Shown here piece after piece: positions 1 through 64,000 of a stretch of 64,000 nt of DNA; positions within the stretch are counted from its first letter, which is position 1, and every line of letters begins with the position of its first letter. The notes beneath the pieces were generated by a model. It had not been told where the DNA came from and ran no database searches. It saw nothing but the letters and a program-made list of their open reading frames with translations. This DNA comes from Dolichospermum sp. DET69 (lineage in GTDB: Bacteria > Cyanobacteriota > Cyanobacteriia > Cyanobacteriales > Nostocaceae). The stretch lies in contig CP070233.1 in assembly GCA_017355425.1 (NCBI GenBank), forward strand, positions 846,501 through 910,500. The letters are read 5' to 3'. The position numbers and the translations under genes are program-made.

Positions 1-685
1 CATTGCTGATGGGGAACACTCTCCCATCTCTGCCATCTTACCGGGTGGTAATAAGTTAACAGTGGGAGAAAAAACTAAGATTCAATATCAAACCGTAGAA
101 GGTAAATCATTTGATTCCCTCTTAGTAGAACACCCAGAAGCTAAGTTAACTCCTGAATGGAAAATCATGAAAGGGGAAGAACGGGTCAAAATTGATGCCG
201 AAGGTAATATAGAAGCCTTAGAACCCGGAGACGTGACCATTCAAGGCACAATTCCCGGATTAGCAGCAGACAAAGGATTTCTCTTTATAGATGCTTTGGG
301 CAGAGTCGGTGCTATTGATCCTGATAACACAGTTCATTGGGATATTGTGGGAATGATTGTCTTCTTTGGCATCAGCCTTTATGTCAGCCAAATGCTGTCT
401 GGGCAAAATTCCAGCGGTGGCAACCCTCAACAAGATACAGTCAACAAAATTACCCCTGTTCTCTTTTCTGGGATGTTTTTATTCTTTCCCCTCCCGGCTG
501 GGGTACTTATGTATATGGTAATTGGTAATGTTTTCCAAACCGTCCAAACCTATATCCTCTCCCGTGAACCTCTACCAGAAGAAATTCAAAAAATCGTAGA
601 CTTACAGGAAAAAGAAGCACAAACCATCGACGTAAAAGCGTTGCCATTTGAACCGAAAAGTTCTAAGAAAAAGGCTACTGGTTGA
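1..685 (+). CDS. yidC: Membrane protein insertase YidC/Oxa1, C-terminal part (5' end outside window)
   Basis: The reading frame is open from base 2, so the gene starts upstream and the GTG at 62 is internal. The product inserts proteins into the plasma and thylakoid membranes, alone or with SecYEG. A periplasmic-type soluble stretch is followed by hydrophobic segments ([17 protein letters not shown] and a longer one around [20 protein letters not shown]) and a basic tail ending [10 protein letters not shown], as expected for the last two transmembrane helices and ribosome-contacting tail. It is followed immediately by jag and then a DUF177 gene, which matches the usual cyanobacterial rpmH-rnpA-yidC-jag neighbourhood. 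The stop (683-685) lies just before the jag ATG at 688, which suggests translational coupling. Confidence 0.9.
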
Positions 686-687
686 TT

Positions 688-1203
688 ATGAGCGACATTT
701 CTATGCAAAGTAGTGAACAATGGTTACAGAATTTGCTACTTCTAATTGGTGTATCTACTCAAGTACGGGCTAATTTAGAAACTACCCCATCTTCTGAGCA
801 AGATGTACCAGCGGGAGAAAGCTACTGGTTGACAATAGAGCAAACTAATTTAACATCAGAACAAATTAGGATTTTAATTGGTGCTGGTGGTTCGGTGATA
901 GATGGAATTCAGTATCTAGCAAATTCCGTTCTCAACTTGAATCAACCAGAAGAAAATCAGATAGCCTACACAATTGAATTGAGTGGTTATCGTGCCAGAC
1001 GAGAATCTGAAATCCGGACTCTAGCAGAAAATGCTGCCGCAGAAGTCCGTTTTTCTGGCAGAGAGGTAGAACTTCAATCTCTGAGTTCTTTAGAACGCCG
1101 ACAAATCCACACATTATTGCAGGAGTTTTCTGATTTAGAAACCTTCAGTCGTGGTAAAGAACCCTATCGTCATTTAGTTGTTCGTCAAGCTGTTACACCG
1201 TAA
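688..1203 (+). CDS. jag: KH/R3H single-stranded nucleic-acid-binding protein Jag
   Basis: This is a small RNA-binding protein of the Jag (KhpB) family, linked in bacteria to cell envelope and division control and usually encoded next to yidC. A KH-like motif (ILIGAGGSVIDGIQYLANS, about residues 57-75) is followed by an R3H-type region (SSLERRQIHTLLQEF) near the C-terminus. I chose ATG 688; an upstream in-frame TTG at 682 would overlap the yidC stop. The protein is short (171 aa) and lacks the long N-terminal Jag domain of Firmicutes, as cyanobacterial versions usually do. Confidence 0.85.
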   Translation: MSDISMQSSEQWLQNLLLLIGVSTQVRANLETTPSSEQDVPAGESYWLTIEQTNLTSEQIRILIGAGGSVIDGIQYLANSVLNLNQPEENQIAYTIELSGYRARRESEIRTLAENAAAEVRFSGREVELQSLSSLERRQIHTLLQEFSDLETFSRGKEPYRHLVVRQAVTP

Positions 1204-1294
1204 TTAGGGAATAGGGAATAGGTGATGATTTTATCAATCACCATTTACCCATTACCCATGATTAATTTTTTTGTAAGGGTATTTCACAAATCCT

Positions 1295-1798
1295 ATGGAC
1301 GCTATTTTTATTCCGCAGCTAACCAAAGCCCCGGAGCGGACAGAGGAAATTCAAGTTCAAGAGTTTCTGCCTGGATTAGAAACATTGACACCAGTTCGCG
1401 GAGTTATCCAAGTTAAACATCAGGGTAATTACTTGGAAGTTTCATCTCAGGCAGAAGCAATTGTTACTTGTACCTGCAATCGCTGTTTGCAGCAGTATAA
1501 CCATCGTCTGGTTCTCAATGCTCAGGAAGTGATTTGGTTAGATGAAACCGCTAATCAAACGGAAGATTTGCCTTTAGAAATGGAAGTGGCTGTAGAAGAT
1601 TTACTGGAAACTTTAGCACCTGATGGTAATTTTGATCCCGGTGAATGGCTCTATCAGCAGATGTGTTTAGCATTGCCACAGCGTCAATTATGTAATATCA
1701 ATTGTCCAGGTATTTTGGATGCTTCTGTGTCTGAAAAACCTACTGATAGCCGTTGGGCTTTATTAGATGCTTTGAAAAAACAACTTCCAGATAATTAG
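1295..1798 (+). CDS. DUF177 (YceD-family) protein
   Basis: A 167-aa protein of the YceD/DUF177 family, whose plant and bacterial members are connected with 23S rRNA accumulation and large-subunit assembly. The family signature is visible: a cysteine cluster (CTCNRCLQQY) in the first half, an acidic middle (ETLAPDGNFDPGEW) and a second pair (CNINCPG) near the end, together a plausible zinc site. It lies 91 bp after jag in the same direction and probably belongs to the same transcription unit. ATG 1295 gives the expected N-terminus (MDAIFIPQLTKAP). The exact biochemical role in cyanobacteria is not established. Confidence 0.85.
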   Translation: MDAIFIPQLTKAPERTEEIQVQEFLPGLETLTPVRGVIQVKHQGNYLEVSSQAEAIVTCTCNRCLQQYNHRLVLNAQEVIWLDETANQTEDLPLEMEVAVEDLLETLAPDGNFDPGEWLYQQMCLALPQRQLCNINCPGILDASVSEKPTDSRWALLDALKKQLPDN

Positions 1799-1915
1799 TA
1801 AATTTACTATTGGGTGCGTTATGGCGTAATTATTTATGGCTTATTGATACTCTCAGGGAACCAATCCACTGAGAGTATTTAATCTAAGTAGGTTAGCATT
1901 AAAAATTGTCGTTAT

Positions 1916-1948
1916 GGCAAGGCAAGAGGCAAGAGGCAAAAGGCAAGA
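1916..1948. repeat. Short heptamer repeat (GGCAAGA type)
   Basis: Four successive, slightly diverged copies of a 7-bp unit (ggcaaga/ggcaaaa). The same unit recurs near 30660 and 61350, as expected for STRR-type heptamers of heterocystous cyanobacteria. Confidence 0.6.
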
Positions 1949-2024
1949 TTGAAGAGGGTTTGGGCGATTTTACTTTTCTTTACACAGATTGGTTTTATTC
2001 TGTTCACCTACTTAAGACATGACT

Positions 2025-2215
2025 TCCTCCACAAAAAAGATAAACTGCTTGCAGCAGCACTAGTTCCCTCCGGGACGCTCCACTTTAGCGGAAACTTTCG
2101 CTTTAGCGATACACTATGCAATTCTGTGGGATGGGCATCTGGTCCCTCCTGATATGATTAGCAGCCAAGATGCCTGCACCACAAGAAATTTTGGGATATT
2201 TTTTTATTTGGAAGT
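2025..2215 (+). repeat. Dispersed intergenic repeat, copy 1
   Basis: The stretch 1799-2203 holds no convincing gene. From about 2025 it carries a sequence that recurs at 46027-46195: shared blocks include ctagttccctccgggacgct, tgtgggatgggcatc, caagatgcctgcaccacaag and tttttttatttggaagtct. The copy runs into the 3' end of the cobyrinate synthase gene, whose last codons (ECLETSK) lie inside the repeat-like block. Confidence 0.7.
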
Positions 2216-3574
2216 CTCCAAACATTCTTGCAGAAATCTTTGGGGAATTTCTTGACTTCCTCCCCAGTGTTGATGAATATAAGAAGCATGAACATTAGGT
2301 AAACACCAACCTTCAAAACCTGTATTTTCATCACAATCATAGCGATAGGTATTAAATAAAGGTTTTTGAGAATTAGTGATTAAATGAGAACGATGAAATT
2401 CATGTCCAAAAATATTTTTATTGACATCAAATAAAAAATTATTTTCTAAAACCACTGCGCGACGATATCCTAAAGTTAATCTTTTATCCATTTGTGCAGA
2501 AGTGGGTAATATTCCCACCATTGGCCAAGAGTTACCATCAAAATCAATAATTTGCTCACATAAATACATCAATCCCCCACATTCAGCAATTGTGGGTGTT
2601 CCTGCTAAAATTGAGTTTTTGACTTCTTGAATCAGGCTAATATTTGCAGCTAATTGTGGTGCAAAGACTTCAGGAAAACCACCACCAAAATACATTCCTT
2701 GGATATCTTTTGGTAATTGGGAATCATTTAATGGACTCCAGAATACTAATTCTGCTCCTAATTCTGCTAGTAAATCCAAGTTATCTTGATAATAAAAATT
2801 AAAGGCTTGATCTCTGGCAACAGCAATTCTAACAGAAGAATTTTGACTTTTGACCTTTGATTTTTGACTTTTGAAAGGTGCTGATTTTAAAAGTGGTAGG
2901 AGTTTATCCCAATCAAAATAAACATCACCTAAATCTGCTAGACTATTAATTATTTGATCTAATTCTGCTAATTCTGCTGTGGGAATTAAACCCAGATGAC
3001 GGTCAGGAATGGTAATATTATCCTGTCGTCGTAAGACACCGAGTATGGGTAATTGTAGCGGGGCAAGGGAAGATTTTAATAATGATAAATGTCGCTCACT
3101 GCCAACGCGATTCAATACCAAACCGGCAATTTTAATTCTACTATCTAAAGAACAATAACCGTGAGCAATTGCGGCTACTGAACCCGATAAACGACTACAA
3201 TCAATTACTAATATTATCGGTATATCTAATAATCTGGCCACGTGCGCTGTACTAGCAAAGTCTGTTTTCCCGTTGGTATTTGCTAACTGGCCAATACCAT
3301 CAAACAAACCCATTACACCCTCAACTAAAGTATATTCAGACCGGGGAGAATAATGGTTAAAACATTGCTGAACATAACTTTCTGAAGTTAGCACAGTATC
3401 CAAATTTCGACAGGGCAGACCAGTAACATATTGATGAAACATAGGATCAATATAATCGGGTCCCACCTTAAAAGATTGCACCTGGACATCACGACGACGT
3501 AAAGACGCTAAAAGAGTAAGTGTAACTGTTGTTTTTCCGACTCCGCTCCGTTCTCCAGCAATAATTATAGACAT
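2204..3574 (-). CDS. cobB: Cobyrinate a,c-diamide synthase
   Basis: The enzyme amidates cobyrinic acid or its hydrogenobyrinic analogue at the a and c side chains, using ATP and glutamine, in cobalamin biosynthesis. The N-terminal dethiobiotin-synthetase-like ATPase domain has the P-loop GERSGVGKTT (residues 7-16). The C-terminal class I glutamine amidotransferase domain has GGFPEVFAPQLA, the catalytic cysteine in AECGGLMYL and a histidine in ASYIHQHW. Length (456 aa) is normal. Oddly, the linker between domains reads FKSQKSKVKSQNSS and is encoded by TTTTGAC-type heptamer repeats (about 2838-2877), so an intergenic-type repeat has entered the frame between domains. cobK lies elsewhere in the window at 21362. 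Confidence 0.92.
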   Translation of the reverse strand: MSIIIAGERSGVGKTTVTLTLLASLRRRDVQVQSFKVGPDYIDPMFHQYVTGLPCRNLDTVLTSESYVQQCFNHYSPRSEYTLVEGVMGLFDGIGQLANTNGKTDFASTAHVARLLDIPIILVIDCSRLSGSVAAIAHGYCSLDSRIKIAGLVLNRVGSERHLSLLKSSLAPLQLPILGVLRRQDNITIPDRHLGLIPTAELAELDQIINSLADLGDVYFDWDKLLPLLKSAPFKSQKSKVKSQNSSVRIAVARDQAFNFYYQDNLDLLAELGAELVFWSPLNDSQLPKDIQGMYFGGGFPEVFAPQLAANISLIQEVKNSILAGTPTIAECGGLMYLCEQIIDFDGNSWPMVGILPTSAQMDKRLTLGYRRAVVLENNFLFDVNKNIFGHEFHRSHLITNSQKPLFNTYRYDCDENTGFEGWCLPNVHASYIHQHWGGSQEIPQRFLQECLETSK

Positions 3575-3610
3575 AGATTTAGAATTTAGAATTTAGAATT
3601 TAGGATTTAG
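3575..3610. repeat. AGAATTT heptamer array
   Basis: Tandem near-perfect copies of agaattt immediately upstream of the cobB start. Related arrays lie at 21172-21225 and 33883-33902. Confidence 0.65.
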
Positions 3611-3638
3611 AACTTCCTACATTATTTTTAACTATGAA

Positions 3639-5558
3639 TTACGAATTATTTTCAATCTGTCCTATTTTCCCTTGTCTTTCTTCAATGCCCGCAGGAGAAA
3701 CCATACTAGTGATTTTTTCAACATCTGTCATCATCATGATAATGCCTTGTACTGTTTCATTCATTAGGGGAGTAAAGGCAATATAACATTGAATTTGTTT
3801 ACCGCGACGACTAGTGGCAGGAACGAGTGTTTCCTGAAATTTCTTCTGACCAGATATGATATCACGAATGGGAGTTCGTAATTGTTCTATAGGTAAACCG
3901 ATATCTAAACTAAACCAAGATTTATGAATTACTTCATCACTACGTAAACCCCACAAATTTTCAACTGTATCATTCCAAATTAAAATATTAAAATTACTAT
4001 CCAGGACTACTATTCCCATTTGTAAAGAACCTAAAATAGAAGCAAGAAAAATATTAGTTTGGTCAAGTTCATTGGTGCGATCATTTAATTCATTATTTAT
4101 TGTTTGTAACTCCTCATTGGCAGATTGAAGTTCTTCATTCATGGTCTCCATTTCTTGATTTGTTGATTGCAATTCTTCATTGGTTGTTTCTAATTCTTCA
4201 TTAGTTGATTGCAATTCTTCATTGGTTGTTTCTAATTCTTCATTAGTTGATTGCAATTCTTCATTGGTTGTTTCTAATTCCTGTCGAGATCGTTGTAATG
4301 CTGTCTGGAGTTTTAGATAACGACTAACATCATTAAATGAAATTGTTACACCGATAATAGTTTGATCTAAATCTTGTAAAGGAATAATTTTCATATATAA
4401 ATTTTGAATTTCTGAATTAGCTTGAAAACGTTCAACATTTGTGAGTGTAATCGGATGTCTTTCACTATATACCTGTTCAATGAGTGAGCGTAATTCTACA
4501 GGTCTATAAGATAATTCTAAATCCTGAAAAGGGCGGTTTAAATCTCTAATTGTCAGACCAAATAAATTCCGAGCTTGTTCATTAATCATGATTAATGTAC
4601 CTTGATTATCAATGACAACTTGAGCGCTATTTGCCGTATCAAAAGCCAATTCCCTAATCCGTACCGCTAAGGAATACAAATTATTAACTAATTCTTTATC
4701 GTGTGAATTTGCCATAATTAGTTGACGATTGCGGATGTTTCCCAAAGATACTTTTGCAAATATCCGATTTTTTAAATCTATAGGTATAAATAAATTAGAG
4801 TGCATTACTAACATCTCTGCTTTTCCTAAAAACAGATAGCTATTATCATTAAGAGCAAAATGAAAGCGATTAATAATTTTTCCTTGTATTTCCGAATTAA
4901 AATACATTAATGTATTCCGACAAACCAATAAATCTAAACGAGAAATTGGTGCATCTTGAAGTAAATCATGACGACCAAAAATTACACAACGACGCAAATC
5001 TTGGCGAAAAACATAATTTTTATTTACTAAATCAAAATATTTATCGCGCAGTTCTAATGGGACTTCATGAATATTTCTGGCTGGATAAATAGCTTGACGA
5101 GCTTCGATGAGAGCTTCTTCATCTATATCTGTTGCGTAAATTTTTACCCGCTTACGAAACTCTTCTATTCCTAATATTTCTGCTATCACCATTGATAAAG
5201 TATAGGCTTCCTGCCCAGAAGCACAACCAGCACTCCAGATCCGAATCAGTTCATCTTCTTGTTTATTTTTGATGATGCTAGGTATAACTTCTGTGGCTAA
5301 ATATTCCCAAGCTAAAGTATCTCTAAAAAAAGCAGTAACGTTAATTAAAATAGTATTAAATAAATCTTTAAACTCATCTGGATGAACTTCTAAATAATCT
5401 TGATAATTCGCAAAAGTATCTATATTTAAAGTCTCCATCTCTTTGATAACACGCCGCATTAAGGTTGAGCGTTTGTAACCTGTGAAATCAAACCCTCTGT
5501 TAGTTTTCAAATATTGCAAGAGACTTTCAAAATCAAGGTCTTTTTGTGGAGGATTCAT
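3639..5558 (-). CDS. CheR-type methyltransferase with PAS domains and long coiled coil
   Basis: A 639-aa signalling protein. It has an N-terminal CheR helical domain (residues 8-60), a CheR-type S-adenosylmethionine methyltransferase domain with motif I IWSAGCASGQEAYTL (about 107-121) and VCRNTLMYF, a PAS domain (about 300-410), a coiled coil (about 423-490) and a second PAS domain (about 505-620). The coiled coil is almost pure TTNEELQSTNEELE repetition (14 aa, 42 bp; DNA 4087-4290). In many bacteria this architecture is fused behind a CheB domain; here the CheB gene is separate, 433 bp upstream on the same strand. A role in methylation-linked signalling, not classical chemotaxis, is inferred from the fusion, because no che operon is visible. 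Confidence 0.88.
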   Translation of the reverse strand: MNPPQKDLDFESLLQYLKTNRGFDFTGYKRSTLMRRVIKEMETLNIDTFANYQDYLEVHPDEFKDLFNTILINVTAFFRDTLAWEYLATEVIPSIIKNKQEDELIRIWSAGCASGQEAYTLSMVIAEILGIEEFRKRVKIYATDIDEEALIEARQAIYPARNIHEVPLELRDKYFDLVNKNYVFRQDLRRCVIFGRHDLLQDAPISRLDLLVCRNTLMYFNSEIQGKIINRFHFALNDNSYLFLGKAEMLVMHSNLFIPIDLKNRIFAKVSLGNIRNRQLIMANSHDKELVNNLYSLAVRIRELAFDTANSAQVVIDNQGTLIMINEQARNLFGLTIRDLNRPFQDLELSYRPVELRSLIEQVYSERHPITLTNVERFQANSEIQNLYMKIIPLQDLDQTIIGVTISFNDVSRYLKLQTALQRSRQELETTNEELQSTNEELETTNEELQSTNEELETTNEELQSTNQEMETMNEELQSANEELQTINNELNDRTNELDQTNIFLASILGSLQMGIVVLDSNFNILIWNDTVENLWGLRSDEVIHKSWFSLDIGLPIEQLRTPIRDIISGQKKFQETLVPATSRRGKQIQCYIAFTPLMNETVQGIIMMMTDVEKITSMVSPAGIEERQGKIGQIENNS

Positions 5559-5643
5559 AAGCTCAATACCGATTTTTCTATAAATATTGTTAGTTGTTAA
5601 GTAGATTGGCTGAAATAAATATCAAAATAATATTGTCGATTGG

Positions 5644-5825
5644 GGCAGGCTAGAAGCCCACCCTGTAAAGGCAAGACCAGGAAGAGAAAGAGGGATAGTA
5701 GGCAAGGAGGATTTTATCCACAAAATACTCAATTTATGGGTAGTTTTATGACCAATCATCCCTTTCTTGTCTGCCTTGTCACCTTGTCTGCCTTGTCTTG
5801 TCCTCATGTGGGCATCCTGCCTGCC
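5644..5825 (+). repeat. MITE-like element, family A, copy 3 (different ends)
   Basis: The core (tgtaaaggcaagaccagga ... ccttgtctgccttgtcttg) matches the elements at 39703-39920 and, inverted, 9468-9664. The ends differ: here an 18-bp imperfect inverted repeat, ggcaggctagaagcccac versus gtgggcatcctgcctgcc (15 of 18 pairs). It fills most of the gap between the CheB and CheR genes. No flanking duplication is visible. Confidence 0.7.
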
Positions 5826-5991
5826 CATATTATATTTAATTGTGCCTACCGACTTAAATGATTTTAGATCAAGTTTAAACCTGTATAGACTCGTTTAATC
5901 AATAGCATACTTGAGTATGTAACTAAAACCTTAATTTGGCAACACTATTTTTTATAGCTAGTATTTGATAATAACCTAAATTGCCGATAGA

Positions 5992-6582
5992 TTAGGAATG
6001 AGCATGAGGCATTACCAAAGTCATCAGGGCTGAAGAAATTTCTGCCAAAGGTAAGACAAAATCTACATCTCCAGTCTTAATTGCTGCGGACGGCATTCCT
6101 GCAAATTCAGCACTTTTGTCATCTTGGACAATTACCGTACCACCCATTTTTTTAATTGCTTCTATCCCCATTGCTCCATCATTACCAGTTCCCGTTAGCA
6201 CAACTGCGATCGCTCTTTCTTTATAACTTGCAGCTACAGATTCAAACAATAAATCTGCCGAAGGACGGAGAAAATGTACCATTTCCGACTGAGATAAAGA
6301 AGCTTTCCCCTCACTACTAACCAAAAGGTGATTATTAGGGGGAGCAATATAAACAGTCCCTGGAGTTAATTCATCTCCTTCATTTGCTTGTACTACTGTC
6401 AATGGAGTGCGACGACTGAGAATTTCTGCCATTAGCGATGGATGACGAGGATCTAAATGTTGAACAATAACAATAGCTGATTTGAAATTTGCGGGTAAAT
6501 TTGCCAGCACCTCAATTAGTGCCGTTAACCCCCCGGCAGAAGCTGCTAAAGCGACAATATCAAAGTCAGGAAGATTTGCCAT
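5992..6582 (-). CDS. CheB-type methylesterase domain protein
   Basis: A stand-alone CheB methylesterase (196 aa) without a receiver domain. The expected catalytic residues are present: Ser15 in ALAASAGG, His42 in VIVQHLDPRH and Asp135 in TGTGNDGAMG. It would hydrolyse methyl-glutamate esters or deamidate glutamines on a partner protein. The same-strand CheR-PAS gene downstream suggests the two work together, as in CheB-CheR fusions. The absence of a receiver domain implies that any regulation comes from elsewhere. Confidence 0.88.
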   Translation of the reverse strand: MANLPDFDIVALAASAGGLTALIEVLANLPANFKSAIVIVQHLDPRHPSLMAEILSRRTPLTVVQANEGDELTPGTVYIAPPNNHLLVSSEGKASLSQSEMVHFLRPSADLLFESVAASYKERAIAVVLTGTGNDGAMGIEAIKKMGGTVIVQDDKSAEFAGMPSAAIKTGDVDFVLPLAEISSALMTLVMPHAHS

Positions 6583-6708
6583 ATTTGTCCTTGAAGATCA
6601 TAGTTTCTCCAATCCTAGGTATATCAAAATTTCTAATTCATGCCATGCACCTATGGATATAGAGAAGGATTTAGTAGGGGCGCAGGGCCTGCGCCCATTC
6701 AACTCTTG

Positions 6709-7578
6709 CTAATTTTCTGCTTCCAGATTTTTTTTCGCTGCCGATAATTGCTGTTTATATTCCTCACTAAGTTGCGGATATTGCAAATTTAATTCCTGTA
6801 ATTTTGTGCAAATAATATCTGCGACTACCAACCTTGTAAACCATTTACGATCAGCAGGAATAATATACCAAGGAGCAGATTCTGTACTTGTATGGTTGAA
6901 AACTTGCTCATAAGCATTCATGTAATCATCCCAAAAAGCTCGTTCTTTCACATCACTAGCCGAAAATTTCCAATGTTTTTCCGGTGAATCAATCCTTGCT
7001 AAAAAACGCTTTCTTTGCATTGCTTTTGAGACATTCAGGAAAAACTTTAAAACAATAACTCCATTATTTACCAAGTAGTTTTCAAAATTGTTAATTTCCT
7101 CAAATCGCTGTTTCCATATCTGATCACCTTTAGGAAAATTAGGTAATTGTTGTTTTTTGAGAATTTCTGGATGTACCCGCACTATCAGTAATTCTTCATA
7201 ATATGAACGGTTAAAGATGCCAATTCTTCCCCTTTCTGGTAAAGACTTCATCGAACGCCATAAATAATCATGATCTAATTCTTCTTCACTAGGTGATTTA
7301 AAACTAAATACCTGACATCCTTGGGGATTCACGCCAGACATAACGTGTTTAATGGTACTATCCTTACCAGCAGCATCCATAGCTTGAAAAATAATTAGTA
7401 AAGAATAACTATTTTGAGCATAGAGAACATCTTGATATTTGGCTAATTGTAAAATACCTGCATTTAATTTTTTAACCGCATCACCTTTTTGGTGAAACTC
7501 ACATTTATAACCTGGGTTATAGTCTTTTACTAAAGAAATCTGAGAACCTGGTTTAACAATATAAGGATCATGATTCAT
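6709..7578 (-). CDS. ppk2: PPK2-family polyphosphate kinase
   Basis: Polyphosphate:nucleotide phosphotransferase of the PPK2 family, transferring phosphate between polyphosphate and nucleoside mono- or diphosphates in the cytoplasm. Visible motifs are Walker A MDAAGKDSTIKHV (about 67-79), the lid and Walker B region RIGIFNRSYYEELL and IPADRKWFTRL near the C-terminus. Length (289 aa) fits single-domain PPK2 enzymes. Whether it acts on ADP, AMP or GDP cannot be read reliably. The pst phosphate uptake operon is at the far end of the window and is not linked to it. Confidence 0.9.
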   Translation of the reverse strand: MNHDPYIVKPGSQISLVKDYNPGYKCEFHQKGDAVKKLNAGILQLAKYQDVLYAQNSYSLLIIFQAMDAAGKDSTIKHVMSGVNPQGCQVFSFKSPSEEELDHDYLWRSMKSLPERGRIGIFNRSYYEELLIVRVHPEILKKQQLPNFPKGDQIWKQRFEEINNFENYLVNNGVIVLKFFLNVSKAMQRKRFLARIDSPEKHWKFSASDVKERAFWDDYMNAYEQVFNHTSTESAPWYIIPADRKWFTRLVVADIICTKLQELNLQYPQLSEEYKQQLSAAKKNLEAEN

Positions 7579-7665
7579 TTTAAAAAACTAGCACTCCTAT
7601 GGAATTTTTTAACTTAATAACTTAATATAGCAATCCTAACTAATTTGTGAAAAATAGTAAGTAGT

Positions 7666-7720
7666 GTAGGGTGAGCATTGCCTACAAAAACCAGCTTACG
7701 GTGGGCAATGCCCACCCTAC
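7666..7720. repeat. Palindromic intergenic repeat (GTAGGGTGGGCATTGCC type)
   Basis: Seventeen-base arms, gtagggtgagcattgcc (7666-7682) and ggcaatgcccaccctac (7704-7720), pair with one mismatch. A typical small cyanobacterial palindromic repeat, upstream of ppk2 and downstream of the peroxiredoxin gene. Confidence 0.75.
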
Positions 7721-7771
7721 GTATAGTTTAAAAATCAAATAGGAATACTATAGTTAGGTAAATAAATATTT

Positions 7772-7799
7772 GTAGAGACGTTCCATGGAACGTCTCTAC
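7772..7799. repeat. Perfect 28-bp palindrome
   Basis: gtagagacgttcca and its exact reverse complement lie back to back. They are placed just beyond the 3' end of the peroxiredoxin gene (minus strand), where the transcript could fold as a terminator-like hairpin. This is a common type of intergenic repeat in Nostocales. Confidence 0.8.
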
Positions 7800-7819
7800 T
7801 CTATTGTATTCTGATATTT

Positions 7820-8377
7820 CTAAGAAACAGAAGATTGCAATTTCGTTAACTTGGCTAAAACCTCTGTACTGTGAATACTGGGATTAACTTTTACAAAAGT
7901 TTCTCGGATAATACCTTGAGGATCAATAATAAAACTATGGCGCATAGAGACAACACCTATCCAAGAGCCATAAGCTTTACTAACTTCACCTTTAGTATCA
8001 GCTAACAAAGGAAATTTTAGCCCTTCTGAGTCACAAAATTCGGCATGAGAATCAATATCATCAGCACTGATACCAATAATTTCCGTATTTTTATCAGTGT
8101 ATTTGGGTAAATCTTGTTGAAAACGTCTGGCTTCAATAGTACAGCCAGAGGTAAAGTCTTTCGGGTAGAAATAGAGAACTACCCACTTACCCCGAAAATC
8201 AGCCAGAGAAACTTTACCATTACCTGTATTCGTCGGTAAGGTAAACTCAGGTGCTGGTTGATTAATTGTCGGTAATTTACCACCTATAGCTTGAGCATGG
8301 GGGGTAAAATTAAACCAACTGATAACAGCTAAACAAGTAGCAAATAAAATGCTAATAAAAGAGCGACGGGAAATCAT
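7820..8377 (-). CDS. Exported peroxiredoxin (Bcp/PrxQ-like)
   Basis: Thiol peroxidase of the AhpC/TSA fold that reduces hydroperoxides. The first 30 residues (MISRRSFISI ... HAQA) form a signal peptide with a twin-Arg start and an AQA cleavage site, so the enzyme likely acts in the lumen or periplasm. The peroxidatic cysteine is Cys79 in DFTSGCTIEARRF. The position five residues on, where PrxQ has its resolving cysteine (CxxxxC), is Arg84. Cys115 (AEFCDSEG) is the only other cysteine in the mature part, so it may be a 1-Cys or atypical enzyme. It is convergent with nothing and lies alone. Confidence 0.88.
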   Translation of the reverse strand: MISRRSFISILFATCLAVISWFNFTPHAQAIGGKLPTINQPAPEFTLPTNTGNGKVSLADFRGKWVVLYFYPKDFTSGCTIEARRFQQDLPKYTDKNTEIIGISADDIDSHAEFCDSEGLKFPLLADTKGEVSKAYGSWIGVVSMRHSFIIDPQGIIRETFVKVNPSIHSTEVLAKLTKLQSSVS

Positions 8378-8432
8378 TTTTTTTTCTTAACTAGAAACAT
8401 AACTTAATATAAGTTAACATTCTTCCTGTCCG

Positions 8433-8681
8433 CTATTTTGAATCTGACTCAGGTTCAGGTAGTTTTTCCATGCTTTCAATGTATTGGCTATCTATAAGAA
8501 AAGCACCTCTAGTAAAACGTACACCCCAATAACCACCGGGGCGACGGTCAAGAACTATACCTTCTTCACCAATATGAATTACATCAGCAGGACGTAACAT
8601 AGGCATTGGTTCAGCAGTTTTTACATAAGGTGGTAATGCTATCACACGGACTTTACTACCAATTGGGAATTCTGACGACAT
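8433..8681 (-). CDS. DUF3148 / SipA-like small SH3-fold protein
   Basis: An 82-aa protein starting MSSEFPIGSKVRVIALPPY if ATG 8681 is used; an upstream ATG at 8714 would add 11 unlikely residues. The conserved block VKTAEPMPMLRPADVIH and EEGIVLDRRPGGYWGVRF identifies the cyanobacterial and plastid DUF3148 family. I associate this family with SipA, the small protein that binds the histidine kinase NblS (Hik33) and modulates high-light and stress signalling. That link is from memory of the family and not shown by the sequence. No operon partner is evident. Confidence 0.72.
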   Translation of the reverse strand: MSSEFPIGSKVRVIALPPYVKTAEPMPMLRPADVIHIGEEGIVLDRRPGGYWGVRFTRGAFLIDSQYIESMEKLPEPESDSK

Positions 8682-8791
8682 TTTGCAACAGTTTGTAATT
8701 TTGAATAAAGGCAAATAGCAAGTTTATTTTACTCCTAAAACCTGAATTATGCTTTAATTATAGTAGCTTTTTTATAATCAAATTAAGAACT

Positions 8792-9376
8792 ATGAAAACT
8801 AGATTTTTAAATTCTTCTCTTGCGGTATTAATATTATGTAGTGGATATACAATTAATCAAACTGTATCAGCTAACCAACCTGTAAAAATAGCGAAATCTG
8901 TCTGGAAGTTATTTTATGCTCCCGACCGTAGTTTTCAGGTTTTAATGCCAGGTATTCCCAAAGAAGTTAAACAAATAGTAAAGGCAAAATCTGGAACCAT
9001 CAAATTAAATATGTTTACAGTTGAACGTCAAAAAGAGGAAGTTAAATATGTGGTGGGTTATGTTGATTATTCATCTGAATATATTGAATTATTAAATCGC
9101 CGTAATCTTGTAGAAAAGGCTTTAGACAGTGGACAAAATAATGTGCTAAAAAAAGCTAAAGGAACTTTAATTAAGAAACAAAAAATTACTTTAGGTAGTT
9201 ATTCTGGTAGAGAAGTTAGCTATGGCACACCTGGGGGGAAAATTGTTAACCAACGAATATACTTGATTGATAAAAGATTATATCAAGTGAGTGTAGAAAC
9301 TACTAAAAAAAGACAGAAGTTTTTAACTAAGAGTATAGAAGGATTTTTAAATTCATTTAATGTATTCTCGAAATAA
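8792..9376 (+). CDS. Exported protein of unknown function
   Basis: 194 aa with a clear signal peptide (MKTRFLNSSLAVLILCSGYT ... VSA). The mature part begins with an FQVLMPGIPKEV segment and contains a central YVVGYVDYSSEYIELLN stretch and a C-terminal FLTKSIEGFLNSFNVF helix. This pattern (a Gly/Pro-rich strand near the start, a helix at the end that closes a sheet) recalls small exported single-domain proteins of cyanobacteria, but I do not recognise a named family. It stands alone between the sipA-like gene and a repeat-rich gap. Confidence 0.6.
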   Translation: MKTRFLNSSLAVLILCSGYTINQTVSANQPVKIAKSVWKLFYAPDRSFQVLMPGIPKEVKQIVKAKSGTIKLNMFTVERQKEEVKYVVGYVDYSSEYIELLNRRNLVEKALDSGQNNVLKKAKGTLIKKQKITLGSYSGREVSYGTPGGKIVNQRIYLIDKRLYQVSVETTKKRQKFLTKSIEGFLNSFNVFSK

Positions 9377-9434
9377 TAATTCAAAAGTTAAAAATAGCTT
9401 ACAGCGGTTTGCGCTCTTATGAGGTACATCTTAG

Positions 9435-9460
9435 CCCCCTCCCCGCTTGCGGGGAGGGGG
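9435..9460. repeat. GC-rich hairpin repeat
   Basis: ccccctcccc and ggggaggggg form a perfect 10-bp stem around gcttgc. Outer arms atgaggtacat (9419-9429) and atgtacctcat (9683-9693) pair across the inserted family A MITE, so the MITE interrupted an older palindromic repeat. Confidence 0.7.
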
Positions 9461-9467
9461 TTGGGGG

Positions 9468-9664
9468 CTCACAAGGGTAGGTTTTTTACATTGTCGTGAG
9501 GGCAAGACTTGGAAGACAAGGCAGACAAGGTGGCAAGGGAGGAAAAGCGGACAAAATAAACCATAAACTGAGTATTTTGTGGATAAAATCCACCTTGTCT
9601 ACTATCCTTCCTTGTCCTCCTGGTCTTGCCTTTACAGAAAATATTAAAAACCTACACCTGTCAG
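9468..9664 (-). mobile_element. MITE, family A, copy 2 (inverted), with 10-bp flanking duplication
   Basis: Non-coding 197-bp element, reverse complement of the copy at 39703. The right end aaaaacctacacctgtcag (9646-9664) is identical to the other copy's end; the left end ctcacaagggtaggttttt matches the inverted repeat at 16 of 19 positions. The element is flanked directly on both sides by gggttggggg (9458-9467 and 9665-9674), a perfect 10-bp direct repeat consistent with a target-site duplication. No transposase is encoded, so mobilisation in trans is inferred. Confidence 0.75.
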
Positions 9665-9674
9665 GGGTTGGGGG

Positions 9675-10203
9675 TGGGGTTCATGTACCTCATAACATCG
9701 GGAAGTGCTGTATCTGTGGGCTTCCACACCCGTCAGGGAATAAATCCCCTGTCTAATAGCTCAAGTCTACTGAAGTAGACTGAGGAATTTTTCAATTATT
9801 TAGTCATCAAAAGACAACTTTGGCTATTAGCAAGGAACTTGAGTTTCTTGCGGGATGTAGGTTTTATGTGAAGTTGACACTACTTCCTTAAATATTGATG
9901 CTGTTGGGAATACGAGAAGGTAAAAGATAGGGATATTCAACACCACTATCTGTAAACCGCTGTTGGTTACGTCCTTTGATTGTAGTCGGATTTCAATTCA
10001 ATAACTATCCTGAAATGCTAACTGCTGAATTATTTCAGCCATAAATTTACATCTAATCTCAATTCTATCTAAAGCTGCACAGAATTCTCAAATCCATTAA
10101 TTGATATATCTTTATCTGCGTTTATCTGCGTACATCCGCGTTTAATTATTCTTGATATTCTATTCTGTGCAGCTTCATATTAATTTGATATAATATCAAT
10201 TTT
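9675..10203. other. Gene-free stretch with minor repeats
   Basis: No reading frame of substance. It contains a small hairpin (agtctac tga agtagact near 9765-9782) and short direct repeats of the tatctgcgttta type around 10110-10140. Nothing else is recognised. Confidence 0.5.
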
Positions 10204-11031
10204 ATGTTAAATGACTTTAAAAATCGGACTGAATTAGTCAGATATCTACAGGAACAATTTCCCCAAGCCGCAGCCGCAGATGATGATATTAGCGATATGA
10301 CCGGGGGACGAAAAGCAGCCCAGCAAGCACTAGAGAAAATTGATCCTATAGCTTATGCAAAAACTCGCAACTTTATCACAGGTGACATTACCAAATTATC
10401 ACCTTATCTTCGTCATGGTGTCTTGAGTTTGCACGAAGTTCGAGAATATATCCTGGGACGGATTGAAAATCCCCATGATGCTAATAAACTAATTAATGAA
10501 TTAGGTTGGCGCGACTATTGGCAAAGATTATATGTCAAACTAGGAAATGGGATTTGGCAAAATCAGGAAGAATATAAAACCGGTTACAAACCCACAGACT
10601 ACGCAGCCCAACTACCCGAAGATATTACAACCGGAACTACAGGATTAGTTTGCATTGACAGCTTTAGTCAGGAATTGCGAACCACAGGCTACCTCCACAA
10701 CCATATCAGAATGTGGTTAGCAGCCTATATTATTCATTGGCGACGCATTCAATGGCAAGCCGGCGCAAAATGGTTTCTACAACATTTACTCGACGGTGAT
10801 CCAGCAAGTAACAATATGTCATGGCAATGGGTAGCGAGTACCTTTAGTCATAAACCCTATTTTTTCAACCGCGAGAACTTAGAACGTTACACCAACGGCG
10901 TTTATTGTCGTCAATGTCCCCACTTCGGAAAATGCGACTTTGAAGGAAGTTATGAACAAATAGAACAGCGACTTTTTCCTCAAGCTGAATTTAGCAAACA
11001 GCCTAATAGTCAAAGTTGGCAAAAAGGATAA
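10204..11031 (+). CDS. Photolyase/cryptochrome FAD-binding domain protein lacking the antenna domain
   Basis: 275 aa corresponding only to the C-terminal FAD-binding half of the photolyase/cryptochrome family. Family landmarks include LSPYLRHGVLSLHEVREYI, INELGWRDYWQRLY, the helix-rich stretch TGYLHNHIRMWLAAYIIHW and LDGDPASNNMSWQWVAST. The N-terminal alpha/beta (antenna chromophore) domain is absent, and ATG 10204 follows a stop-rich region, so this is not an obvious truncation. A C-terminal cysteine cluster (CRQCPHFGKCDF) is unusual and could bind a metal or Fe-S centre. A function in DNA repair or light sensing is inferred from the fold only. Confidence 0.82.
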   Translation: MLNDFKNRTELVRYLQEQFPQAAAADDDISDMTGGRKAAQQALEKIDPIAYAKTRNFITGDITKLSPYLRHGVLSLHEVREYILGRIENPHDANKLINELGWRDYWQRLYVKLGNGIWQNQEEYKTGYKPTDYAAQLPEDITTGTTGLVCIDSFSQELRTTGYLHNHIRMWLAAYIIHWRRIQWQAGAKWFLQHLLDGDPASNNMSWQWVASTFSHKPYFFNRENLERYTNGVYCRQCPHFGKCDFEGSYEQIEQRLFPQAEFSKQPNSQSWQKG

Positions 11032-11554
11032 AAATGCAAATAAGCACTTTCCTCTGCTTTACCCTATTTGTTAATAAATGTAAAGAACAGATTCCATTTT
11101 CAAAATCAAATGATATATTAAATCCATAGGACACCAAACACATAAGAAACCAACTAGAAGGGCAAATGATCTAGTGTCCCCTGTCATCAGCCCCACAAGT
11201 ACAGCATTATTAAGAATGAAGTGGCAAATAGCCTCCTCTAGATGAGATGGCGAAGCCAAATCCCAGAGCGGAAAGACGTAGAGATGCTGTATTTGCGTTT
11301 TAGGAAGTCAACCCTTAGTAACTTAAAATCACTTACTTAGTTTAATCATTTGAAACCTGCAAATTCACTAGAACCCGGTCAACCTTGATCGGGTTTTTAG
11401 GTGTTTATTCTTATTTTGATCGAAAAATGTTAAGATTAAGACTTAGACATTTAATTTTTATCCCGAACCCTTTACCATAGGTCAAAGGTAAATATCCGTA
11501 TAGTAATTGTCTAAAATATATTCAAATCACATAACTTAATTTAGCATTTACTTA
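11032..11554. other. Gene-free stretch containing one terminator
   Basis: A 62-codon frame on the minus strand (11071-11259) has no recognisable content or ribosome site. The only supported feature is the hairpin at 11372-11398. Confidence 0.5.
11372..11398 (+). terminator. Intrinsic terminator-like hairpin
   Basis: aacccggtcaa and ttgatcgggtt form an 11-bp stem with one G.T pair and a 2-nt loop, followed by TTTTT. The nearest upstream plus-strand gene ends 340 bp earlier, so it may end a non-coding transcript or be left from a lost gene. Confidence 0.6.
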
Positions 11555-11821
11555 ATGGATGAACAGGGGAAAGTTCAACTCACACCTGGTGGACTGAAAA
11601 AACTTGGCAATCTTGTTAATATTAAAGATAACTTCATTGCTGATGCTATTCGTGAACGTGGTGGAGGACAAGGACAGGTTAGTCAATTACGCAGTGATTA
11701 TCAGAATATTAGGGTGGGAGAGTTAGCTAATTTAGCTGCTAAGGGGGATACAGACGCGGAAACTGCTATTAAAATTCTTAAACAAGCAAGGAAAAAGCGT
11801 GATAAATATGGTAATCAATGA
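11555..11821 (+). CDS. Small protein of unknown function, first gene of accessory cluster
   Basis: 88 aa, hydrophilic, Gly-rich in the middle (IRERGGGQGQVSQL), then a helix ending in a strongly basic tail (KQARKKRDKYGNQ). I recognise no family. Its 3' end overlaps the start of the next gene by 14 nt in another frame, which suggests translational coupling. The cluster 11555-13096 ends in a toxin-antitoxin-like unit. Confidence 0.5.
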   Translation: MDEQGKVQLTPGGLKKLGNLVNIKDNFIADAIRERGGGQGQVSQLRSDYQNIRVGELANLAAKGDTDAETAIKILKQARKKRDKYGNQ

Positions 11822-12542
11822 ATTTCCTATTGGACAAACTCTACTAGGAGTATCAACACAGGAAGATCAAGAATTTGATGGTGATGAACTTTGTCTTGAT
11901 CAAGTTAAACTTTATTTTGAAGATACAGAACATAAGATTACATGGATAACTCTATCTCCTATTGTTGATACTGATGAAATTAACGTAAAAATAGAAAAAA
12001 ATCCCAAAAAACCTACTAAAAAAAATCCCCATCCCCCTTTTCATGCTGATGGTAATATTGGTAATAATCAATTGTTGTCTTCACTTGTTTTGGGTACAAA
12101 ATTAATGGCAGTCTGGATATGTGAGAATGATCAGGGCTATAAAGATCAGGTAATTTTGGCTTTTGAATCTTTACATCCTCGGATGGCATTTGTAGCGGAA
12201 GGTTCTGTGATTAAAGCATTTCTTAATCAGCAAATATTGAAGGACAAAAAACGAAAAGAAACAGAAAGAGAAATCCACTTCCAAATCATAACAGAAGGAT
12301 TTTTAGGCAAGATCAAACATGATCCTAAATTCATCAACTTTTTAACTCCTGCATTCATCGAATCTTGTACAGGTATTCCCGAAGATAAAATACCACCAGA
12401 ACTAATTTCAAGGATTAAAGATAATCCTGAATTAATTAGGTCTTTAAGTCCTGAAACAATCAAATCTTTTACAGGTATACCCAAAGATGAAAATAGTTTT
12501 GAAGGTGCGAAAGTTGAACCAGTTATCCAAAATCAGAAATGA
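11808..12542 (+). CDS. Unrecognised protein with two C-terminal repeats
   Basis: 244 aa from ATG 11808; a GTG at 11799 is an alternative start. The N-terminal two thirds look globular with beta-rich segments (KITWITLSPIVDTDEI, GTKLMAVWICENDQGYKDQV). The C-terminal part has two copies of a roughly 28-residue unit: DPKFINFLTPAFIESCTGIP followed by NPELIRSLSPETIKSFTGIP. No family is recognised. It overlaps the preceding gene by 14 nt and is followed after 9 bp by the next. Confidence 0.55.
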   Translation: MVINEFPIGQTLLGVSTQEDQEFDGDELCLDQVKLYFEDTEHKITWITLSPIVDTDEINVKIEKNPKKPTKKNPHPPFHADGNIGNNQLLSSLVLGTKLMAVWICENDQGYKDQVILAFESLHPRMAFVAEGSVIKAFLNQQILKDKKRKETEREIHFQIITEGFLGKIKHDPKFINFLTPAFIESCTGIPEDKIPPELISRIKDNPELIRSLSPETIKSFTGIPKDENSFEGAKVEPVIQNQK

Positions 12543-12551
12543 TCTCAAATT

Positions 12552-12758
12552 ATGACTAAAACTATTAGCAATGCAATTATCTCAGTTGAAAGCTACCAAA
12601 CATTAGTAAATCAAGTCAAACAATTAGAAGAGAGAATTTTAAATCAAGAATCAAAAATTCTAAGAATAGAAGCTGTTACATCTAAAATGAATTTTTCAGA
12701 TAATGGATTTCAGGAGTGGAACGACCCAGAAGAAGATATTTATAATGATGAAGCCTAA
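12552..12758 (+). CDS. Probable antitoxin partner of the broken PemK/MazF gene
   Basis: 68 aa. The N-terminal half is a predicted coiled coil (VNQVKQLEERILNQESKILR) and the C-terminus ends FQEWNDPEEDIYNDEA, an acidic W-x-x-P-E-[ED]-D tail typical of antitoxins encoded just before PemK/MazF toxins in cyanobacteria. Its last codons overlap the ATG of the toxin remnant (12748), the standard arrangement of such pairs. The family assignment rests on this context and the tail; the coiled-coil half is not diagnostic. Confidence 0.6.
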   Translation: MTKTISNAIISVESYQTLVNQVKQLEERILNQESKILRIEAVTSKMNFSDNGFQEWNDPEEDIYNDEA

Positions 12759-13096
12759 ACCTTTATAAATCTGGTTAGTTCGTTTTCCTTTTAGTGATTT
12801 AACGGCTACAAAATTAAGACCAGCTTTTATTTTATCAGTGCATCAAGAAAGAAGAATTTATTATATTAGGTATTTTCTCCAAAATCCCCACTGATGATTT
12901 GAGTGAAAATTGGGTATTAATGTCAGATACACATACTGACTTTATAAAAACAGGACTGAAAAAAACATCATTGATTAGGGCTGATAAAATTGCTACTGTC
13001 CATAATTCAGTTTTTCACAAAAGGACGGGAATTTTACCATCTGATCTATTTAATCAGGTAGAAGTAGCATTAAAAAAATTTCTTAACATTACTTAA
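12745..13096 (+). pseudogene. PemK/MazF-type toxin remnant (nonsense codon plus frameshift)
   Basis: From ATG 12748 the frame reads MKPKPL then TAA at 12766-12768, then continues in the same frame as LVRFPFSDLTATKLRPAFIL, the diagnostic PemK/MazF N-terminal block. Around 12848-12856 a one-base shift moves the match to another frame (EEFIILGIFSKIPTDDLSEN), which then runs through SLIRADKIATVH and ends FLNIT at 13096. The gene therefore carries at least two lesions and should make no full-length endoribonuclease. The antitoxin-like gene upstream is still open, which is the expected order of decay. An intact related pair is at 19731-20350. Confidence 0.82.
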
Positions 13097-13172
13097 AAAA
13101 TAAAATAAAAGTTAATAACCACCTTTTTGCAAAGCACACGGCACAATAAGGATAAGTATCATTGATTTATTT

Positions 13173-14273
13173 ATGAGTTATTGCCTTAATCCCCATTGTT
13201 CTCACCCAGAAAACACTAATGATGTTAAGTTTTGTCAAACCTGTGGGACAAAATTATTCCTAAAAGAACGCTACCGCGCTATTAAACCTATTGGACAAGG
13301 TGGTTTTGGCAGAACCTTTCTGGCTGTAGATGAGGATAAACCCTCAAAACCTCCCTGTGTAATTAAGCAATTTTTCCCCCAAGCTCAAGGGACAAATAGG
13401 GTACAAAAGGCAATAGAGTTATTTAATCAAGAGGCTGTTCAGTTGGATGAATTGGGACAACATTCCCAAATTCCGGCACTTTTGGCTTATTGTAACCAAG
13501 ATGACAGACAGTATTTAGTGCAGGAATTTATTGATGGACTGAATTTATCCCAAGAGTTAGAACAAAATGGTGCTTTCAATGAAACACAGATTCGGCAATT
13601 ATTGAATGATTTATTACTAGTGCTGCAATTTTGTCATAGTAAACAAGTCATACACCGAGATATTAAACCAGAAAATATTATTCGTCGCCATAGCGATCGC
13701 AAATTAGTCATAGTTGATTTTGGGGCAGCCAAATCCGCCACAGGAACAGCCCTAAACCGCACGGGAACAAGTATAGGTAGTCCCGAATATGTCGCCCCCG
13801 AACAAATGCGAGGCAAGGCACTTTTTGCCAGTGATATCTATAGTTTAGGGGTAACTTGCATTAATCTCTTAACAGAGCGATCGCCTTTCGACTCCTACGA
13901 TACCCATAATGCAGCTTGGATATGGGGACAATATCTGAAAACTCCTGTTAGTAAAGAATTGAGTCAAGTAATTGACAAAATGATAGAAAGTATCCCCAGT
14001 CATCGCTACCAAACTGTTAATGAAGTTCTGCAAGATTTAAATTTTCAACAATCATCTGTACCCCCCAAACAAATAACTCCACCCACTTCTCAACCTCCGA
14101 CTGTAGTTAAAACTTCTAGTCAAATGGAAAAAGAATTGCAAGAAATGAAAACTCAATTTACAGGTAGTAAAGTTCAAGCGCAAAATCTTACTCCTCAATC
14201 ACAATCTACTAGTAATGATGCCATAGATAAAGACTTAGAAGAAATGAAAGCTAAGTTTCTTGGTAATGGGTGA
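13173..14273 (+). CDS. Serine/threonine protein kinase with N-terminal zinc ribbon
   Basis: 366 aa, cytoplasmic (no membrane segment). The N-terminus has a four-cysteine zinc ribbon (Cys4, Cys9, Cys21, Cys24). The Hanks-type kinase domain follows: glycine loop IGQGGFGRTFLA, catalytic loop HRDIKPENII, DFGAAKS, and the APE motif in EYVAPEQMRG. The C-terminal tail contains two copies of a short helical unit (EKELQEMKTQFTG and DKDLEEMKAKFLGNG) separated by a Ser/Gln-rich linker. Cyanobacteria have many such kinases; substrates are unknown. It is a single gene with 76 bp to the toxin remnant upstream. Confidence 0.9.
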   Translation: MSYCLNPHCSHPENTNDVKFCQTCGTKLFLKERYRAIKPIGQGGFGRTFLAVDEDKPSKPPCVIKQFFPQAQGTNRVQKAIELFNQEAVQLDELGQHSQIPALLAYCNQDDRQYLVQEFIDGLNLSQELEQNGAFNETQIRQLLNDLLLVLQFCHSKQVIHRDIKPENIIRRHSDRKLVIVDFGAAKSATGTALNRTGTSIGSPEYVAPEQMRGKALFASDIYSLGVTCINLLTERSPFDSYDTHNAAWIWGQYLKTPVSKELSQVIDKMIESIPSHRYQTVNEVLQDLNFQQSSVPPKQITPPTSQPPTVVKTSSQMEKELQEMKTQFTGSKVQAQNLTPQSQSTSNDAIDKDLEEMKAKFLGNG

Positions 14274-14466
14274 AGAGGGAATTAGTATTGGGTAATACAG
14301 AAAATGCAGGAAATAAAATTTCTACCTTAGTGGAGATAATCATCTATATGTTCTATAACTAAAGATTGATATCAGTTATCTAGCTTAAGATTCATGAAAT
14401 TACATAAATTAAAATATAGTATATTAATAATAAATTGATTATAGATTTTTTTCGAGACATAAGATT

Positions 14467-14847
14467 ATGCAGCTAACAAAATTTAAGACTTCCAAAACAG
14501 AAAAAAATTCTACTTTAGTTGGTTTTGATCAAAATTGGTTATCTGAATTAAGTTCTGAAGAAGCTTCTAGTATTACTGGAGGTTTTACAGTTGCAAACGA
14601 TTCGGGAGGTACGAGGCGTTTTTATAATTTAGGGGCAAACGTACCAGCAGAATTACAGACTTTACAACCTACGCAAAAAGGTAATTATGATGGAGAATAT
14701 GTTTTATATAACAAATCAAAGACCGGATTTGAACCAACATTAGTAAAAGTGGAGCCAACAAAAACAGCAAGTTTTCGTCAGGAAGGAGATGGCATAACTC
14801 TTGTTGTTGATAGTCTAAGTCTTTTTATTCTTAACTCTCCTGGCTGA
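14467..14847 (+). CDS. Double-glycine leader protein (RiPP-like precursor candidate)
   Basis: 126 aa. The N-terminal 42 residues resemble a leader peptide: basic start, NWLSELSSEEASSITGG with hydrophobic residues spaced as in double-glycine leaders cut by peptidase-containing ABC exporters. The remaining 84 residues form a Thr/Gly/Asn-rich cargo without cysteines. No transporter, modification enzyme or immunity gene lies nearby, so any maturation machinery would be encoded elsewhere. The cargo is larger than usual bacteriocin cores, so a secreted non-peptide-antibiotic protein using the same export route is equally possible. A strong terminator follows (14971-15002). Confidence 0.6.
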   Translation: MQLTKFKTSKTEKNSTLVGFDQNWLSELSSEEASSITGGFTVANDSGGTRRFYNLGANVPAELQTLQPTQKGNYDGEYVLYNKSKTGFEPTLVKVEPTKTASFRQEGDGITLVVDSLSLFILNSPG

Positions 14848-14970
14848 TGTTAAGTCTATTTCTGTACCTTGGAAGATAATCCAATTTTTAATATGTTCTG
14901 AGGGCAATTTTTTCCAATTAGGTAACATGACATCATCTACTTTTTACATTTGGGTCAAAAAATCAATTTT

Positions 14971-15002
14971 AAAAGCACTTAGATTAGTTTCTGAGTGCTT
15001 TT
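14971..15002. terminator. Bidirectional terminator hairpin
   Basis: aaaagcacttag (14971-14982) pairs with ctgagtgctttt (14991-15002), 12 bp with one G.U pair and a short loop. The A and T tails allow it to act for the plus-strand leader-protein gene and the minus-strand protease gene that converge on it. Confidence 0.75.
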
Positions 15003-15017
15003 GTTTAGAAAATTGAT

Positions 15018-16301
15018 TTAATTTTTCTTGATTGTATTAGTGTTTTGAGCAGCTTGTTTACCTAATAATTCCACAGCTTTAGCAAATTGAGGATCTTCAA
15101 GAGTCGCTAGTTTATCCCGTCCACCTAACCATAACTTTTGCCGTTGGGCATCAGTCAATTCTACCTTCACATCTGGATCAATACCATGTTTATTAATATC
15201 CTTACCACTGGGAGTATGATATTTAGCGATAGTTACAGCCAAACCAGAACCAGATTTCAAAGGCTGCACTGATTGGACTAAACCCTTACCAAAAGTTTGA
15301 TTTCCTACCAAAGTAGCCCGTTTATTATCTTGCAATGCCCCAGAAAGAATTTCACTAGCACTAGCTGAACCTTTATCCACTAAGATCATCAACGGTTTAT
15401 TAGTCAAAGCCGAGCCATTGGCTACTTGTTTATCTTGCGTACCTTGGCGGTCAATAGTAAAAACAATTGTGCCTTTATTCATCCACATTTGAGCAATTTC
15501 TATACTCGCGTATAGCAGCCCACCAGGATTACCACGCAGATCTAAAACATATCCAGAAACTTTTTTAGTTTCTAATTTCTGAATAGCATCTTTCATTTCC
15601 TTAGCAGCATTGGCACTGAATTGATTCAAACGAATATAACCAAGATTACCCGCTGGAGTTTTCTTTTCCGAAAAGCGCACAGGATGAATTTCAATTCGCG
15701 CCCGTTGAATATTGAATTGTTTTTTCTGACCATTCCGCAGAATTGTCAGCTTCACCTTGCTACCTGATTCTCCGCGAATTAGGGATACTGCATCATTAGT
15801 GTCCATACCTTTGGTGCTTTTGCCATCAATCTCAAGAATGATATCTTTAGCTAAAATACCTGCCTTAAATGCCGGTGTATCCTCAATGGGAGCAATAACA
15901 ACTAGTTGCTTAGTTTTTTCATCTTGACTGATAGTGATACCAATACCTGTAAGTTCACCAGAGGTATCAACTTGCATATTTTTGAATTCCTCTGGGTCCA
16001 TAAATCGGGTGTAAGGATCTTCCAGCTTTTTCAGCATTTCCCGAATGGACTTATAAGCGGCTTTGTCATCAGTATAGGACTTGCTTAAATATTCCTTGCG
16101 AACAGCTTGCCAATCTACTTGATTGAAAGTGCCATCTACATATCGGTAGTTAATAATCTGCCAAACTTCATCTACTAAATCCTTATGACTGTCTTTAAAT
16201 GAAGCCTTACCAATTGAATGAATACCCAAAGCAGTAACAGCGATTGTAGAAAGCGTTACTACCGTAGCACTCAAAACCAGTTTACTTTTTGTAATTAACA
16301 T
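15018..16301 (-). CDS. Carboxyl-terminal processing protease (S41 family)
   Basis: A serine/lysine-dyad protease of the Ctp/Tsp family; family members include the enzyme that trims the D1 precursor of photosystem II. ATG 16301 gives MLITKSKLVLSATVVTLS, a signal or anchor sequence; an upstream ATG at 16346 would add 15 residues. An N-terminal helical domain is followed by a PDZ domain (around GELTGIGITIS to EIDGKSTKG) and the peptidase domain, with the catalytic serine in GSASASEIL and the lysine in FGKGLVQ. Length (427 aa) is standard. Which of the cyanobacterial paralogues (CtpA, B or C) it is cannot be settled here. Confidence 0.9.
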   Translation of the reverse strand: MLITKSKLVLSATVVTLSTIAVTALGIHSIGKASFKDSHKDLVDEVWQIINYRYVDGTFNQVDWQAVRKEYLSKSYTDDKAAYKSIREMLKKLEDPYTRFMDPEEFKNMQVDTSGELTGIGITISQDEKTKQLVVIAPIEDTPAFKAGILAKDIILEIDGKSTKGMDTNDAVSLIRGESGSKVKLTILRNGQKKQFNIQRARIEIHPVRFSEKKTPAGNLGYIRLNQFSANAAKEMKDAIQKLETKKVSGYVLDLRGNPGGLLYASIEIAQMWMNKGTIVFTIDRQGTQDKQVANGSALTNKPLMILVDKGSASASEILSGALQDNKRATLVGNQTFGKGLVQSVQPLKSGSGLAVTIAKYHTPSGKDINKHGIDPDVKVELTDAQRQKLWLGGRDKLATLEDPQFAKAVELLGKQAAQNTNTIKKN

Positions 16302-16538
16302 AATGGCGGCTGTGTCAAAGGAAAAAAATATATCAAGTATGCCCAATCTAACATAGGGATTGGTAATTGGTAATTGATAATTGGAGATTAAACGTTATTT
16401 GCCTATATAAATGCATTAACAAACAATTATAAGCACTAAGAATAGGAAAAGACAGACTCACAATGCACAACCCAGTACCATTTTTGCAAATATGCTATTT
16501 TAACTACAGCAAATATTAAACCTAAATATTAACAAATT

Positions 16539-16622
16539 ATGAATAATCAACAACCAGGAGAATTTGATGCTGTCCTTGGTGGTAATAATCCATCAAAGGT
16601 TATGATTAATATAGGAAATTAA
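16539..16622 (+). CDS. Orphan 27-residue leader-like peptide (EFDAVLGG motif)
   Basis: A short frame reading MNNQQPGEFDAVLGGNNPSK and seven more residues, then stop. The EFDAVLGG motif is one I know from the N-terminus of larger cyanobacterial repeat proteins, where it is followed by a second VLGG block. Here the frame stops early, so it is best read as the detached beginning of such a gene, or a minimal peptide gene. It ends 18 bp before the Uma2 gene and could be cotranscribed with it. Confidence 0.45.
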   Translation: MNNQQPGEFDAVLGGNNPSKVMINIGN

Positions 16623-16640
16623 AATTTAGGATAGTGAAAA

Positions 16641-17450
16641 ATGTATCAAATAGATCCGCCACTTTCTCCTAAAGAAACATTACCCACAATGTATGATCTT
16701 CCTAGCGAAGACCCGGAGGAACCTGGTTTGCCAGATCAATTTCATGTATTTCAACCACAATTATTAACAGACACATTTTGTCCACCTAACCATCCTTGGC
16801 AAGAAATATTTACAGGAACAGACATCAATCTCTATTATGATTTACGTCATCCGTCATGGTACAAAAGACCAGATTGGTTTGCAGTTTTAGGAGTACCATA
16901 CCTGTATGAAAATAGAGATTTAAGATTAAGTTATGTAGTGTGGCAAGAAGCAGTAAACCCTTATATTGTCGTTGAATTACTATCACCAGGAACAGAAAAA
17001 GAAGATTTAGGACAAGCCTTACGAGATGTAGAAAAACCCCCAGGAAAATGGCAAGTATATGAACAAATACTCAGAGTACCTTACTACGCAATATTTGACA
17101 GATATGAGTCAAAATTTAGAATGTTCAAGTTAAATGGCGGAATTTTTACAGAAGTAGAATTAGTAGATGATCGTTTTTGGATTCCTGGACTAGAATTAGG
17201 CTTGGGGGTATGGATAGGTAATTATCAAGGTGTAGAAATGCCTTGGTTACGTTGGTATGATCAAGAGGGCAATTGGATATTAACCAGTGTAGAAAAAGAA
17301 CGCCAAAATACTGAATTAGAAAGGCAAAAGGCTGAATTGGAAAGGCAAAAGGCTGAACAGGAACGCCAAAAGGCTGAATTGGAAAAACGAAAAACAGAGA
17401 GATTAATAGCTCAATTAAGATCATTGGGTATAGAACCTGATCTAGAGTAA
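16641..17450 (+). CDS. Uma2-family putative restriction-endonuclease-fold protein
   Basis: 269 aa of the Uma2 family (PF05685), very abundant in cyanobacteria. The PD-(D/E)xK-like core is visible: KRPDWFAVLGV supplies the acidic residue, YIVVELLSPGTEKED the E-x-L strand and VPYYAIFDRYE the following strand. A C-terminal coiled coil of repeated ERQKAEL units (about residues 222-255) ends in LRSLGIEPDLE, the usual Uma2 tail. DNA cleavage has not been generally demonstrated for this family. A hairpin (17500-17519) lies downstream. Confidence 0.88.
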   Translation: MYQIDPPLSPKETLPTMYDLPSEDPEEPGLPDQFHVFQPQLLTDTFCPPNHPWQEIFTGTDINLYYDLRHPSWYKRPDWFAVLGVPYLYENRDLRLSYVVWQEAVNPYIVVELLSPGTEKEDLGQALRDVEKPPGKWQVYEQILRVPYYAIFDRYESKFRMFKLNGGIFTEVELVDDRFWIPGLELGLGVWIGNYQGVEMPWLRWYDQEGNWILTSVEKERQNTELERQKAELERQKAEQERQKAELEKRKTERLIAQLRSLGIEPDLE

Positions 17451-17613
17451 TATTAACTTCAGAGGGAACAGGGAAAGGGCAACTTTCTAACAGGAAAAAC
17501 TCATGTTTAAAAACATGAGATTGAAATAATGACACTGTTTTTTTTCGGGCTACGCATCTTAAAAAACATCTTTTTTTGACTGAGCTTTAAACTCACCAAC
17601 TTTTGTTTCTTAT

Positions 17614-17992
17614 CTGTTCCCTGTTCCCTGTTCCCTGTTCCCTGTTCCCTGTTCCCTGTTCCCTGTTCCCTGTTCCCTGTTCCCTGTTCCCTGTTCCCTG
17701 TTCCCTGTTCCCTGTTCCCTGTTCCCTGTTCCCTGTTCCCTGTTCCCTGTTCCCTGTTCCCTGTTCCCTGTTCCCTGTTCCCTGTTCCCTGTTCCCTGTT
17801 CCCTGTTCCCTGTTCCCTGTTCCCTGTTCCCTGTTCCCTGTTCCCTGTTCCCTGTTCCCTGTTCCCTGTTCCCTGTTCCCTGTTCCCTGTTCCCTGTTCC
17901 CTGTTCCCTGTTCCCTGTTCCCTGTTCCCTGTTCCCTGTTCCCTGTTCCCTGTTCCCTGTTCCCTGTTCCCTGTTCCCTGTTCCCTGTTCCC
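17614..17992. repeat. Heptanucleotide tandem array, (CTGTTCC) about 54 copies
   Basis: An essentially perfect run of the 7-bp unit ctgttcc over about 379 bp. Because 7 is not a multiple of 3 and the unit has no stop in these phases, long artificial open frames appear on both strands and should not be annotated. It is the extreme member of the STRR-type repeats seen elsewhere in the window (19518-19540, 21301-21322, 22537-22560, 30697-30720). Confidence 0.97.
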
Positions 17993-18176
17993 TTCTTTTG
18001 TAAGTTGCTGTTAGGCACATTGTCAGAATCAGGATTTACAGGATTTAAGAAATTTCACCGATTATGAATAGATAAGAATCCCTGTTTTCATCCTTTAATC
18101 GGTGGATATCCTGATTCTGACCAAAAATTAAAAAAATTAAGTAATCCCACAGAGGGATAGAAACAACAGTTTTACA

Positions 18177-19403
18177 TTAAGGTTCTACCCAGCGTCCGTC
18201 GGCCTTAATCAGGTTGATTAATTCTTCTACTCCTTGTGTTTCTGGGACTTTTTTAATTTCTTCCCTGCCACGATATAAAGAAATGTAACCGGGGGTTTTG
18301 CCAACATAACCATAGTCAGCATCAGCCATTTCTCCGGGTCCATTGACAATACAACCCATGACTGCAATATCTAACCCAGTCAAGTGTTTAGTGGCTTCCC
18401 GGACTACGTGCAGCACTTCCTCTAGATTAAATAAAGTCCGTCCACAAGAAGGACAAGCGACATATTCAACCATTGTTTTCCGCAAACCTAAAGCTTGCAG
18501 AATGCTGTAACAAACAGGAATTTCCTTTTCTGGTGCTTCTGTCAAAGACACGCGGATTGTATCACCAATCCCGTCAGCCAGCAATGTGGCAATGCCAGCA
18601 GTAGATTTAATTCTGCCATATTCACCATCACCTGCTTCTGTCACGCCCAGATGTAGAGGATAATCCATGCCTAAATCATCCATGCGTTTGGCCATGAGAC
18701 GATATGCAGCAATCATCACAGGAACTCGTGAGGCTTTCATAGAAATTACGACATTGTGAAAATCCAAAGATTCACAAATACGGATGAATTCTATGGCAGA
18801 TTCCACCATACCTTCGGGGGTGTCGCCATAGGTGAATAACATTCTTTCGGCTAAAGAACCATGATTTACGCCAATTCGCATGGCTTTACCTTGATCACGC
18901 AAGGAAATTACCAGTGGTGCTAAGGTTTCGCGGATTTTTTCGCCAATTTCGTCAAATTCAGCTTTTGTATATTCGGTGCGGTTGGTGTTTGGCTTTTCAA
19001 ATACATACAAACCTGGATTAATTCGCACTTTTTCGATATGTTTGGCGACTTCCAAGGCGATTTTCATGCCATTGTGATGGACATCTGCCACAATTGGCAC
19101 ATCACGGTAAGTTTTAATTAATTTTTGTTTAATTTCCGCCAAAGCTTTAGCGTGTCCCAGGCTAGGAACAGTGACGCGGACAATTTCGCAGCCTATTTCA
19201 TGGAGACGACGAATACCCGCCACAGAACCATCAATATCCAGGGTATCTTCATTAATCATTGACTGTACCGTCACTGGGTATCCACCCCCAATGGTGACAT
19301 CTCCCACTTGTACAGCGCGGGTTTTGCGGCGTTTGATGGTGGTATCAAAGGCAGGTTGACTAGATGTAGTGTTGGTAATTTCCAGAGTCGGCAGAGTTTG
19401 CAT
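18177..19403 (-). CDS. ispG: 4-hydroxy-3-methylbut-2-enyl-diphosphate synthase
   Basis: The penultimate enzyme of the MEP isoprenoid pathway, converting MEcPP to HMBPP with a [4Fe-4S] cluster and, in cyanobacteria, ferredoxin as donor. The TIM-barrel start reads [19 protein letters not shown] and the cluster domain has cysteines in [11 protein letters not shown] and [17 protein letters not shown]. Length (408 aa) is normal for the cyanobacterial/plastid form. It is monocistronic, with the heptamer array beyond its 3' end. The polyprenyl synthase at 40096 uses products of this pathway. Confidence 0.97.
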
Positions 19404-19551
19404 AATCTAAACAGGTAGATTTTCTGTAGCTAAAATATCAGATTGCCAGAAGTTGTACTTCTCAGATTGCCACAATTGAGGATATTTTAGGTGATAAATT
19501 GGAAAAGAACTAAGGAATAGGGAATAGGGAACAGGGAACAGGCAAGAGTTT

Positions 19552-19662
19552 TACAACTGACAACTAACAACTAACCACTGACTAATGACCAATAACCAAT
19601 GACTAATGACCAATGACCAATGACCAATGACAACTAACTAATGACTAATGACTAATTTAAAT
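19552..19662. repeat. TGACNAA heptamer array
   Basis: About 15 diverged copies of a 7-bp unit (tgaccaa, tgactaa, tgacaac) between ispG and the toxin-antitoxin pair. The same unit occurs at 60588-60680 and 43731-43752. Confidence 0.8.
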
Positions 19663-19730
19663 TGACTAAATTGATGCGTAAAACGATATGATATAAGACA
19701 TCACTTCAGTCATCAAATAATGAACGCTCT

Positions 19731-20006
19731 ATGAAAACAGAAACCGTTCGCACGACGTTAACCATTCCCAGGGAACTCCTAGAAGCTACAGATAAAGCGG
19801 TTCTGGAAGGAAAGGCAAAAAATCGGAATGATTTTGTCGCTCAGGCTTTGCGAAGAGAACTGGCAATGCAAAAGCGATCCGAAATTGATGCCGCATTGGC
19901 AGAAATGGCTAATGATCCAGATTATCACGCAGAAGTCTTAAAACTGGAGTTGGAATTTGCTACAGCACAGTGGGAGGCTTTGCAGTTAGGGGAATCTCCA
20001 AGATGA
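19731..20006 (+). CDS. Ribbon-helix-helix antitoxin (MazE-like)
   Basis: 91 aa. The N-terminus (VRTTLTIPRELLEATDKAV, then KNRNDFVAQALRREL) is a ribbon-helix-helix DNA-binding domain of the CopG/ParD type. The C-terminal half is helical and acidic, as expected for the toxin-wrapping part. Its stop overlaps the toxin start (ATGA at 20003-20006), so the two are translationally coupled and probably autoregulated. Functional pairing with the MazF-type toxin is inferred from this order. Confidence 0.88.
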   Translation: MKTETVRTTLTIPRELLEATDKAVLEGKAKNRNDFVAQALRRELAMQKRSEIDAALAEMANDPDYHAEVLKLELEFATAQWEALQLGESPR

Positions 20007-20350
20007 AAAGGGGTGAGGTATATGATGCGCGTCTAGAAATGACTGAAGGTTCGGAGCAAGGAGGAACTCGCCCAGTGATTATTGTTAGTCGTGATGTGAT
20101 TAATCTATCCAGCCCAGTGGTTTTGGCAGTACCCTGTACCACCTATCAAGACGGGAAGCGAGTTTACCCCACTCAAGTTTTAATTTTATCACCAGATGGC
20201 GGACTCAAGAAGGACTCAATCGCAATGGCAGATCAGGTGCGGGTCTTATCTAAAACCCGCTTTTTGCGTTTAAGAGGAATACTTTCTGAAGTTGTAATGG
20301 CACATTTGGAGCAAGCATTGTTAATTGCATTAGATTTACCAGGGTGTTAA
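20003..20350 (+). CDS. mazF: PemK/MazF-type toxin
   Basis: 115 aa endoribonuclease of the MazF/PemK fold. ATG 20003 gives MKRGEVYDARL, followed by GGTRPVIIVSRD, VVLAVPCTTY and DSIAMADQVRVLSKTRFLRL, the three conserved MazF blocks. The frame is intact. With the upstream ribbon-helix-helix gene it forms a type II toxin-antitoxin module, in contrast to the decayed pair at 12552-13096. Confidence 0.9.
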   Translation: MKRGEVYDARLEMTEGSEQGGTRPVIIVSRDVINLSSPVVLAVPCTTYQDGKRVYPTQVLILSPDGGLKKDSIAMADQVRVLSKTRFLRLRGILSEVVMAHLEQALLIALDLPGC

Positions 20351-20552
20351 GTAGTTTAACAACACTAAATTCATTCGTGGAGTTAGGGAACAGGGAATAG
20401 GGAAATTAAGACGGTAGATTAAGTAGGTCGTTTTGTAAGCGCAAAGCACAGGCACCGCTAACAAAAATTACATAAGAATCCTATATAATTTCCTTAATTA
20501 ACCTAAGTTGGTATTAGGAAAACCTTAAAAAACTAAAACTTATCCTCTCAAT

Positions 20553-21188
20553 ATGTCTAAATCAGTAAAAATATCAACTCATTTAACACAACAGTCTCAA
20601 GAAAAAGAGAAGGAGGTGCAACTAATAAATGAAGTTAGCATCTTATTAAAAACTTTGATTTATCAGGAAGAAATTACAATTAAAGAAATCATAGATTGTC
20701 TTTATGATGTTGGTTCAATTAATTTGATAAATCAAAAGTTCAATTTTGGAACTTTCAATAAAACTCTAAAATTTATGACTAAAATGTCTAAGCCTGCAGT
20801 TAAAATGCTTGCTTGGCAATGGGCTAAGAAAAATTCCCCTGATTTGATTACTAACTGGCTGCAAAGTAAAGTTACATTTATCAGAGTAGAAGAAACGCGG
20901 GTAGAGGTGATGGCAGAAGATGAAAATCTAAGTTTAGCTTCTATTCCCCAACTTCCAGAGGAGAATCAAATTGAACTGCCTGCAGCAGCGCTTCGCTATC
21001 AGGTAAAACGTCTTCATTTACAGGTGAAATTGTTAACAGGTATTTTAGTTGCTACGGTAACTTTATTCGGTGGTAGTTTGATTTGGCTAACTAATTCATT
21101 ACACTTATCGCATTTGCAAAGTTTAGAAAAACTACAAAATCAAATTAAAACTTTAGAATCTAGTACCGCAGGGCGGAATTTAGAATGA
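20553..21188 (+). CDS. Membrane-anchored protein of unknown function
   Basis: 211 aa. Hydrophilic and helical for about 150 residues (including FNFGTFNKTLKFMTKMSKPA), then one transmembrane segment (LLTGILVATVTLFGGSLIWL) and a short coiled tail. No family recognised. The last residues (TAGRNLE) are encoded by a repeat fragment (cgcagggcggaatttagaat) also found, non-coding, at 33872, so the natural C-terminus was probably replaced when the repeat arrived. Confidence 0.55.
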   Translation: MSKSVKISTHLTQQSQEKEKEVQLINEVSILLKTLIYQEEITIKEIIDCLYDVGSINLINQKFNFGTFNKTLKFMTKMSKPAVKMLAWQWAKKNSPDLITNWLQSKVTFIRVEETRVEVMAEDENLSLASIPQLPEENQIELPAAALRYQVKRLHLQVKLLTGILVATVTLFGGSLIWLTNSLHLSHLQSLEKLQNQIKTLESSTAGRNLE

Positions 21189-21225
21189 AGAATTTAGAAT
21201 GAAGAATTTAGAATGAAGAATTAAA
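21172..21225. repeat. AGAATTT/AGAATGA heptamer array
   Basis: Alternating 7-bp units (agaattt, agaatga) in about six copies, beginning inside the 3' end of the preceding gene. Confidence 0.7.
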
Positions 21226-21361
21226 GTCTATAGCGGTATGCAGTTGAATGAGATACAAAATTTTCACGAAAAACGATACAGAGAAAGACTTTTAACTCTG
21301 TTCCCCGTTCCCTGTTCCCTGCTATATATGATTTCGGTGTCAGCTTTTCAGGGAATTTAGT

Positions 21362-22108
21362 ATGTTGCGGATTTTAATTCTCGGTGGAATTGGTGATGCG
21401 GTAGAATTGGCTGCTAAGGTAGCAAATATTCCTGGTATTGAGGCGATCGCTTCTTTAGCCGGTCGTACCCGTGAACCTGCTAATCTGGTTGGTAATGTCC
21501 GAATTGGGGGTTTTGGTGGTGTAGTCGGATTGGTTAGTTATCTGCGAGAAATGCAAATTGATCTATTAATTGATGCTACTCATCCTTTCGCTAATCAGAT
21601 TTCGGAGAATGCAGCCGCAGCCACACAGGAAGTAGGTATTCCTCGCTTAATGGTAATTCGTCCACCTTGGGAAAAACTAAAGGATGATTGCTGGTTAGAG
21701 GTAGAAAATAATATTGCTGCGGCTGCTGTTTTAGCGAATCAAGCTCAACGAGTATTTTTAACAATTGGTAGACAAGAAATTGCAACTTTTGCACATTTGC
21801 AGGAAATTTGGTTTTTAATGCGGATGATTGATCCACCAAATACTGATGTTCTCCTACCACCAGGATTAATTTTATGCGATCGCGGTCCTTTTACTTTAGA
21901 AAATGAACAGGAAATTCTACTCAAATACAATATAGATACCATTGTCAGCAAAAATAGTGGTGGTAATGCTACATATCCCAAAATTATCGCCGCCCGAAAA
22001 CTAGGAATCAAGGTTGTGATGGTAAATCGTCCACGCATACCCCCAGGAGAACAAGTTCCAGACGTGGAAGGTGCTTTGCAATGGCTAAACAATAAACAAA
22101 CAATGTAG
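21362..22108 (+). CDS. cobK: Precorrin-6A reductase
   Basis: NAD(P)H-dependent reductase of the corrin ring (CobK/CbiJ family) in cobalamin biosynthesis. The N-terminal Rossmann segment MLRILILGGIGDAVELAAKV, the DLLIDATHPFANQISENAA motif and the C-terminal DTIVSKNSGGNATYPKI block are characteristic. 248 aa is the normal length. It is isolated from cobB (2204), so the pathway genes are scattered, as is usual in cyanobacteria. Confidence 0.95.
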   Translation: MLRILILGGIGDAVELAAKVANIPGIEAIASLAGRTREPANLVGNVRIGGFGGVVGLVSYLREMQIDLLIDATHPFANQISENAAAATQEVGIPRLMVIRPPWEKLKDDCWLEVENNIAAAAVLANQAQRVFLTIGRQEIATFAHLQEIWFLMRMIDPPNTDVLLPPGLILCDRGPFTLENEQEILLKYNIDTIVSKNSGGNATYPKIIAARKLGIKVVMVNRPRIPPGEQVPDVEGALQWLNNKQTM

Positions 22109-22480
22109 GGGTTGAAAAGAAATAACTGTTAGTCCAAAATGAAGGGAGTTTTTGAAGCTCTACAAACTCTCGTCTTAAATATGTTGCAGATCTATCAAGG
22201 CAAGAACTGTAGATATAACCTATCTTCCGCACCCTCAACTGTCACAATCGGTTTTTACTGTTTTTTATGATGAAATGAGGATGTATTATATACCGAATCT
22301 CAATGAATTAACGGATACATGATGCCGACAAGGCATAATTTATATCCAAAAATCAAGAGAAAATCAAGTGATAATACTATGTGACACCCCAGGGTGCGGA
22401 ATGTGGGATATAAGGTAATGCCTGAAAAGCAGTAGAGGCGTATTATAGTAGGGACGCATTGTATTAGGGACGCATTGTAT

Positions 22481-22506
22481 TAGGGGCGTATTGCAATACG
22501 CCCCTA
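22481..22506. repeat. Perfect 26-bp palindrome (GGGGCGTATTG type)
   Basis: taggggcgtattg and its reverse complement back to back. It is preceded by two degraded half-copies (gggacgcattgtatta at 22451 and 22467). The gap 22109-22562 otherwise holds only a short CTGTTCC run (22537-22557). Confidence 0.8.
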
Positions 22507-22562
22507 CATGAGGATATTCAGATGGCTGAAACTGTTCCCTGTTCCCTGTTCCCTGTTCTCTA

Positions 22563-25541
22563 TTAATAACCGAGACAATCCTTAGAAATAGCAAAGGTTT
22601 CGCTAACAATTTCTGATGCTAATTGATTCATAAAGAGCGCTTCGCTATCAAATTTAAGTAAAGGATAGTCCTGATTACTATGATGTTTATGCCCATTGGA
22701 GAATGACTGAGATTGTAAAGAAAGTCCCATTGCTAAACTAGGCATATAAATAATATTGTAATTTGCCACATCTTCAGAAGATATGCTCGCAAAGGACAGA
22801 TTAAATACGCTGTGTAAAGGTAACTTATATAGGTCGCGGTGGGGAATTAAAATTATTGTATCTACCCCTTCCAATTCTTGAATAATTGTGGAAATATTCA
22901 AGATATTTTGCAAGTGTAATAGTTTTGATACTGTTGCCGACTCTTGCCAATCTGCTAACCAATGTTCAAATTCAATTAATCGTCTTACCTCTTCTGGAAT
23001 TGCATCTATATCTTGGATGGGTGTAAACAATAAAATGGGTGATGGTGATTGATCTTTGATAATGAATGTGTGTAAAGCTGCTGGGCTAAGATGCCAATAA
23101 ACTATGGCTGTGGAGGGATTAAGCAATTGTTGAATAGAGCTATAATTTCCAGTATGGAGTTGGTAATTTAAATCAGGAATCAACCACTTTAAACAATTAT
23201 TTTTCCCCTGTTCGGCCATTTCCCAAGCTTCTACTAAGTCTCCGGTATTTACAGCCAAATCAACTGCTAGTTGTCCCAAACCTGCAAACTTTAGTACCAG
23301 TTGTTTTTTGTTTTCATCAGCACGAGTGGGCTGTGTGAGTAATTGTTGTAATAATTCAATCCCCCATTTTTGTAATTCCTGTGCCGCTACTGTTTCTCCT
23401 AAACAGACAAGCACTTTCGTCAGCAATTGCAAAATTTCTAAATGCAATTCTGGAAAATCTTCTGGTGTCAGCGTAGATATTGCCAATTGGTATTCTGACA
23501 TGGCATGATGCCAATAATCACGAGGTGCGGTTTCTTTTTTGCCTTGCTCGTAGTAAGTATTACCAATAGCTATATGTAATCTTCCCCAACCTTCTGGATG
23601 GGTATCTGGGCGAAGATGTTTCAAACCCTCTTGATAACTTGCTAATTTACCCTCATAGCCGCCTAAGTTCAGGGCAGAATTAGATGCAGAAATGCTACTA
23701 AATACAATTAGTGATGATTGCTGGGGGGTAAGATGACCAGCAGCCGCACCCCTACCCAGCCAAGCTTCCCAGTAGTCTAATTTAATTTCTAAGGCACTGT
23801 CATAGCAGGATATAGCTGGGGCGAAACGGTCTAGGTAAAATAGGGCTACGGCTTGGTTATACCATGCGGGGTGGAAATCGGGTTTGATGGCGATCGCTTG
23901 TTGATAGCAGGCGATCGCATCTTCACGACGACCTAAGTTTTCAAAGGACACACCTCGGTTATACCAAGCTAGATAAAATTCAGGTTGAATGGCCAGGGCT
24001 TGATCCCAAGACTCAATTGCTTGGGACCATTGTTTTAAACTAAATAGCACCACACCCCGGTCAATCCACACCTCATGATAGTTTGGTTGGAGATCGAGAG
24101 CTTGATCATAACTAGCGATCGCCTCTGCATATTGTTCAACCACAGCTAAAGCTATACCCCGGTAGTACCAAGTTTCTGGATCTTGGGATTCCAGATTGAG
24201 AGCTTGATCATAACTAGAAATGGCTTCCCCGATTAAACCTAACTTGAGTAATGCTAAACCCCTGCTAGACCAAGCTTCTTGGTAAGTAGGTTTAATGGCG
24301 ATCGCTTGATCAAAAGAAGCAATAGCCGTGTCAAAATCTCCCAACTCTCCCAGAATACAACCCCGGATATACCACACCCTGTACAAATCGGGTTTGAGTG
24401 CCAGTGTTTGGTCATAAGCTGCGATCGCCTCGCTCAACCGTTGCAAGTAAAACAGTGTCAAACCCTGATTAAACCAATATTCATAAGCTTGAGGTTGTAT
24501 TTGACTGGCCTGTTCATACAAAGCCAAGGCCGCTAACAAATCTCCAGCTTTAGCTTGCTGTAAACCTTCATAAAATAAACTTTCCGCTGGATTGGTAACA
24601 ACTATTTGTGATGTTGATTGCTGAACAATTTGACTATCACGAATTACCAATTCTGCCGCTAATTGCTGGACAAGTTGGTTACTTTGCTCCAACCGCACTG
24701 TCAACTCATCTAAAGTAGATGCTAAATGCGGTTCTAAATTCACCAAAGAATAGTTCTGGGTTTTCTGCTTTGGAGATTCTGGCTCTGGAATTACTTCCTC
24801 AATATTCTGGGAAAATTCCTGAATTCTATACTCATAACTCTGATAGTCATTTTCTGTCTTAGTCTTAGCTCCATTCTCAACAATATCTTCAGCTAAAGAC
24901 TCATGACTTAACTCTAGAGACTCACCAGTAAACAAATTCTCCACCATTGGGGATGGTAACTGATTAGTCACACTTGACCCATCTTCATATTCCCAAAGTT
25001 GTTCCCCAAATTGGCGGAGCAATTCTTGTCCAGGAGTATCTAACTCCTGGGCTGTCGGTATGGAAATTTCCCACTCCTGTGACTCTTGCTTGCTCTCATA
25101 TTCCTGATTTAGGTTCCGTCGTAATAGCTGCATCCCAATATCATAGGACAGGTTACTAACCTCACCAATCCCTAACTCACCCAGTTTTACCATGCGCTTG
25201 CCTAACTGAAGATTCGGTGCGGGGGAAGCCAGTAATTTGTCACCAAATATCAACAGCCAATCTATCCAACGATCCACAGTAATTCGCGGTTCCATCCGCT
25301 GCAAATACTTCAACGCCCACTGTTGTCCTCGCGCTTGATGTACGCCTTCTAGTAGTTCGTTAAATAACAACTCTAGATCCGCGTTTGTGAGTTCTGGTGG
25401 TTGATCTGCCACCAGATTGCCTTGACTAGCCTGGGGATCACTAATCCTCAGACTACCAAAGGGGTACTGTAAAAATTTGTTAAGCCACTGCAAGAGCCAC
25501 CTGAACATCTGCCATTTTATGGGATTTTCTTTCTTATACAT
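22563..25541 (-). CDS. TPR-repeat protein with truncated CHAT (caspase-like) domain
   Basis: 992 aa. An N-terminal helical domain of about 120 residues (LFNELLEGVHQARGQQWALK, then LGELGIGEVSNLSYDIGMQL) is shared with the gene at 25894. Then come an acidic linker, about eight TPR units (residues 320-600), a helical region and the first half of a CHAT domain (DTIILIPHRDLYKLPLHSVF, NIIYMPSLAMGLSL). The protein ends at SETFAISKDCLGY, before the segment that should hold the CHAT catalytic His and Cys, so protease activity is unlikely. The stop lies 5 bp from a heptamer-repeat run (22537-22557), suggesting deletion of the 3' end by repeat activity. ATG 25508 (MFRWLLQWL) is an alternative start. Confidence 0.8.
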   Translation of the reverse strand: MYKKENPIKWQMFRWLLQWLNKFLQYPFGSLRISDPQASQGNLVADQPPELTNADLELLFNELLEGVHQARGQQWALKYLQRMEPRITVDRWIDWLLIFGDKLLASPAPNLQLGKRMVKLGELGIGEVSNLSYDIGMQLLRRNLNQEYESKQESQEWEISIPTAQELDTPGQELLRQFGEQLWEYEDGSSVTNQLPSPMVENLFTGESLELSHESLAEDIVENGAKTKTENDYQSYEYRIQEFSQNIEEVIPEPESPKQKTQNYSLVNLEPHLASTLDELTVRLEQSNQLVQQLAAELVIRDSQIVQQSTSQIVVTNPAESLFYEGLQQAKAGDLLAALALYEQASQIQPQAYEYWFNQGLTLFYLQRLSEAIAAYDQTLALKPDLYRVWYIRGCILGELGDFDTAIASFDQAIAIKPTYQEAWSSRGLALLKLGLIGEAISSYDQALNLESQDPETWYYRGIALAVVEQYAEAIASYDQALDLQPNYHEVWIDRGVVLFSLKQWSQAIESWDQALAIQPEFYLAWYNRGVSFENLGRREDAIACYQQAIAIKPDFHPAWYNQAVALFYLDRFAPAISCYDSALEIKLDYWEAWLGRGAAAGHLTPQQSSLIVFSSISASNSALNLGGYEGKLASYQEGLKHLRPDTHPEGWGRLHIAIGNTYYEQGKKETAPRDYWHHAMSEYQLAISTLTPEDFPELHLEILQLLTKVLVCLGETVAAQELQKWGIELLQQLLTQPTRADENKKQLVLKFAGLGQLAVDLAVNTGDLVEAWEMAEQGKNNCLKWLIPDLNYQLHTGNYSSIQQLLNPSTAIVYWHLSPAALHTFIIKDQSPSPILLFTPIQDIDAIPEEVRRLIEFEHWLADWQESATVSKLLHLQNILNISTIIQELEGVDTIILIPHRDLYKLPLHSVFNLSFASISSEDVANYNIIYMPSLAMGLSLQSQSFSNGHKHHSNQDYPLLKFDSEALFMNQLASEIVSETFAISKDCLGY

Positions 25542-25654
25542 TGTAGCTATCGTTGTGCCAAAAAAATTATTAATTACGGAATGGACTAGAAAACCTAATA
25601 GACCTACGTAAAAATATTGATAGCTACTTTGAACAAATCAGACTTATACTTATT

Positions 25655-25695
25655 GACATACCTCCTCATTCTAAAAGAGCGAGGATTCCTTAACA
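25655..25695. mobile_element. IS200/IS605-type end remnant
   Basis: ttgacatacctcctcattct followed by gcgaggattcct has the layout of an IS200/IS605-family subterminal hairpin (cctc/gagg stem within a ttgacat-cctc-gg-attcc frame). Compare 32409-32446. No transposase remains. The surrounding gap 25542-25893 also holds a short plus-strand open stretch (about 25760-25927, with EAVLEGRGFDPIISGHEEI) that I cannot assign. Confidence 0.45.
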
Positions 25696-25893
25696 CTTCA
25701 ATGAGATGTGCCACCTAAGTAGTCTTATCTTCTCTCCATGTTCGTTTAGAGTCTCCTAATGCCATAAGGCTACTTTCTTTTATTGTACCAGAATCTTTAA
25801 TAGAAGCCGTTCTAGAAGGACGGGGCTTTGATCCCATTATTTCCGGTCATGAAGAAATTTTATTAAAAGTTATTCTCAGTTCCCCAGTCCCAA

Positions 25894-26550
25894 TTATACA
25901 GAAGATTCATTCGATTCATACTGACTAACTAATACTTCAATAATCTCTTCTGCGTTATTTGTTTCAATCCCTAGTTGTTGGGAGATTTGCTCGCACAGGT
26001 TCCCATCCTGCTGCAACATAATCAACAACTCATCTAGAGTAACAGTTTTGTATTCCCCCTCTGGTGAATTTTCTTCCGTATCGGTAGGTATTAGGGGATT
26101 ATTCTCTACTGCATCGGGACCGTCATATTCCCAAACTGGTTCTCCTGGATTGCGTGTTAATACTTTCATGCCTATATCGTAGGACAGATTGCCAATTTCC
26201 CCAACCCCTAATTCACCAAGTTGGACTAATCTGGTTGCTAATTCATTATGGGGTTTAGAAGATGCTAATAATCTTTCACCAAAACGATTTAACCATTCTA
26301 ACCATTGTTCTGTACTAACACGATGTTCAATGTTTTGTAACCATTTTTGCGCCCAAGCTTGTCCTTTGACTTGATGAACTCCTGCCAATAGTTCTGTGAA
26401 CAGAAGTTCTAAATCTGTATCAGTTAGGAGTGGTAATAAGGGTTTGGGAATATCTTCTCGACCTGAACTGAGATTTTGTTTACCAGCAAACAAGCGCCGG
26501 AAAAATTTTTTAAGCCATTGAATTAGCCGCTTGAGCATCTGATACACCAT
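25894..26550 (-). CDS. Paralogue of the N-terminal domain of the TPR-CHAT protein
   Basis: 218 aa. Residues about 30-140 align closely with the N-terminus of the 992-aa protein downstream on the same strand (LFTELLAGVHQVKGQAWAQK, LGELGVGEIGNLSYDIGMKV), but no TPR or CHAT part follows; the remainder is acidic and ends in a helix (TNNAEEIIEVLVSQYESNE). It is either a regulatory short paralogue or a duplicate cut by the IS-like insertion at its 3' side. The shared domain is not one I can name. Confidence 0.65.
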   Translation of the reverse strand: MVYQMLKRLIQWLKKFFRRLFAGKQNLSSGREDIPKPLLPLLTDTDLELLFTELLAGVHQVKGQAWAQKWLQNIEHRVSTEQWLEWLNRFGERLLASSKPHNELATRLVQLGELGVGEIGNLSYDIGMKVLTRNPGEPVWEYDGPDAVENNPLIPTDTEENSPEGEYKTVTLDELLIMLQQDGNLCEQISQQLGIETNNAEEIIEVLVSQYESNESSV

Positions 26551-26678
26551 TAATATTGCTTATTAAAATTTTAGCGGTGTCCGTGACTAGCTGCTATGTC
26601 TGATGAGAAATTGCCTTGAGTTGTTAGAATGATAAAACCCTAAATTTATCTGGGATATACGGATTTAAACCTGTCTCC

Positions 26679-29603
26679 ATGTCTTACGAACCCCTGCACC
26701 ATAAGTATCGGCCAAAGAGTTTTGCTGAACTGGTGGGTCAAGAGGCGATCGCTACTACCCTAACTAACGCCATTCTTTCAGCGAAAATCGCCCCTGCCTA
26801 TTTGTTCACTGGCCCCAGAGGTACAGGAAAAACTTCTAGTGCGAGAATTCTCGCTAAATCTCTTAATTGTCTCCAAGGTAACCAACCAACTCCTTCACCC
26901 TGCGGCGTTTGTGAAATCTGTCAGGGCATTACTAAAGGCTATTCTACTGATGTAATTGAAATTGACGCTGCTAGTAATACAGGTGTTGATAATATCCGTG
27001 AACTGATTGAAAGGGCGCAGTTTGCCCCCATGCAGTGTCGTTATAAAGTTTATGTGATAGATGAATGTCTGACAGGAGATTCTTTGATTCTCACCGATGC
27101 TGGACTTATTCCCATTGATAACCCAAATATTCAAGGTCAGAGAGTTCTTAGTTACAATGAATCCTCTGAAAAATGGGAATTTAAGAAAGTTGTCCGTTGG
27201 TTAGACCAAGGAGAAAAGCAGACTTTAGTTATCAAAACTACTCACAGAGAAATTAAGTGTACAAGTAATCATTTAATCAGGACTGATGAGGGATGGATAG
27301 CAGCAAAAAACGTCAAAGAAGGAATGAAGATACTATCCCCTGTGAATGTGGATGTGGCACTCTCATCTACAAATTTGGGGTTGATGGACGCAGCCGAAGA
27401 TTTGTTAGCAGACACCAATTTAAAGGTAATACCTACGGACAAAAATTCTACGACGGGGAATCTATTCTTAGACAAGGGGAATTACTTCGGCCACTATGTG
27501 CTTGCGGATGTACAGAAAAGCTCGATATCCCAGACTTTTTGCAAAAAAAAGGTAGAGGAATCAAAAGTATCCAATCTTATTGGGCAAAACATCCATATCA
27601 AAAAGGACACGGAAATTGGGAACTTAGAACACAAAAATTCCTTACTAATGCGGCTTTTATACAGCCAGATACATTGGGACTCATCTACGGAACATTATTG
27701 GGAGATGGCTCAATCACTTACCCCAATAAATACAGTAGATTCCCTCTCAGTGGACAAGGAAGCCCACAGATTCAAATACATACAGAAGGATTCTCGCCTA
27801 CAGAAAATCAACTTATTGCCAACTGGCTTACAGAAATGGGATATCCAGCAACAGCAAAGTTCTACACCAAAAGCATCACAAATAAGCAGTACAACTACAT
27901 CTGGATGGGAGCAACCGCCAGTAGAAAATGGGTGGCAGATTTCAAACAATATTCCATACCCGCAATGGATTACAAATTTGGAGAAGGTCGAATCTGTTCA
28001 CCTCGCTGGAGTTGAGCGAGTTTATGATTTAGAGGTTGAGGATAATCATAATTTTGTAGCTAATGGATTATTAGTACATAACTGCCATATGCTTAGTACA
28101 GCGGCATTTAATGCGTTACTTAAAACCCTGGAAGAACCACCTAAGCACGTTGTTTTTGTCCTCGCCACAACAGATGCACAAAGAGTATTACCAACTATTA
28201 TTTCTCGTTGTCAAAGATTTGATTTTAGACGAATTCAGTTAGAGGCAATGGTCAAGCATTTAACCCATATTGCCGCCACCGAAAGTATTAATATTTCTCA
28301 TGATTCTCTGACTCTTGTGGGACAAATAGCCCAAGGAGGATTAAGAGATGCAGAAAGTTTATTGGATCAATTAGCTTTAGTAACTGGGGAAGTGACACCG
28401 GATAAAGTTTGGGATTTGGTGGGTTCAGTCAGTGAAAAAGATTTATTTGGGCTATTAGAAGCGATCTCTCAAGATCATGCGGAAATAGTCCTCGACTCTA
28501 CTCGTAAAATTCTAGATAGAGGCAGAGAACCCCTGATCATTCTCCAAAATCTCGCCGCTTTTTACCGAGATTTCCTCATAGCTAAAACTGCCCCTAATCG
28601 TCAAGATTTAGTTGCTTGTACTCAGTCAACCTGGACATCATTAGTAGAATTTGCCCAAAAATTTGACATTAGTACCATCTTGCTAGGACAACAACACCTA
28701 AGAACAGCAGAATTACAATTAAAAAATACCACTCAACCCCGTTTGTGGTTAGAAGTCACATTATTAGGATTATTACCCAGCGCGACTGTTCAAATCCAAA
28801 CCGCAAATATTCCCCAGCGAGTTAATCCCAATCCTCCACCCCCTGCTTATTCTCCCGCTGCTGCACCCCCATCAGCATATCCGCCCACAAATAACTACCC
28901 AGCTACTAATTTCGCCCCACCACCCGCGCCAGAACCTATATCTGCACCACCAGCACAGCCAGTGGGGGAAGGTTCACAACATGACTTAACACAACTTTGG
29001 CAACAAGTTCGGGGACATATTCAGCAGCTACCTACACAAGCATTGTTAGGACAAATGTGTCATTTAATGGAGTTCAATGATTCTATTGCCCGTGTAGGTG
29101 TAAAAGCGGTTTGGTATGACAAAGTAAAATCTTATCTACCTATCATTACCACAGCCTTTAGACAAACTTTCCAGCAAGAAATTCAAGTCACTTTAGAAAA
29201 AGCTACCACTGCAAACGCCACATCAACCAGAAGAAATCCACCACCACAAAATTCTCCTCCGGTTCAACAACCACCCCAACCTACAGCCAATCAGCAAACC
29301 CCAGCCCCGCCACCCACACCACAGCCAGTATCTACAGTATCAACACCACCATCAGTAGCAATCCAGCCTGAGCCTGTTGTTACCCATGCAGCACCAGTAC
29401 AAACTATTTCTCCGCCACCAGTACAACCATCTCCATCAAATTGGGATCATGATGGCGTAATTAAAGCTGCGGAAAGTTTAGCGAAATTCTTTTCTGGAGA
29501 AATTATCCGTGTGACAGATGATAGCTTCCAACTATCGGATTCTGTTACTTCTACTGAAACACCTGAAATATATGAATCCTATGTTGATGATGAATATAAT
29601 TAA
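26679..29603 (+). CDS. dnaX: DNA polymerase III subunit gamma/tau with in-frame intein
   Basis: The clamp-loader ATPase. The extein has [20 protein letters not shown], Walker [13 protein letters not shown] (45-56), a four-cysteine zinc module (C64, C75, C78, C81) and Walker B VYVIDE directly before the intein. After splicing, DE would join [20 protein letters not shown]. The sensor motif [21 protein letters not shown] and two proline-rich linkers follow. The 974-residue precursor minus the 339-residue intein gives a 635-residue protein. The insertion point lies in the most conserved active-site motif, as usual for inteins. It converges on tsaD with a 4-bp overlap. A second reading frame inside the intein is listed separately. 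Confidence 0.97.
27293..28015 (+). CDS. LAGLIDADG-type homing endonuclease nested out of frame inside the intein
   Basis: A 240-codon frame, -1 relative to dnaX, lying wholly within the intein. The translation is coherent: two short cysteine clusters (C17/C19/C21 in [15 protein letters not shown] and C69/C71/C73 in [13 protein letters not shown]), each followed by a basic, aromatic stretch ending in H-x-x-K-G, then a LAGLIDADG-like helix [15 protein letters not shown] (127-141) and a typical trailing region ([20 protein letters not shown]). One motif implies a homodimer, or a second degenerate motif. The frame closes at TGA 28013, just before intein block F. The only ATG at the start (27293) has AGGG directly abutting it, poor spacing for initiation, so access by frameshifting at 27305 is an alternative. 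Confidence 0.78.
   Translation: MDSSKKRQRRNEDTIPCECGCGTLIYKFGVDGRSRRFVSRHQFKGNTYGQKFYDGESILRQGELLRPLCACGCTEKLDIPDFLQKKGRGIKSIQSYWAKHPYQKGHGNWELRTQKFLTNAAFIQPDTLGLIYGTLLGDGSITYPNKYSRFPLSGQGSPQIQIHTEGFSPTENQLIANWLTEMGYPATAKFYTKSITNKQYNYIWMGATASRKWVADFKQYSIPAMDYKFGEGRICSPRWS
27305..27311 (+). promoter_or_regulatory. Candidate -1 ribosomal frameshift site (A AAA AAC)
   Basis: In the dnaX/intein frame the codons are GCA AAA AAC, so the heptamer is in exact phase for a -1 slip into the endonuclease frame, which opens at 27290. AGGG at 27289-27292 lies 12 nt upstream, comparable to the Shine-Dalgarno-like stimulator of the Escherichia coli dnaX frameshift. A second in-phase site (A AAA AAG, 27545-27551) lies further in. 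No strong downstream stem was evident by eye. Confidence 0.5.
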
Positions 29604-30643
29604 TTTTCGTACAACTGCATAACTTGGTTCAGTGAGAGCCGGGAATGGACTCCTAATGTGAGTGGTGATGTTCTGCCAAGGGATAGGTGTTCTACGGCTG
29701 CACAGCCAATCATGGCGGCGTTATCAGTGCAAAATTTCAAGGGAGGGAATAGAACTCGTAGGTTGTGTTTGCTGGCTGCTGCTTGCAAATGCTTTCTTAG
29801 TCCGCTATTGGCTGCCACACCACCACCTACAGTAATGGTATCTAGATGATAGTTTCGAGCGCAAGCGATCGCTCTTTTGGTTAGCGATCGCGCTACAGTA
29901 TCTTGAAAACTAGCCACAACATCCGCTATTGGTACTTCTTTACCTTCTTTCTCGAATTGCTGCACTAAACGCAATACCGCTGTCTTTAATCCGCTGAAAC
30001 TACAATCATAGGGATGATAACCCCCACCTGGTAAAGAAATTTTTCCTTCCGGTAATGGAAAAGCCTGGGGATTACCTGTTTGTGCCAACTTATCAATTAT
30101 TGGTCCACCGGGATAACCCAGTTTTAACAACCGCGCCACCTTATCAAAAGCCTCACCCGCCGCATCATCACGGGTTTCTCCCAAGGTTTCGTACATACCA
30201 TAATCTTTCACATAAATCAAGCTTGTATGACCGCCGGAAACAAGTAAGCTAAGAAAAGGGGGTTTTAAACTTGGCTCACTCAAATAAGTCGCGTAAATAT
30301 GGCCCTCTAGGTGATGCACTCCCAAAAAAGGCAAATTATGGACAATTGCTAGGGTTTTGGCAGCCGTTAACCCTACCAGCAACGCCCCCACAAGTCCAGG
30401 CGCACAAGTGGCAGCTATCCCATCAATCTGATTCCAGTCTAGATTGCTAGACTCCATAGCTTGCTCTATTTCATAATTCAGCGTTTCTAAATGCTGACGT
30501 GATGCCACCTCGGGCACTACCCCACCATATTGCTGATGAACAGAAATTTGTGAAGCAACTATACTGCTACACACTTCACGATTCTTAATAATTGCCACAG
30601 CAGTTTCATCACAACTGGTTTCAATGGCTAAAACGGTTGTCAT
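29600..30643 (-). CDS. tsaD: tRNA N6-threonylcarbamoyladenosine transferase
   Basis: The catalytic subunit that puts the threonylcarbamoyl group on A37 of ANN-reading tRNAs. ATG 30643 gives [19 protein letters not shown], the canonical start; the upstream ATG at 30673 adds ten unlikely residues. The ASKHA-fold features are present: [14 protein letters not shown] with metal-binding histidines, [39 protein letters not shown] and the C-terminal [10 protein letters not shown]. 347 aa is normal. It converges with dnaX, sharing 4 bp at the 3' ends. Confidence 0.96.
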
Positions 30644-30881
30644 TAGGGTAAATCGGTAAAAGGCAAGAGGCAATATATTCTCCCATATCTTTACTGTTCC
30701 CTGTAAAGAGTTCCCTGTTTCCTAACTTTTGATTGAGAAGCTTTAACTTTTATTGACTTAAACTTTACTCCATTGCCAGCCAAGAGTATGATGACTTCCT
30801 AGTTATCTAAAATAAAGACTGTACAAGCCGCTTCGTTTTGTACAAGAAACTTCTCGTTTTGTAATAAAAGGAAACAACTCC

Positions 30882-31376
30882 ATGAGACGATTGTTTGCTT
30901 TGCTTTTGGTGGTTACTCTTTGGTTCAATTTTGCCCCTGAAGCGAAAGCACTAGGCGCAAATCTTGTCCCTTGCAAAGACTCTCCCGCCTTTCAAGAGCT
31001 AGCACGAAATGCCCGTAACACCACCCCTGACCCCGAATCAGGTAAAAAGCGGTTTGAACGTTATTCTCAGGCACTCTGTGGACCTGAAGGTTATCCCCAC
31101 TTGATTGTAGATGGCCGTCTTGATCATGCTGGTGATTTTTTGATCCCTAGTATTCTCTTCCTCTACATTGCTGGTTGGATTGGCTGGGTAGGCCGTGCTT
31201 ATCTCCAAGCAATCCAAAAAGGATCAAATCCCGAACAAAAAGAAATCCAAATTGATTTAGGTATTGCTTTACCTATCATCACTTCCGGTTTTGCTTGGCC
31301 AGCAGCAGCAATCAAGGAATTGCTCTCTGGGGAGTTAACAGCTAAGGATTCAGAAATTACCGTTTCACCACGTTAA
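30882..31376 (+). CDS. psaF: Photosystem I subunit III
   Basis: A lumenal/transmembrane subunit of photosystem I that helps dock plastocyanin or cytochrome c6. The signal peptide ([20 protein letters not shown], then [11 protein letters not shown]) is followed by the conserved CKDSPAFQE and [16 protein letters not shown] with two cysteines, then the membrane segment [20 protein letters not shown]. 164 aa is the standard length. psaJ follows after 39 bp, and psaL further on. The upstream region has two tgtaca-containing repeats (30826-30860) but no promoter I can define. Confidence 0.98.
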
Positions 31377-31415
31377 TTCATTTGTTTGCACTCACTCATT
31401 CTGGAGAATAAATTC

Positions 31416-31562
31416 ATGGCTGAAAAAGGCGACGAAACCAACTACCTGATTACATTCATCTCCACTGCTCCTGTAGCCGCTACAATCTGGCTAACAATCA
31501 CAGCCGGGATTTTGATTGAATTTAATCGCTTCTTCCCCGACCTCCTTTTCCACCCACTATAG
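31416..31562 (+). CDS. psaJ: Photosystem I subunit IX
   Basis: 48 aa ([20 protein letters not shown] ... [21 protein letters not shown]). A single transmembrane helix and the conserved [13 protein letters not shown] tail identify PsaJ, which sits beside PsaF at the edge of photosystem I. ATG 31416 is preceded by CTGGAG at suitable distance. It is cotranscribed with psaF by position (39 bp apart). Confidence 0.97.
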
Positions 31563-31620
31563 GTTGAAAATGCGGTTCAAAAAAGCTAATTTACTTGGCT
31601 TTTGCTGCTAGATTGTCTAA

Positions 31621-31772
31621 TTGAGTGATCAAACCTAACTAGGTGAAAATATCACTCAAATCAGCAATCTTAACGAATTTATGAAACTCGTCATGTTGTC
31701 CATTATTTGCGAGTTTCATACTTTTCTAAATTAGAAAGATGGCAAAATTAATTTTCATTAAAAATGCCATCT
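31621..31772 (+). promoter_or_regulatory. Three successive perfect hairpins between psaJ and psaL
   Basis: Stem 1: ttgagtgat (31621-31629) with atcactcaa (31651-31659). Stem 2: tatgaaactcg (31680-31690) with cgagtttcata (31710-31720). Stem 3: agatggca (31737-31744) with tgccatct (31765-31772). They occupy the psaJ-psaL gap (298 bp). Stem 3 is followed by TTTA only, so these look more like RNA-processing or attenuation elements than plain terminators. The function is inferred. Confidence 0.55.
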
Positions 31773-31860
31773 TTACTAATTCAAAACCGAGCAAATAACA
31801 TGACTTAAGCAGTAAGCTCATCAAAAACTTACCTAGTGATCCAAGGAATCGAAAATAATT

Positions 31861-32325
31861 ATGGCAGTAGCAGCAGGACGTGACTCCCAAAAGGGCGACC
31901 TAGAGACCCCCATCAATTCCGCTCCTTTGGTGAAGTGGTTTATTAACAATTTGCCAGCTTATCGCCCCGGTCTAAATCCTTTTAGACGCGGTTTGGAAGT
32001 TGGTATGGCTCATGGTTATTTACTATTTGGACCTTTCCATAGATTAGGTCCTTTACGCAATGCCCCCAACGCTACCTTGGCTGGTTTATTGGGCAGTATT
32101 GGCTTGGTTGTAATTTTGACAGCTTGCCTATCTTTATATGCTAATAGCAATCCTGATAAGGCTCTTGCTAGTGTTGCTGTACCCAACCCCCCCGTTGATG
32201 CTTTTAATTCTAAGGAAAGCTGGAACAATTTTGCCAGTGCTTTCTTGATTGGTGGTATTGGTGGCGCAGTAGTTGCTTTCTTTTTAACCGTTAACTCTGG
32301 ATTAATCCAAGGTTTATTAGGTTAA
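31861..32325 (+). CDS. psaL: Photosystem I subunit XI
   Basis: The subunit that forms the trimer or tetramer contact of photosystem I. The N-terminus reads GDLETPINSAPLVKWFINNL, then PAYRPGLNPFRRGLEVGMAH and the chlorophyll-binding HGYLLFGPFHRLGPLRN, two further hydrophobic segments and a short C-terminus ending GLIQGLLG. 154 aa is close to other cyanobacterial PsaL proteins. Placement behind psaF-psaJ with a long structured gap suggests a partly independent transcript. Confidence 0.97.
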   Translation: MAVAAGRDSQKGDLETPINSAPLVKWFINNLPAYRPGLNPFRRGLEVGMAHGYLLFGPFHRLGPLRNAPNATLAGLLGSIGLVVILTACLSLYANSNPDKALASVAVPNPPVDAFNSKESWNNFASAFLIGGIGGAVVAFFLTVNSGLIQGLLG

Positions 32326-32338
32326 TTTGATTCTTAGT

Positions 32339-32375
32339 AATGGGTAATAGTTAATAATTTGGACTATTACCCATT
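32339..32375 (+). terminator. Hairpin after psaL
   Basis: aatgggtaatag and ctattacccatt form a perfect 12-bp stem 13 bp after the psaL stop. No T-run follows, so it may stabilise the 3' end more than terminate. Confidence 0.5.
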
Positions 32376-32408
32376 GCCAAGTTAAGTAAAAAACTAAGTA
32401 TAGAATTG

Positions 32409-32446
32409 ACATCCTCCCCACCTTACTTCGTTGAAGGTGGGGATTC
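32409..32446. mobile_element. IS200/IS605-type end hairpin remnant
   Basis: attgacatcctccccacctt, then a loop, then aaggtggggattcc. The 9-bp stem ccccacctt/aaggtgggg embedded in ttgacatcct...ggattcc is the usual subterminal structure of IS200/IS605 elements in cyanobacteria. No tnpA or tnpB remains. Confidence 0.6.
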
Positions 32447-32543
32447 CAAAGATCACTCTTTGGGCTTCCTCTTTCCACGAGTTGATTTGCATAAAGAAAA
32501 AACCTCCTTCTTTCTTCTTTCTCAACTCCTGACTCGGTGACTT

Positions 32544-33140
32544 CTATTCAAAGATCGCTTTTTCAATTTCAGTTAAAGCTTTCTCAAAATCATCATTGAT
32601 AATTTTTATATCAAATTCATTAGCAGCAGCAATTTCTTCTTCAGCCCGCTGTAAACGACGAGCGATCGCTTCTTCAGAGTCTTGTCCGCGTCCACGAATC
32701 CGGTTTTCTAATTCCGAAAACGAAGGTGGCAAAATAAAAATGCTGCGGGCGCTAGGGAAGGAAGTACGGACTTGTCTTGCTCCTTCTAGTTCAATTTCTA
32801 GCACTACCAACTTACCAGACTGAACATGATTAAGCACAGCTTCACGGGGCGTACCATAGCAGTTACCAGCGAATTCTGCCCATTCTAAAAATTCGCCTTG
32901 AGTAACTAACTGTTCAAATTTATTCCGGGCGATAAAGTAATAGTTTTTACCATCAATTTCTCCAGAACGGGGAGAACGAGTCGTTGCAGATACTGAATAA
33001 TGCAATTCTGGATAACGCTTCAGAATTTCATTCATTAAAGTACCTTTGCCGACTCCACTAGGACCGGTTAAAACAATTAGCTTGCCCAGAGGTGGGCATT
33101 CTTTCGTATTTGCACCATTATGGATAGGTAAAACTTGCAT
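32544..33140 (-). CDS. gmk: Guanylate kinase
   Basis: Phosphorylates GMP to GDP. P-loop [13 protein letters not shown], the GMP-binding [20 protein letters not shown] and the lid [18 protein letters not shown] are all present. 198 aa from ATG 33140. remA lies 254 bp upstream on the same strand, the same neighbour pair as in Bacillus. Confidence 0.96.
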
Positions 33141-33394
33141 TATCCGTGAAAAAGAGTGAATTAATCAATATAAATTATTCGTTAGTCTTGTTCTAGCCGC
33201 TAAAACAACTAATACCATTTTGAATTTTGAATTTTAGATTGTAACCTACCTACGGTATAACCTCTGTAGGTTACCATCTCTCATCCTTACTATTTAAATT
33301 GGTATCAAGACTAAAGAATTTGTAGCACTGGTGACAGAAAACCAGTCTAATTCACATAGTACGGCCGATATGGTACAAATAGAGTTGATAATTT

Positions 33395-33667
33395 CTATGT
33401 TTGATTATCTACAACATGATGATCACGGGAAATCACAAACCTATTGGCTACTGTTTCTGGCTGAATTGCAGAGAGAATCACATGACTAGAATCAGTGATA
33501 ATCACCGCCCTAGTCCTTCTTCCATAGGTAGCATCAACCAGTTGACCTCTATCCCTAGCATCGGTGATAATCCGTTTAATGGGAGCAGATTCTGGACTAA
33601 CTATCGCAACGACTCTGTTGGCAGAGACGATATTACCAAACCCGATATTGATTAATTGAATTTCCAT
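33395..33667 (-). CDS. remA: RemA-family regulator (DUF370)
   Basis: 90 aa. [40 protein letters not shown] and [19 protein letters not shown] are diagnostic of RemA/DUF370, a small ring-forming DNA-binding protein that controls biofilm and osmoprotection genes in Bacillus. Its role in cyanobacteria is not known to me. The placement upstream of gmk is conserved across phyla. Confidence 0.9.
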
Positions 33668-34157
33668 AAGAAAAATTTCAGCTAAACGAAAAATGAAAAG
33701 CTTGTAGTAAACTTATTTCCATGTTATCGCTAAAGAATGGGAGTTACAACGACTTAAACCACGTTAAGTTGAGTTTTTTCATAACAAATGCTTTTTTTAG
33801 CTGTATTATCAACGAAATCTACTAAAAATATTCCCTCTGATATATGCAAAATTATATCCATATAAACTAGTAACGCAGGGCGGAATTTAGAATTTAGAAT
33901 GAATACAGCATAAGCTTTTCACAGATTCGGAATGGTTCATTAACTTACGCCGTACTGTACTAGTAAGCCTTTTTCGGAATTTAAAATAAATGTAAGTGGC
34001 ATGAGCTTTTGGAGACTGGTAAGAGGCAATTTTATAGTACTGCAGTACTGTATTTGGCATGAAAAGAGCAGCTTGCATCACACCTCTATCTATTATACTA
34101 GACTCAAAGACATCTTATTTGCCAGATTTAGGGGCAATTCATAAATGCCCCAAATTA
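33668..34157. other. Gene-free stretch with repeat fragments
   Basis: It contains the cgcagggcggaatttagaat fragment (33872-33891) followed by AGAATTT heptamers, and a 14-bp palindrome agtactgcagtact (34036-34049). A 64-codon minus-strand frame (33887-34081) starts in the repeat and has no recognisable content. Confidence 0.5.
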
Positions 34158-36485
34158 TCAAGAAACGCGATTTCTCTTAACTTTCTTCAAGACTTGCCAT
34201 CTTTGTTGTAACTGCTGCCAGTTGGGAGTATGTCCACCATAACGCCAACTCACATAAGCATGACAAATTTCATCTATAACCTCAGCTATTTCTGGGGAAT
34301 GGTGTTGGGATGAAAACTGGGCATACTCTAGAGGTGTTTGACTGGGATGCTTCCCTAAACCCTTGTTAGCAGTCCATTGCAGCATTTGTTGATAAAGTCT
34401 TTCCATTGGGGGTAATTTCTTTAAGCAACGGAGGTTAAGCCACTTACGCCATTGTCCCCAACCGAGCCAACCGAAGAAAGCGGCAATTGTCCCCACGATT
34501 AAACCAGTTAATATCCCTAACCAACCTTTAGTAAATAAAGCCAAAAACCAGGCTATTCCTTGGAATAGCCAGCTAAATATCGTCCCAAACACAGTATTTA
34601 AAATAGCTGTAATTGGTGAAGGTAGCCAACCAGCTACCCAATTCCAAAATTGACGGAGGACACTAAAAGTTTGATCTTCTTCTATAGAAGGAGGAATCAA
34701 GGGATGTCCAGGAATGGGATCAAAGGTAAACCAGCCATACTTAGGAAAATAAACTTCCGTCATCGCGTAGGCATCAGTATTACGGACAACATACATCCCT
34801 GTAAACGGATTAAACTCCCCTGGAGCAAACCCCGCAACTAATCGGGCTGGAATGCCAACAGAACGCAGCATCACTGTTAATACAGTGGAAAAATGGTCTG
34901 GATAGCCACCTTTATTTTTGAATAAAAAGGTTTCTACTAAATCATCCTTCTCATCTAAATAAGGTAAGTCTAAGGGATTTGTGGGGAGGGTGTAATTTTG
35001 TTTAACATACTGAGCTAAGTAAAGAGCTTTTTCGTAAGCTGAATCTAAGTTTTTAGTCCCTGGAGAACGGGAAACCCGCTGTTGATCATAACTAGCCAGG
35101 ATTTCTTCAGTTCGTTTTCGGACTTTATCGGCAATTTCTGGGGGGATCGGTAGGTAATACTTTTTAATATTGCCTGGATATTTAGTTGAGGCTTTACTTA
35201 ACAAAGAGCGATCGCGGTAGGGAACATCTGAAACTACAGTATATGTTAGACCCTCTGACAATTGCACTGGCGCACGTAAACCATCTTCCTGATCAACTGC
35301 TATTGCGGGTGTGGGAAAATACAAACCTTTGGGATAGGACATCGCTGGAATCAGGTTAGGCATCTCTGACACCAAATTATAAGTTTGGACTACCTCTTTT
35401 GTTAGAGTAATGAAGGGTGGAGAATCAATAGAAATGCGGGAAGTCCAAGGTGATTGTCTGAGAGTAGTAACTTGATCATTCCGGGAAATCTTCCAACCTT
35501 TACCTGTATAACTGTCAAAAGCCAAAACTCGCCAAAAACCTGCTGCTTGCGATCGCACACGCATTACCACCTTGGGTTTCATTTCCCCCCGCAGGTTTTG
35601 GTTCATCTCGCTATTAAAACCGTAATAAAAATTATCATCTAATTTTCCTGGTTCACCAGCTTTTCTTGATCCATCAGCACCATTACCTTGACCACCACCC
35701 TTACCTTCACGGACATAACCAGGGTTAATAATATTCCGTCCTGTAAAATTTTCTGGAGCTTTAATCGGCGCACTGACAGGAAAAGACCGGAGTTGATAAC
35801 CAGGAACCCGGGGTAAAATTGCAAAAATCCCCAGTCCTAAAGCTACAATCACCAAAAAATTTAAAATTAGAAACTTAAAATTGAAACTAGAATTATTTTT
35901 TTGAGGAGATTTCTCCGCAGTAAATTGCTTAAAACCTAAGCGAGAACGGTAATCCAGCACTAAAGTTGGGAGAGCGATCGCCAAAAATAATAGCAACACA
36001 GGTGCAAAAGCCATAGTTTGGCTTAATGTCGCCGCTACACCCACCAATATCAACCCAATCACAATCGAATAGCCCAAATCTTTGCGCCGGGGCGTATCAA
36101 AACTGTGCAGCACTTGCAATTGAATCAATAATTCTGCCAAACTCAGCCGGGTATCATTCCAATTACCGATAAAACGCCCAAAAAAAGCACCCAAAGCCAA
36201 TAACATTCCAATCGCAATACAAAACTGGATGGGAATATTAGAACTACGGCGACGGTAATAACTCCACCATGTACCCACCATAGTCAGTGGTACTGTCCAC
36301 CAACTAAATTGAGTTTCACCAGCAATATCCGTGGCCACAATCCCCAAAATTACCAATACCATCACTAGCACTCGTAAAGGAATTGAATCTTCCACTGCTT
36401 TTAATGGCGATTTTCCTCTAGTTTGTTGCCACTGATTACCTACCGGCAAACGCCAAAACCGATTCATCCTGGATAAATTAACCAT
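34158..36485 (-). CDS. TgpA-like membrane protein with degenerate transglutaminase core
   Basis: 775 aa from ATG 36485. Five or six N-terminal transmembrane helices, a large extracytoplasmic region with a transglutaminase-like core (about residues 520-640), two further membrane segments and a cytoplasmic tail (DUF4129-like). In active enzymes the core reads G-Y-C-E-H-F; here it is GGYPDHFSTVLTVMLRSVGI, so the nucleophilic cysteine is proline. The catalytic histidine position (DAHAW in others) reads DAYAMTEVYF. Only the Asp of WFTFDPIPG remains. The protein should therefore not be a working transglutaminase or protease, and a scaffold role is possible. The gene lies downstream of the PatU3-like gene on the same strand. 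Confidence 0.82.
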   Translation of the reverse strand: MVNLSRMNRFWRLPVGNQWQQTRGKSPLKAVEDSIPLRVLVMVLVILGIVATDIAGETQFSWWTVPLTMVGTWWSYYRRRSSNIPIQFCIAIGMLLALGAFFGRFIGNWNDTRLSLAELLIQLQVLHSFDTPRRKDLGYSIVIGLILVGVAATLSQTMAFAPVLLLFLAIALPTLVLDYRSRLGFKQFTAEKSPQKNNSSFNFKFLILNFLVIVALGLGIFAILPRVPGYQLRSFPVSAPIKAPENFTGRNIINPGYVREGKGGGQGNGADGSRKAGEPGKLDDNFYYGFNSEMNQNLRGEMKPKVVMRVRSQAAGFWRVLAFDSYTGKGWKISRNDQVTTLRQSPWTSRISIDSPPFITLTKEVVQTYNLVSEMPNLIPAMSYPKGLYFPTPAIAVDQEDGLRAPVQLSEGLTYTVVSDVPYRDRSLLSKASTKYPGNIKKYYLPIPPEIADKVRKRTEEILASYDQQRVSRSPGTKNLDSAYEKALYLAQYVKQNYTLPTNPLDLPYLDEKDDLVETFLFKNKGGYPDHFSTVLTVMLRSVGIPARLVAGFAPGEFNPFTGMYVVRNTDAYAMTEVYFPKYGWFTFDPIPGHPLIPPSIEEDQTFSVLRQFWNWVAGWLPSPITAILNTVFGTIFSWLFQGIAWFLALFTKGWLGILTGLIVGTIAAFFGWLGWGQWRKWLNLRCLKKLPPMERLYQQMLQWTANKGLGKHPSQTPLEYAQFSSQHHSPEIAEVIDEICHAYVSWRYGGHTPNWQQLQQRWQVLKKVKRNRVS

Positions 36486-36736
36486 GTTCAAACAAGCAAA
36501 GCTATGATGTAGACGCTGCGGACACAATGCTAGGCTTCAACTTTTCTCCCTATCCTAGCCTTAGACTCACTAGGAGTAAAAGTATCGCGCTCATAGCTAA
36601 GTGAATTAGATACGCCCTTAATATTGATATTGTTGTTTGCAAAGAGAATTAAGTTTTAAACCCAGGAAATTAATCAAGATTAATATACATCTGTTGCTAT
36701 TACTCCCATCTAATTCCTAGATATGGAAATTTTGAA

Positions 36737-37531
36737 CTAGATTTTCACCTGAATAGCCAACAATAAAGGCTGTTGATCTAATTCGGGAAACTCAACGGAC
36801 AAAGTATAAGTTGGCTGATTTCTATCAATTTGTAACTCGATAATTGGTATTTCCGAAATCTCAGATTTCACCAATTCTTGAGTATTATTACCCTGGAGTT
36901 GTAAAATTCCTGGTGTAGGTAATTCACCTCGAACCGTCAATTTCGTAAATTCATCTAAATTATGTAATTCTACTCGAATACTCAGATTCCCCACAGTAGT
37001 GAGCCATTGTCTATCTACTAATGGTTGACTAAATGAAATCGGCAGAGTTAAATTTTCCAACAGTTGTTTGGCTGCCATTAAAGACAAAGCCATTTGTTGC
37101 CGTGGTAGCAAATCAAAATAATCGCTCTCAATATCAGGTGTAGCTGTCAGAGTATCAGCCGAACGATAAGAGCTTCTCAGGACTAACCCGGCCAAATCAT
37201 TGATGGCCTGAGCATCCGTGGGGAACATACTTTCTACCACGCAAACTAATTTAGCTCCCAGGGGTAAGGAAGATGTTAATAACACCTGACATTTTTCTAA
37301 CAATTGCCAAAAAACTTTTTCGGGCAAAGGAATTGGTAAATTTAACTTAGATTGGTGGACAGTCCACCCCCAAACAGGAACTAATCCCAATGATTGTTCT
37401 TCTACACAGTCAGGATACTCTACCGATTGTGTTTCCCAGGGGAACAACGGCGGATTTTTTTCTACTTGGTCTTGTAAACGACGCTTAAGAATAGCTTGAA
37501 AACGTTCTTGCACAGTAGGAATTTCTCCCAA
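36737..37531 (-). CDS. PatU3-like protein downstream of hetZ (tentative)
   Basis: 264 aa, cytoplasmic, no membrane segment. It starts MGEIPTVQERFQAILKRRLQ, with PPLFPWETQSVEYPD near the N-terminus and a beta-rich C-terminal half. It lies 176 bp downstream of hetZ on the same strand. In Anabaena PCC 7120 hetZ is followed by patU5 and patU3, whose product antagonises HetZ in heterocyst patterning. I base the name on this position and a partial memory of the N-terminus; another conserved cyanobacterial protein is possible. Confidence 0.5.
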   Translation of the reverse strand: MGEIPTVQERFQAILKRRLQDQVEKNPPLFPWETQSVEYPDCVEEQSLGLVPVWGWTVHQSKLNLPIPLPEKVFWQLLEKCQVLLTSSLPLGAKLVCVVESMFPTDAQAINDLAGLVLRSSYRSADTLTATPDIESDYFDLLPRQQMALSLMAAKQLLENLTLPISFSQPLVDRQWLTTVGNLSIRVELHNLDEFTKLTVRGELPTPGILQLQGNNTQELVKSEISEIPIIELQIDRNQPTYTLSVEFPELDQQPLLLAIQVKI

Positions 37532-37706
37532 TTGAAAGGTTTGGGGCTTTTCTTGTCAAGCTCAGTTCACCAATGATTTGGCTAACATCTTGATCTGAAT
37601 GTTTACCCCGTCAATTTCCTCACATTATAACAAGCTATACCCGTAGGTGTTGAATTTATAAATTTTCAATACCCAAGCAAGTTGATAATTTTATGAGGAT
37701 CACAAG

Positions 37707-38894
37707 TCACCATTCATGGGTAGATGCACTAGATCCGGACACTAAAGAATTCCGAATTTCCCAAGCTTGTTCTAAAATCTTAAACCAACGTTTCTGTAAT
37801 TGTGCCATTGACAAGCCAACAATCTTGGATATTTGCTCGTCAGGTTTTCCTTGTTGCTTCAAATCTAAGATAGACTTTTGTTTCTCATCTAGCTGTGCTA
37901 TGTAAGTTTCCCATTGAATCGGAGTTAAACCCAAATTAGTGGGTAAGGAAACTTCTAACCACTCATGAACCAATTCCCAGCGATGTAAAAGAGCAAACCG
38001 AATTAAATGATATTTAAACCGTTGCTGTAAATAATCACGCTGCCGAGATGTTAAACCTAAAATTGACTCAATTTCTGGTGCTGATAAATCTTGAAGACGA
38101 AGCGCAAAGTAATCAGCACAGTCAGATTGTTCTTTTTCTTCTAAATAGTCTATTAATTCCGTAATCACAACCGAGCGCAGGGTATTTTCTTCTGGTTCGG
38201 GTTGCATTGCCATAGCCGAGCGTAATTTGTGGATAGCTGGCTCTTCCCAAGAACCGTCAGACTCACCACTACCACCTTCAGATGCCAGTTCTATATCTAC
38301 ACTTGTTTCTAGAGGCTGCTGTTTGGAAAAAGTTTGCGCTCGCAGAATAATTAGCTGTTGCTGTCTACCGGGGAGGGGAATCCGACGTTTACCGTATCTT
38401 TCGGTAAATGCCATGTATTCTCCCAATTCTAATAGAGTCTGGGGGCGATAGGTAGGACCTAATTGGTTCTCCCTTCTAAAAGCATTTAAAGACTCCAGAT
38501 AAAAACTCTGGAGAAAATCTTCAATGATAGTCAAGCGCCCTTGATAGCTTAATTGCTTATGAGGGGGATTAATATAACGATAAACAATAGCACTCAGTGT
38601 GCTGTGTAATTCTACCCTTCCACGACTTGAGCCTAACTGATAGTAGCGGATACACTGTTGTAACCGATGTTTAGCTAGGCTCATGGCTGAACTTTCTACA
38701 GACCCGGAAGTTTGAATGCGTTTACTTTCATTGCAAATCCGCAGAACTTCGTTAGTAATTCTCACGGACACATCGTGACAATTCTGCTCCGAAGCCTTAG
38801 TTGACTGTTGAAGTTCCCTAAATAGGAATTGAAAGATGACCTCCACGCTGATAGAAATTTTCCCTTGAGTAGTTGCGATTGCTGTTAAATTCAT
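37707..38894 (-). CDS. hetZ: Heterocyst differentiation protein HetZ
   Basis: 395 aa from ATG 38894 (MNLTAIATTQGKISISVEVI); an upstream ATG at 38990 would add 32 residues of unlikely composition. Conserved HetZ blocks are visible: SSRGRVELHSTLSAIVYRYI, RENQLGPTYRPQTLLELGEY, TERYGKRRIPLPGRQQQLII, a sigma-factor-like region SAPEIESILGLTSRQRDYLQ and the C-terminal EIRNSLVSGSSAS. HetZ is a DNA-binding regulator that acts with HetR in early heterocyst commitment; close homologues also occur in non-heterocystous cyanobacteria, so presence alone does not prove differentiation. A divergent gene starts 210 bp away. Confidence 0.85.
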   Translation of the reverse strand: MNLTAIATTQGKISISVEVIFQFLFRELQQSTKASEQNCHDVSVRITNEVLRICNESKRIQTSGSVESSAMSLAKHRLQQCIRYYQLGSSRGRVELHSTLSAIVYRYINPPHKQLSYQGRLTIIEDFLQSFYLESLNAFRRENQLGPTYRPQTLLELGEYMAFTERYGKRRIPLPGRQQQLIILRAQTFSKQQPLETSVDIELASEGGSGESDGSWEEPAIHKLRSAMAMQPEPEENTLRSVVITELIDYLEEKEQSDCADYFALRLQDLSAPEIESILGLTSRQRDYLQQRFKYHLIRFALLHRWELVHEWLEVSLPTNLGLTPIQWETYIAQLDEKQKSILDLKQQGKPDEQISKIVGLSMAQLQKRWFKILEQAWEIRNSLVSGSSASTHEW

Positions 38895-39104
38895 AGTCCC
38901 AGTTCTCAAAAAGACCCTAACATACTTTGGACACGACTTGTTAGACTTTGGATAATAGCTGCATGGTTTTTGTGTACAAGTCAAACGCAAACCAATTTAC
39001 ATTGAGGATGTGGCTGATAAAGAATATTGAACTTGTGAATCCCAATTTTGTGGGCTATTCTCTCGCTTATGTTTTAGCCATTATCCAAAAGTCATTTACA
39101 ACTC

Positions 39105-39581
39105 ATGATGGATTTAGAAGCACAAATTCAATTGCTGATAGACAATGCACCCCAGGATGGCGTGACACCACAAATTATGGTATCAATCGCTCCTGTATTA
39201 ACCGCTATTGCCGAAAAGTTAAACTACTACCAATACTTTATTCTCCAAAATTCTGAGAAGGATTGGGTTTTAACTACATTAAGCAACCGCGCAAATCCAG
39301 GAATAGAAAAGCAAGTTATTTACGCTTTCCCTACCATACAAGATGTTTCCCAAATCTCAGATGCTGGGCGTGACCCTCACTTGCTGCCAACCCTCATGGA
39401 TGTTACCCAAATTTTATTTCAATTAGTAGCTCTGAAACCAGTACACAGCATAGTTTTCATAGAAACACCTGGAAATATAACCAATACGGTGGAAGTGCGG
39501 CGTTCTGAGATGGAAAGGCTGATTCAGCAACGATTACAAGAATTTAAAGGTAAAAAAATAGTTCCTCCCAATATTGCCTAA
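39105..39581 (+). CDS. Conserved cyanobacterial protein of unknown function, divergent from hetZ
   Basis: 158 aa, soluble. It starts MMDLEAQIQLLIDNAPQDGV and has strands such as YQYFILQNSEKDWVLTTL and KPVHSIVFIETPGNIT that suggest an alpha/beta fold. No catalytic motif is obvious. It is transcribed away from hetZ across a 210-bp gap that must hold both promoters; I saw no clear binding site there. The 3' side abuts a tandem repeat array. Confidence 0.65.
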   Translation: MMDLEAQIQLLIDNAPQDGVTPQIMVSIAPVLTAIAEKLNYYQYFILQNSEKDWVLTTLSNRANPGIEKQVIYAFPTIQDVSQISDAGRDPHLLPTLMDVTQILFQLVALKPVHSIVFIETPGNITNTVEVRRSEMERLIQQRLQEFKGKKIVPPNIA

Positions 39582-39594
39582 ATTTGGGATTCAG

Positions 39595-39702
39595 GAGTCA
39601 CCGTAGGGGCAATCCCCCTGTGGTTGCCCCTCTTGTGGAGTCACCGTAGGGGCAATCTCCCTGTGGTTGCCCCTCTTGTGGAGTCACCGTAGGGGGCAAT
39701 CC
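39595..39702. repeat. 43-bp tandem repeat (2.5 copies), interrupted by a MITE
   Basis: Units start at 39595, 39638 and 39681 (gagtcaccgtaggggcaatc...). The third is interrupted at 39702 by the family A MITE and resumes at 39921 (aggggcaatccccctgtggt). Each unit contains a ggggcaa/ttgcccc hairpin. There are no spacers, so this is not a CRISPR array. Confidence 0.85.
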
Positions 39703-39920
39703 CTGACAGGTGTAGGTTTTTAATATTCTCTGTAAAGGCAAGACCAGGAAGACAAGGAGGGATAGTAGACAAGGAAGATTTTATCCATAAAATACCCAAT
39801 TTATGGTTTGTTTTATGACCAATCATCCATTTCTTGTCCGGTTTTCCTCCCTTGTCACCTTGTCTGCCTTGTCTTCCAAGTCCTGTCCTCACCCAATTGT
39901 AAAAAACCTACACCTGTCAG
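39703..39920 (+). mobile_element. MITE, family A, copy 1, with 19-bp perfect terminal inverted repeats
   Basis: Ends are ctgacaggtgtaggttttt (39703-39721) and its exact reverse complement (39902-39920). The inside is a long imperfect inverted repeat rich in cttgtc/gacaag and codes for nothing. It sits inside the third unit of the 43-bp array, and ggggcaatcc occurs on both sides (39693-39702 and 39922-39931), consistent with a 10-11-bp target-site duplication. Same family as 9468-9664. Confidence 0.82.
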
Positions 39921-40095
39921 AGGGGCAATCCCCCTGTGGTTGCCCCTCTTGTGGAGTCACCGAGTCAGGAAGAAGGAAAAAGGAGTAAAAACATTTGCTC
40001 CCTATTCCCTATTCCCTCCTGTATTAATTGCTGTCCTACCACCGCGTTGCTATAAATTTCCTCAATCCCAAATCTTAAATCGCCCTAATTTTTTT

Positions 40096-41067
40096 TTAAT
40101 AGAGCCGACTTAGGACATATTCAGTCAAATTTATGAGTGCTTCGCGCGATTTTGATGGGGGTAAAATACCGATATGCTCGCTGGCTAATTTAGCATGGTG
40201 AGCAGCTAATTCTCTAGCTTGCTGGATACCTCGACTATCATGAATTAGTGCCAATGCTTGCTCTAAATCCCCTGACTGGGCAAACTCTCGTTTAATCAGG
40301 ACTTCTAAGTAGGGTTTTTCTGCCAAAGCAAATAAAGCTGGTGCTGTCAGGTTGCCACTTTTGAGATCAGAACCTGCTGGTTTACCCAGGGTGTCTGTTG
40401 AACTGGTGAAATCAAGAATATCATCTACTATCTGGAAAGAAAGACCGAGATGGCGACCATAGCCGAACAAGTGTTCGGCAGTTTCTAGGGATGTTTCACT
40501 AATTAATCCAGCAGCTTTAGCACTGTTGGCAATTAATGACGCTGTTTTGTAATAGCTCTTTTGCAGATAGGTTTCTATAGAGAGATTAGCATCAAAGCGA
40601 TTTAGCCCTTGCTGAATTTCTCCAGCCGCTAAGTCCATGATTACTTCGGATAGGAGTTTGACAACATCCAAATTATTGAGATTTGCTAAATACCAAGACG
40701 ATTGAGCAAAGAGGAAATCCCCTGCAAGCACAGCAATGCGATTACCAAATAAACTATGTACAGTCGGTACACCACGCCGGACATCTGATTCATCTACTAC
40801 ATCATCATGTACCAAGCTGGCTGTGTGGATCATTTCTGTAATTTCTGCCAGTCGTCGGTGACGCGCTGTAATATCTTCTTCTAACATGGTCGCCCGCGAT
40901 ATAAGTAGCACTATCGCAGGTCTGATTCGCTTCCCTCCAGCACCGAATAAGTGTTCGGCTGCGGCATAGAGAATGGGATGGCGATTTCCAACTAGCTGTT
41001 TAAGGTTATCTGCTAGTATTTGCAGGTCTGCTTCCACAGGGGTAAACAGGGAGGTGGCTGGGGTCAT
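40096..41067 (-). CDS. Solanesyl/polyprenyl diphosphate synthase
   Basis: 323 aa trans-prenyltransferase, elongating farnesyl or geranylgeranyl diphosphate to the long side chain of plastoquinone. The two aspartate-rich motifs are LVHDDVVDESD and QIVDDILDFTSS, and FGAGGKRIRPAIVLL is the conserved start. The same-strand neighbours upstream are murI and the two amidases, the order I recall from Anabaena PCC 7120. Confidence 0.93.
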   Translation of the reverse strand: MTPATSLFTPVEADLQILADNLKQLVGNRHPILYAAAEHLFGAGGKRIRPAIVLLISRATMLEEDITARHRRLAEITEMIHTASLVHDDVVDESDVRRGVPTVHSLFGNRIAVLAGDFLFAQSSWYLANLNNLDVVKLLSEVIMDLAAGEIQQGLNRFDANLSIETYLQKSYYKTASLIANSAKAAGLISETSLETAEHLFGYGRHLGLSFQIVDDILDFTSSTDTLGKPAGSDLKSGNLTAPALFALAEKPYLEVLIKREFAQSGDLEQALALIHDSRGIQQARELAAHHAKLASEHIGILPPSKSREALINLTEYVLSRLY

Positions 41068-41513
41068 GGATGGGCGGACTCTGACTTAGGTTACGAAAGT
41101 TTACATATTCTTTAATTTTAAGATAACCCAGTGTCAGCGCAAAGTTTTCCTTCGGGAATCTAATTTTTAATATCTATTAAGATATTCATACATTAGATGA
41201 TAAATATGTTAAAATGATTATTGTTTTAAGTTTAGTTAATTTTTGTCAAGTTTATCAATCACTAATTGCGTAATAATTAAAGTTTTAGTGTTAATAAAAT
41301 AACTCACGTTACTAGTAATCTAAAGTTGGCTGTCAGCAACAAAAATTTTGCAAATTTAGTCTAGAAATTTGCTTCAAATTCAAGCTGGCTGTGCTAGGCT
41401 AGTACCTAGAGATATTAAATTTTTCAGATTATTCACTTCCGAAGTAAAACCATCTTATGGTGATTTTACACAATAGTGTTGTGGGTCTAAAATAACTCGT
41501 CGCCAAGGAGAAA

Positions 41514-41603
41514 ATGGGAATTATTCCTAAATTCTGGGCGACAATCATACCTTTTAAATTGAATTATGCTTTTCCAGTTATGGAACTAACTCAACGTGTT
41601 TAG
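41514..41603 (+). CDS. Possible 29-residue small protein
   Basis: ATG 41514 is preceded by AAGGAG four bases upstream, the best ribosome site in this 830-bp gap. The product, MGIIPKFWATIIPFKLNYAF plus nine residues, is hydrophobic and aromatic. I know no family. The start region also pairs with downstream bases (gtcgcc/gggcgac flank the start), which could regulate translation. The rest of 41068-41901 is AT-rich and without visible genes. Confidence 0.35.
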   Translation: MGIIPKFWATIIPFKLNYAFPVMELTQRV

Positions 41604-41901
41604 CGCGCGTTAAGTATCAGCGTATGTCTGTTTAACTTGGTGTGAGGTCAATAGAACAGGCTAGGTAAATTGCTGATGAACGCAGTGTAAGTTTGCTATT
41701 TAGCAATTTTACTGTTGTCAGATGTATGGCCTGGGAAAGTTGATATTAAAGAGAATAAATTAATTGACCAGAGAAAATTAGTTTTCTACTGGAAAGCTTT
41801 GTATAGCTAACTACATTTATCAAGGGTGTGCTTGATTAACTGAAGTTTTGCCAGTTTTGTATGCAATTTTATATTCCTTAGTAAGTAAAGATGGTGGAAC
41901 A

Positions 41902-42099
41902 ATGATTTACAGAAATATGCCTATGATGATATTCATTTTAGCTGCTGGCTACTTATTTAGTGTGTATTTATTATTAGCATTAGCAAAGCGAGCGGGCAAA
42001 AAAAATGTGCCGCAAAGTGATTCTAATGCTGTCCAAAATAAGTATAAGCAGCAGAGAGGATTAACGGCAAATGTAACGGAAGCCGTCAATAGTCAATAA
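41902..42099 (+). CDS. Small single-pass membrane protein
   Basis: 65 aa from ATG 41902 (MIYRNMPMMIFILAAGYLFS), with GGTGGA just upstream; an in-frame ATG at 41848 would add 18 residues. One transmembrane helix is followed by a basic, Gln/Asn-rich tail (LAKRAGKKNVPQSDS). Long leader and trailer gaps on both sides suggest an independent transcript. No family recognised. Confidence 0.5.
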   Translation: MIYRNMPMMIFILAAGYLFSVYLLLALAKRAGKKNVPQSDSNAVQNKYKQQRGLTANVTEAVNSQ

Positions 42100-42404
42100 A
42101 GGGGTTACTATATCAACGCAATGATCCGACATTATATAATTAATTGTGTTTAAATACTTGTTCAATGATGAGTCAGTATTTGTGTAAAAATTTGGCGATT
42201 TTTTGCAAAGTTTGCAAGTTGGAGTGATTTATCCAAATCCTTGCAAAAGACTATCTAGGGTTTGCAAAAAAGAAAGCAAAAGGGTTGATAGATAAAGGTT
42301 TGCAGGGTTTTATAACCAAACAAGTGCAAGATTATTGACAATAGATGTTTAAAACCCTGGCATTTTCATCAAAAATAATCGCGTAAATTTGAGGACTAAT
42401 TGTC

Positions 42405-42471
42405 CAACCTTCTCTTCCTTCTTCTTCCTCCTCTTTATTCCTCCTGACTCGGTGACTCGGTGACTCCTAGC
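42405..42471. repeat. Dispersed repeat ending ACTCGGTGACTCC
   Basis: A pyrimidine-rich run followed by ctcctgactcggtgactcgg. Related copies are at 57662-57736, 62703-62806, 43786-43868 (partial) and 32500-32545. It lies in the gap 42100-42576, which also has several tttgcaaa/ttgcaagt repeats (42190-42310). Confidence 0.65.
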
Positions 42472-42576
42472 CTTCACGAGAAGACTTTTTCAGCAAACTC
42501 TATCTACCTGCCTAAAATTCTTACTATTAGACTGCTTTAAGTGGACAAGGTTTTCAAACTCGTTGTGGTGAACTAC

Positions 42577-42726
42577 CTACACCGCCTGAGTACAGGTCGG
42601 TGTAGGCTTCTGGTACATTCTTAATGTTGCCAGAACTTCCTTAGAGGTACTATTAGTAGTAGAGTTACTTACTACCGGATTCCCTTTACGGCGTTTTATC
42701 GTTGGGAACAGTCCAGCAATTCTCAT
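42577..42726 (-). CDS. Possible 49-residue small protein
   Basis: A minus-strand frame starting MRIAGLFPTIKRRKGNPVVS, then a Ser/Thr/Asn-rich middle and LATLRMYQKPTPTCTQAV. Composition is protein-like, but there is no good ribosome site and no known family. Another possibility is a transposon end, since the DNA (gtgtaggcttctggtacatt) resembles insertion-element 3' regions. On the opposite strand just downstream, aatgagaattgctg repeats the coding start of this frame. Confidence 0.28.
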   Translation of the reverse strand: MRIAGLFPTIKRRKGNPVVSNSTTNSTSKEVLATLRMYQKPTPTCTQAV

Positions 42727-42846
42727 ATTAAGGTTTCATGACATTTAAACCCTTACAGTACAAGGAGTTTACAATTCTTAACAAATCTGGAGATTACTGG
42801 AATGATGCAAACTCGTTTCAAAATGAGAATTGCTGCACCATGAAGG

Positions 42847-42866
42847 ACTTTTAAAACATCCTCTAA
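42847..42866. repeat. Solitary end of MITE family B
   Basis: acttttaaaacatcctctaa resembles the right-end inverted repeat of the element at 45861-46020 (acttttcaaacaacctctaa). No partner end is seen nearby. It overlaps the 3' end of murI. Confidence 0.45.
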
Positions 42867-43708
42867 GATACAACAGCATCTGCAAAACATACCTGTTCTA
42901 CCATTGGGGTATAACCCAACCACTGCAAACCAGATTGAGTAAATTGCTCAGGACAACCGCTGACAGCGAAGCGGGTAGGCATTGGTGGATGAGTATTTTT
43001 AATCCCCAGTATATCTAATTCTTGAGAGCAAGCAGCGACGACATGAACTGCTGGGTCAATTAGTTTGACGTGGGAGGGGAGGAGCGATCGCAAAACAGGT
43101 GAAAGATGGGGATAATGGGTACAACCATAAACTAAAGTATCAATTTCTTTCTCAAGCAAAGGCTCTAAATAAGTTATTGCTATTTGAGTAGTATAAGGAT
43201 CATGAATACGATTTTGTTCAATGAGAGGCACAAATTCAGGACAACTGACCTGCCAAACTTGGACATTGGGTTGAATTTCTAAAATAGCTTGACGATAGGC
43301 ATTGCTTTGAGCCGTAGCGGGAGTAGCAATCACACCAATCCGCTGTCCTTGTTGGACTGCTGCCTTTGCCCCTGGTAGAATCACGCCCAAAATCGGGAAA
43401 TCAAATTCTTGTCGGACAATATCTAATGCCAGAGCAGAACTGGTGTTACAAGCCATAATAGCCATTTTCACCCGTTGCTGCTGCATCCAATGGAGGATTT
43501 CTCGAACAAATTGTAAAATTTCTGTTTGGGAACGAATTCCATAAGGAAGACGGGCTGTATCCCCCACATAAATAATTGATTCATGAGGAAGTTGTTGATA
43601 AATCTGTCGTAGCACAGTTAGCCCACCGACACCACTGTCAAATACGCCAATAGGAGCGCGTTGAGGTTCTTGAGGGGAAAAAGTATCAAAAATAGAAGAT
43701 GAATACAC
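42863..43708 (-). CDS. murI: Glutamate racemase
   Basis: Makes D-glutamate for peptidoglycan. Both catalytic cysteines are present: MACNTSSALALDIV and VYGCTHYPHL. The N-terminus has PIGVFDSGVGGLTVLRQIY. 281 aa. It lies downstream of the amidase pair and upstream of the polyprenyl synthase on the same strand, a cell-wall cluster. The 3' end runs into a MITE end. Confidence 0.96.
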   Translation of the reverse strand: MYSSSIFDTFSPQEPQRAPIGVFDSGVGGLTVLRQIYQQLPHESIIYVGDTARLPYGIRSQTEILQFVREILHWMQQQRVKMAIMACNTSSALALDIVRQEFDFPILGVILPGAKAAVQQGQRIGVIATPATAQSNAYRQAILEIQPNVQVWQVSCPEFVPLIEQNRIHDPYTTQIAITYLEPLLEKEIDTLVYGCTHYPHLSPVLRSLLPSHVKLIDPAVHVVAACSQELDILGIKNTHPPMPTRFAVSGCPEQFTQSGLQWLGYTPMVEQVCFADAVVS

Positions 43709-43730
43709 AGCAAATATTAATTTAGATTGT

Positions 43731-43752
43731 TGTCAGTTGTCAGTTGTCAGTG
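43731..43752. repeat. GTTGTCA heptamer run
   Basis: Three copies of gttgtca directly upstream of murI, the reverse complement of the TGACAAC unit at 19552. Confidence 0.6.
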
Positions 43753-43785
43753 GTAATCCTTTCCCAGGATAAGATAATCTATCTT

Positions 43786-43868
43786 CTTCTTTCTTCTTTC
43801 CTTCTGCCCTTCTTCCTTCGTGTTCTTCGCTCCTATCCCTAACGGGACGCTGCGCGAACGTGGTTCAT
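43786..43868. repeat. Dispersed pyrimidine-rich repeat (partial copy)
   Basis: cttccttcgtgttcttcgct followed by cctatccctaacgggacgct and gtggttcatt, matching blocks of the repeats at 57662 and 62703. Confidence 0.55.
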
Positions 43869-43921
43869 TTAATCTATATTCTTCTAGTGGGAAAGAACTA
43901 ATAACCCATAACTGACGATGA

Positions 43922-45781
43922 TTATCTTTGTTTTAAATAATTCAGAATACCAGTAGCTATCCCCTCAGCCATACGACCTTGGTACTCTGATGATCCTAAA
44001 CGGGGATTATCTTCTCGACCAGTCATATAACCTGTTTCTACTAAAATAGCCGGCATAGAATTTTTTCTAAGGACATAAAATCTAGCTTTGCGAGTTCCTC
44101 GATTATTCAGGGTACTGATATTTTGGAGAATCGTCTGCCGGACAGTTTCGGCTAAACCATAACCACTGTCATAATAATAGACTTCTAACCCATTGACATC
44201 AGACCGATTATCCACAGAATTAGCGTGAATACTGACGAATAAAGTAGCATTAACCCGCTTGGCTATATCCACACGTCCTTGGAGTTCTACAAAAAAGTCA
44301 GCATCTCGCGTCAGAACTACTTGTATACCATTTTGCTCCAAAATTCTGGCCAATTTTGTACTAATAGGCAGAACTACATCTTTTTCTAGCAAACCACCCA
44401 GTCCAGGAGCGCCAGAATCTTTACCGCCATGTCCAGGATCAATAACTACCAAAATTTTGCCATTAGGAACTGGTAGCCGGGGCTGGGGTCTTGTTTGTGG
44501 AGGCTCTGTGTTAAAACTTGGAGGATCTAGTCGTGGTATAGGAGGTGTAATCAGAGGACGTTGAGCGCGAAGATTAGTTTGCAATTGTAGCGCTAACAAT
44601 TGAGAGGTAATTTGATTAAGTCCCCCAAAGTTAACACCAGATGCAGGTTGAACAAGAACAACTACAGTATTGGGGGATTGGGGTTGGAGACGGACTTTAA
44701 GAATAGGGCTATTGCTATTAAAAGTGGGGCCTTTGACCTGATTGGCTAACCTAGCATTGGGAATGGTGATGCGAAATAGACCAGAACTTCTATCCCAGCC
44801 AGTGGTAGCAGATATGGCTTGGTCGGCTCTAATTAGTAATTGTGTGCCATTTCCACCTATTTCTACAGATTGAATCAGCGCGGGGGAGTCACTAACTGAT
44901 GGTGTAGAGGATTGATTATTATCAGATAATTTGGCTACACGATCTGGTATGACAACAAAACCGCTGTCACCACTAGGTAATGCCTGCCAATTGCCACCAG
45001 GGCTATCTAACAGCAGAGTCATGCGAACAGCAGAGGGACTACTTGATAATTGGCTAAATTGGATGCGACGGACTCCATAGCGATTAATCAATAGATCCCG
45101 TTGTCCCATATTTACTGATAGGGCTGCACCAATGATATCAACGTTGACAGAGCGATTATCTTGACTAGGATTAATTTGCAGTTGAGGATTACCACCACTG
45201 GTACTAATGAAAAATCCATCACCTGTAACTCGCAATTTATCAATTTGAACTACCCCTGGAGGTGTTTCTCGATTAGATCGGGTGATCTGATTTGTTGTGA
45301 CTACGTTGTAAATATTTCTGGAGGAAGGTGTTGTTTCCGATGATTGATCTGATACTGGGGGTAGTGATGGTTCTCCAGTTTCCCCAGAAGCAACTTCTGG
45401 CTGTGGTAATTCTACTATCCAACGTTTGCCATTAGCGGGAATAAATTTTACTTGCTTAGGGTTGAAGGTGTAACCAGGAGCTAGTTCTAGGACTAGGCGT
45501 GTTGTTTGTTCGTCAAACTGGCCGATGCGAATGGTGCGAATTTTGCCACCAATTTGCTGGGTTAACGACGGACGGCCAAATTCGGTTCCTGGTAAATCAA
45601 TTACTAAGCGAGTGGGGTTAAAAATAAGTTGAGCTTGGGGTTGGACAGCACTAGATGTGTTTATTTCCAGACGATTTTGATTAGTATCAAACCGCCAAGA
45701 TTCTAATTTCGCGGCAAATGCTGGCGAAGATAGCATGAAAACTGTTCCAAAAGTGCTAGGTATTAACCAATGTAGTTTCAC
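43922..45781 (-). CDS. amiC2: AMIN-domain N-acetylmuramoyl-L-alanine amidase (second of tandem pair)
   Basis: About 619 aa. I chose GTG 45781 because AGGAG lies 7 bases upstream and the N-terminus VKLHWLIPSTFGTVFMLSSP matches the paralogue; ATG 45817 would add 12 residues. Signal peptide, two AMIN domains (about 25-110 and 300-390), a proline-rich linker and an Amidase_3 domain with zinc ligands in VIDPGHGGKDSG, LLEKDVVLPI and VSIHANSVDN and the catalytic Glu in AILVETGYMTG. In Anabaena AmiC proteins cut septal peptidoglycan to make nanopores for cell-cell communication. The symbol follows gene order. Confidence 0.88.
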   Translation of the reverse strand: MKLHWLIPSTFGTVFMLSSPAFAAKLESWRFDTNQNRLEINTSSAVQPQAQLIFNPTRLVIDLPGTEFGRPSLTQQIGGKIRTIRIGQFDEQTTRLVLELAPGYTFNPKQVKFIPANGKRWIVELPQPEVASGETGEPSLPPVSDQSSETTPSSRNIYNVVTTNQITRSNRETPPGVVQIDKLRVTGDGFFISTSGGNPQLQINPSQDNRSVNVDIIGAALSVNMGQRDLLINRYGVRRIQFSQLSSSPSAVRMTLLLDSPGGNWQALPSGDSGFVVIPDRVAKLSDNNQSSTPSVSDSPALIQSVEIGGNGTQLLIRADQAISATTGWDRSSGLFRITIPNARLANQVKGPTFNSNSPILKVRLQPQSPNTVVVLVQPASGVNFGGLNQITSQLLALQLQTNLRAQRPLITPPIPRLDPPSFNTEPPQTRPQPRLPVPNGKILVVIDPGHGGKDSGAPGLGGLLEKDVVLPISTKLARILEQNGIQVVLTRDADFFVELQGRVDIAKRVNATLFVSIHANSVDNRSDVNGLEVYYYDSGYGLAETVRQTILQNISTLNNRGTRKARFYVLRKNSMPAILVETGYMTGREDNPRLGSSEYQGRMAEGIATGILNYLKQR

Positions 45782-45860
45782 GTAAAGCTCCTGATTCGCA
45801 TTCATGGGATCTGTCAATATCTCAACTTATGGGCTAATCTTCACATCATCACTGCCTTAA

Positions 45861-46020
45861 GAGGATGTTTGAAAAGTAATACGTCGTGATTTTTACCCCC
45901 CTTAATCCCCTGATAAAGGGGGGAAATCGGAAAATGAAGTTCCCTCCCCTTGGAAAGGTGAGGGTTAGGGTGGGGTAAAAAAATATTTGATACATCAATC
46001 ATGACTTTTCAAACAACCTC
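45861..46020. mobile_element. MITE, family B, 17-bp terminal inverted repeats
   Basis: gaggatgtttgaaaagt (45861-45877) and acttttcaaacaacctc (46004-46020) pair with one mismatch. Inside are the hairpin ccccccttaatcccctgata-aagggggg and a gttccctccccttgg block common in Nostocales. Non-coding, 160 bp, abutting another repeat at 46027. Confidence 0.75.
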
Positions 46021-46026
46021 TAAGAG

Positions 46027-46195
46027 AACTCCACAAAAAAATGAACTGCCTGCAGCAACGCTAGTTCCCTCCGGGACGCTCTCGCGTTCGCTATCCAATC
46101 TTGTGGGATGGGCATCCTGCCCGTCTTTGTATTATTAGCAGGCAAGATGCCTGCACCACAAGAGAATTTGGGATATTTTTTTATTTGGAAGTCTC
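46027..46195 (+). repeat. Dispersed intergenic repeat, copy 2
   Basis: Matches 2025-2215 over most of its length (gaactgcctgcagcaacgct, ctagttccctccgggacgct, gcaagatgcctgcaccacaa). It lies between the two amidase genes, next to MITE family B. Confidence 0.75.
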
Positions 46196-46355
46196 TAAAT
46201 TTAACTTTGCTCAAGGACAAAATTATGGTGTTGGTAGTAAGACAGGGCTAATGGCGTAGAATCCTAGCATATAAATATATTTAGTGTCGCTATTTTGTGA
46301 GCAAATTTATTTTTCTCCCATTGGTGGTTAGACAATAAGTAATAAAAATTACTGT

Positions 46356-48182
46356 TTATCTGGATCTTAAATATTGAAGAATGCCTTGGGCGATCGCATC
46401 TGCCATCTGATTTTGATAAGCTGTAGTTCTTAACTTAGCAACATCGTTCCTGCCGGTTAAATAACCCGTTTCCACTAAAATTGCCGGCATAGAGTTTTTC
46501 CGGAGAACATAAAACCGCGCTTTTCGCACACTCCTATCTCTAATATTGAGACTTTGGAGAATTTTACTGTGAACAATCCGAGCTAATGTTAAACCAGTAT
46601 TGTAATGATATGTCTCTAAACCGTTAACTTCTGGACGATTTTCACCGGCTGAATTAGCGTGGATACTGACAAACGCATCAGCATTAGCCCTTTGGGCAAT
46701 GGTTACTCGTCCTGGTAGACTGACAAAAAAATCAGAATCTCTAGTCATAATTACTTGAATACCATTTCTCTCCAAAATTTCGGCAATCCTTTTCCCAATT
46801 GGTAAAATAATATCTTTTTCCTGGACTCCACCTATACCAAGTGCCCCAGAATCTTTACCACCATGTCCGGGGTCAATTATAACTACTAATTTTCCTTTTT
46901 GAACTGAGCGCCGGGGCTTAATTTGTGGTTGTCTGGGATTTAGGTCAGGTAGTTGTTGCTTGGGTGGCAATAAGGGAGGTAAATTTATGGGTGGTCTAAT
47001 CTGACGATATCGTTGCAGGTTTAGAGCCAGAAGTTTGTCTCCTACTTGTTTGGGTACACCCAGTGTAACACCTGATGCAGGTTGAATCAAGATAACTACA
47101 GTATTTGGCGGTTGAGGTTGCAGACGGAGTTTGAGAATGGGACTATTAGCATCAAAAGTCGGTCCTTGTACCTGATTGGCTAATTTAGCATTAGGAATGG
47201 TGATTCGGAATAAACCAGAACTTCTATCCCAGCCTGTGGTAGCGGATATAACTTGGTCGGCTCTAATGAGTAATTGCGTGCCATTATCAGCAAGTTCTAT
47301 AGATTGAATTGTGGCGGTTGAGCCACTATTAGTTCTAGTTGGTGGTAAATTCTCATTTTCAGGTAAGCTGACAATTCCCCTAGTAGGAAGGATGACTAAA
47401 CCGCTATTACTGGAAGTTAATCGCCAGTTAGGACTATTTGCGGCGATTTTTAACGTCATGCGGACAGATGTTGGTGTTGTTTGCAATTGAGTAAATCCAA
47501 TGCTGTCCACACCATGTTTATTAATGGCTAAATTTCCTTGGGTTAAATTTGGCGATAAAGTTGCACCAAAAATATCAATAAATACCGTAGTTTTATCACG
47601 GCTGCTCATGATTTTGGTTTGAGGATTACCGCCATTAGTGCGAAGAAAAAAGCCATCACCAGTAATTTGTAAACTCTCCAGTTGAGTTGTACCTCTGTTG
47701 CTGTTAGCAATGGGTGAAAATTCAGGTTTAAGCTGGGAGTCTATGCTGGCTAGATTGTAATTATTATTATTAGTGGCAGATGAACCTGATTCAGTTTCTA
47801 GTTTTGGCAATTGTACTGTCCAGCGATTAGCACTTTTACCCACAAATTTAATTTGTTTAGGATCTAAGATATAACCGGGACTCAGTTCTAAAACTATCCG
47901 TGTTGTTTGTTCATCAAACTGGCCAATGCGAATTTCCCGAATTCCACCACCTATTTGTTGAGTTAGCTGGGAACGTCCGAATTTAACACCCGGTAAATCA
48001 ATTACTAAGCGAGTGGGGTTAAATACTAATTGTGCTTGAGGTTTTACAGCACCATTGGTATTGATTTCTAGTAAGTTTTGATTGCGGTCAAATCGCCAAG
48101 ATTCTAATTTTGCAGCTAATGTGGGCGATGATAGCAAAAGTACACTGCCAAAAGTAGCGGGTAATAACCAATGTAATTTCAC
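46356..48182 (-). CDS. amiC1: AMIN-domain N-acetylmuramoyl-L-alanine amidase (first of tandem pair)
   Basis: 608 aa, same architecture as the downstream paralogue: signal peptide MKLHWLLPATFGSVLLLSSP, two AMIN domains, a linker rich in Pro and Gln, and Amidase_3 with VIDPGHGGKDSG, VQEKDIILPI, VSIHANSAGE and AILVETGYLTG. The second AMIN domains of the two proteins are almost identical (LIRADQAISATTGWDRSSGL versus LIRADQVISATTGWDRSSGL), pointing to duplication with gene conversion. About 540 bp of repeats separate the two, so they may have distinct transcripts. Confidence 0.88.
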   Translation of the reverse strand: MKLHWLLPATFGSVLLLSSPTLAAKLESWRFDRNQNLLEINTNGAVKPQAQLVFNPTRLVIDLPGVKFGRSQLTQQIGGGIREIRIGQFDEQTTRIVLELSPGYILDPKQIKFVGKSANRWTVQLPKLETESGSSATNNNNYNLASIDSQLKPEFSPIANSNRGTTQLESLQITGDGFFLRTNGGNPQTKIMSSRDKTTVFIDIFGATLSPNLTQGNLAINKHGVDSIGFTQLQTTPTSVRMTLKIAANSPNWRLTSSNSGLVILPTRGIVSLPENENLPPTRTNSGSTATIQSIELADNGTQLLIRADQVISATTGWDRSSGLFRITIPNAKLANQVQGPTFDANSPILKLRLQPQPPNTVVILIQPASGVTLGVPKQVGDKLLALNLQRYRQIRPPINLPPLLPPKQQLPDLNPRQPQIKPRRSVQKGKLVVIIDPGHGGKDSGALGIGGVQEKDIILPIGKRIAEILERNGIQVIMTRDSDFFVSLPGRVTIAQRANADAFVSIHANSAGENRPEVNGLETYHYNTGLTLARIVHSKILQSLNIRDRSVRKARFYVLRKNSMPAILVETGYLTGRNDVAKLRTTAYQNQMADAIAQGILQYLRSR

Positions 48183-48577
48183 AATTTTTACTCCTAGCTA
48201 AGTTAATAATTAATAATGGCAGATGCAACTATATAGATACATACGAAAAACACCCACCACTGTCAATGAATGACATAAACTGGCGGGTTATCCTTCTGAA
48301 TAAAAAAAGTTTTCAACCTATAAAAACTGTCCTGAAAAAAAATAGGAATACAAAACATTATCAAGGCTACTAGAATGGGAAACAAAAAAATTTATAACAC
48401 CAAAGGTAAATTTAATTAAAAAAAAGTGAGATCATGGAAAGTATTGCTATATTAATGAGGTTCTGGAGCATTTAAAGCCAGGAATAATCACCATTTTTAC
48501 AATTAGAGGGTGTCAATAGCACAGAAGACGGAGATTGGATTCCAGAAGTTTCTGCCAATCTCCTTATATAGTAAATG

Positions 48578-48617
48578 TAAAAACCCACAGCAGATAATTT
48601 TTTTAACTATCTTCTGT
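48578..48617 (-). terminator. Terminator of the antiporter gene
   Basis: On the minus strand acagaagata pairs with tatctgctgt (one mismatch) and is followed by gggttttt. A second stem ggagattgg/ccaatctcc (48530-48563) lies just beyond. The gap 48183-48529 shows no gene. Confidence 0.6.
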
Positions 48618-48653
48618 GAAGTTTACTGAGAATTTGGGGTGACATTCCAACTA

Positions 48654-50075
48654 CTAATCATCTTTTGTGGTGATAAGAGATTTTGGTGTTTCTACTGCTA
48701 ATGATTTTCCAGAGTTACTGTCTAAATTTGCGGCGGTATTTGATTCTGGAAATACGAATCTCAAGAGCGGAGGGGCGATAAATGTGGTAATAATAACCAT
48801 CATAATAATTGCTGCTCCTAATGGTTTTGAGAGAACACCACTAGCTGCACCGACACCAGCAAATACTAAGCCGACTTCACCTCTGGGAATCATCCCCACA
48901 CCAATAGCCAAGCGGTTAATTCCCGGTTGACCAAATACTGTCAAGCCTGTCACTACTTTACCGATGATGGCGACTGTAATCAGGAAAGTTGCCATGATTA
49001 AGGCTTCCCGATTGGTGGGAATGGCTGGATTTAAAACTCCGAAATCCGTTTTTGCACCGACTGTGACGAAGAAAACGGGAACTAGCATATCGGCAATGGG
49101 GATAACTTGTTTTTGTAGTTCTTTGCGTTTGTCGGTTTCTTCGAGAACTAACCCGGCGGCAAAAGCCCCCAGAATTGCTTCTAAATGGATGACAGAGGCT
49201 AGGTAAGCCATGATAATGGCAAAAATGAAGGCGGGGATGACTAATTCGCCTCTGGTTTGGAGTTGATCGGCGATCGCTACAAATGATTTATTAAAGACAT
49301 TCCCTAAAACCACCGCCCCAATCAGAAAGGCACTGGCACTAATGATCAGATAAATGACATTACCCACATCCACTACACCATCTTTGGCTAAACTGGCAAC
49401 TACCGCGAGAACGATAATTCCCAATACGTCATCAATGACGGCTGCACCGAGAATAATTTGTCCTTCTTTGGAGTTCAACCGTCCTAATTCGGAAAGAACT
49501 TTGGAGGTAATACCAATACTAGTGGCTGTCAAAGCCGCACCGGCGAAAATTGCAGGTATGGGACTAATACCAAATATGGTCATTAATCCGATTGTTCCGG
49601 CTGCAAAGGGGACTACAACACCGACGGTGGCCACAACCAGGGCTTGAATACCAACGGACATCAGGTCTTTTAAGTTGGACTCTAAGCCAATTTCAAACAG
49701 CAGGATAATCACACCCAATTCTGATAAAACCGAAATCACCTCAGACTGGGCTGCAAATACCTGTGGTGTGGCTTCTGGGGTTAACCCAGCGGTGAGTTGC
49801 AGGAAAGACATGATTAAAGAATTGGAAGCATCTGTACCACCTTCTGGAAATATTAGCAGATGGAGGACGGAAACACCGATGACTACACCACCGACAAGTT
49901 CACCTAAAACTGCTGGTAAGCTGACTCTGTTGGCTAATTCTCCACCCAGTTTGCTGGCAAAGTAAATTACCACTAAGCTTAATAGCACTGCGGCTAATAC
50001 CATGGAACTGTCTGCGGTTTCTGTGGCTGTTGCTAATAAGGGAACTGTAAAATTGATTGCACTGATAAGCTGCAT
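48654..50075 (-). CDS. Cation:proton antiporter (CPA2 family, NapA-like)
   Basis: 473 aa with about 12 hydrophobic segments, plasma or thylakoid membrane. The core domain carries GGVVIGVSVLHLL, GVIILLFEIGLESNLKDLM, ALTATSIGITSKVLSELG and AAVIDDVLGIIVLAVV (the ion-binding aspartate pair), and MIPRGEVGLVFAGVGA near the end. It exchanges Na+ or K+ for protons. The N-terminal 20 residues (MQLISAINFTVPLLATATET) could be a signal peptide. Monocistronic. Which cation is preferred cannot be read. Confidence 0.9.
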   Translation of the reverse strand: MQLISAINFTVPLLATATETADSSMVLAAVLLSLVVIYFASKLGGELANRVSLPAVLGELVGGVVIGVSVLHLLIFPEGGTDASNSLIMSFLQLTAGLTPEATPQVFAAQSEVISVLSELGVIILLFEIGLESNLKDLMSVGIQALVVATVGVVVPFAAGTIGLMTIFGISPIPAIFAGAALTATSIGITSKVLSELGRLNSKEGQIILGAAVIDDVLGIIVLAVVASLAKDGVVDVGNVIYLIISASAFLIGAVVLGNVFNKSFVAIADQLQTRGELVIPAFIFAIIMAYLASVIHLEAILGAFAAGLVLEETDKRKELQKQVIPIADMLVPVFFVTVGAKTDFGVLNPAIPTNREALIMATFLITVAIIGKVVTGLTVFGQPGINRLAIGVGMIPRGEVGLVFAGVGAASGVLSKPLGAAIIMMVIITTFIAPPLLRFVFPESNTAANLDSNSGKSLAVETPKSLITTKDD

Positions 50076-50128
50076 TGGTTATGTGAAGATTATTTTCTTT
50101 AGTTTTACCCTTTTATTGAACGAGAACA

Positions 50129-50161
50129 AGATCCCCTATTTCTTTAAGAAATCGGGGATCT
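50129..50161. repeat. 33-bp inverted repeat (AGATCCCC...GGGGATCT)
   Basis: agatcccctatttctt and aagaaatcggggatct pair with one mismatch around a single base, 54 bp upstream of the antiporter start codon. A widespread small palindrome type. Confidence 0.75.
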
Positions 50162-50887
50162 GAATATGCGGATCTAAATATGTTAAAAACCTTGATTTTT
50201 CGTTAGTCCACTGCTTTACTCAAAAAACGAACGCAGATAGAGCAACAAATTGAGTTCTCTCATGTCACTGTCTTCTCAATTTGAGACTCCGGAAAATTTT
50301 CTGCACCACTAAGTTTTAGAAGATAGAGTTATTCTTAATTACTAATTGTAAATATTCCCCCTGACTCATCCAAAAATAGCACTGCTTTTACTTGGCACTA
50401 GACTATAGACATAGTACTAACTAGTCAAAAGGAAGAGGAAAGCTAACTAGTATTTATAAAGAAATTTAAACAATTGGAATACTTTCCAAATATTCAATTA
50501 ATCTTCAGAGTAGGGACATTTTTATTTTCATTTCATGTTGCAAAAAAAATAAGAATTGAATAAAAAACATATTTTGCATTTGTACTGTCTCTCTTTCGAT
50601 GTCCTGACCTTCCAAGGGCTAACAAAAATCATTATGCTCAGGTTTGCATAGTAAACCAGAACCAAAACCTTTTAATAAGCAAGTGTTAATGCAATTAAAG
50701 TCAAGGTTATTGAGATTGAAGATATTTTATTGACAACTACAGGATTAAAAGGGACTTTGGATGTGCTGCAATTGGTAAAAAACTAGATTTTAGCTGACAA
50801 AAATTAAGCAAAAAACTGCAAGCATGGCTAAATTTTATAGATAGTCTACTGCCTGACTAATACTGTTCAACAGAAAGGACATATCTT
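50162..50887. other. Gene-free stretch upstream of the sigma factor gene
   Basis: AT-rich, with no frame longer than about 40 codons that looks coding and no repeat recognised. It probably contains the promoter of the sigma factor gene. Confidence 0.45.
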
Positions 50888-51535
50888 ATGATATTGAAAC
50901 AGCAATCAGAGGATTATTATCAAGAACTTCTACATGACTCGCACTATCAGCAGAAATTGGCAAAGATTGCTCGTAAATACACTAAAAACACAAACTTATC
51001 TTGGGAAGATGGTGTTCAAGCTGCTCATCTGAAAGTTTTCCAAGCTGTTCAATCTGCAAGGTTCCAGCAAGGGGGAATCGAACAGTTTTATCACTGGGCA
51101 ACTACAGTAGCTAAATGCGAGATGATTGATTTTGTTCGTAAAGAAAGATTGCGAAACTGTCAAAGTTTAGATTGCAACATCCCCCAGACAGATATCCCTC
51201 TGTTAGATACGATTCCTGATGAATATAATATTTTAGACGCAGCAGAGCGTGCAGATTTGATTATTAAAGCCATAGAGACTATTCATCAGCTTGATCAAAG
51301 TTATCCTCATCAAAAGTATCTGCAACTCTGGCAAAGCAAGATTGATGAGAAAACCCAAACTCAATTTGCTGCTGAATTGGGAATTAGCCAGAGTGAAGTT
51401 TGCAAGCGGTGGCAGGAACTTGTAGAGCGTATTGCTGAGGCATTAGGATTACTAGAATTTCCAGGTGTTAAGCACAAACATCAAGTAACTTGCAAGCAGA
51501 AAACAATCCGTGAACGCTCAACTAAGCAGTGGTAA
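50888..51535 (+). CDS. Sigma-70-family (ECF-like) sigma factor
   Basis: 215 aa. Region 2 is visible as LSWEDGVQAAHLKVFQAVQS and IEQFYHWATTVAKCEMIDFV-RKERLR, and region 4 as QTQFAAELGISQSEVCKRWQ with a helix-turn-helix. There is no region 3, as in ECF sigma factors. The C-terminal extension after the helix-turn-helix is basic (VKHKHQVTCKQKTIRERSTK). No anti-sigma factor follows; the next elements are a structured RNA candidate and secreted-protein genes, which could be its targets (inference). Confidence 0.82.
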   Translation: MILKQQSEDYYQELLHDSHYQQKLAKIARKYTKNTNLSWEDGVQAAHLKVFQAVQSARFQQGGIEQFYHWATTVAKCEMIDFVRKERLRNCQSLDCNIPQTDIPLLDTIPDEYNILDAAERADLIIKAIETIHQLDQSYPHQKYLQLWQSKIDEKTQTQFAAELGISQSEVCKRWQELVERIAEALGLLEFPGVKHKHQVTCKQKTIRERSTKQW

Positions 51536-51667
51536 GTCAACATTCACAAGTTTACTAATGCCAAAATTTGTAAAGATTAGAATAATTTAGTTATATCTGT
51601 AGATACTTATCCGTTAACTAATATATGGATATGGTCTGGGCAAAATTTTCAGTTTTAAGTCGTCCTT

Positions 51668-51910
51668 GTCAGTAACCCAGCCCTAAAGGGACTGAGCTTG
51701 CAAGAGAAATCAAACAAGCTGTACTGACCAGACCACCTAGAAATAGGTAGCCGTTATTTGAGTCACGACACCCCGGAATGCGAAGCTAGTTCCCTGCTCT
51801 GTCGCTTGTGATTAAACAGTTCTAAGGTCCCTGGAACAGTGTTGCAAGCAAAACAAGCTCTTATAACTGGTCGAAGCTAACATTACCCCAGAAATGGGAG
51901 TTGGTTTTTC
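51668..51910 (+). ncRNA. Highly structured non-coding RNA candidate (HEARO/omega-RNA-like?)
   Basis: A closing helix gtcagta/tactgac (51668-51674, 51722-51728) encloses two hairpins (51678-51694 and agcttg/caagct 51695-51720). Then come a GAAA-tetraloop hairpin accta-gaaa-taggt (51735-51748), ggaa/ttcc (51775-51793), a long-range helix gcttgt/acaagc (51804-51809, 51853-51858) and a last hairpin ending in ccca-gaaa-tggg inside ctaac/gttgg, followed by TTTTT (51905-51909). There is no open frame. The length and multi-helix layout recall HEARO RNAs of IscB/IsrB elements, but no iscB or isrB gene follows, so that name is tentative. Confidence 0.55.
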
Positions 51911-51960
51911 AGGTTTCCAATCAAAAAACCTGACTAAAATTTAAGATTCAATGCCTTTAT

Positions 51961-52025
51961 TACCGCCCGTGTCGCTTCCCTCTCAGCCCTAAAGGGACTG
52001 AGTTTCCCGCATACCGCGAGGTCTT
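51961..52025 (+). promoter_or_regulatory. Hairpin leader element, copy A
   Basis: cgcccgtgtcgcttccctct, hairpin ctcag-ccc-taaa-ggg-a-ctgag (51982-52002), tttcccgcataccgcgaggt, then ATGA. Copies B (52871) and C (54071) share the frame with compensatory stem changes. GAGGT is well placed as ribosome site for ATG 52026. The cagccctaaagggactgag core also occurs in the adjacent ncRNA. Confidence 0.7.
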
Positions 52026-52712
52026 ATGAAGGATTACAAATTTATGCGTGTCAACTTGAGTAACAGACAAGGCTCTAATATGCCAATCCCACAGCCTGGA
52101 GAAATCTGGAAGGTGAGTCGTTTGGTGCAAAGTCCTATACAATTCTCAAGTGCAGAACAACAGACTTTGTATTCTTCCTTTGGGCAAAATTTTTTGGCAG
52201 GAAATTCTCCGCCACGTTATGTGATGATTGTTAAAGAACCAGAAACTCTAAGAGGGACACAAGAGCAGTGGTTAGTTGTTTCTGTGATGTTGTTATCTGC
52301 AAAAACAGAGTCTATAAGTGATGTAGATTTGCTTGTACCCGCAGAGTTGTCTGGAGTAGAGCAAGATTTGCTTGCTGAAACTTGGCATATGGTTTCTGCA
52401 TTAACTTGTAACTTGCTACAACCAGTAGGGAAAAGGCTCTCCCATGAGATTTATAACCATCTGTTGATGATAGGTGATTATTATCATGGGTTAGTTGAGG
52501 AACTACCAGCAGTATCGGAAACTCATCGCTTAGGATTAGTAAGTGGAAGCTTGTATGCTGCAAAAGATTCAACAATTCAAGCTTTTCATGAACAAGAGGA
52601 AGCTTGGAGTGATGTGTTAACAGTTCCAGTAGCAGCTTATTACTCTTATTTGAAGAGGATAAAATTTACGAATGCAGTATTAAATGAAGCTTTAGATTTA
52701 GAACAAAAATAA
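52026..52712 (+). CDS. Protein of unknown function behind hairpin leader A
   Basis: 228 aa if ATG 52026 (behind GAGGT of the leader) is used; ATG 52080 (MPIPQPGEIWKVSRLVQSPI) would also be sensible and begins where the protein looks ordered. The first part recalls small beta-barrel PemK-like starts (PGEIWKVSR, YVMIVKEPE, WLVVSVMLLSAKTE), followed by helices (TWHMVSALTCNLLQ). There is no signal peptide or membrane segment. No family recognised. An RNA-binding barrel would be a guess. Confidence 0.55.
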   Translation: MKDYKFMRVNLSNRQGSNMPIPQPGEIWKVSRLVQSPIQFSSAEQQTLYSSFGQNFLAGNSPPRYVMIVKEPETLRGTQEQWLVVSVMLLSAKTESISDVDLLVPAELSGVEQDLLAETWHMVSALTCNLLQPVGKRLSHEIYNHLLMIGDYYHGLVEELPAVSETHRLGLVSGSLYAAKDSTIQAFHEQEEAWSDVLTVPVAAYYSYLKRIKFTNAVLNEALDLEQK

Positions 52713-52870
52713 ACTATATATCGCAGACTTTCACGTAATTAAAGTGTAATGTAGGCTCTGTAATCACCTCAAACCCTTCTGACTTTTGACGGGAAGTCCT
52801 CAAGCCCCAAAAAAGCGTGACTTTTTTACAGTAAAGTTACCAATTATAACACAAAGACCACGGCAATTAA

Positions 52871-52935
52871 AATCGCCCGTGCCGCTTCCCTCTCAGGTCT
52901 AAAGACGCTGAGTTTCCCAATTACCGTGAGGTCTT
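52871..52935 (+). promoter_or_regulatory. Hairpin leader element, copy B
   Basis: Same element with stem ctcag-gtc-taaa-gac-g-ctgag (52892-52912): the inner CCC/GGG pairs of copy A are replaced by GTC/GAC, preserving pairing. It is followed by ATGA and a 27-codon frame (52936). Confidence 0.7.
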
Positions 52936-53019
52936 ATGAAAATAGCTAATGGAAAAATCAAGGCTTGGGAAAAGCTCATTTTGAGGATTTCCACATCCCG
53001 TGAAAAGTCAGGTGCGTAG
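52936..53019 (+). CDS. Possible 27-residue peptide behind hairpin leader B
   Basis: MKIANGKIKAWEKLILRIST plus seven residues, starting at the ATG that follows GAGGT of leader B. It may be a real small peptide, the interrupted start of a lost gene, or a chance frame created by insertion before ATGA. The rest of 52713-53220 shows no gene. Confidence 0.3.
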   Translation: MKIANGKIKAWEKLILRISTSREKSGA

Positions 53020-53220
53020 CAAGGAGATAAAAGATTTATCCTACAAAGCGAAATTTTTTTTGCAAGTTTTGGAATATTTTATGTTTGATCTTCGTTATTA
53101 GTTATAGAAACTGCTAATCATTAAGTTCACAGATAGCTTAGTTAGACTTATAAAAAAGTTGCAGCTAGGTAGTTAGCAGCTAAAAAACACATAAATTTAC
53201 CTGTTTTTGTGGGGTTTAAT

Positions 53221-53853
53221 ATGAAAGTTGTAAGCGCTCTTCTTTCTAGTTTGACATTGCTGAGTTTAAATGTTGTGGGTTTATCTGGGGTACAAGCTCA
53301 ACCACAGGGATTTCAGTTTAAAAAGTTTCCAGTTACTCTTAATGGACCTGGCTGTCCATCGGGATCAGCTGTGGGAATTCTGAATGGAGATACTCTGTCA
53401 GTATCATTCTCTAAGTTTGGGGTTCTAGCCTCACCTCCTAAGGTTGTATCGACATCTTGCAATTTGAGGATCGGGCTTGATATACCTTCTGGATTGAATG
53501 TTCAACCTATTGACGTTACATATCGTGGCTTTGCCGATGTGCCTACGGGAGGCAGTGCTGACGTGAACGTTAAAATGATTTTTCAAGGCAAAACTGTTCC
53601 TACTACTACTGATCCAAACGCAACCTTTAGTCCTGGTTTCTCAGGTGTTTGGGAAAAAAATGTAGGTATTACATTAGGCACAATAAACGCGTGTGCTAAC
53701 CCAGTGTCATCAGTTTTTGGTATCAATACAAATCTAACTGCACGAGCAAAAGATGTGGCTGAAAAGCAAGAAACCCAAATCCGAGTTGATACGATTGACA
53801 CGGCAATTGGTCCTGTAATCTACCAAATAAAATTTGCCTTTAATCCTTGTTAG
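53221..53853 (+). CDS. Secreted DUF4360-type protein, copy 1
   Basis: 210 aa from ATG 53221. Signal peptide MKVVSALLSSLTLLSLNVVG ending at VQA, then the DUF4360 pattern: GCPSGSAVGILNGDTLSVSF, a cysteine in STSCNLRIGLDIPSG, YRGFADVPTGGSADVNV and INACANPVSSVFGINTNL, ending in PC. Four conserved cysteines suggest two disulfides. The family is known from fungi and bacteria as secreted proteins of unknown function. First of three tandem paralogues; the only one without a hairpin leader or repeat directly before it. Confidence 0.82.
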   Translation: MKVVSALLSSLTLLSLNVVGLSGVQAQPQGFQFKKFPVTLNGPGCPSGSAVGILNGDTLSVSFSKFGVLASPPKVVSTSCNLRIGLDIPSGLNVQPIDVTYRGFADVPTGGSADVNVKMIFQGKTVPTTTDPNATFSPGFSGVWEKNVGITLGTINACANPVSSVFGINTNLTARAKDVAEKQETQIRVDTIDTAIGPVIYQIKFAFNPC

Positions 53854-54070
53854 TTTGTCTAATCTGGATAGGTAAGTCTTGCATTTGATCTGTGAGAAAG
53901 TCTGAGTCTCCAAAAGCTACTTTAGCAATTTACAGATAAAGAAAGATTTTTTCAAATTGCTCAGAAGAAATCTTTCTTTATTTTCAGAGAATTGAAAGTG
54001 CATTACAAAAGCACACTCCCGTTGAGCAACCCCAAGGCAGTAATGGTATCAGAAGATTGACGGCGGTTAA

Positions 54071-54136
54071 AACTGCCCGTGTCGCTTCCCTCTCAGCACG
54101 CTTTGTGACTGAGTTTCCCGCATACCACGAGGTTTT
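54071..54136 (+). promoter_or_regulatory. Hairpin leader element, copy C
   Basis: Stem ctcag-cac-gcttt-gtg-a-ctgag (54092-54113): the inner pairs are CAC/GTG, a third compensated variant. GAGGT then TTTT and ATGA; the ATG is the start of the second DUF4360 gene. Confidence 0.7.
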
Positions 54137-54745
54137 ATGAAAATTCTAAGCACTCTTATTTCTAGTTTGACGCTGCTGAGTTTAAATGTTGTGGGTTTAT
54201 CTGAGGTACAAGCTCAACCACAGGGATTTCAGTTTAAAAATGTTCCAGTTACTTTTTTCGGAAATGGCTGTCCATCGGGATCATCGGAGGGAATTCTGAA
54301 TGGAGATACTCTCTCAGTAACATTCCCTAAGTTTGGGGTTCTAGCTTTACCTCCTAAGGTTGTATCGAAATCTTGCAATTTGAGGATCGGGCTTGATGTG
54401 CCTTCTGGTTACAAAGTTAAGCCCATTAACGTCAAGTATATTGGGTTTGCAGATGTGCCTAAAGGTGGTACGGCTGACCTGAAAGTTAGAATAATATTTC
54501 AAGGCAAAAATGTTCCAACTGGTAATGATCCAAACGCAACCTTTAGTCCTGGTTTCTCAGGTGTTTGGGAAAAAAATGTAGCTATTACACCAGACGCAAT
54601 AAATGCGTGTGCTAAACCAGTGAGTTCGGTTTTCGGTATCAACACGAATTTGATCGCGCGTGCTAGAAATGTAGCTGTCGGGCAGCAAACCCTAATTAGA
54701 ATCGATAAGGGCTACAAAATTAAGTTTACTTTTAGTCCTTGCTAG
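54137..54745 (+). CDS. Secreted DUF4360-type protein, copy 2
   Basis: 202 aa, ATG 54137 directly behind leader C. Signal peptide MKILSTLISSLTLLSLNVVG. Same cysteine pattern as copy 1 (GCPSGSSEGILNG, SKSCNLRIGLDVPSG, INACAKPVSSVFGINTNL, final SPC), but the middle (YKVKPINVKYIGFADVPKGG) has diverged. The trailer (tagtagcttcaac...) is repeated after copy 3, marking the duplication unit. Confidence 0.82.
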   Translation: MKILSTLISSLTLLSLNVVGLSEVQAQPQGFQFKNVPVTFFGNGCPSGSSEGILNGDTLSVTFPKFGVLALPPKVVSKSCNLRIGLDVPSGYKVKPINVKYIGFADVPKGGTADLKVRIIFQGKNVPTGNDPNATFSPGFSGVWEKNVAITPDAINACAKPVSSVFGINTNLIARARNVAVGQQTLIRIDKGYKIKFTFSPC

Positions 54746-54835
54746 TAGCTTCAACCAAAACAAAAGTTTTAAAGTGTTGATTTGTCAGATGCAGTTAAAA
54801 ATAGCACTAACAGAACCATCCAAAATATTAATTTT

Positions 54836-55450
54836 ATGAAAATTCTAAGCACTCTTATTTCTAGTTTGACGCTGCTGAGTTTAAATGTTGTGGGTTTATC
54901 TGAGGTACAAGCTCAACCACAGGGATTTCAGTTTCAAAATGTTCCAGTTACTCTTTTCGGAAATGGCTGTCCATCGGAATCATTTGTGGGAATTCTGAAT
55001 GGAGATACTCTGTCAGTAAAATTCTCTAAGTTTGAGGCTCTAGCTTCACCTCCTAAGGTTGTATCGAAATCTTGCAATTTGAGGATCGGGCTTGATATAC
55101 CTTCTGGATTGAATGTTCAACCTATTAACGTTACATATCGTGGCTTTGCTGATGTGCCTAAGGGAGGTAGTGCTGACTTGAACGTTAGAATAATATTTCA
55201 AGGCCAAAATGTTCCAACTACTACTGATCCAAACGCAACCTTTAGTCCTGGTTTCTCAGGTGTTTGGGAAAAAAATGTAGGTATTACATTAGGCACAATA
55301 AACGCGTGTGCTAACCCAGTGTCATCAGTTTTTGGTATCAATACAAATCTAACTGCACGAGCAAGAGATGTGGCTGAAAATCAAGAAACCCAAACCCTAA
55401 TTAGAATTGATGAGGGCTACGAAATTAAGTTTACTTTTAGTCCTTGCTAG
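54836..55450 (+). CDS. Secreted DUF4360-type protein, copy 3 (mosaic)
   Basis: 204 aa from ATG 54836; an upstream TTG at 54782 would add 18 unlikely residues. Signal peptide identical to copy 2 (MKILSTLISSLTLLSLNVVG); the central part follows copy 1 (GLNVQPINVTYRGFADVPKG, GITLGTINACANPVSSVFGI); the end returns to copy 2 (TLIRIDEGYEIKFTFSPC). This alternation indicates gene conversion or unequal crossing-over. Confidence 0.82.
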   Translation: MKILSTLISSLTLLSLNVVGLSEVQAQPQGFQFQNVPVTLFGNGCPSESFVGILNGDTLSVKFSKFEALASPPKVVSKSCNLRIGLDIPSGLNVQPINVTYRGFADVPKGGSADLNVRIIFQGQNVPTTTDPNATFSPGFSGVWEKNVGITLGTINACANPVSSVFGINTNLTARARDVAENQETQTLIRIDEGYEIKFTFSPC

Positions 55451-55604
55451 TAGCTTCAACAAAAACAAAAGTTTTAAAGTGTTGATTTGTCAGATGCAGT
55501 TGAAAATAGCACTAACAGAATCGCTTCAGGTAGATTATGTGTGCAAATAAGCTGATTAGTTTGCTCTGGCTGAGTCAAATATCAATAAAACATTGGAGTA
55601 AAAC

Positions 55605-56420
55605 ATGACTAGACAATACACACTGTTTCTGAAAACTTTTAATAAAGTAGCTGTCTTAGTAATACCGACTATTTCAATAGTTGCTTTAACCGTTCAAGAG
55701 ACTTTAGCTATCCCTCTTAAACCAATTTTAGATCAAATGGGCAATCGTGCAATCAAAGAGTTGGTTGGGATTGACCCTTGTACTCAAGCAGTACCGCAAG
55801 TAAATCAATTATCAATCAATAGAGAACAAGGAACAACTAATTCTTCTCTACCCTCTGCTACTTATTCTGAACCAAACATACAACAGGTAACTAATTCTCC
55901 TGCAGTATCTGCTGACCATGCCTCATTAATCAATACATCTAATTACGCACAAGCTTATCCAGGATATACACCGAACTATCCACCAAATAATCCACAAGGG
56001 TATCCAGGATATCAACCAAATTCTCCACCTCCTCCAACTGTCTATTTCACACCGAACTATCCACCAAATAATCCACAAGGGTATCCAGGATATCAACCAA
56101 ATTCTCCACCTCCTCCAACTGGCTATTTCACACCGAACTATCCACCAAATAATCCACAAGGGTATCCAGGATATCAACCAAGTTCTCCACCTCCTCCAAC
56201 TGGCTATTTCACACCGAACTATCTACCTAATAATCCACAAGGGTATCCAGGATATCAACCAAGTTCTCCACCTCCTCCAACTGGCTATTTCACACCGAAC
56301 TATCTACCTAATAATCCACAAGGGTATCCAGGATATCAACCAAGTTCTCCACCTCCTCCAACTGGCTATTTCACACCGAACTATCTACCTAATAATCCAC
56401 AGCCTTATCCAAGATATTAA
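55605..56420 (+). CDS. Exported proline/tyrosine-rich repeat protein
   Basis: 271 aa. A hydrophobic N-terminal segment (VAVLVIPTISIVALTVQETL) acts as signal or anchor and is followed by a short domain with IPLKPILDQMGNRAIKELVG. From about residue 115 it is built of a 27-residue unit such as YPGYQPNSPPPPTGYFTPN-YPPNNPQG, five copies in tandem (81 bp each, nearly identical at DNA level, 55964-56400). The unit resembles cell-surface or wall-associated extensin-like repeats. The run of recent units suggests copy-number variation between strains. Confidence 0.7.
   Translation: MTRQYTLFLKTFNKVAVLVIPTISIVALTVQETLAIPLKPILDQMGNRAIKELVGIDPCTQAVPQVNQLSINREQGTTNSSLPSATYSEPNIQQVTNSPAVSADHASLINTSNYAQAYPGYTPNYPPNNPQGYPGYQPNSPPPPTVYFTPNYPPNNPQGYPGYQPNSPPPPTGYFTPNYPPNNPQGYPGYQPSSPPPPTGYFTPNYLPNNPQGYPGYQPSSPPPPTGYFTPNYLPNNPQGYPGYQPSSPPPPTGYFTPNYLPNNPQPYPRY
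55964..56400 (+). repeat. 81-bp in-frame tandem repeat
   Basis: Units begin gggtatccaggatatcaacc and contain tctccacctcctccaact and tatttcacaccgaactatc. Sequence identity between units is very high, with blocks of shared variants (ccaccaaat early, ctacctaat late) showing stepwise duplication. Confidence 0.9.
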
Positions 56421-56455
56421 CCAAGTTCTCTGCCCCACTAAGCACTTCTACTTGG

Positions 56456-56584
56456 TTATTGTGGAATATCGGCGTTTTTTTGCCCTAATTCCATAAAAAT
56501 CAATGCTCCAGACCGTTCTGGCAGTTGTTCCAGCGTAATTTTATAAAATAATTCCGGTTTAAAAGAGGATTTGGGGGTTGACAT
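56456..56584 (-). CDS. Possible 42-residue small protein
   Basis: MSTPKSSFKPELFYKITLEQ, then LPERSGALIFMELGQKNADI, PQ. The composition is protein-like (mixed charged and hydrophobic residues, helix pattern) but there is no clear ribosome site. It may be a genuine small gene or the leftover start of a larger one. The remaining gap to 56855 has a hairpin (gttgggtt/aacccaac, 56644-56669) and nothing else. Confidence 0.4.
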   Translation of the reverse strand: MSTPKSSFKPELFYKITLEQLPERSGALIFMELGQKNADIPQ

Positions 56585-56855
56585 TTGATTTTAAATTTGT
56601 TATGATGGAATTGATAAGGAAGAACTATCATAAAATAATGTAGGTTGGGTTGACACAAGGAAACCCAACATATTCAGGGTAATTTTTGCCGTTACAAAAA
56701 ATGTAACCAACTCCGCCATAAATTAAAGCAGTGTGAAACTATAAATATACAAATTGCATCAAGTAATTGTATTCTCGGTGTAAGAATATTTTGGTAGCTG
56801 TTGATGATTAACAGTTCATCAATAATGAATAAATTTTTGGAGGAGTGCCAGCATA

Positions 56856-57611
56856 ATGTCTATTACTATTTTATCCAATTCTCAGTTTCCAGCCCAGAAA
56901 ATGGGGAAATTTGGGCAAATATTAGCTTTGAGTATAGTAATGTGTGCGATTTTTATATTACCTGCATCAGCGCAAGAAAAAGAAAAATTATGGCGGACTT
57001 TAACCGTGAGTGGAAGAGGAGTAGAAAGGATTTCTACAACTTTAGCTGAAGTTAGTTTAGGAGTAGAAATTCAAGGAAAAACGGCTGAAGATGTGCAAAA
57101 AGAAGCCGCTCGCAGATCATCGGCTGTGGTAGCCTTGCTCAAAAAACGCAATGTAGAAAAATTGACAACTACAGGAATTCGCCTCAGCCCAATTTATAGC
57201 TACACTAACAATGTCCAGCGTATTACTGGCTATGCTGCTAGTAATACAGTGAGTTTCCGTATTGCTACAGATAAAGCTGGAACATTATTAGATGAAGCCG
57301 TGAAAGTTGGCGCGACACAAATCAACGGTGTAAGTTTTATTGCTAGTGATGACGCAATAGCGATCGCCCAAAAACAAGCTTTGAAGAAAGCTACCCAAGA
57401 TGCACAAGAGCAAGCAGAAGCCGTTCTCAGCAGCTTGGGATTACAACAAAAAGAAATTGTCAGTATTCAAATTAATGGTGCAACTCCACCTCCACCACCC
57501 ATGCTTTACCGATCTGAAGCTGCTAAGGTAAACCTAGCCGATGCTTCTACTCCCATAGTCGCTGGTGAACAGGAAGTACAAGCATCAGTAACATTGCAAA
57601 TTAGTTATTAA
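56856..57611 (+). CDS. SIMPL-domain exported protein (DUF541)
   Basis: 251 aa. GGAGGAG lies about 13 bases before ATG 56856. Signal peptide with ILALSIVMCAIFILPASAQE. The SIMPL/DUF541 domain reads LTVSGRGVERISTTLAEVSL, TTTGIRLSPIYSYTNN, VSFRIATDKAGTLLDEAVKV-GATQINGVSF and ends VQASVTLQISY. Family members are periplasmic or outer-membrane-associated with unclear roles. Length is normal. Confidence 0.9.
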   Translation: MSITILSNSQFPAQKMGKFGQILALSIVMCAIFILPASAQEKEKLWRTLTVSGRGVERISTTLAEVSLGVEIQGKTAEDVQKEAARRSSAVVALLKKRNVEKLTTTGIRLSPIYSYTNNVQRITGYAASNTVSFRIATDKAGTLLDEAVKVGATQINGVSFIASDDAIAIAQKQALKKATQDAQEQAEAVLSSLGLQQKEIVSIQINGATPPPPPMLYRSEAAKVNLADASTPIVAGEQEVQASVTLQISY

Positions 57612-57661
57612 AAATGTCATTTTCACCAAAAATACCTGTGTAAATTTGAGGACTCATTGAC

Positions 57662-57736
57662 GAACCCTTCTCTTCTTCCTTCTTCCTTCGTGTCCTTCGC
57701 TCCTTCGTGGTTCATTAACTCCTGACTCGGTGACTC
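57662..57736. repeat. Dispersed repeat (CTTCCTTCGTGTCCTTCGCT ... ACTCGGTGACTCC)
   Basis: Pyrimidine-rich run, ttccttcgtgtccttcgctc, gtggttcattaactcctgac, tcggtgactcct, up to the PBP stop codon. The closest relative is at 62703-62806. Confidence 0.7.
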
Positions 57737-60007
57737 CTACTTAGTAATTTTCCCCATATAATTCCCCCAAAGTTGGGCTGCTTGGGCGCTGCTACCAGAC
57801 GTAGGGGAATTATTATCGTTTCCCAGCCAAATGCCAGTTACAAGTTGACGACTAGGAATAAAACCAATAAACCAGAGGTCAACATTATTATTTGTTGTTC
57901 CAGTTTTCCCTGCTTCTCCTAAACCAATGGCTGCACTGCGACCTGTACCACTAGTAATGACTCCGCGCATTAAAGTCGTCATTTGATTCGCAACTGCTTT
58001 TTTGATCACTTGTTTATTAGCATCTAAATTTTGATCAAAAGAGTAAATAACACGACAGGTTTGTAGATCTTTTAGATCCTTACAATCACTACTGTCGAGA
58101 ATTCTACTAATAGCATGAGGAGGATTCCACACCCCACGATTACCAATCGCCCCAAAAGCGCCAGTCATTTCTAAAACATTAACGACACTCTGACCTAATA
58201 TCAAGCCTGGTACTGCCTCAAGCTCAGATTTAATCCCTAAACGCTGCGCCATATCTACGACTTTATTCAAACCAATTTCCTTAGCCACCCGTAAAGCAAT
58301 GGGGTTTTCTGAAAGTGCCAAACCAGTTGCTATATCTAAACTACCACCAGCACCACTCCGACAGGGTTTATAGGTAAAACCTTGCCAAGTTAAAGGACTG
58401 CAAGAATAACTTTTATATGAGGAAATACCTTTTTCAATGGCCGCAGTATAAGCAAAAATTTTAAAGGTAGAACCCGGTTGTCGTTGGGCTTGAACGGTGC
58501 GATTGAACTGGCTTTTTCTATAATCAGCACCCCCCACCATGGCCACAATACTCCCAGTTTTCGAGTCAAGAGTCACCATCCCCCCTTGGGAAAAACCAAA
58601 GTTTGAGCCATTTTTAGAAATGGAATTTTTTAACTCTGTTTCGGCTTTAGCTTGGATAGCTGGATCTAGTTTGGTTTCAATAATATAGTTGCCTTCTCTG
58701 GCAGCGGCTGGCCCTAGTCTTGATGTCAGTTCCTGAAAGACATAATCATAAAAATAGGGAGCAATGGTTTTAGCTTGCCTTTCGCAGACTTTAGGGCTGA
58801 CTTGGACCGTAGAACGACGGGCGCGGTTAGCTTCCTCTTGGGTGATTTTGCCCATGTCTAGCAGTCGTTTAATGACTCTATTTCGATAATTGGCTGCTCC
58901 CAGTTTCCGAGGTCCACTACCACAAAAATCAAAGGCATTGGGAGCAGGTAAAATTGCTACTAAGGTTGCAGCTTCAGCTAGAGTTAATTCTTTGGCTGAT
59001 TTGTTGAAATAATATTTAGCCGCATCTTCAAAACCAGAAGTATCTGCACCTAAAAATACCCGATTTAAATAAGTTAGTAAAATATCATCTTTGCTGTAAA
59101 AAGTTTCTAACTTCAGGGAGACGACAGCTTCTTTTACTTTTCGTCCTAAAGAGTCTTGACTACCTACATATTCACGGAATAAACTCCGAGCTACTTGTTG
59201 GGTAACTGTACTTGCCCCCTGTTGGATATCGCCACTACGATTATTAATGAGGACGGCTCGCAATACGCCCAAAGGATCTACACCAAAGTGCCAATAATAA
59301 CGACTATCCTCAGATGCAACTACAGCAGATGCCAAATAGGGTCCAAAGTCTGATAACTTTTTCAGGTCTGTGTGGGCGATATTGCGAGGTTCACGGAGTG
59401 GGGTTGCGCCATCGCCGGCATAAACAACTATAGGGGCTTTAGTGGCTGTAGGTAAGGGTCTGACGGAAAATTTCATCCACTCTACACCTATGGCTAAGGC
59501 AACAAGAGCGGTGATACCACCAACACCATAAGCTGTCCAAGTGGCGGCTTTTACATACCAAGCTGGTGGATCAATATATTCCAGACGCACGGAAGCGGCT
59601 AGTTCCGGGGGACCTAAGGTAATAACATCACCATGACGCAGTTCTAAAGCATTTATTCGCCTTTTACCCAGATAAATCCCGTTGGTGGAATTTTCATCTT
59701 TGATGGTGAAAACGGAGGTGTTTTGGGTGGAATCCCGGGAGAGTGAGAGGTGGATTTGGCTGACAACTTGGTTACGGACGACGATATCACAGGATTTTGA
59801 ACTCCGTCCAAGAATATAGCGATCGCCTAATAGCGGATATTCTTCTGATTGATTTGTCCCTGCATCATGCACTAATAACTCTGGTACTTTGGCATTGGGT
59901 TTAAGCGCCAGCTTGGAAAAATCAACTCTAGCTTGAATAGTATTTAGTGCTTGAGTCACTTGACCAAGTAAGGTTTGTGGCTTTTGAGGAGGTTGGGGAG
60001 AACTCAT
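57737..60007 (-). CDS. Class A penicillin-binding protein with N-terminal FHA domain
   Basis: 756 aa from ATG 60007 (MSSPQPPQK; an ATG at 60013 adds two residues). A cytoplasmic FHA domain (about 55-145: GDRYILGRSSKSCDIVV, KDENSTNGIYLG) precedes the membrane anchor (TAYGVGGITALVALAIGVEW). Then come a GT51 transglycosylase (VVASEDSRYYWHFGVDPLG, QGASTVTQQVARSLF) and a transpeptidase with QPGSTFKIFAYT (active-site Ser), LSENP and GKTGTTNNNVDLWFIGF. It polymerises and crosslinks peptidoglycan. The FHA domain implies control by phosphothreonine proteins, and Ser/Thr kinases such as the one at 13173 exist here. Confidence 0.93.
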   Translation of the reverse strand: MSSPQPPQKPQTLLGQVTQALNTIQARVDFSKLALKPNAKVPELLVHDAGTNQSEEYPLLGDRYILGRSSKSCDIVVRNQVVSQIHLSLSRDSTQNTSVFTIKDENSTNGIYLGKRRINALELRHGDVITLGPPELAASVRLEYIDPPAWYVKAATWTAYGVGGITALVALAIGVEWMKFSVRPLPTATKAPIVVYAGDGATPLREPRNIAHTDLKKLSDFGPYLASAVVASEDSRYYWHFGVDPLGVLRAVLINNRSGDIQQGASTVTQQVARSLFREYVGSQDSLGRKVKEAVVSLKLETFYSKDDILLTYLNRVFLGADTSGFEDAAKYYFNKSAKELTLAEAATLVAILPAPNAFDFCGSGPRKLGAANYRNRVIKRLLDMGKITQEEANRARRSTVQVSPKVCERQAKTIAPYFYDYVFQELTSRLGPAAAREGNYIIETKLDPAIQAKAETELKNSISKNGSNFGFSQGGMVTLDSKTGSIVAMVGGADYRKSQFNRTVQAQRQPGSTFKIFAYTAAIEKGISSYKSYSCSPLTWQGFTYKPCRSGAGGSLDIATGLALSENPIALRVAKEIGLNKVVDMAQRLGIKSELEAVPGLILGQSVVNVLEMTGAFGAIGNRGVWNPPHAISRILDSSDCKDLKDLQTCRVIYSFDQNLDANKQVIKKAVANQMTTLMRGVITSGTGRSAAIGLGEAGKTGTTNNNVDLWFIGFIPSRQLVTGIWLGNDNNSPTSGSSAQAAQLWGNYMGKITK

Positions 60008-60113
60008 AAACAATTAACAATTAAAAATTCATAAGGAAGTAGGGGATTAACAAATGCAAAAATTAATAATTTAAAAGGCAGACTCTTCTTTTTTATTTTT
60101 TAATTTTGCATTT

Positions 60114-60575
60114 TTAATTACTTGGTGTGTTTTGCCATGAGGCAATTAACAGGCAAACAATGCCAATACTAATAAAAGAATCAGCCATATTAAATACGGC
60201 AAAATTAATTAACCGCAAATCAAGGAAGTCAACAACATACCCTAATGCAAATCTATCAATACCATTACCCATTGCTCCACCTAAAATCAAACCATAACCC
60301 AATTGCTCCCAAAAACTTAACAATGGTCCCAATAATGCAATGGTTATCAATACTAAACTTACACCCAAAGATAGCCACCGTAACCATTCTACCTTGCCAC
60401 TTAACAAACTAAAAGCTGCACCTGTATTAGTAACATAAGTAAAATGAAATATCCCCCGTAGTAATGGCAGTGTTTGTCCTAGTCTAAAAGTATGCACTAC
60501 CCAGTATTTTGTTACTTGGTCTAATAAAAATGCTATCAAAGCAGCAATCCAGAAAAAGCGGTTTTTTATACCCAT
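60114..60575 (-). CDS. lspA: Lipoprotein signal peptidase
   Basis: 153 aa aspartic protease with four transmembrane helices that cleaves the signal peptide of lipoproteins. The catalytic aspartates are in GNGIDRFALGYVVDFLDL and VFNMADSFISIG. It starts MGIKNRFFWIAALIAFLLDQ. It lies between bioY and the FHA-PBP gene, all on the minus strand. PstS, encoded nearby, carries a lipobox and is a likely substrate. Confidence 0.95.
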   Translation of the reverse strand: MGIKNRFFWIAALIAFLLDQVTKYWVVHTFRLGQTLPLLRGIFHFTYVTNTGAAFSLLSGKVEWLRWLSLGVSLVLITIALLGPLLSFWEQLGYGLILGGAMGNGIDRFALGYVVDFLDLRLINFAVFNMADSFISIGIVCLLIASWQNTPSN

Positions 60576-60587
60576 GATAAATTTGTC

Positions 60588-60680
60588 AGTTGTTAGTTGT
60601 CAGTTGTTAGTTGTCAGTTGTCAGTTGTTCGTTATTTTTCTTTGCCACTAACCAATGACTAATGACCAATGACTAATAAA
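60588..60680. repeat. GTTGTCA / TGACCAA heptamer runs
   Basis: About six copies of gttgtca/gttagtt (60588-60633) and then aatgactaatgaccaatgac (60652-60676). These are the same units as at 19552. Confidence 0.75.
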
Positions 60681-61260
60681 ACATTATATGTCGTAACACA
60701 TAAGCTATTATGGTGACAGCACAAACTACTACTAGTTGCCCTGGTAGTGCAAAGCAGGAGTATTTGAGGATAGCTTGAATCAGAGATAAATTTTCTGTTC
60801 CTTTCCAGGGCAAAATATAACTGATAATTAAATAAGCAATACCGCAGATGTGAACAGTGAACAAACCACAAATACAACTAAAAGCGAGAGTTTCTAGTCT
60901 AGGTCTCGCTTTAAAGGCTAAATAACCACAAATCCAAGCTCCGGGAATAAAACCCAACAAATAGCCAAATTGAGATAGTTTAACATAACCGATACCCCCT
61001 CCTTCGGCAAATACAGGTAATAAAGTTAATCCCATGACTAAATAGGCAATTTGCGAGAGCGCACCAGCATTTTGACCTCCTAAACAGCCTACTAGTAGAA
61101 CTGCACCAATTTGATAGCTGACACCTAATGAAAGGGTTTGAATTCCATGCTGACTCCAATTCCAAGGGGAGGTAATACCATAAGCTTCTAGGAAAGTACC
61201 ACCCATTGTGAGTAGCAAACCTATCATAGACCATAGCAGTTGATTTGATGCAGCAAACAT
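60673..61260 (-). CDS. bioY: Biotin transporter BioY
   Basis: 195 aa, six hydrophobic segments, the substrate-binding S component of an ECF-type biotin importer. Characteristic stretches are GAVLLVGCLGGQNAGALSQI, AYLVMGLTLLPVFAEGGGIG and QFGYLLGFIPGAWICGYLAF. No energising module (ecfA/T) lies here; BioY can act alone or with a shared one. The 3' end is bordered by heptamer repeats. Confidence 0.9.
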   Translation of the reverse strand: MFAASNQLLWSMIGLLLTMGGTFLEAYGITSPWNWSQHGIQTLSLGVSYQIGAVLLVGCLGGQNAGALSQIAYLVMGLTLLPVFAEGGGIGYVKLSQFGYLLGFIPGAWICGYLAFKARPRLETLAFSCICGLFTVHICGIAYLIISYILPWKGTENLSLIQAILKYSCFALPGQLVVVCAVTIIAYVLRHIMFY

Positions 61261-61538
61261 TTATTAGGCGTAAGGAAAAAAGCAATAGAAATAATAGCAA
61301 TAAGTATAAGCGGACAAATTTACATCCCAATTTATAACCTTAAATATACAAGAGGCAAGGGGCAAAAGGCAATAGAGACTAACTGAACTCGTTCTTAAGC
61401 AAAATAAAAATATTTTTGATTAGGAGTAAAAAACAAATATGGATTTTTCGATTTCTCTGCCTATTGTCTAATTATAAAAGAATCTTTTTAGAGGTATGTT
61501 AGAGATGTTTATCTACAATTTAAAAAAAATTAACACTT

Positions 61539-62696
61539 ATGCTATTACGTCTAAGTGCAATCAAAAATAATCGCCTTACAGCTTTAGTAACCGTATTAGC
61601 ACTGATAATTGGTTTATCTGCCTGTGGGAACACTAACTCCAAGAATCCAACTACTAGCGAATCTCCTGGTAAAAGTACAAATACCTCTACAAAACTAGCT
61701 GGTAATGTTGAGTTAGTAGGTGCGGGGGCTTCTTTTCCGGCACCACTTTATCAAACCTGGTTTACAGAGTTAAATAAAAAATATCCCAATTTGAAAGTTA
61801 ATTATCAGTCTGTGGGTAGTGGCGCTGGAGTTGAGCAGTTTACCAAAGGAACGGTAGATTTTGGTGCTAGTGATGTAGCGATGAAAGATGAAGAAATTCA
61901 GAAGGTACCCGCAGATAAAGGGGTGTTATTATTGCCTGTAACGGCTGGTAGTATTGTCCTAGCTTATAATTTGCCAGATGTTCCTGAACTTAAGCTCCCA
62001 CGAGCAGTTTACATTGATATTTTATTAGGTAAAATAAAATTTTGGGATGATCCGGCGATCGCTCAAGCTAATCCCGGTGCTAAATTGCCAAAAGAAGAAA
62101 TTAAAGTTATTTATCGCGCTGATGGTAGCGGAACTACAGGCGTTTTCACCAAACACCTCAGCGCCATTAGTCCCGAATGGAAAACTAAAGTAGGTGACGG
62201 GAAAAATGTCAAATGGCCTGTAGGAATTGGTGCTAAAGGTAATGAAGGTATTACCGCCCAAATCCAACAAACTCCTGGTTCTATTGGTTATGTTGAATAT
62301 GCCTACGCTAAAGAAAGTAAGCTCAAATTTGCATCTTTAGAAAATAAAGCCAAAAAGTTTGTTTCAGCTTCCCCAGAATCATCAGCTAAAACCTTAGAAT
62401 CAGTAACTCTACCAGAAAATCTGCGCGCTTTTATTTCCGATCCTGAAGGTGCGGATTCTTACCCCATCGTCACTTACACTTGGATTCTGGCTTATAAAAA
62501 ATATGCTGATGCTGCCAAAGCTAAAGCAATGGAAATAACCATTGAATACGGTTTGACAGATGGACAAAAGATGGCTAGTCAATTAGGGTATGTGCCTTTA
62601 CCAGCTAATGTAATTGCCAAAGTCGCAGCAGCGGCTGATCAAATCAGTCCTGATTATAAAATTTCTGTTGGCACTACTCCTAAAACTGGCAACTAA
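61539..62696 (+). CDS. pstS: Phosphate ABC transporter substrate-binding protein
   Basis: 385 aa lipoprotein (lipobox in ALIIGLSACGN). Binding-domain signatures: VGAGASFPAPLYQTWFTELN, YQSVGSGAGVEQFTKGTVDF-GASDVAM and YRADGSGTTGVFTKHLS. It captures orthophosphate for PstCAB. First gene of pstS-pstC-pstA. No Pho box could be defined confidently upstream. The low-complexity Asn/Ser/Thr linker after the lipobox is typical. Confidence 0.96.
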   Translation: MLLRLSAIKNNRLTALVTVLALIIGLSACGNTNSKNPTTSESPGKSTNTSTKLAGNVELVGAGASFPAPLYQTWFTELNKKYPNLKVNYQSVGSGAGVEQFTKGTVDFGASDVAMKDEEIQKVPADKGVLLLPVTAGSIVLAYNLPDVPELKLPRAVYIDILLGKIKFWDDPAIAQANPGAKLPKEEIKVIYRADGSGTTGVFTKHLSAISPEWKTKVGDGKNVKWPVGIGAKGNEGITAQIQQTPGSIGYVEYAYAKESKLKFASLENKAKKFVSASPESSAKTLESVTLPENLRAFISDPEGADSYPIVTYTWILAYKKYADAAKAKAMEITIEYGLTDGQKMASQLGYVPLPANVIAKVAAAADQISPDYKISVGTTPKTGN

Positions 62697-62702
62697 ATTC
62701 TT

Positions 62703-62806
62703 GATATTTCCTTCCTTCTTCCCTCTTCCTTCGTGTCCTTCGCTCCTATATCCCTCCGGTCTCGTAAGAGATACGTGGTTCATTAACTCCTAACTCGGTG
62801 ACTCCT
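62703..62806. repeat. Dispersed repeat between pstS and pstC
   Basis: ttccttcgtgtccttcgctc, gtggttcattaactcctaac, tcggtgactcctg. It sits inside an operon and reaches to within 6 bp of the pstC ATG, so the pstC leader consists almost wholly of the repeat. Confidence 0.7.
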
Positions 62807-62811
62807 GATTT

Positions 62812-63762
62812 ATGGCTACAAATTTTCCAGAAACACCATCACTGATGAAAAATCGCTCTGAAATAGATAGAAACTTAGATCGGAGCTTTATTTGGTTAAC
62901 TCGAATTTTTGCCCTAGCGATCGCTGGTACTTTATTATGGATTGCTGTACAAGTTACTATTGCCGCTTGGCCTGCTATCCAAAAATTCGGGTTTAATTTC
63001 CTAATTACCAGCAGTTGGAATCCTGTCAAGAATGAATATGGGGTACTACCTGCGATTTATGGGACTCTCATGAGTTCTTTAATTGGACTAATTTTAGCAA
63101 TCCCGATTGGTGTAGGAACAGCAATTTTATTGAGTGAGAATTTTCTCCCCTCTCAAGTGCAGTTAGTCCTAGTATTTTTAGTAGAGTTACTGGCTGCTAT
63201 TCCCAGTGTTGTATATGGAGTCTGGGGAATTTTTGTTTTAATCCCGATTTTAACTAATTTGGGAAAATGGCTGCATAATTACCTGGGTTGGTTGCCAATT
63301 TTTAGTTCTGCACCCACAGGACCAGGAATGTTACCAGCAGGAGTGATCTTAGCAATTATGACTTTGCCAATTATCACAGCTATCTCTCGTGATGCTTTGG
63401 TTTCTCTACCTTCGAGTTTGCGTCAAGCGGCTTTGGGAGTCGGTGCAACCCGTTGGGAAACAATTTTTCAAGTTCTCATCCCCGCTGCTTTTTCCGGTAT
63501 TGTCAGTGCAGTAATGTTGGCACTTGGTAGGGCAATGGGTGAAACAATGGCTGTGACAATGTTAATAGGTAATGCCAACAATATTAATATCTCTTTACTA
63601 GCGCCAGCAAATACGATTTCTTCTTTATTAGCAAATCAGTTTGCTGAAGCTAATGGTTTACAAGTTGCGGCTTTAATGTATGCAGCTTTAGTTTTATTTG
63701 TATTAACGATGATAGTCAATATTCTGGCGGAGTTTATTGTGACGCGAGTGCAGAGACTATAA
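62812..63762 (+). CDS. pstC: Phosphate ABC transporter permease PstC
   Basis: 316 aa with six or seven transmembrane segments. Family blocks: YGVLPAIYGTLMSSLIGLIL, VELLAAIPSVVYGVWGIFVL and the EAA-loop region LRQAALGVGATRWETIFQVL. It partners with PstA in the membrane. The dispersed repeat occupies its leader. pstA starts 20 bp after its stop. Confidence 0.96.
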   Translation: MATNFPETPSLMKNRSEIDRNLDRSFIWLTRIFALAIAGTLLWIAVQVTIAAWPAIQKFGFNFLITSSWNPVKNEYGVLPAIYGTLMSSLIGLILAIPIGVGTAILLSENFLPSQVQLVLVFLVELLAAIPSVVYGVWGIFVLIPILTNLGKWLHNYLGWLPIFSSAPTGPGMLPAGVILAIMTLPIITAISRDALVSLPSSLRQAALGVGATRWETIFQVLIPAAFSGIVSAVMLALGRAMGETMAVTMLIGNANNINISLLAPANTISSLLANQFAEANGLQVAALMYAALVLFVLTMIVNILAEFIVTRVQRL

Positions 63763-63782
63763 TTTAGTAATAGGTTAAATTT

Positions 63783-64000
63783 ATGACTTCTTCTTTTCCT
63801 CAAAGGAGCTTAACTCATTCCCCTTCCTCTGGTCGAACATTGTTTAATACAGCAATGACTGTATTAGCTTTTATCTGTGGAGCATTGGCACTTATTCCTT
63901 TATTGGCAGTGCTTTATTATGTAGTTATTAGAGGATTTAGTAGTTTAAATCTCAATGTTTTTACCCAGTTGCCACCATCTCCTTTTGGTAAAAATGGCGG
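63783..64000 (+). CDS. pstA: Phosphate ABC transporter permease PstA (5' part, runs off the window)
   Basis: The frame starts MTSSFPQRSLTHSPSSGRTL, then one transmembrane segment (MTVLAFICGALALIPLLAVL) and VVIRGFSSLNLNVFTQLPPS, the usual PstA beginning. It continues past base 64000. Identification rests on these residues and on the position after pstC. Confidence 0.9.
   Translation, partial: MTSSFPQRSLTHSPSSGRTLFNTAMTVLAFICGALALIPLLAVLYYVVIRGFSSLNLNVFTQLPPSPFGKNG

Follow-up and report, generated by a model that had tools for sequence, protein, structure and literature searches.

The window, a 64,000-nucleotide stretch of the Dolichospermum sp. DET69 genome, contains a dnaX gene for the gamma/tau protein of DNA polymerase III, in which exteins and intein are encoded in a single reading frame (Table 1). 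The profile NF011510 matched this frame in two stretches with a score of 832.8 bits. The intein begins with CLTGD, ends with LLVHN and is followed by the cysteine of the C-extein sequence CHML, and, as read here, the insertion immediately follows the Asp-Glu pair in Walker B. An earlier note on this DNA had described the dnaX frame as open through a complete intein and the −1 frame as open for 240 codons over the same DNA. Both sets of coordinates were correct and the dnaX frame is uninterrupted; the two CxCGC clusters and the LAGLIDADG-like helix reported for the second frame are also present.

Table 1. Positions of the features of the dnaX locus (window numbering) and of the split phage relative
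Feature	Position	Strand	Description
dnaX (DNA polymerase III gamma/tau) ORF	26679..29603	+	974 aa, exteins and intein in one frame
DnaX intein	27066..28082	+	339 aa, dnaX residues 130-468; VIDE^C...HN^CHML
Splicing domain, N-terminal half	27066..27359	+	Intein residues 1-98; pLDDT 93-98 in blocks over 1-90
ATG start of endonuclease	27293..27295	+	A is the third base of Gly76; TG the first two of Trp77
Endonuclease ORF	27293..28015	+	240 aa, −1 phase of dnaX; stop to stop 27290-28015
A AAA AAC heptamer, dnaX frame	27305..27311	+	A −1 frameshift here would enter the endonuclease frame
CxCGC module 1	27341..27418	+	Endonuclease residues 17-42; alignment A1; putative function
Intein-frame reading of endonuclease DNA	27360..27953	+	Intein residues 99-296; pLDDT <50, predicted disordered
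CxCGC module 2	27497..27610	+	Endonuclease residues 69-106; alignment A1; putative function
LAGLIDADG motif 1 (13 residues)	27677..27715	+	Alignment A1
Deletion junction, approximate	27744..27745	+	273-nt in-frame loss; motif 2 gone (AWWYMDDG in relatives)
Splicing domain, C-terminal half	27954..28082	+	Intein residues 297-339; pLDDT 93-97 in blocks from 301
Amona split helicase and endonuclease	L184:1617-4727		Read frame by frame

The Pfam and NCBIfam profiles and the structural model agree in predicting a Hint splicing domain, both the Hint fold and the family-profile matches being found for the window intein. The solved DnaX mini-intein 7cfv is 61% identical across this domain. Residues C1, T66, H69, H338 and N339 were invariant among 34 aligned inteins and the +1 residue is cysteine, giving the block A Cys1, the block B TxxH and the C-terminal His-Asn followed by Cys of an intein. 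In the model the middle of the intein frame of the window copy looks like a passive disordered insert. Other architectures were considered and rejected. A group I or II intron does not fit, as the dnaX frame is open throughout and no Rfam family matched at its gathering score in window positions 26600-29700 or in loci L003, L178, L181, L184, L186 and L187. The intein is contiguous, which excludes a split intein or fractured gene for dnaX, and a canonical bifunctional intein is excluded by the −1 phase of the endonuclease relative to the splicing domain in the window.

Sequence comparison identifies the window ORF as a deletion derivative of a putative LAGLIDADG_2 endonuclease of about 330 amino acids. 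The window intein is 1017 nt long compared to 1290 nt in its relatives, so that the ORF is about 91 codons shorter and lacks the motif 2 segment. Residues G129, L130 and Y132-D138 of LAGLIDADG motif 1 were invariant in alignment A1, of which 25 of the 26 members matched the Pfam profile LAGLIDADG_2 (PF03161) at an E value of 0.1 or better. The window ORF on its own scored 12.8 bits against this profile (cut-off 25) and so has neither the profile match nor both motifs; the intact relatives have the profile match and two acidic motifs, with 78.4 bits for L003. An LLGD-type motif together with W(W/F)xxDDG was present in all 29 full-length copies of a sample collected with the N-terminal part of the intein. 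The description of a homing endonuclease nested out of phase within the intein thus holds for the arrangement; because catalytic motif 2 is deleted, the term endonuclease gene fits the relatives better than the window copy. The two nearest solved enzymes were I-SceI and I-WcaI, both intron-encoded, and the fold matches of the endonuclease model include PI-SceI and PI-PfuI. Three dnaX inteins of 1566, 1566 and 1356 nt (L032, L033 and L105) carry additional CxCGC modules at the N-terminus of the endonuclease.

Distribution among cyanobacteria and phages

The earlier note had made its reading depend on the −1 frame having homologues. Matches to the window ORF were found in 61 of the 388 genomes of the order, one of which (G244) was judged a chance hit, and a scan of the named genome collection gave 56 loci, all of them dnaX inteins in records with cyanobacterial titles. 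The arrangement is confined neither to the window locus nor to Nostocales; intact copies occur, for example, in Microcoleus vaginatus HSN003 (L083) and Planktothrix PCC 11201 (L111). Pooling gave 116 dnaX loci, picked through endonuclease similarity, with 89 distinct complete inteins, every one open in the intein frame. Of these, 54 were full length, including 48 of exactly 1290 nt. The stop codons in relatives that had been named as an objection do occur, with nonsense codons in seven of the 54 full-length copies, but the endonuclease core is open in the other 47. Nonsense at this frequency is expected of a decaying homing gene, and equally of a dispensable one.

A search with the N-terminal part of the intein, which is independent of the endonuclease, found inteins in 89 of the 388 genomes. 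On reading, 27 were full length and open in the endonuclease frame, two carried nonsense codons, 10 were partial and 50 were mini-inteins. Twenty-nine inteins were fetched through this search alone; 28 were open in the intein frame and one, L130, was frame-broken. L130 (dnaX of G044) is an 826-nt intein with an array of LRGDRVLPP-type repeats and stops in the intein frame, either a pseudogene or an assembly artefact. L120 (dnaX of G387, 723 nt) has no long −1 frame and contains repeat-like filling between endonuclease remnants at both ends. Within the genus of the window six of 13 genomes carried the intein and the other seven an uninterrupted site, and mini-inteins were found in five other genomes of the genus; this patchy presence is only suggestive of homing.

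The distances of the endonuclease and of the N-extein were correlated (0.62, L023 included), so that frequent recent horizontal transfer within dnaX is unsupported. The apparent distance outliers lent recent transfer no support either, as most of them came from L004, with its masked extein, and L023, whose N-extein was not in register. In the comparison of L011 with L008 the divergence was 0.01-0.05 in the endonuclease span (intein nucleotides ~213-913) and 0.05-0.17 in the flanks, as if a conversion-like event had affected only the endonuclease. Two free-standing relatives of the LAGLIDADG core, L162:1477-2130 (−) and L163:1357-2079 (+), are flanked on either side by similar ORFs, come from two families of the order and may represent a domesticated or intergenic homing gene. 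Two weak matches were rejected as core relatives: L060 has an open frame but lacks the motif, and L061 is a phage-like contig that encodes HNH and CxCGC ORFs.

Phage and plasmid records queried with the window ORF gave no match. A viral contig relative with 34% identity (L178) carries the endonuclease in −1 phase within the intein of a phage helicase. The same arrangement was found in gp40 of Xanthomonas phage FoX3, which has Pfam helicase and intein domains and is annotated as 'putative DNA helicase' in one record and as 'head morphogenesis' in the RefSeq copy. A broader scan of viral contigs yielded 22 loci. Judged by their reading frames, seven (six distinct) were out of phase and five had the nuclease in the frame of an intein-like ORF, with 10 left unclassified. 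The −1 phase was observed in L188 (identical to L178), L189 (identical to FoX3) and L194, and the +1 phase in L190/L191, L192 and L193. The host ORFs of L190, L192, L193 and L194 contain Pfam helicase domains, and in all viral out-of-phase cases the host is interrupted right after Asp-Glu. The intein profile PF14890 scored above its cut-off in L178, L181 and L194, and at 20.7-34.1 bits, below the cut-off of 35.8, in the +1 inteins L190, L192 and L193. TIGR01443 was above cut-off in L190 and L193; no match is listed for L192, which was therefore called an intein from its position and reading. The endonucleases scored 76.9-129.1 bits against PF03161 in the five that were scanned and 88.9 bits in L178. 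Scans of viral sequences found nothing with the L184 endonuclease, and with the FoX3 endonuclease only a FoX3 copy. For the six distinct viral cases 3.3-17.1 stops were expected in the intein frame and none was observed; none of the 2000 permutations for each was free of stops, save 18 for FoX3.

A tree of 22 rows, from which L194 was absent after a motif filter, supported the −1 group with 90/82 and the +1 group with 99/97. A single group of all out-of-phase and split rows was not rejected (p-AU 0.197). The +1 helicase inteins L190-L193 have a differing N-terminus (CLPPSAL, CLSPNA) and perhaps represent a second origin. Relatives of the core lie in frame in the phage inteins L182 and L187 and, by reading, in L195, L196, L198, L206 and L209. 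Together with the existence of both −1 and +1 arrangements, these would suit an origin from a formerly in-frame intein domain that was shifted by two compensating frameshifts, rather than from a separate gene entering a mini-intein. We consider such an origin unlikely, though deserving of weight: an LLGD-type motif was found in the intein frame of none of the 89 dnaX inteins of the N-part sample, the nearest solved enzymes are intron-encoded, and the tree is long-branched and unrooted.

Start of the second frame and selection on both frames

The A of the endonuclease ATG falls on a synonymous site of the intein frame. An ATG was present at this position in all 46 of the 1290-nt inteins compared, two of them with Gly replaced by Ala, and the A was found in 53 of 55 distinct inteins of at least 1200 nt compared to 15 of 27 mini-inteins not selected through endonuclease similarity. 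Among the 75 third positions upstream of the ATG the single invariant one belongs to a Trp codon. Third-position entropy fell from 1.25 to 0.48-0.57 at the ATG and returned to 1.11 past the endonuclease stop. The simplest reading of these sequences is that translation would start internally at the ATG overlapping Trp77. Of 48 full-length inteins, 25 had a 4-nt Shine-Dalgarno match upstream of the ATG; at the corresponding nucleotide position so did 11 of 27 mini-inteins, and the scan gave no clear difference between the two. L032 and L033 have CTG in place of the ATG over the Trp codon and an in-frame ATG 12 codons upstream of it, L178, L181, L184 and L194 have further start codons upstream of the shared position, and the records of the Pectobacterium phages Amona and Abuela place the annotated endonuclease start elsewhere than at that position.

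Expression of the endonuclease as a fusion to the N-terminal part of the intein, through programmed −1 frameshifting and with no internal initiation, appears improbable. It would draw on the weakness of the upstream initiation signal, on the fact that dnaX genes are known for −1 frameshifting, and on the A AAA AAC heptamer of the window, which leads into the −1 frame. However, such a heptamer occurs in just four of 48 relatives of 1290 nt, and frameshifting leaves the conserved A of the ATG unexplained. It likewise does not account for a start codon recurring at the same Trp position in the −1 phage helicases, as ATG in L178, L194 and L184 and as GTG in L181.

The permutation of synonymous codons was used to assess whether both frames could be open by chance. 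When the codons of the 240-aa ORF of the window were permuted the intein frame was free of stops in 6 of 10,000 trials (mean 4.3 stops), and when the intein codons were permuted the ORF was open in 0 of 10,000 (mean 9.6 stops), making chance a poor explanation. The third frame of the overlap contains 15 stops. For the 47 open full-length copies, the seven nonsense copies being omitted, permutation of the endonuclease codons gave 5.6 expected stops in the intein frame and permutation of the intein codons 13.5 in the endonuclease frame, with none observed in any copy; the unused frame had 18.1 stops compared to 18.4 expected.

Substitution at the three codon positions and at four-fold sites was measured in 45 sequences (990 pairs, L023 excluded). 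Outside the overlap the fastest position was dnaX position 3, at 0.521 in the exteins and 0.503 in the N part of the intein. Inside the overlap the fastest was dnaX position 2, corresponding to endonuclease position 3, at 0.421 compared to 0.223 for dnaX position 3. In the 0.5-0.6 bin the four-fold p-distance was 0.549 for the exteins, 0.539 for the N part of the intein, 0.413 for the endonuclease frame and 0.155 for the intein frame within the overlap; the earlier note had reasoned that synonymous sites of the intein frame should vary less than those of the exteins, and they do so by far. In 82 close pairs a crude Nei-Gojobori dN/dS, not corrected for overlap and with L023 included, was 0.08 for the exteins, 0.20 for the endonuclease frame and 1.29 for the intein frame of the same DNA. 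The value for the endonuclease frame was 0.20 in close pairs with one nonsense copy and 0.21 in the others. Taken together, the position rates, four-fold distances and dN/dS indicate that the endonuclease frame bears most of the selection, and these sequences suggest that the intein frame of the overlap is mostly just kept free of stops. In 74% of the 990 pairs four-fold sites changed more slowly in the endonuclease than in the N part of the intein, suggesting an added, weaker constraint from the intein frame that may exceed stop avoidance. The proposal that about 700 bp are under two coding constraints holds for the intact copies, in which double constraint was demonstrated, rather than for the window copy; the overlap in them is about 1 kb, and the two constraints are unequal.

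That the −1 ORF is everywhere a dead relic, open by chance or recent descent, is most improbable, as the nonsense copies, the loss of motif 2 from the window copy and the many partial and mini-inteins would agree with decay, but against it stand the 47 open copies, the fast endonuclease position 3 across all 990 pairs, the contrast in dN/dS (uncorrected as it is) and the retention of both motifs in every full-length copy of the N-part sample. For the window copy itself relic status is likely.

A probable composite mobile element

We hold with considerable confidence that the locus is a composite mobile element in which one stretch of DNA encodes two proteins, and that the window copy represents a late stage. 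From the frames, their conservation and their predicted folds we infer splicing, translation, cleavage and homing as follows. In the dnaX frame the stretch would be translated within the DnaX precursor, where the conserved ends would fold as a Hint domain and excise the whole insert, the middle being a disordered by-product that is mainly kept free of stops. In the −1 frame ribosomes would start internally at the ATG over the Trp77 codon and produce a separate endonuclease of about 330 amino acids, consisting of two CxCGC modules and then an I-SceI-like, two-motif LAGLIDADG_2 core. This enzyme would cut the uninterrupted Walker B site of intein-less dnaX alleles, and repair would copy the intein in. 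The host would be protected by splicing and the spread driven by the endonuclease. The window copy, with an intact splicing domain and an endonuclease presumably crippled by the loss of 91 codons including motif 2, would be a late stage, and the mini-inteins of the five congeneric genomes the end stage.

The usual description of an intein is of a single polypeptide that has an endonuclease domain nested inside it. In the canonical bifunctional inteins PI-SceI and PI-PfuI a Hint domain is likewise interrupted by a LAGLIDADG endonuclease, but their endonuclease shares the frame of the spliced intein as one of its domains, while in dnaX it has an ORF of its own in a different phase. I-SceI and I-WcaI are hosted by introns, whereas the host here is an intein with an open host frame and no Rfam match. 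Fractured genes, in which an endonuclease gene separates the two halves of a split intein, were reportedly described by Dassa et al. in 2009. They share an endonuclease gene that is independent of the intein frame, but the intein of dnaX is unbroken and its frame spans the whole of the endonuclease.

The closest parallels are the ShiLan domain and the Pacc40 insertion, HNH endonucleases encoded out of frame within the DNA methylase genes of phages (PMC11855218). As far as the available text of that paper goes, these share an endonuclease ORF in a different phase from a host frame that stays open, a disordered prediction for the host frame, a proposed separate translation and inferred homing. 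They differ in being HNH enzymes, whereas the dnaX element has a LAGLIDADG_2 core and a Hint domain, and so was rejected as a hidden endonuclease of the ShiLan type. In the same text no splicing domain is found, for which reason the insert is assumed to remain part of the host protein, and selection is not analysed for the separate frames; the cases are mainly from phages, although similar prokaryotic sequences are said to occur. The only other related description found, PMC12613952, likewise concerns an out-of-frame HNH endonuclease in a phage methylase. Splicing of a mini-form has been demonstrated for the Ssp DnaX intein of Synechocystis PCC 6803, and the available portions of the two papers treat its endonuclease region as an ordinary domain, with the second frame unmentioned (PMC3443213, PMC3620165).

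A search of the open-licence literature found no account of an intein with an endonuclease out of phase in it, though an older mention is possible. The element is regarded here as a mobile intein that carries its endonuclease as a distinct gene overlapping its own frame. The overlapping ORF is about 1 kb long and the bacterial gene around it is essential; constraint is visible in both frames. As an example of gene overlap in bacteria it is both long and clean. Built-in controls are provided by the mini-inteins, by the copies with nonsense codons and by a split form that has regained stops. Expression of the endonuclease would be freed from splicing, and other inteins that seem to have no endonuclease may carry a nuclease in another frame.

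A split relative in Pectobacterium phages

In the Pectobacterium phage Amona (L184) the helicase is encoded in two ORFs, both matching the RadD helicase family. The first ORF matched TIGR01445, the intein N-terminus, with 26.7 bits (cut-off 24.5) and the second matched TIGR01443, the intein C-terminus, with 27.8 bits (cut-off 15.6), so that the intein halves are on separate ORFs as in a split intein. The endonuclease ORF overlaps both helicase ORFs in −1 phase and scored 33.4 bits against PF03161 (cut-off 25). According to its annotation Abuela (L185) has a layout like that of Amona, and there are records of three further phages of this kind. The Amona and Abuela entries carry separate annotations for a hypothetical protein, for a homing endonuclease and for a DNA helicase, an arrangement resembling the fractured genes.

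It is quite possible, if a little short of probable, that nested out-of-phase endonucleases form a separate, recurrent class of mobile inteins, occurring in dnaX and phage helicases, which are P-loop ATPase genes interrupted at the same Walker B position in two phases, and that this class provides a route to split inteins. Part of this reading is that the intein frame could break without harming mobility because the endonuclease has its own start. Breakage would leave two intein halves with the endonuclease between them still overlapping both, as in the Pectobacterium phage helicases, and the layout of these phages suggests such a route, making the origin of split inteins testable. The intein frames of Amona and Abuela contain 13 stops each, where 12.4 and 13.3 were expected, and this return to the expected level is the contrast expected if the avoidance of stops in the contiguous forms is due to selection.
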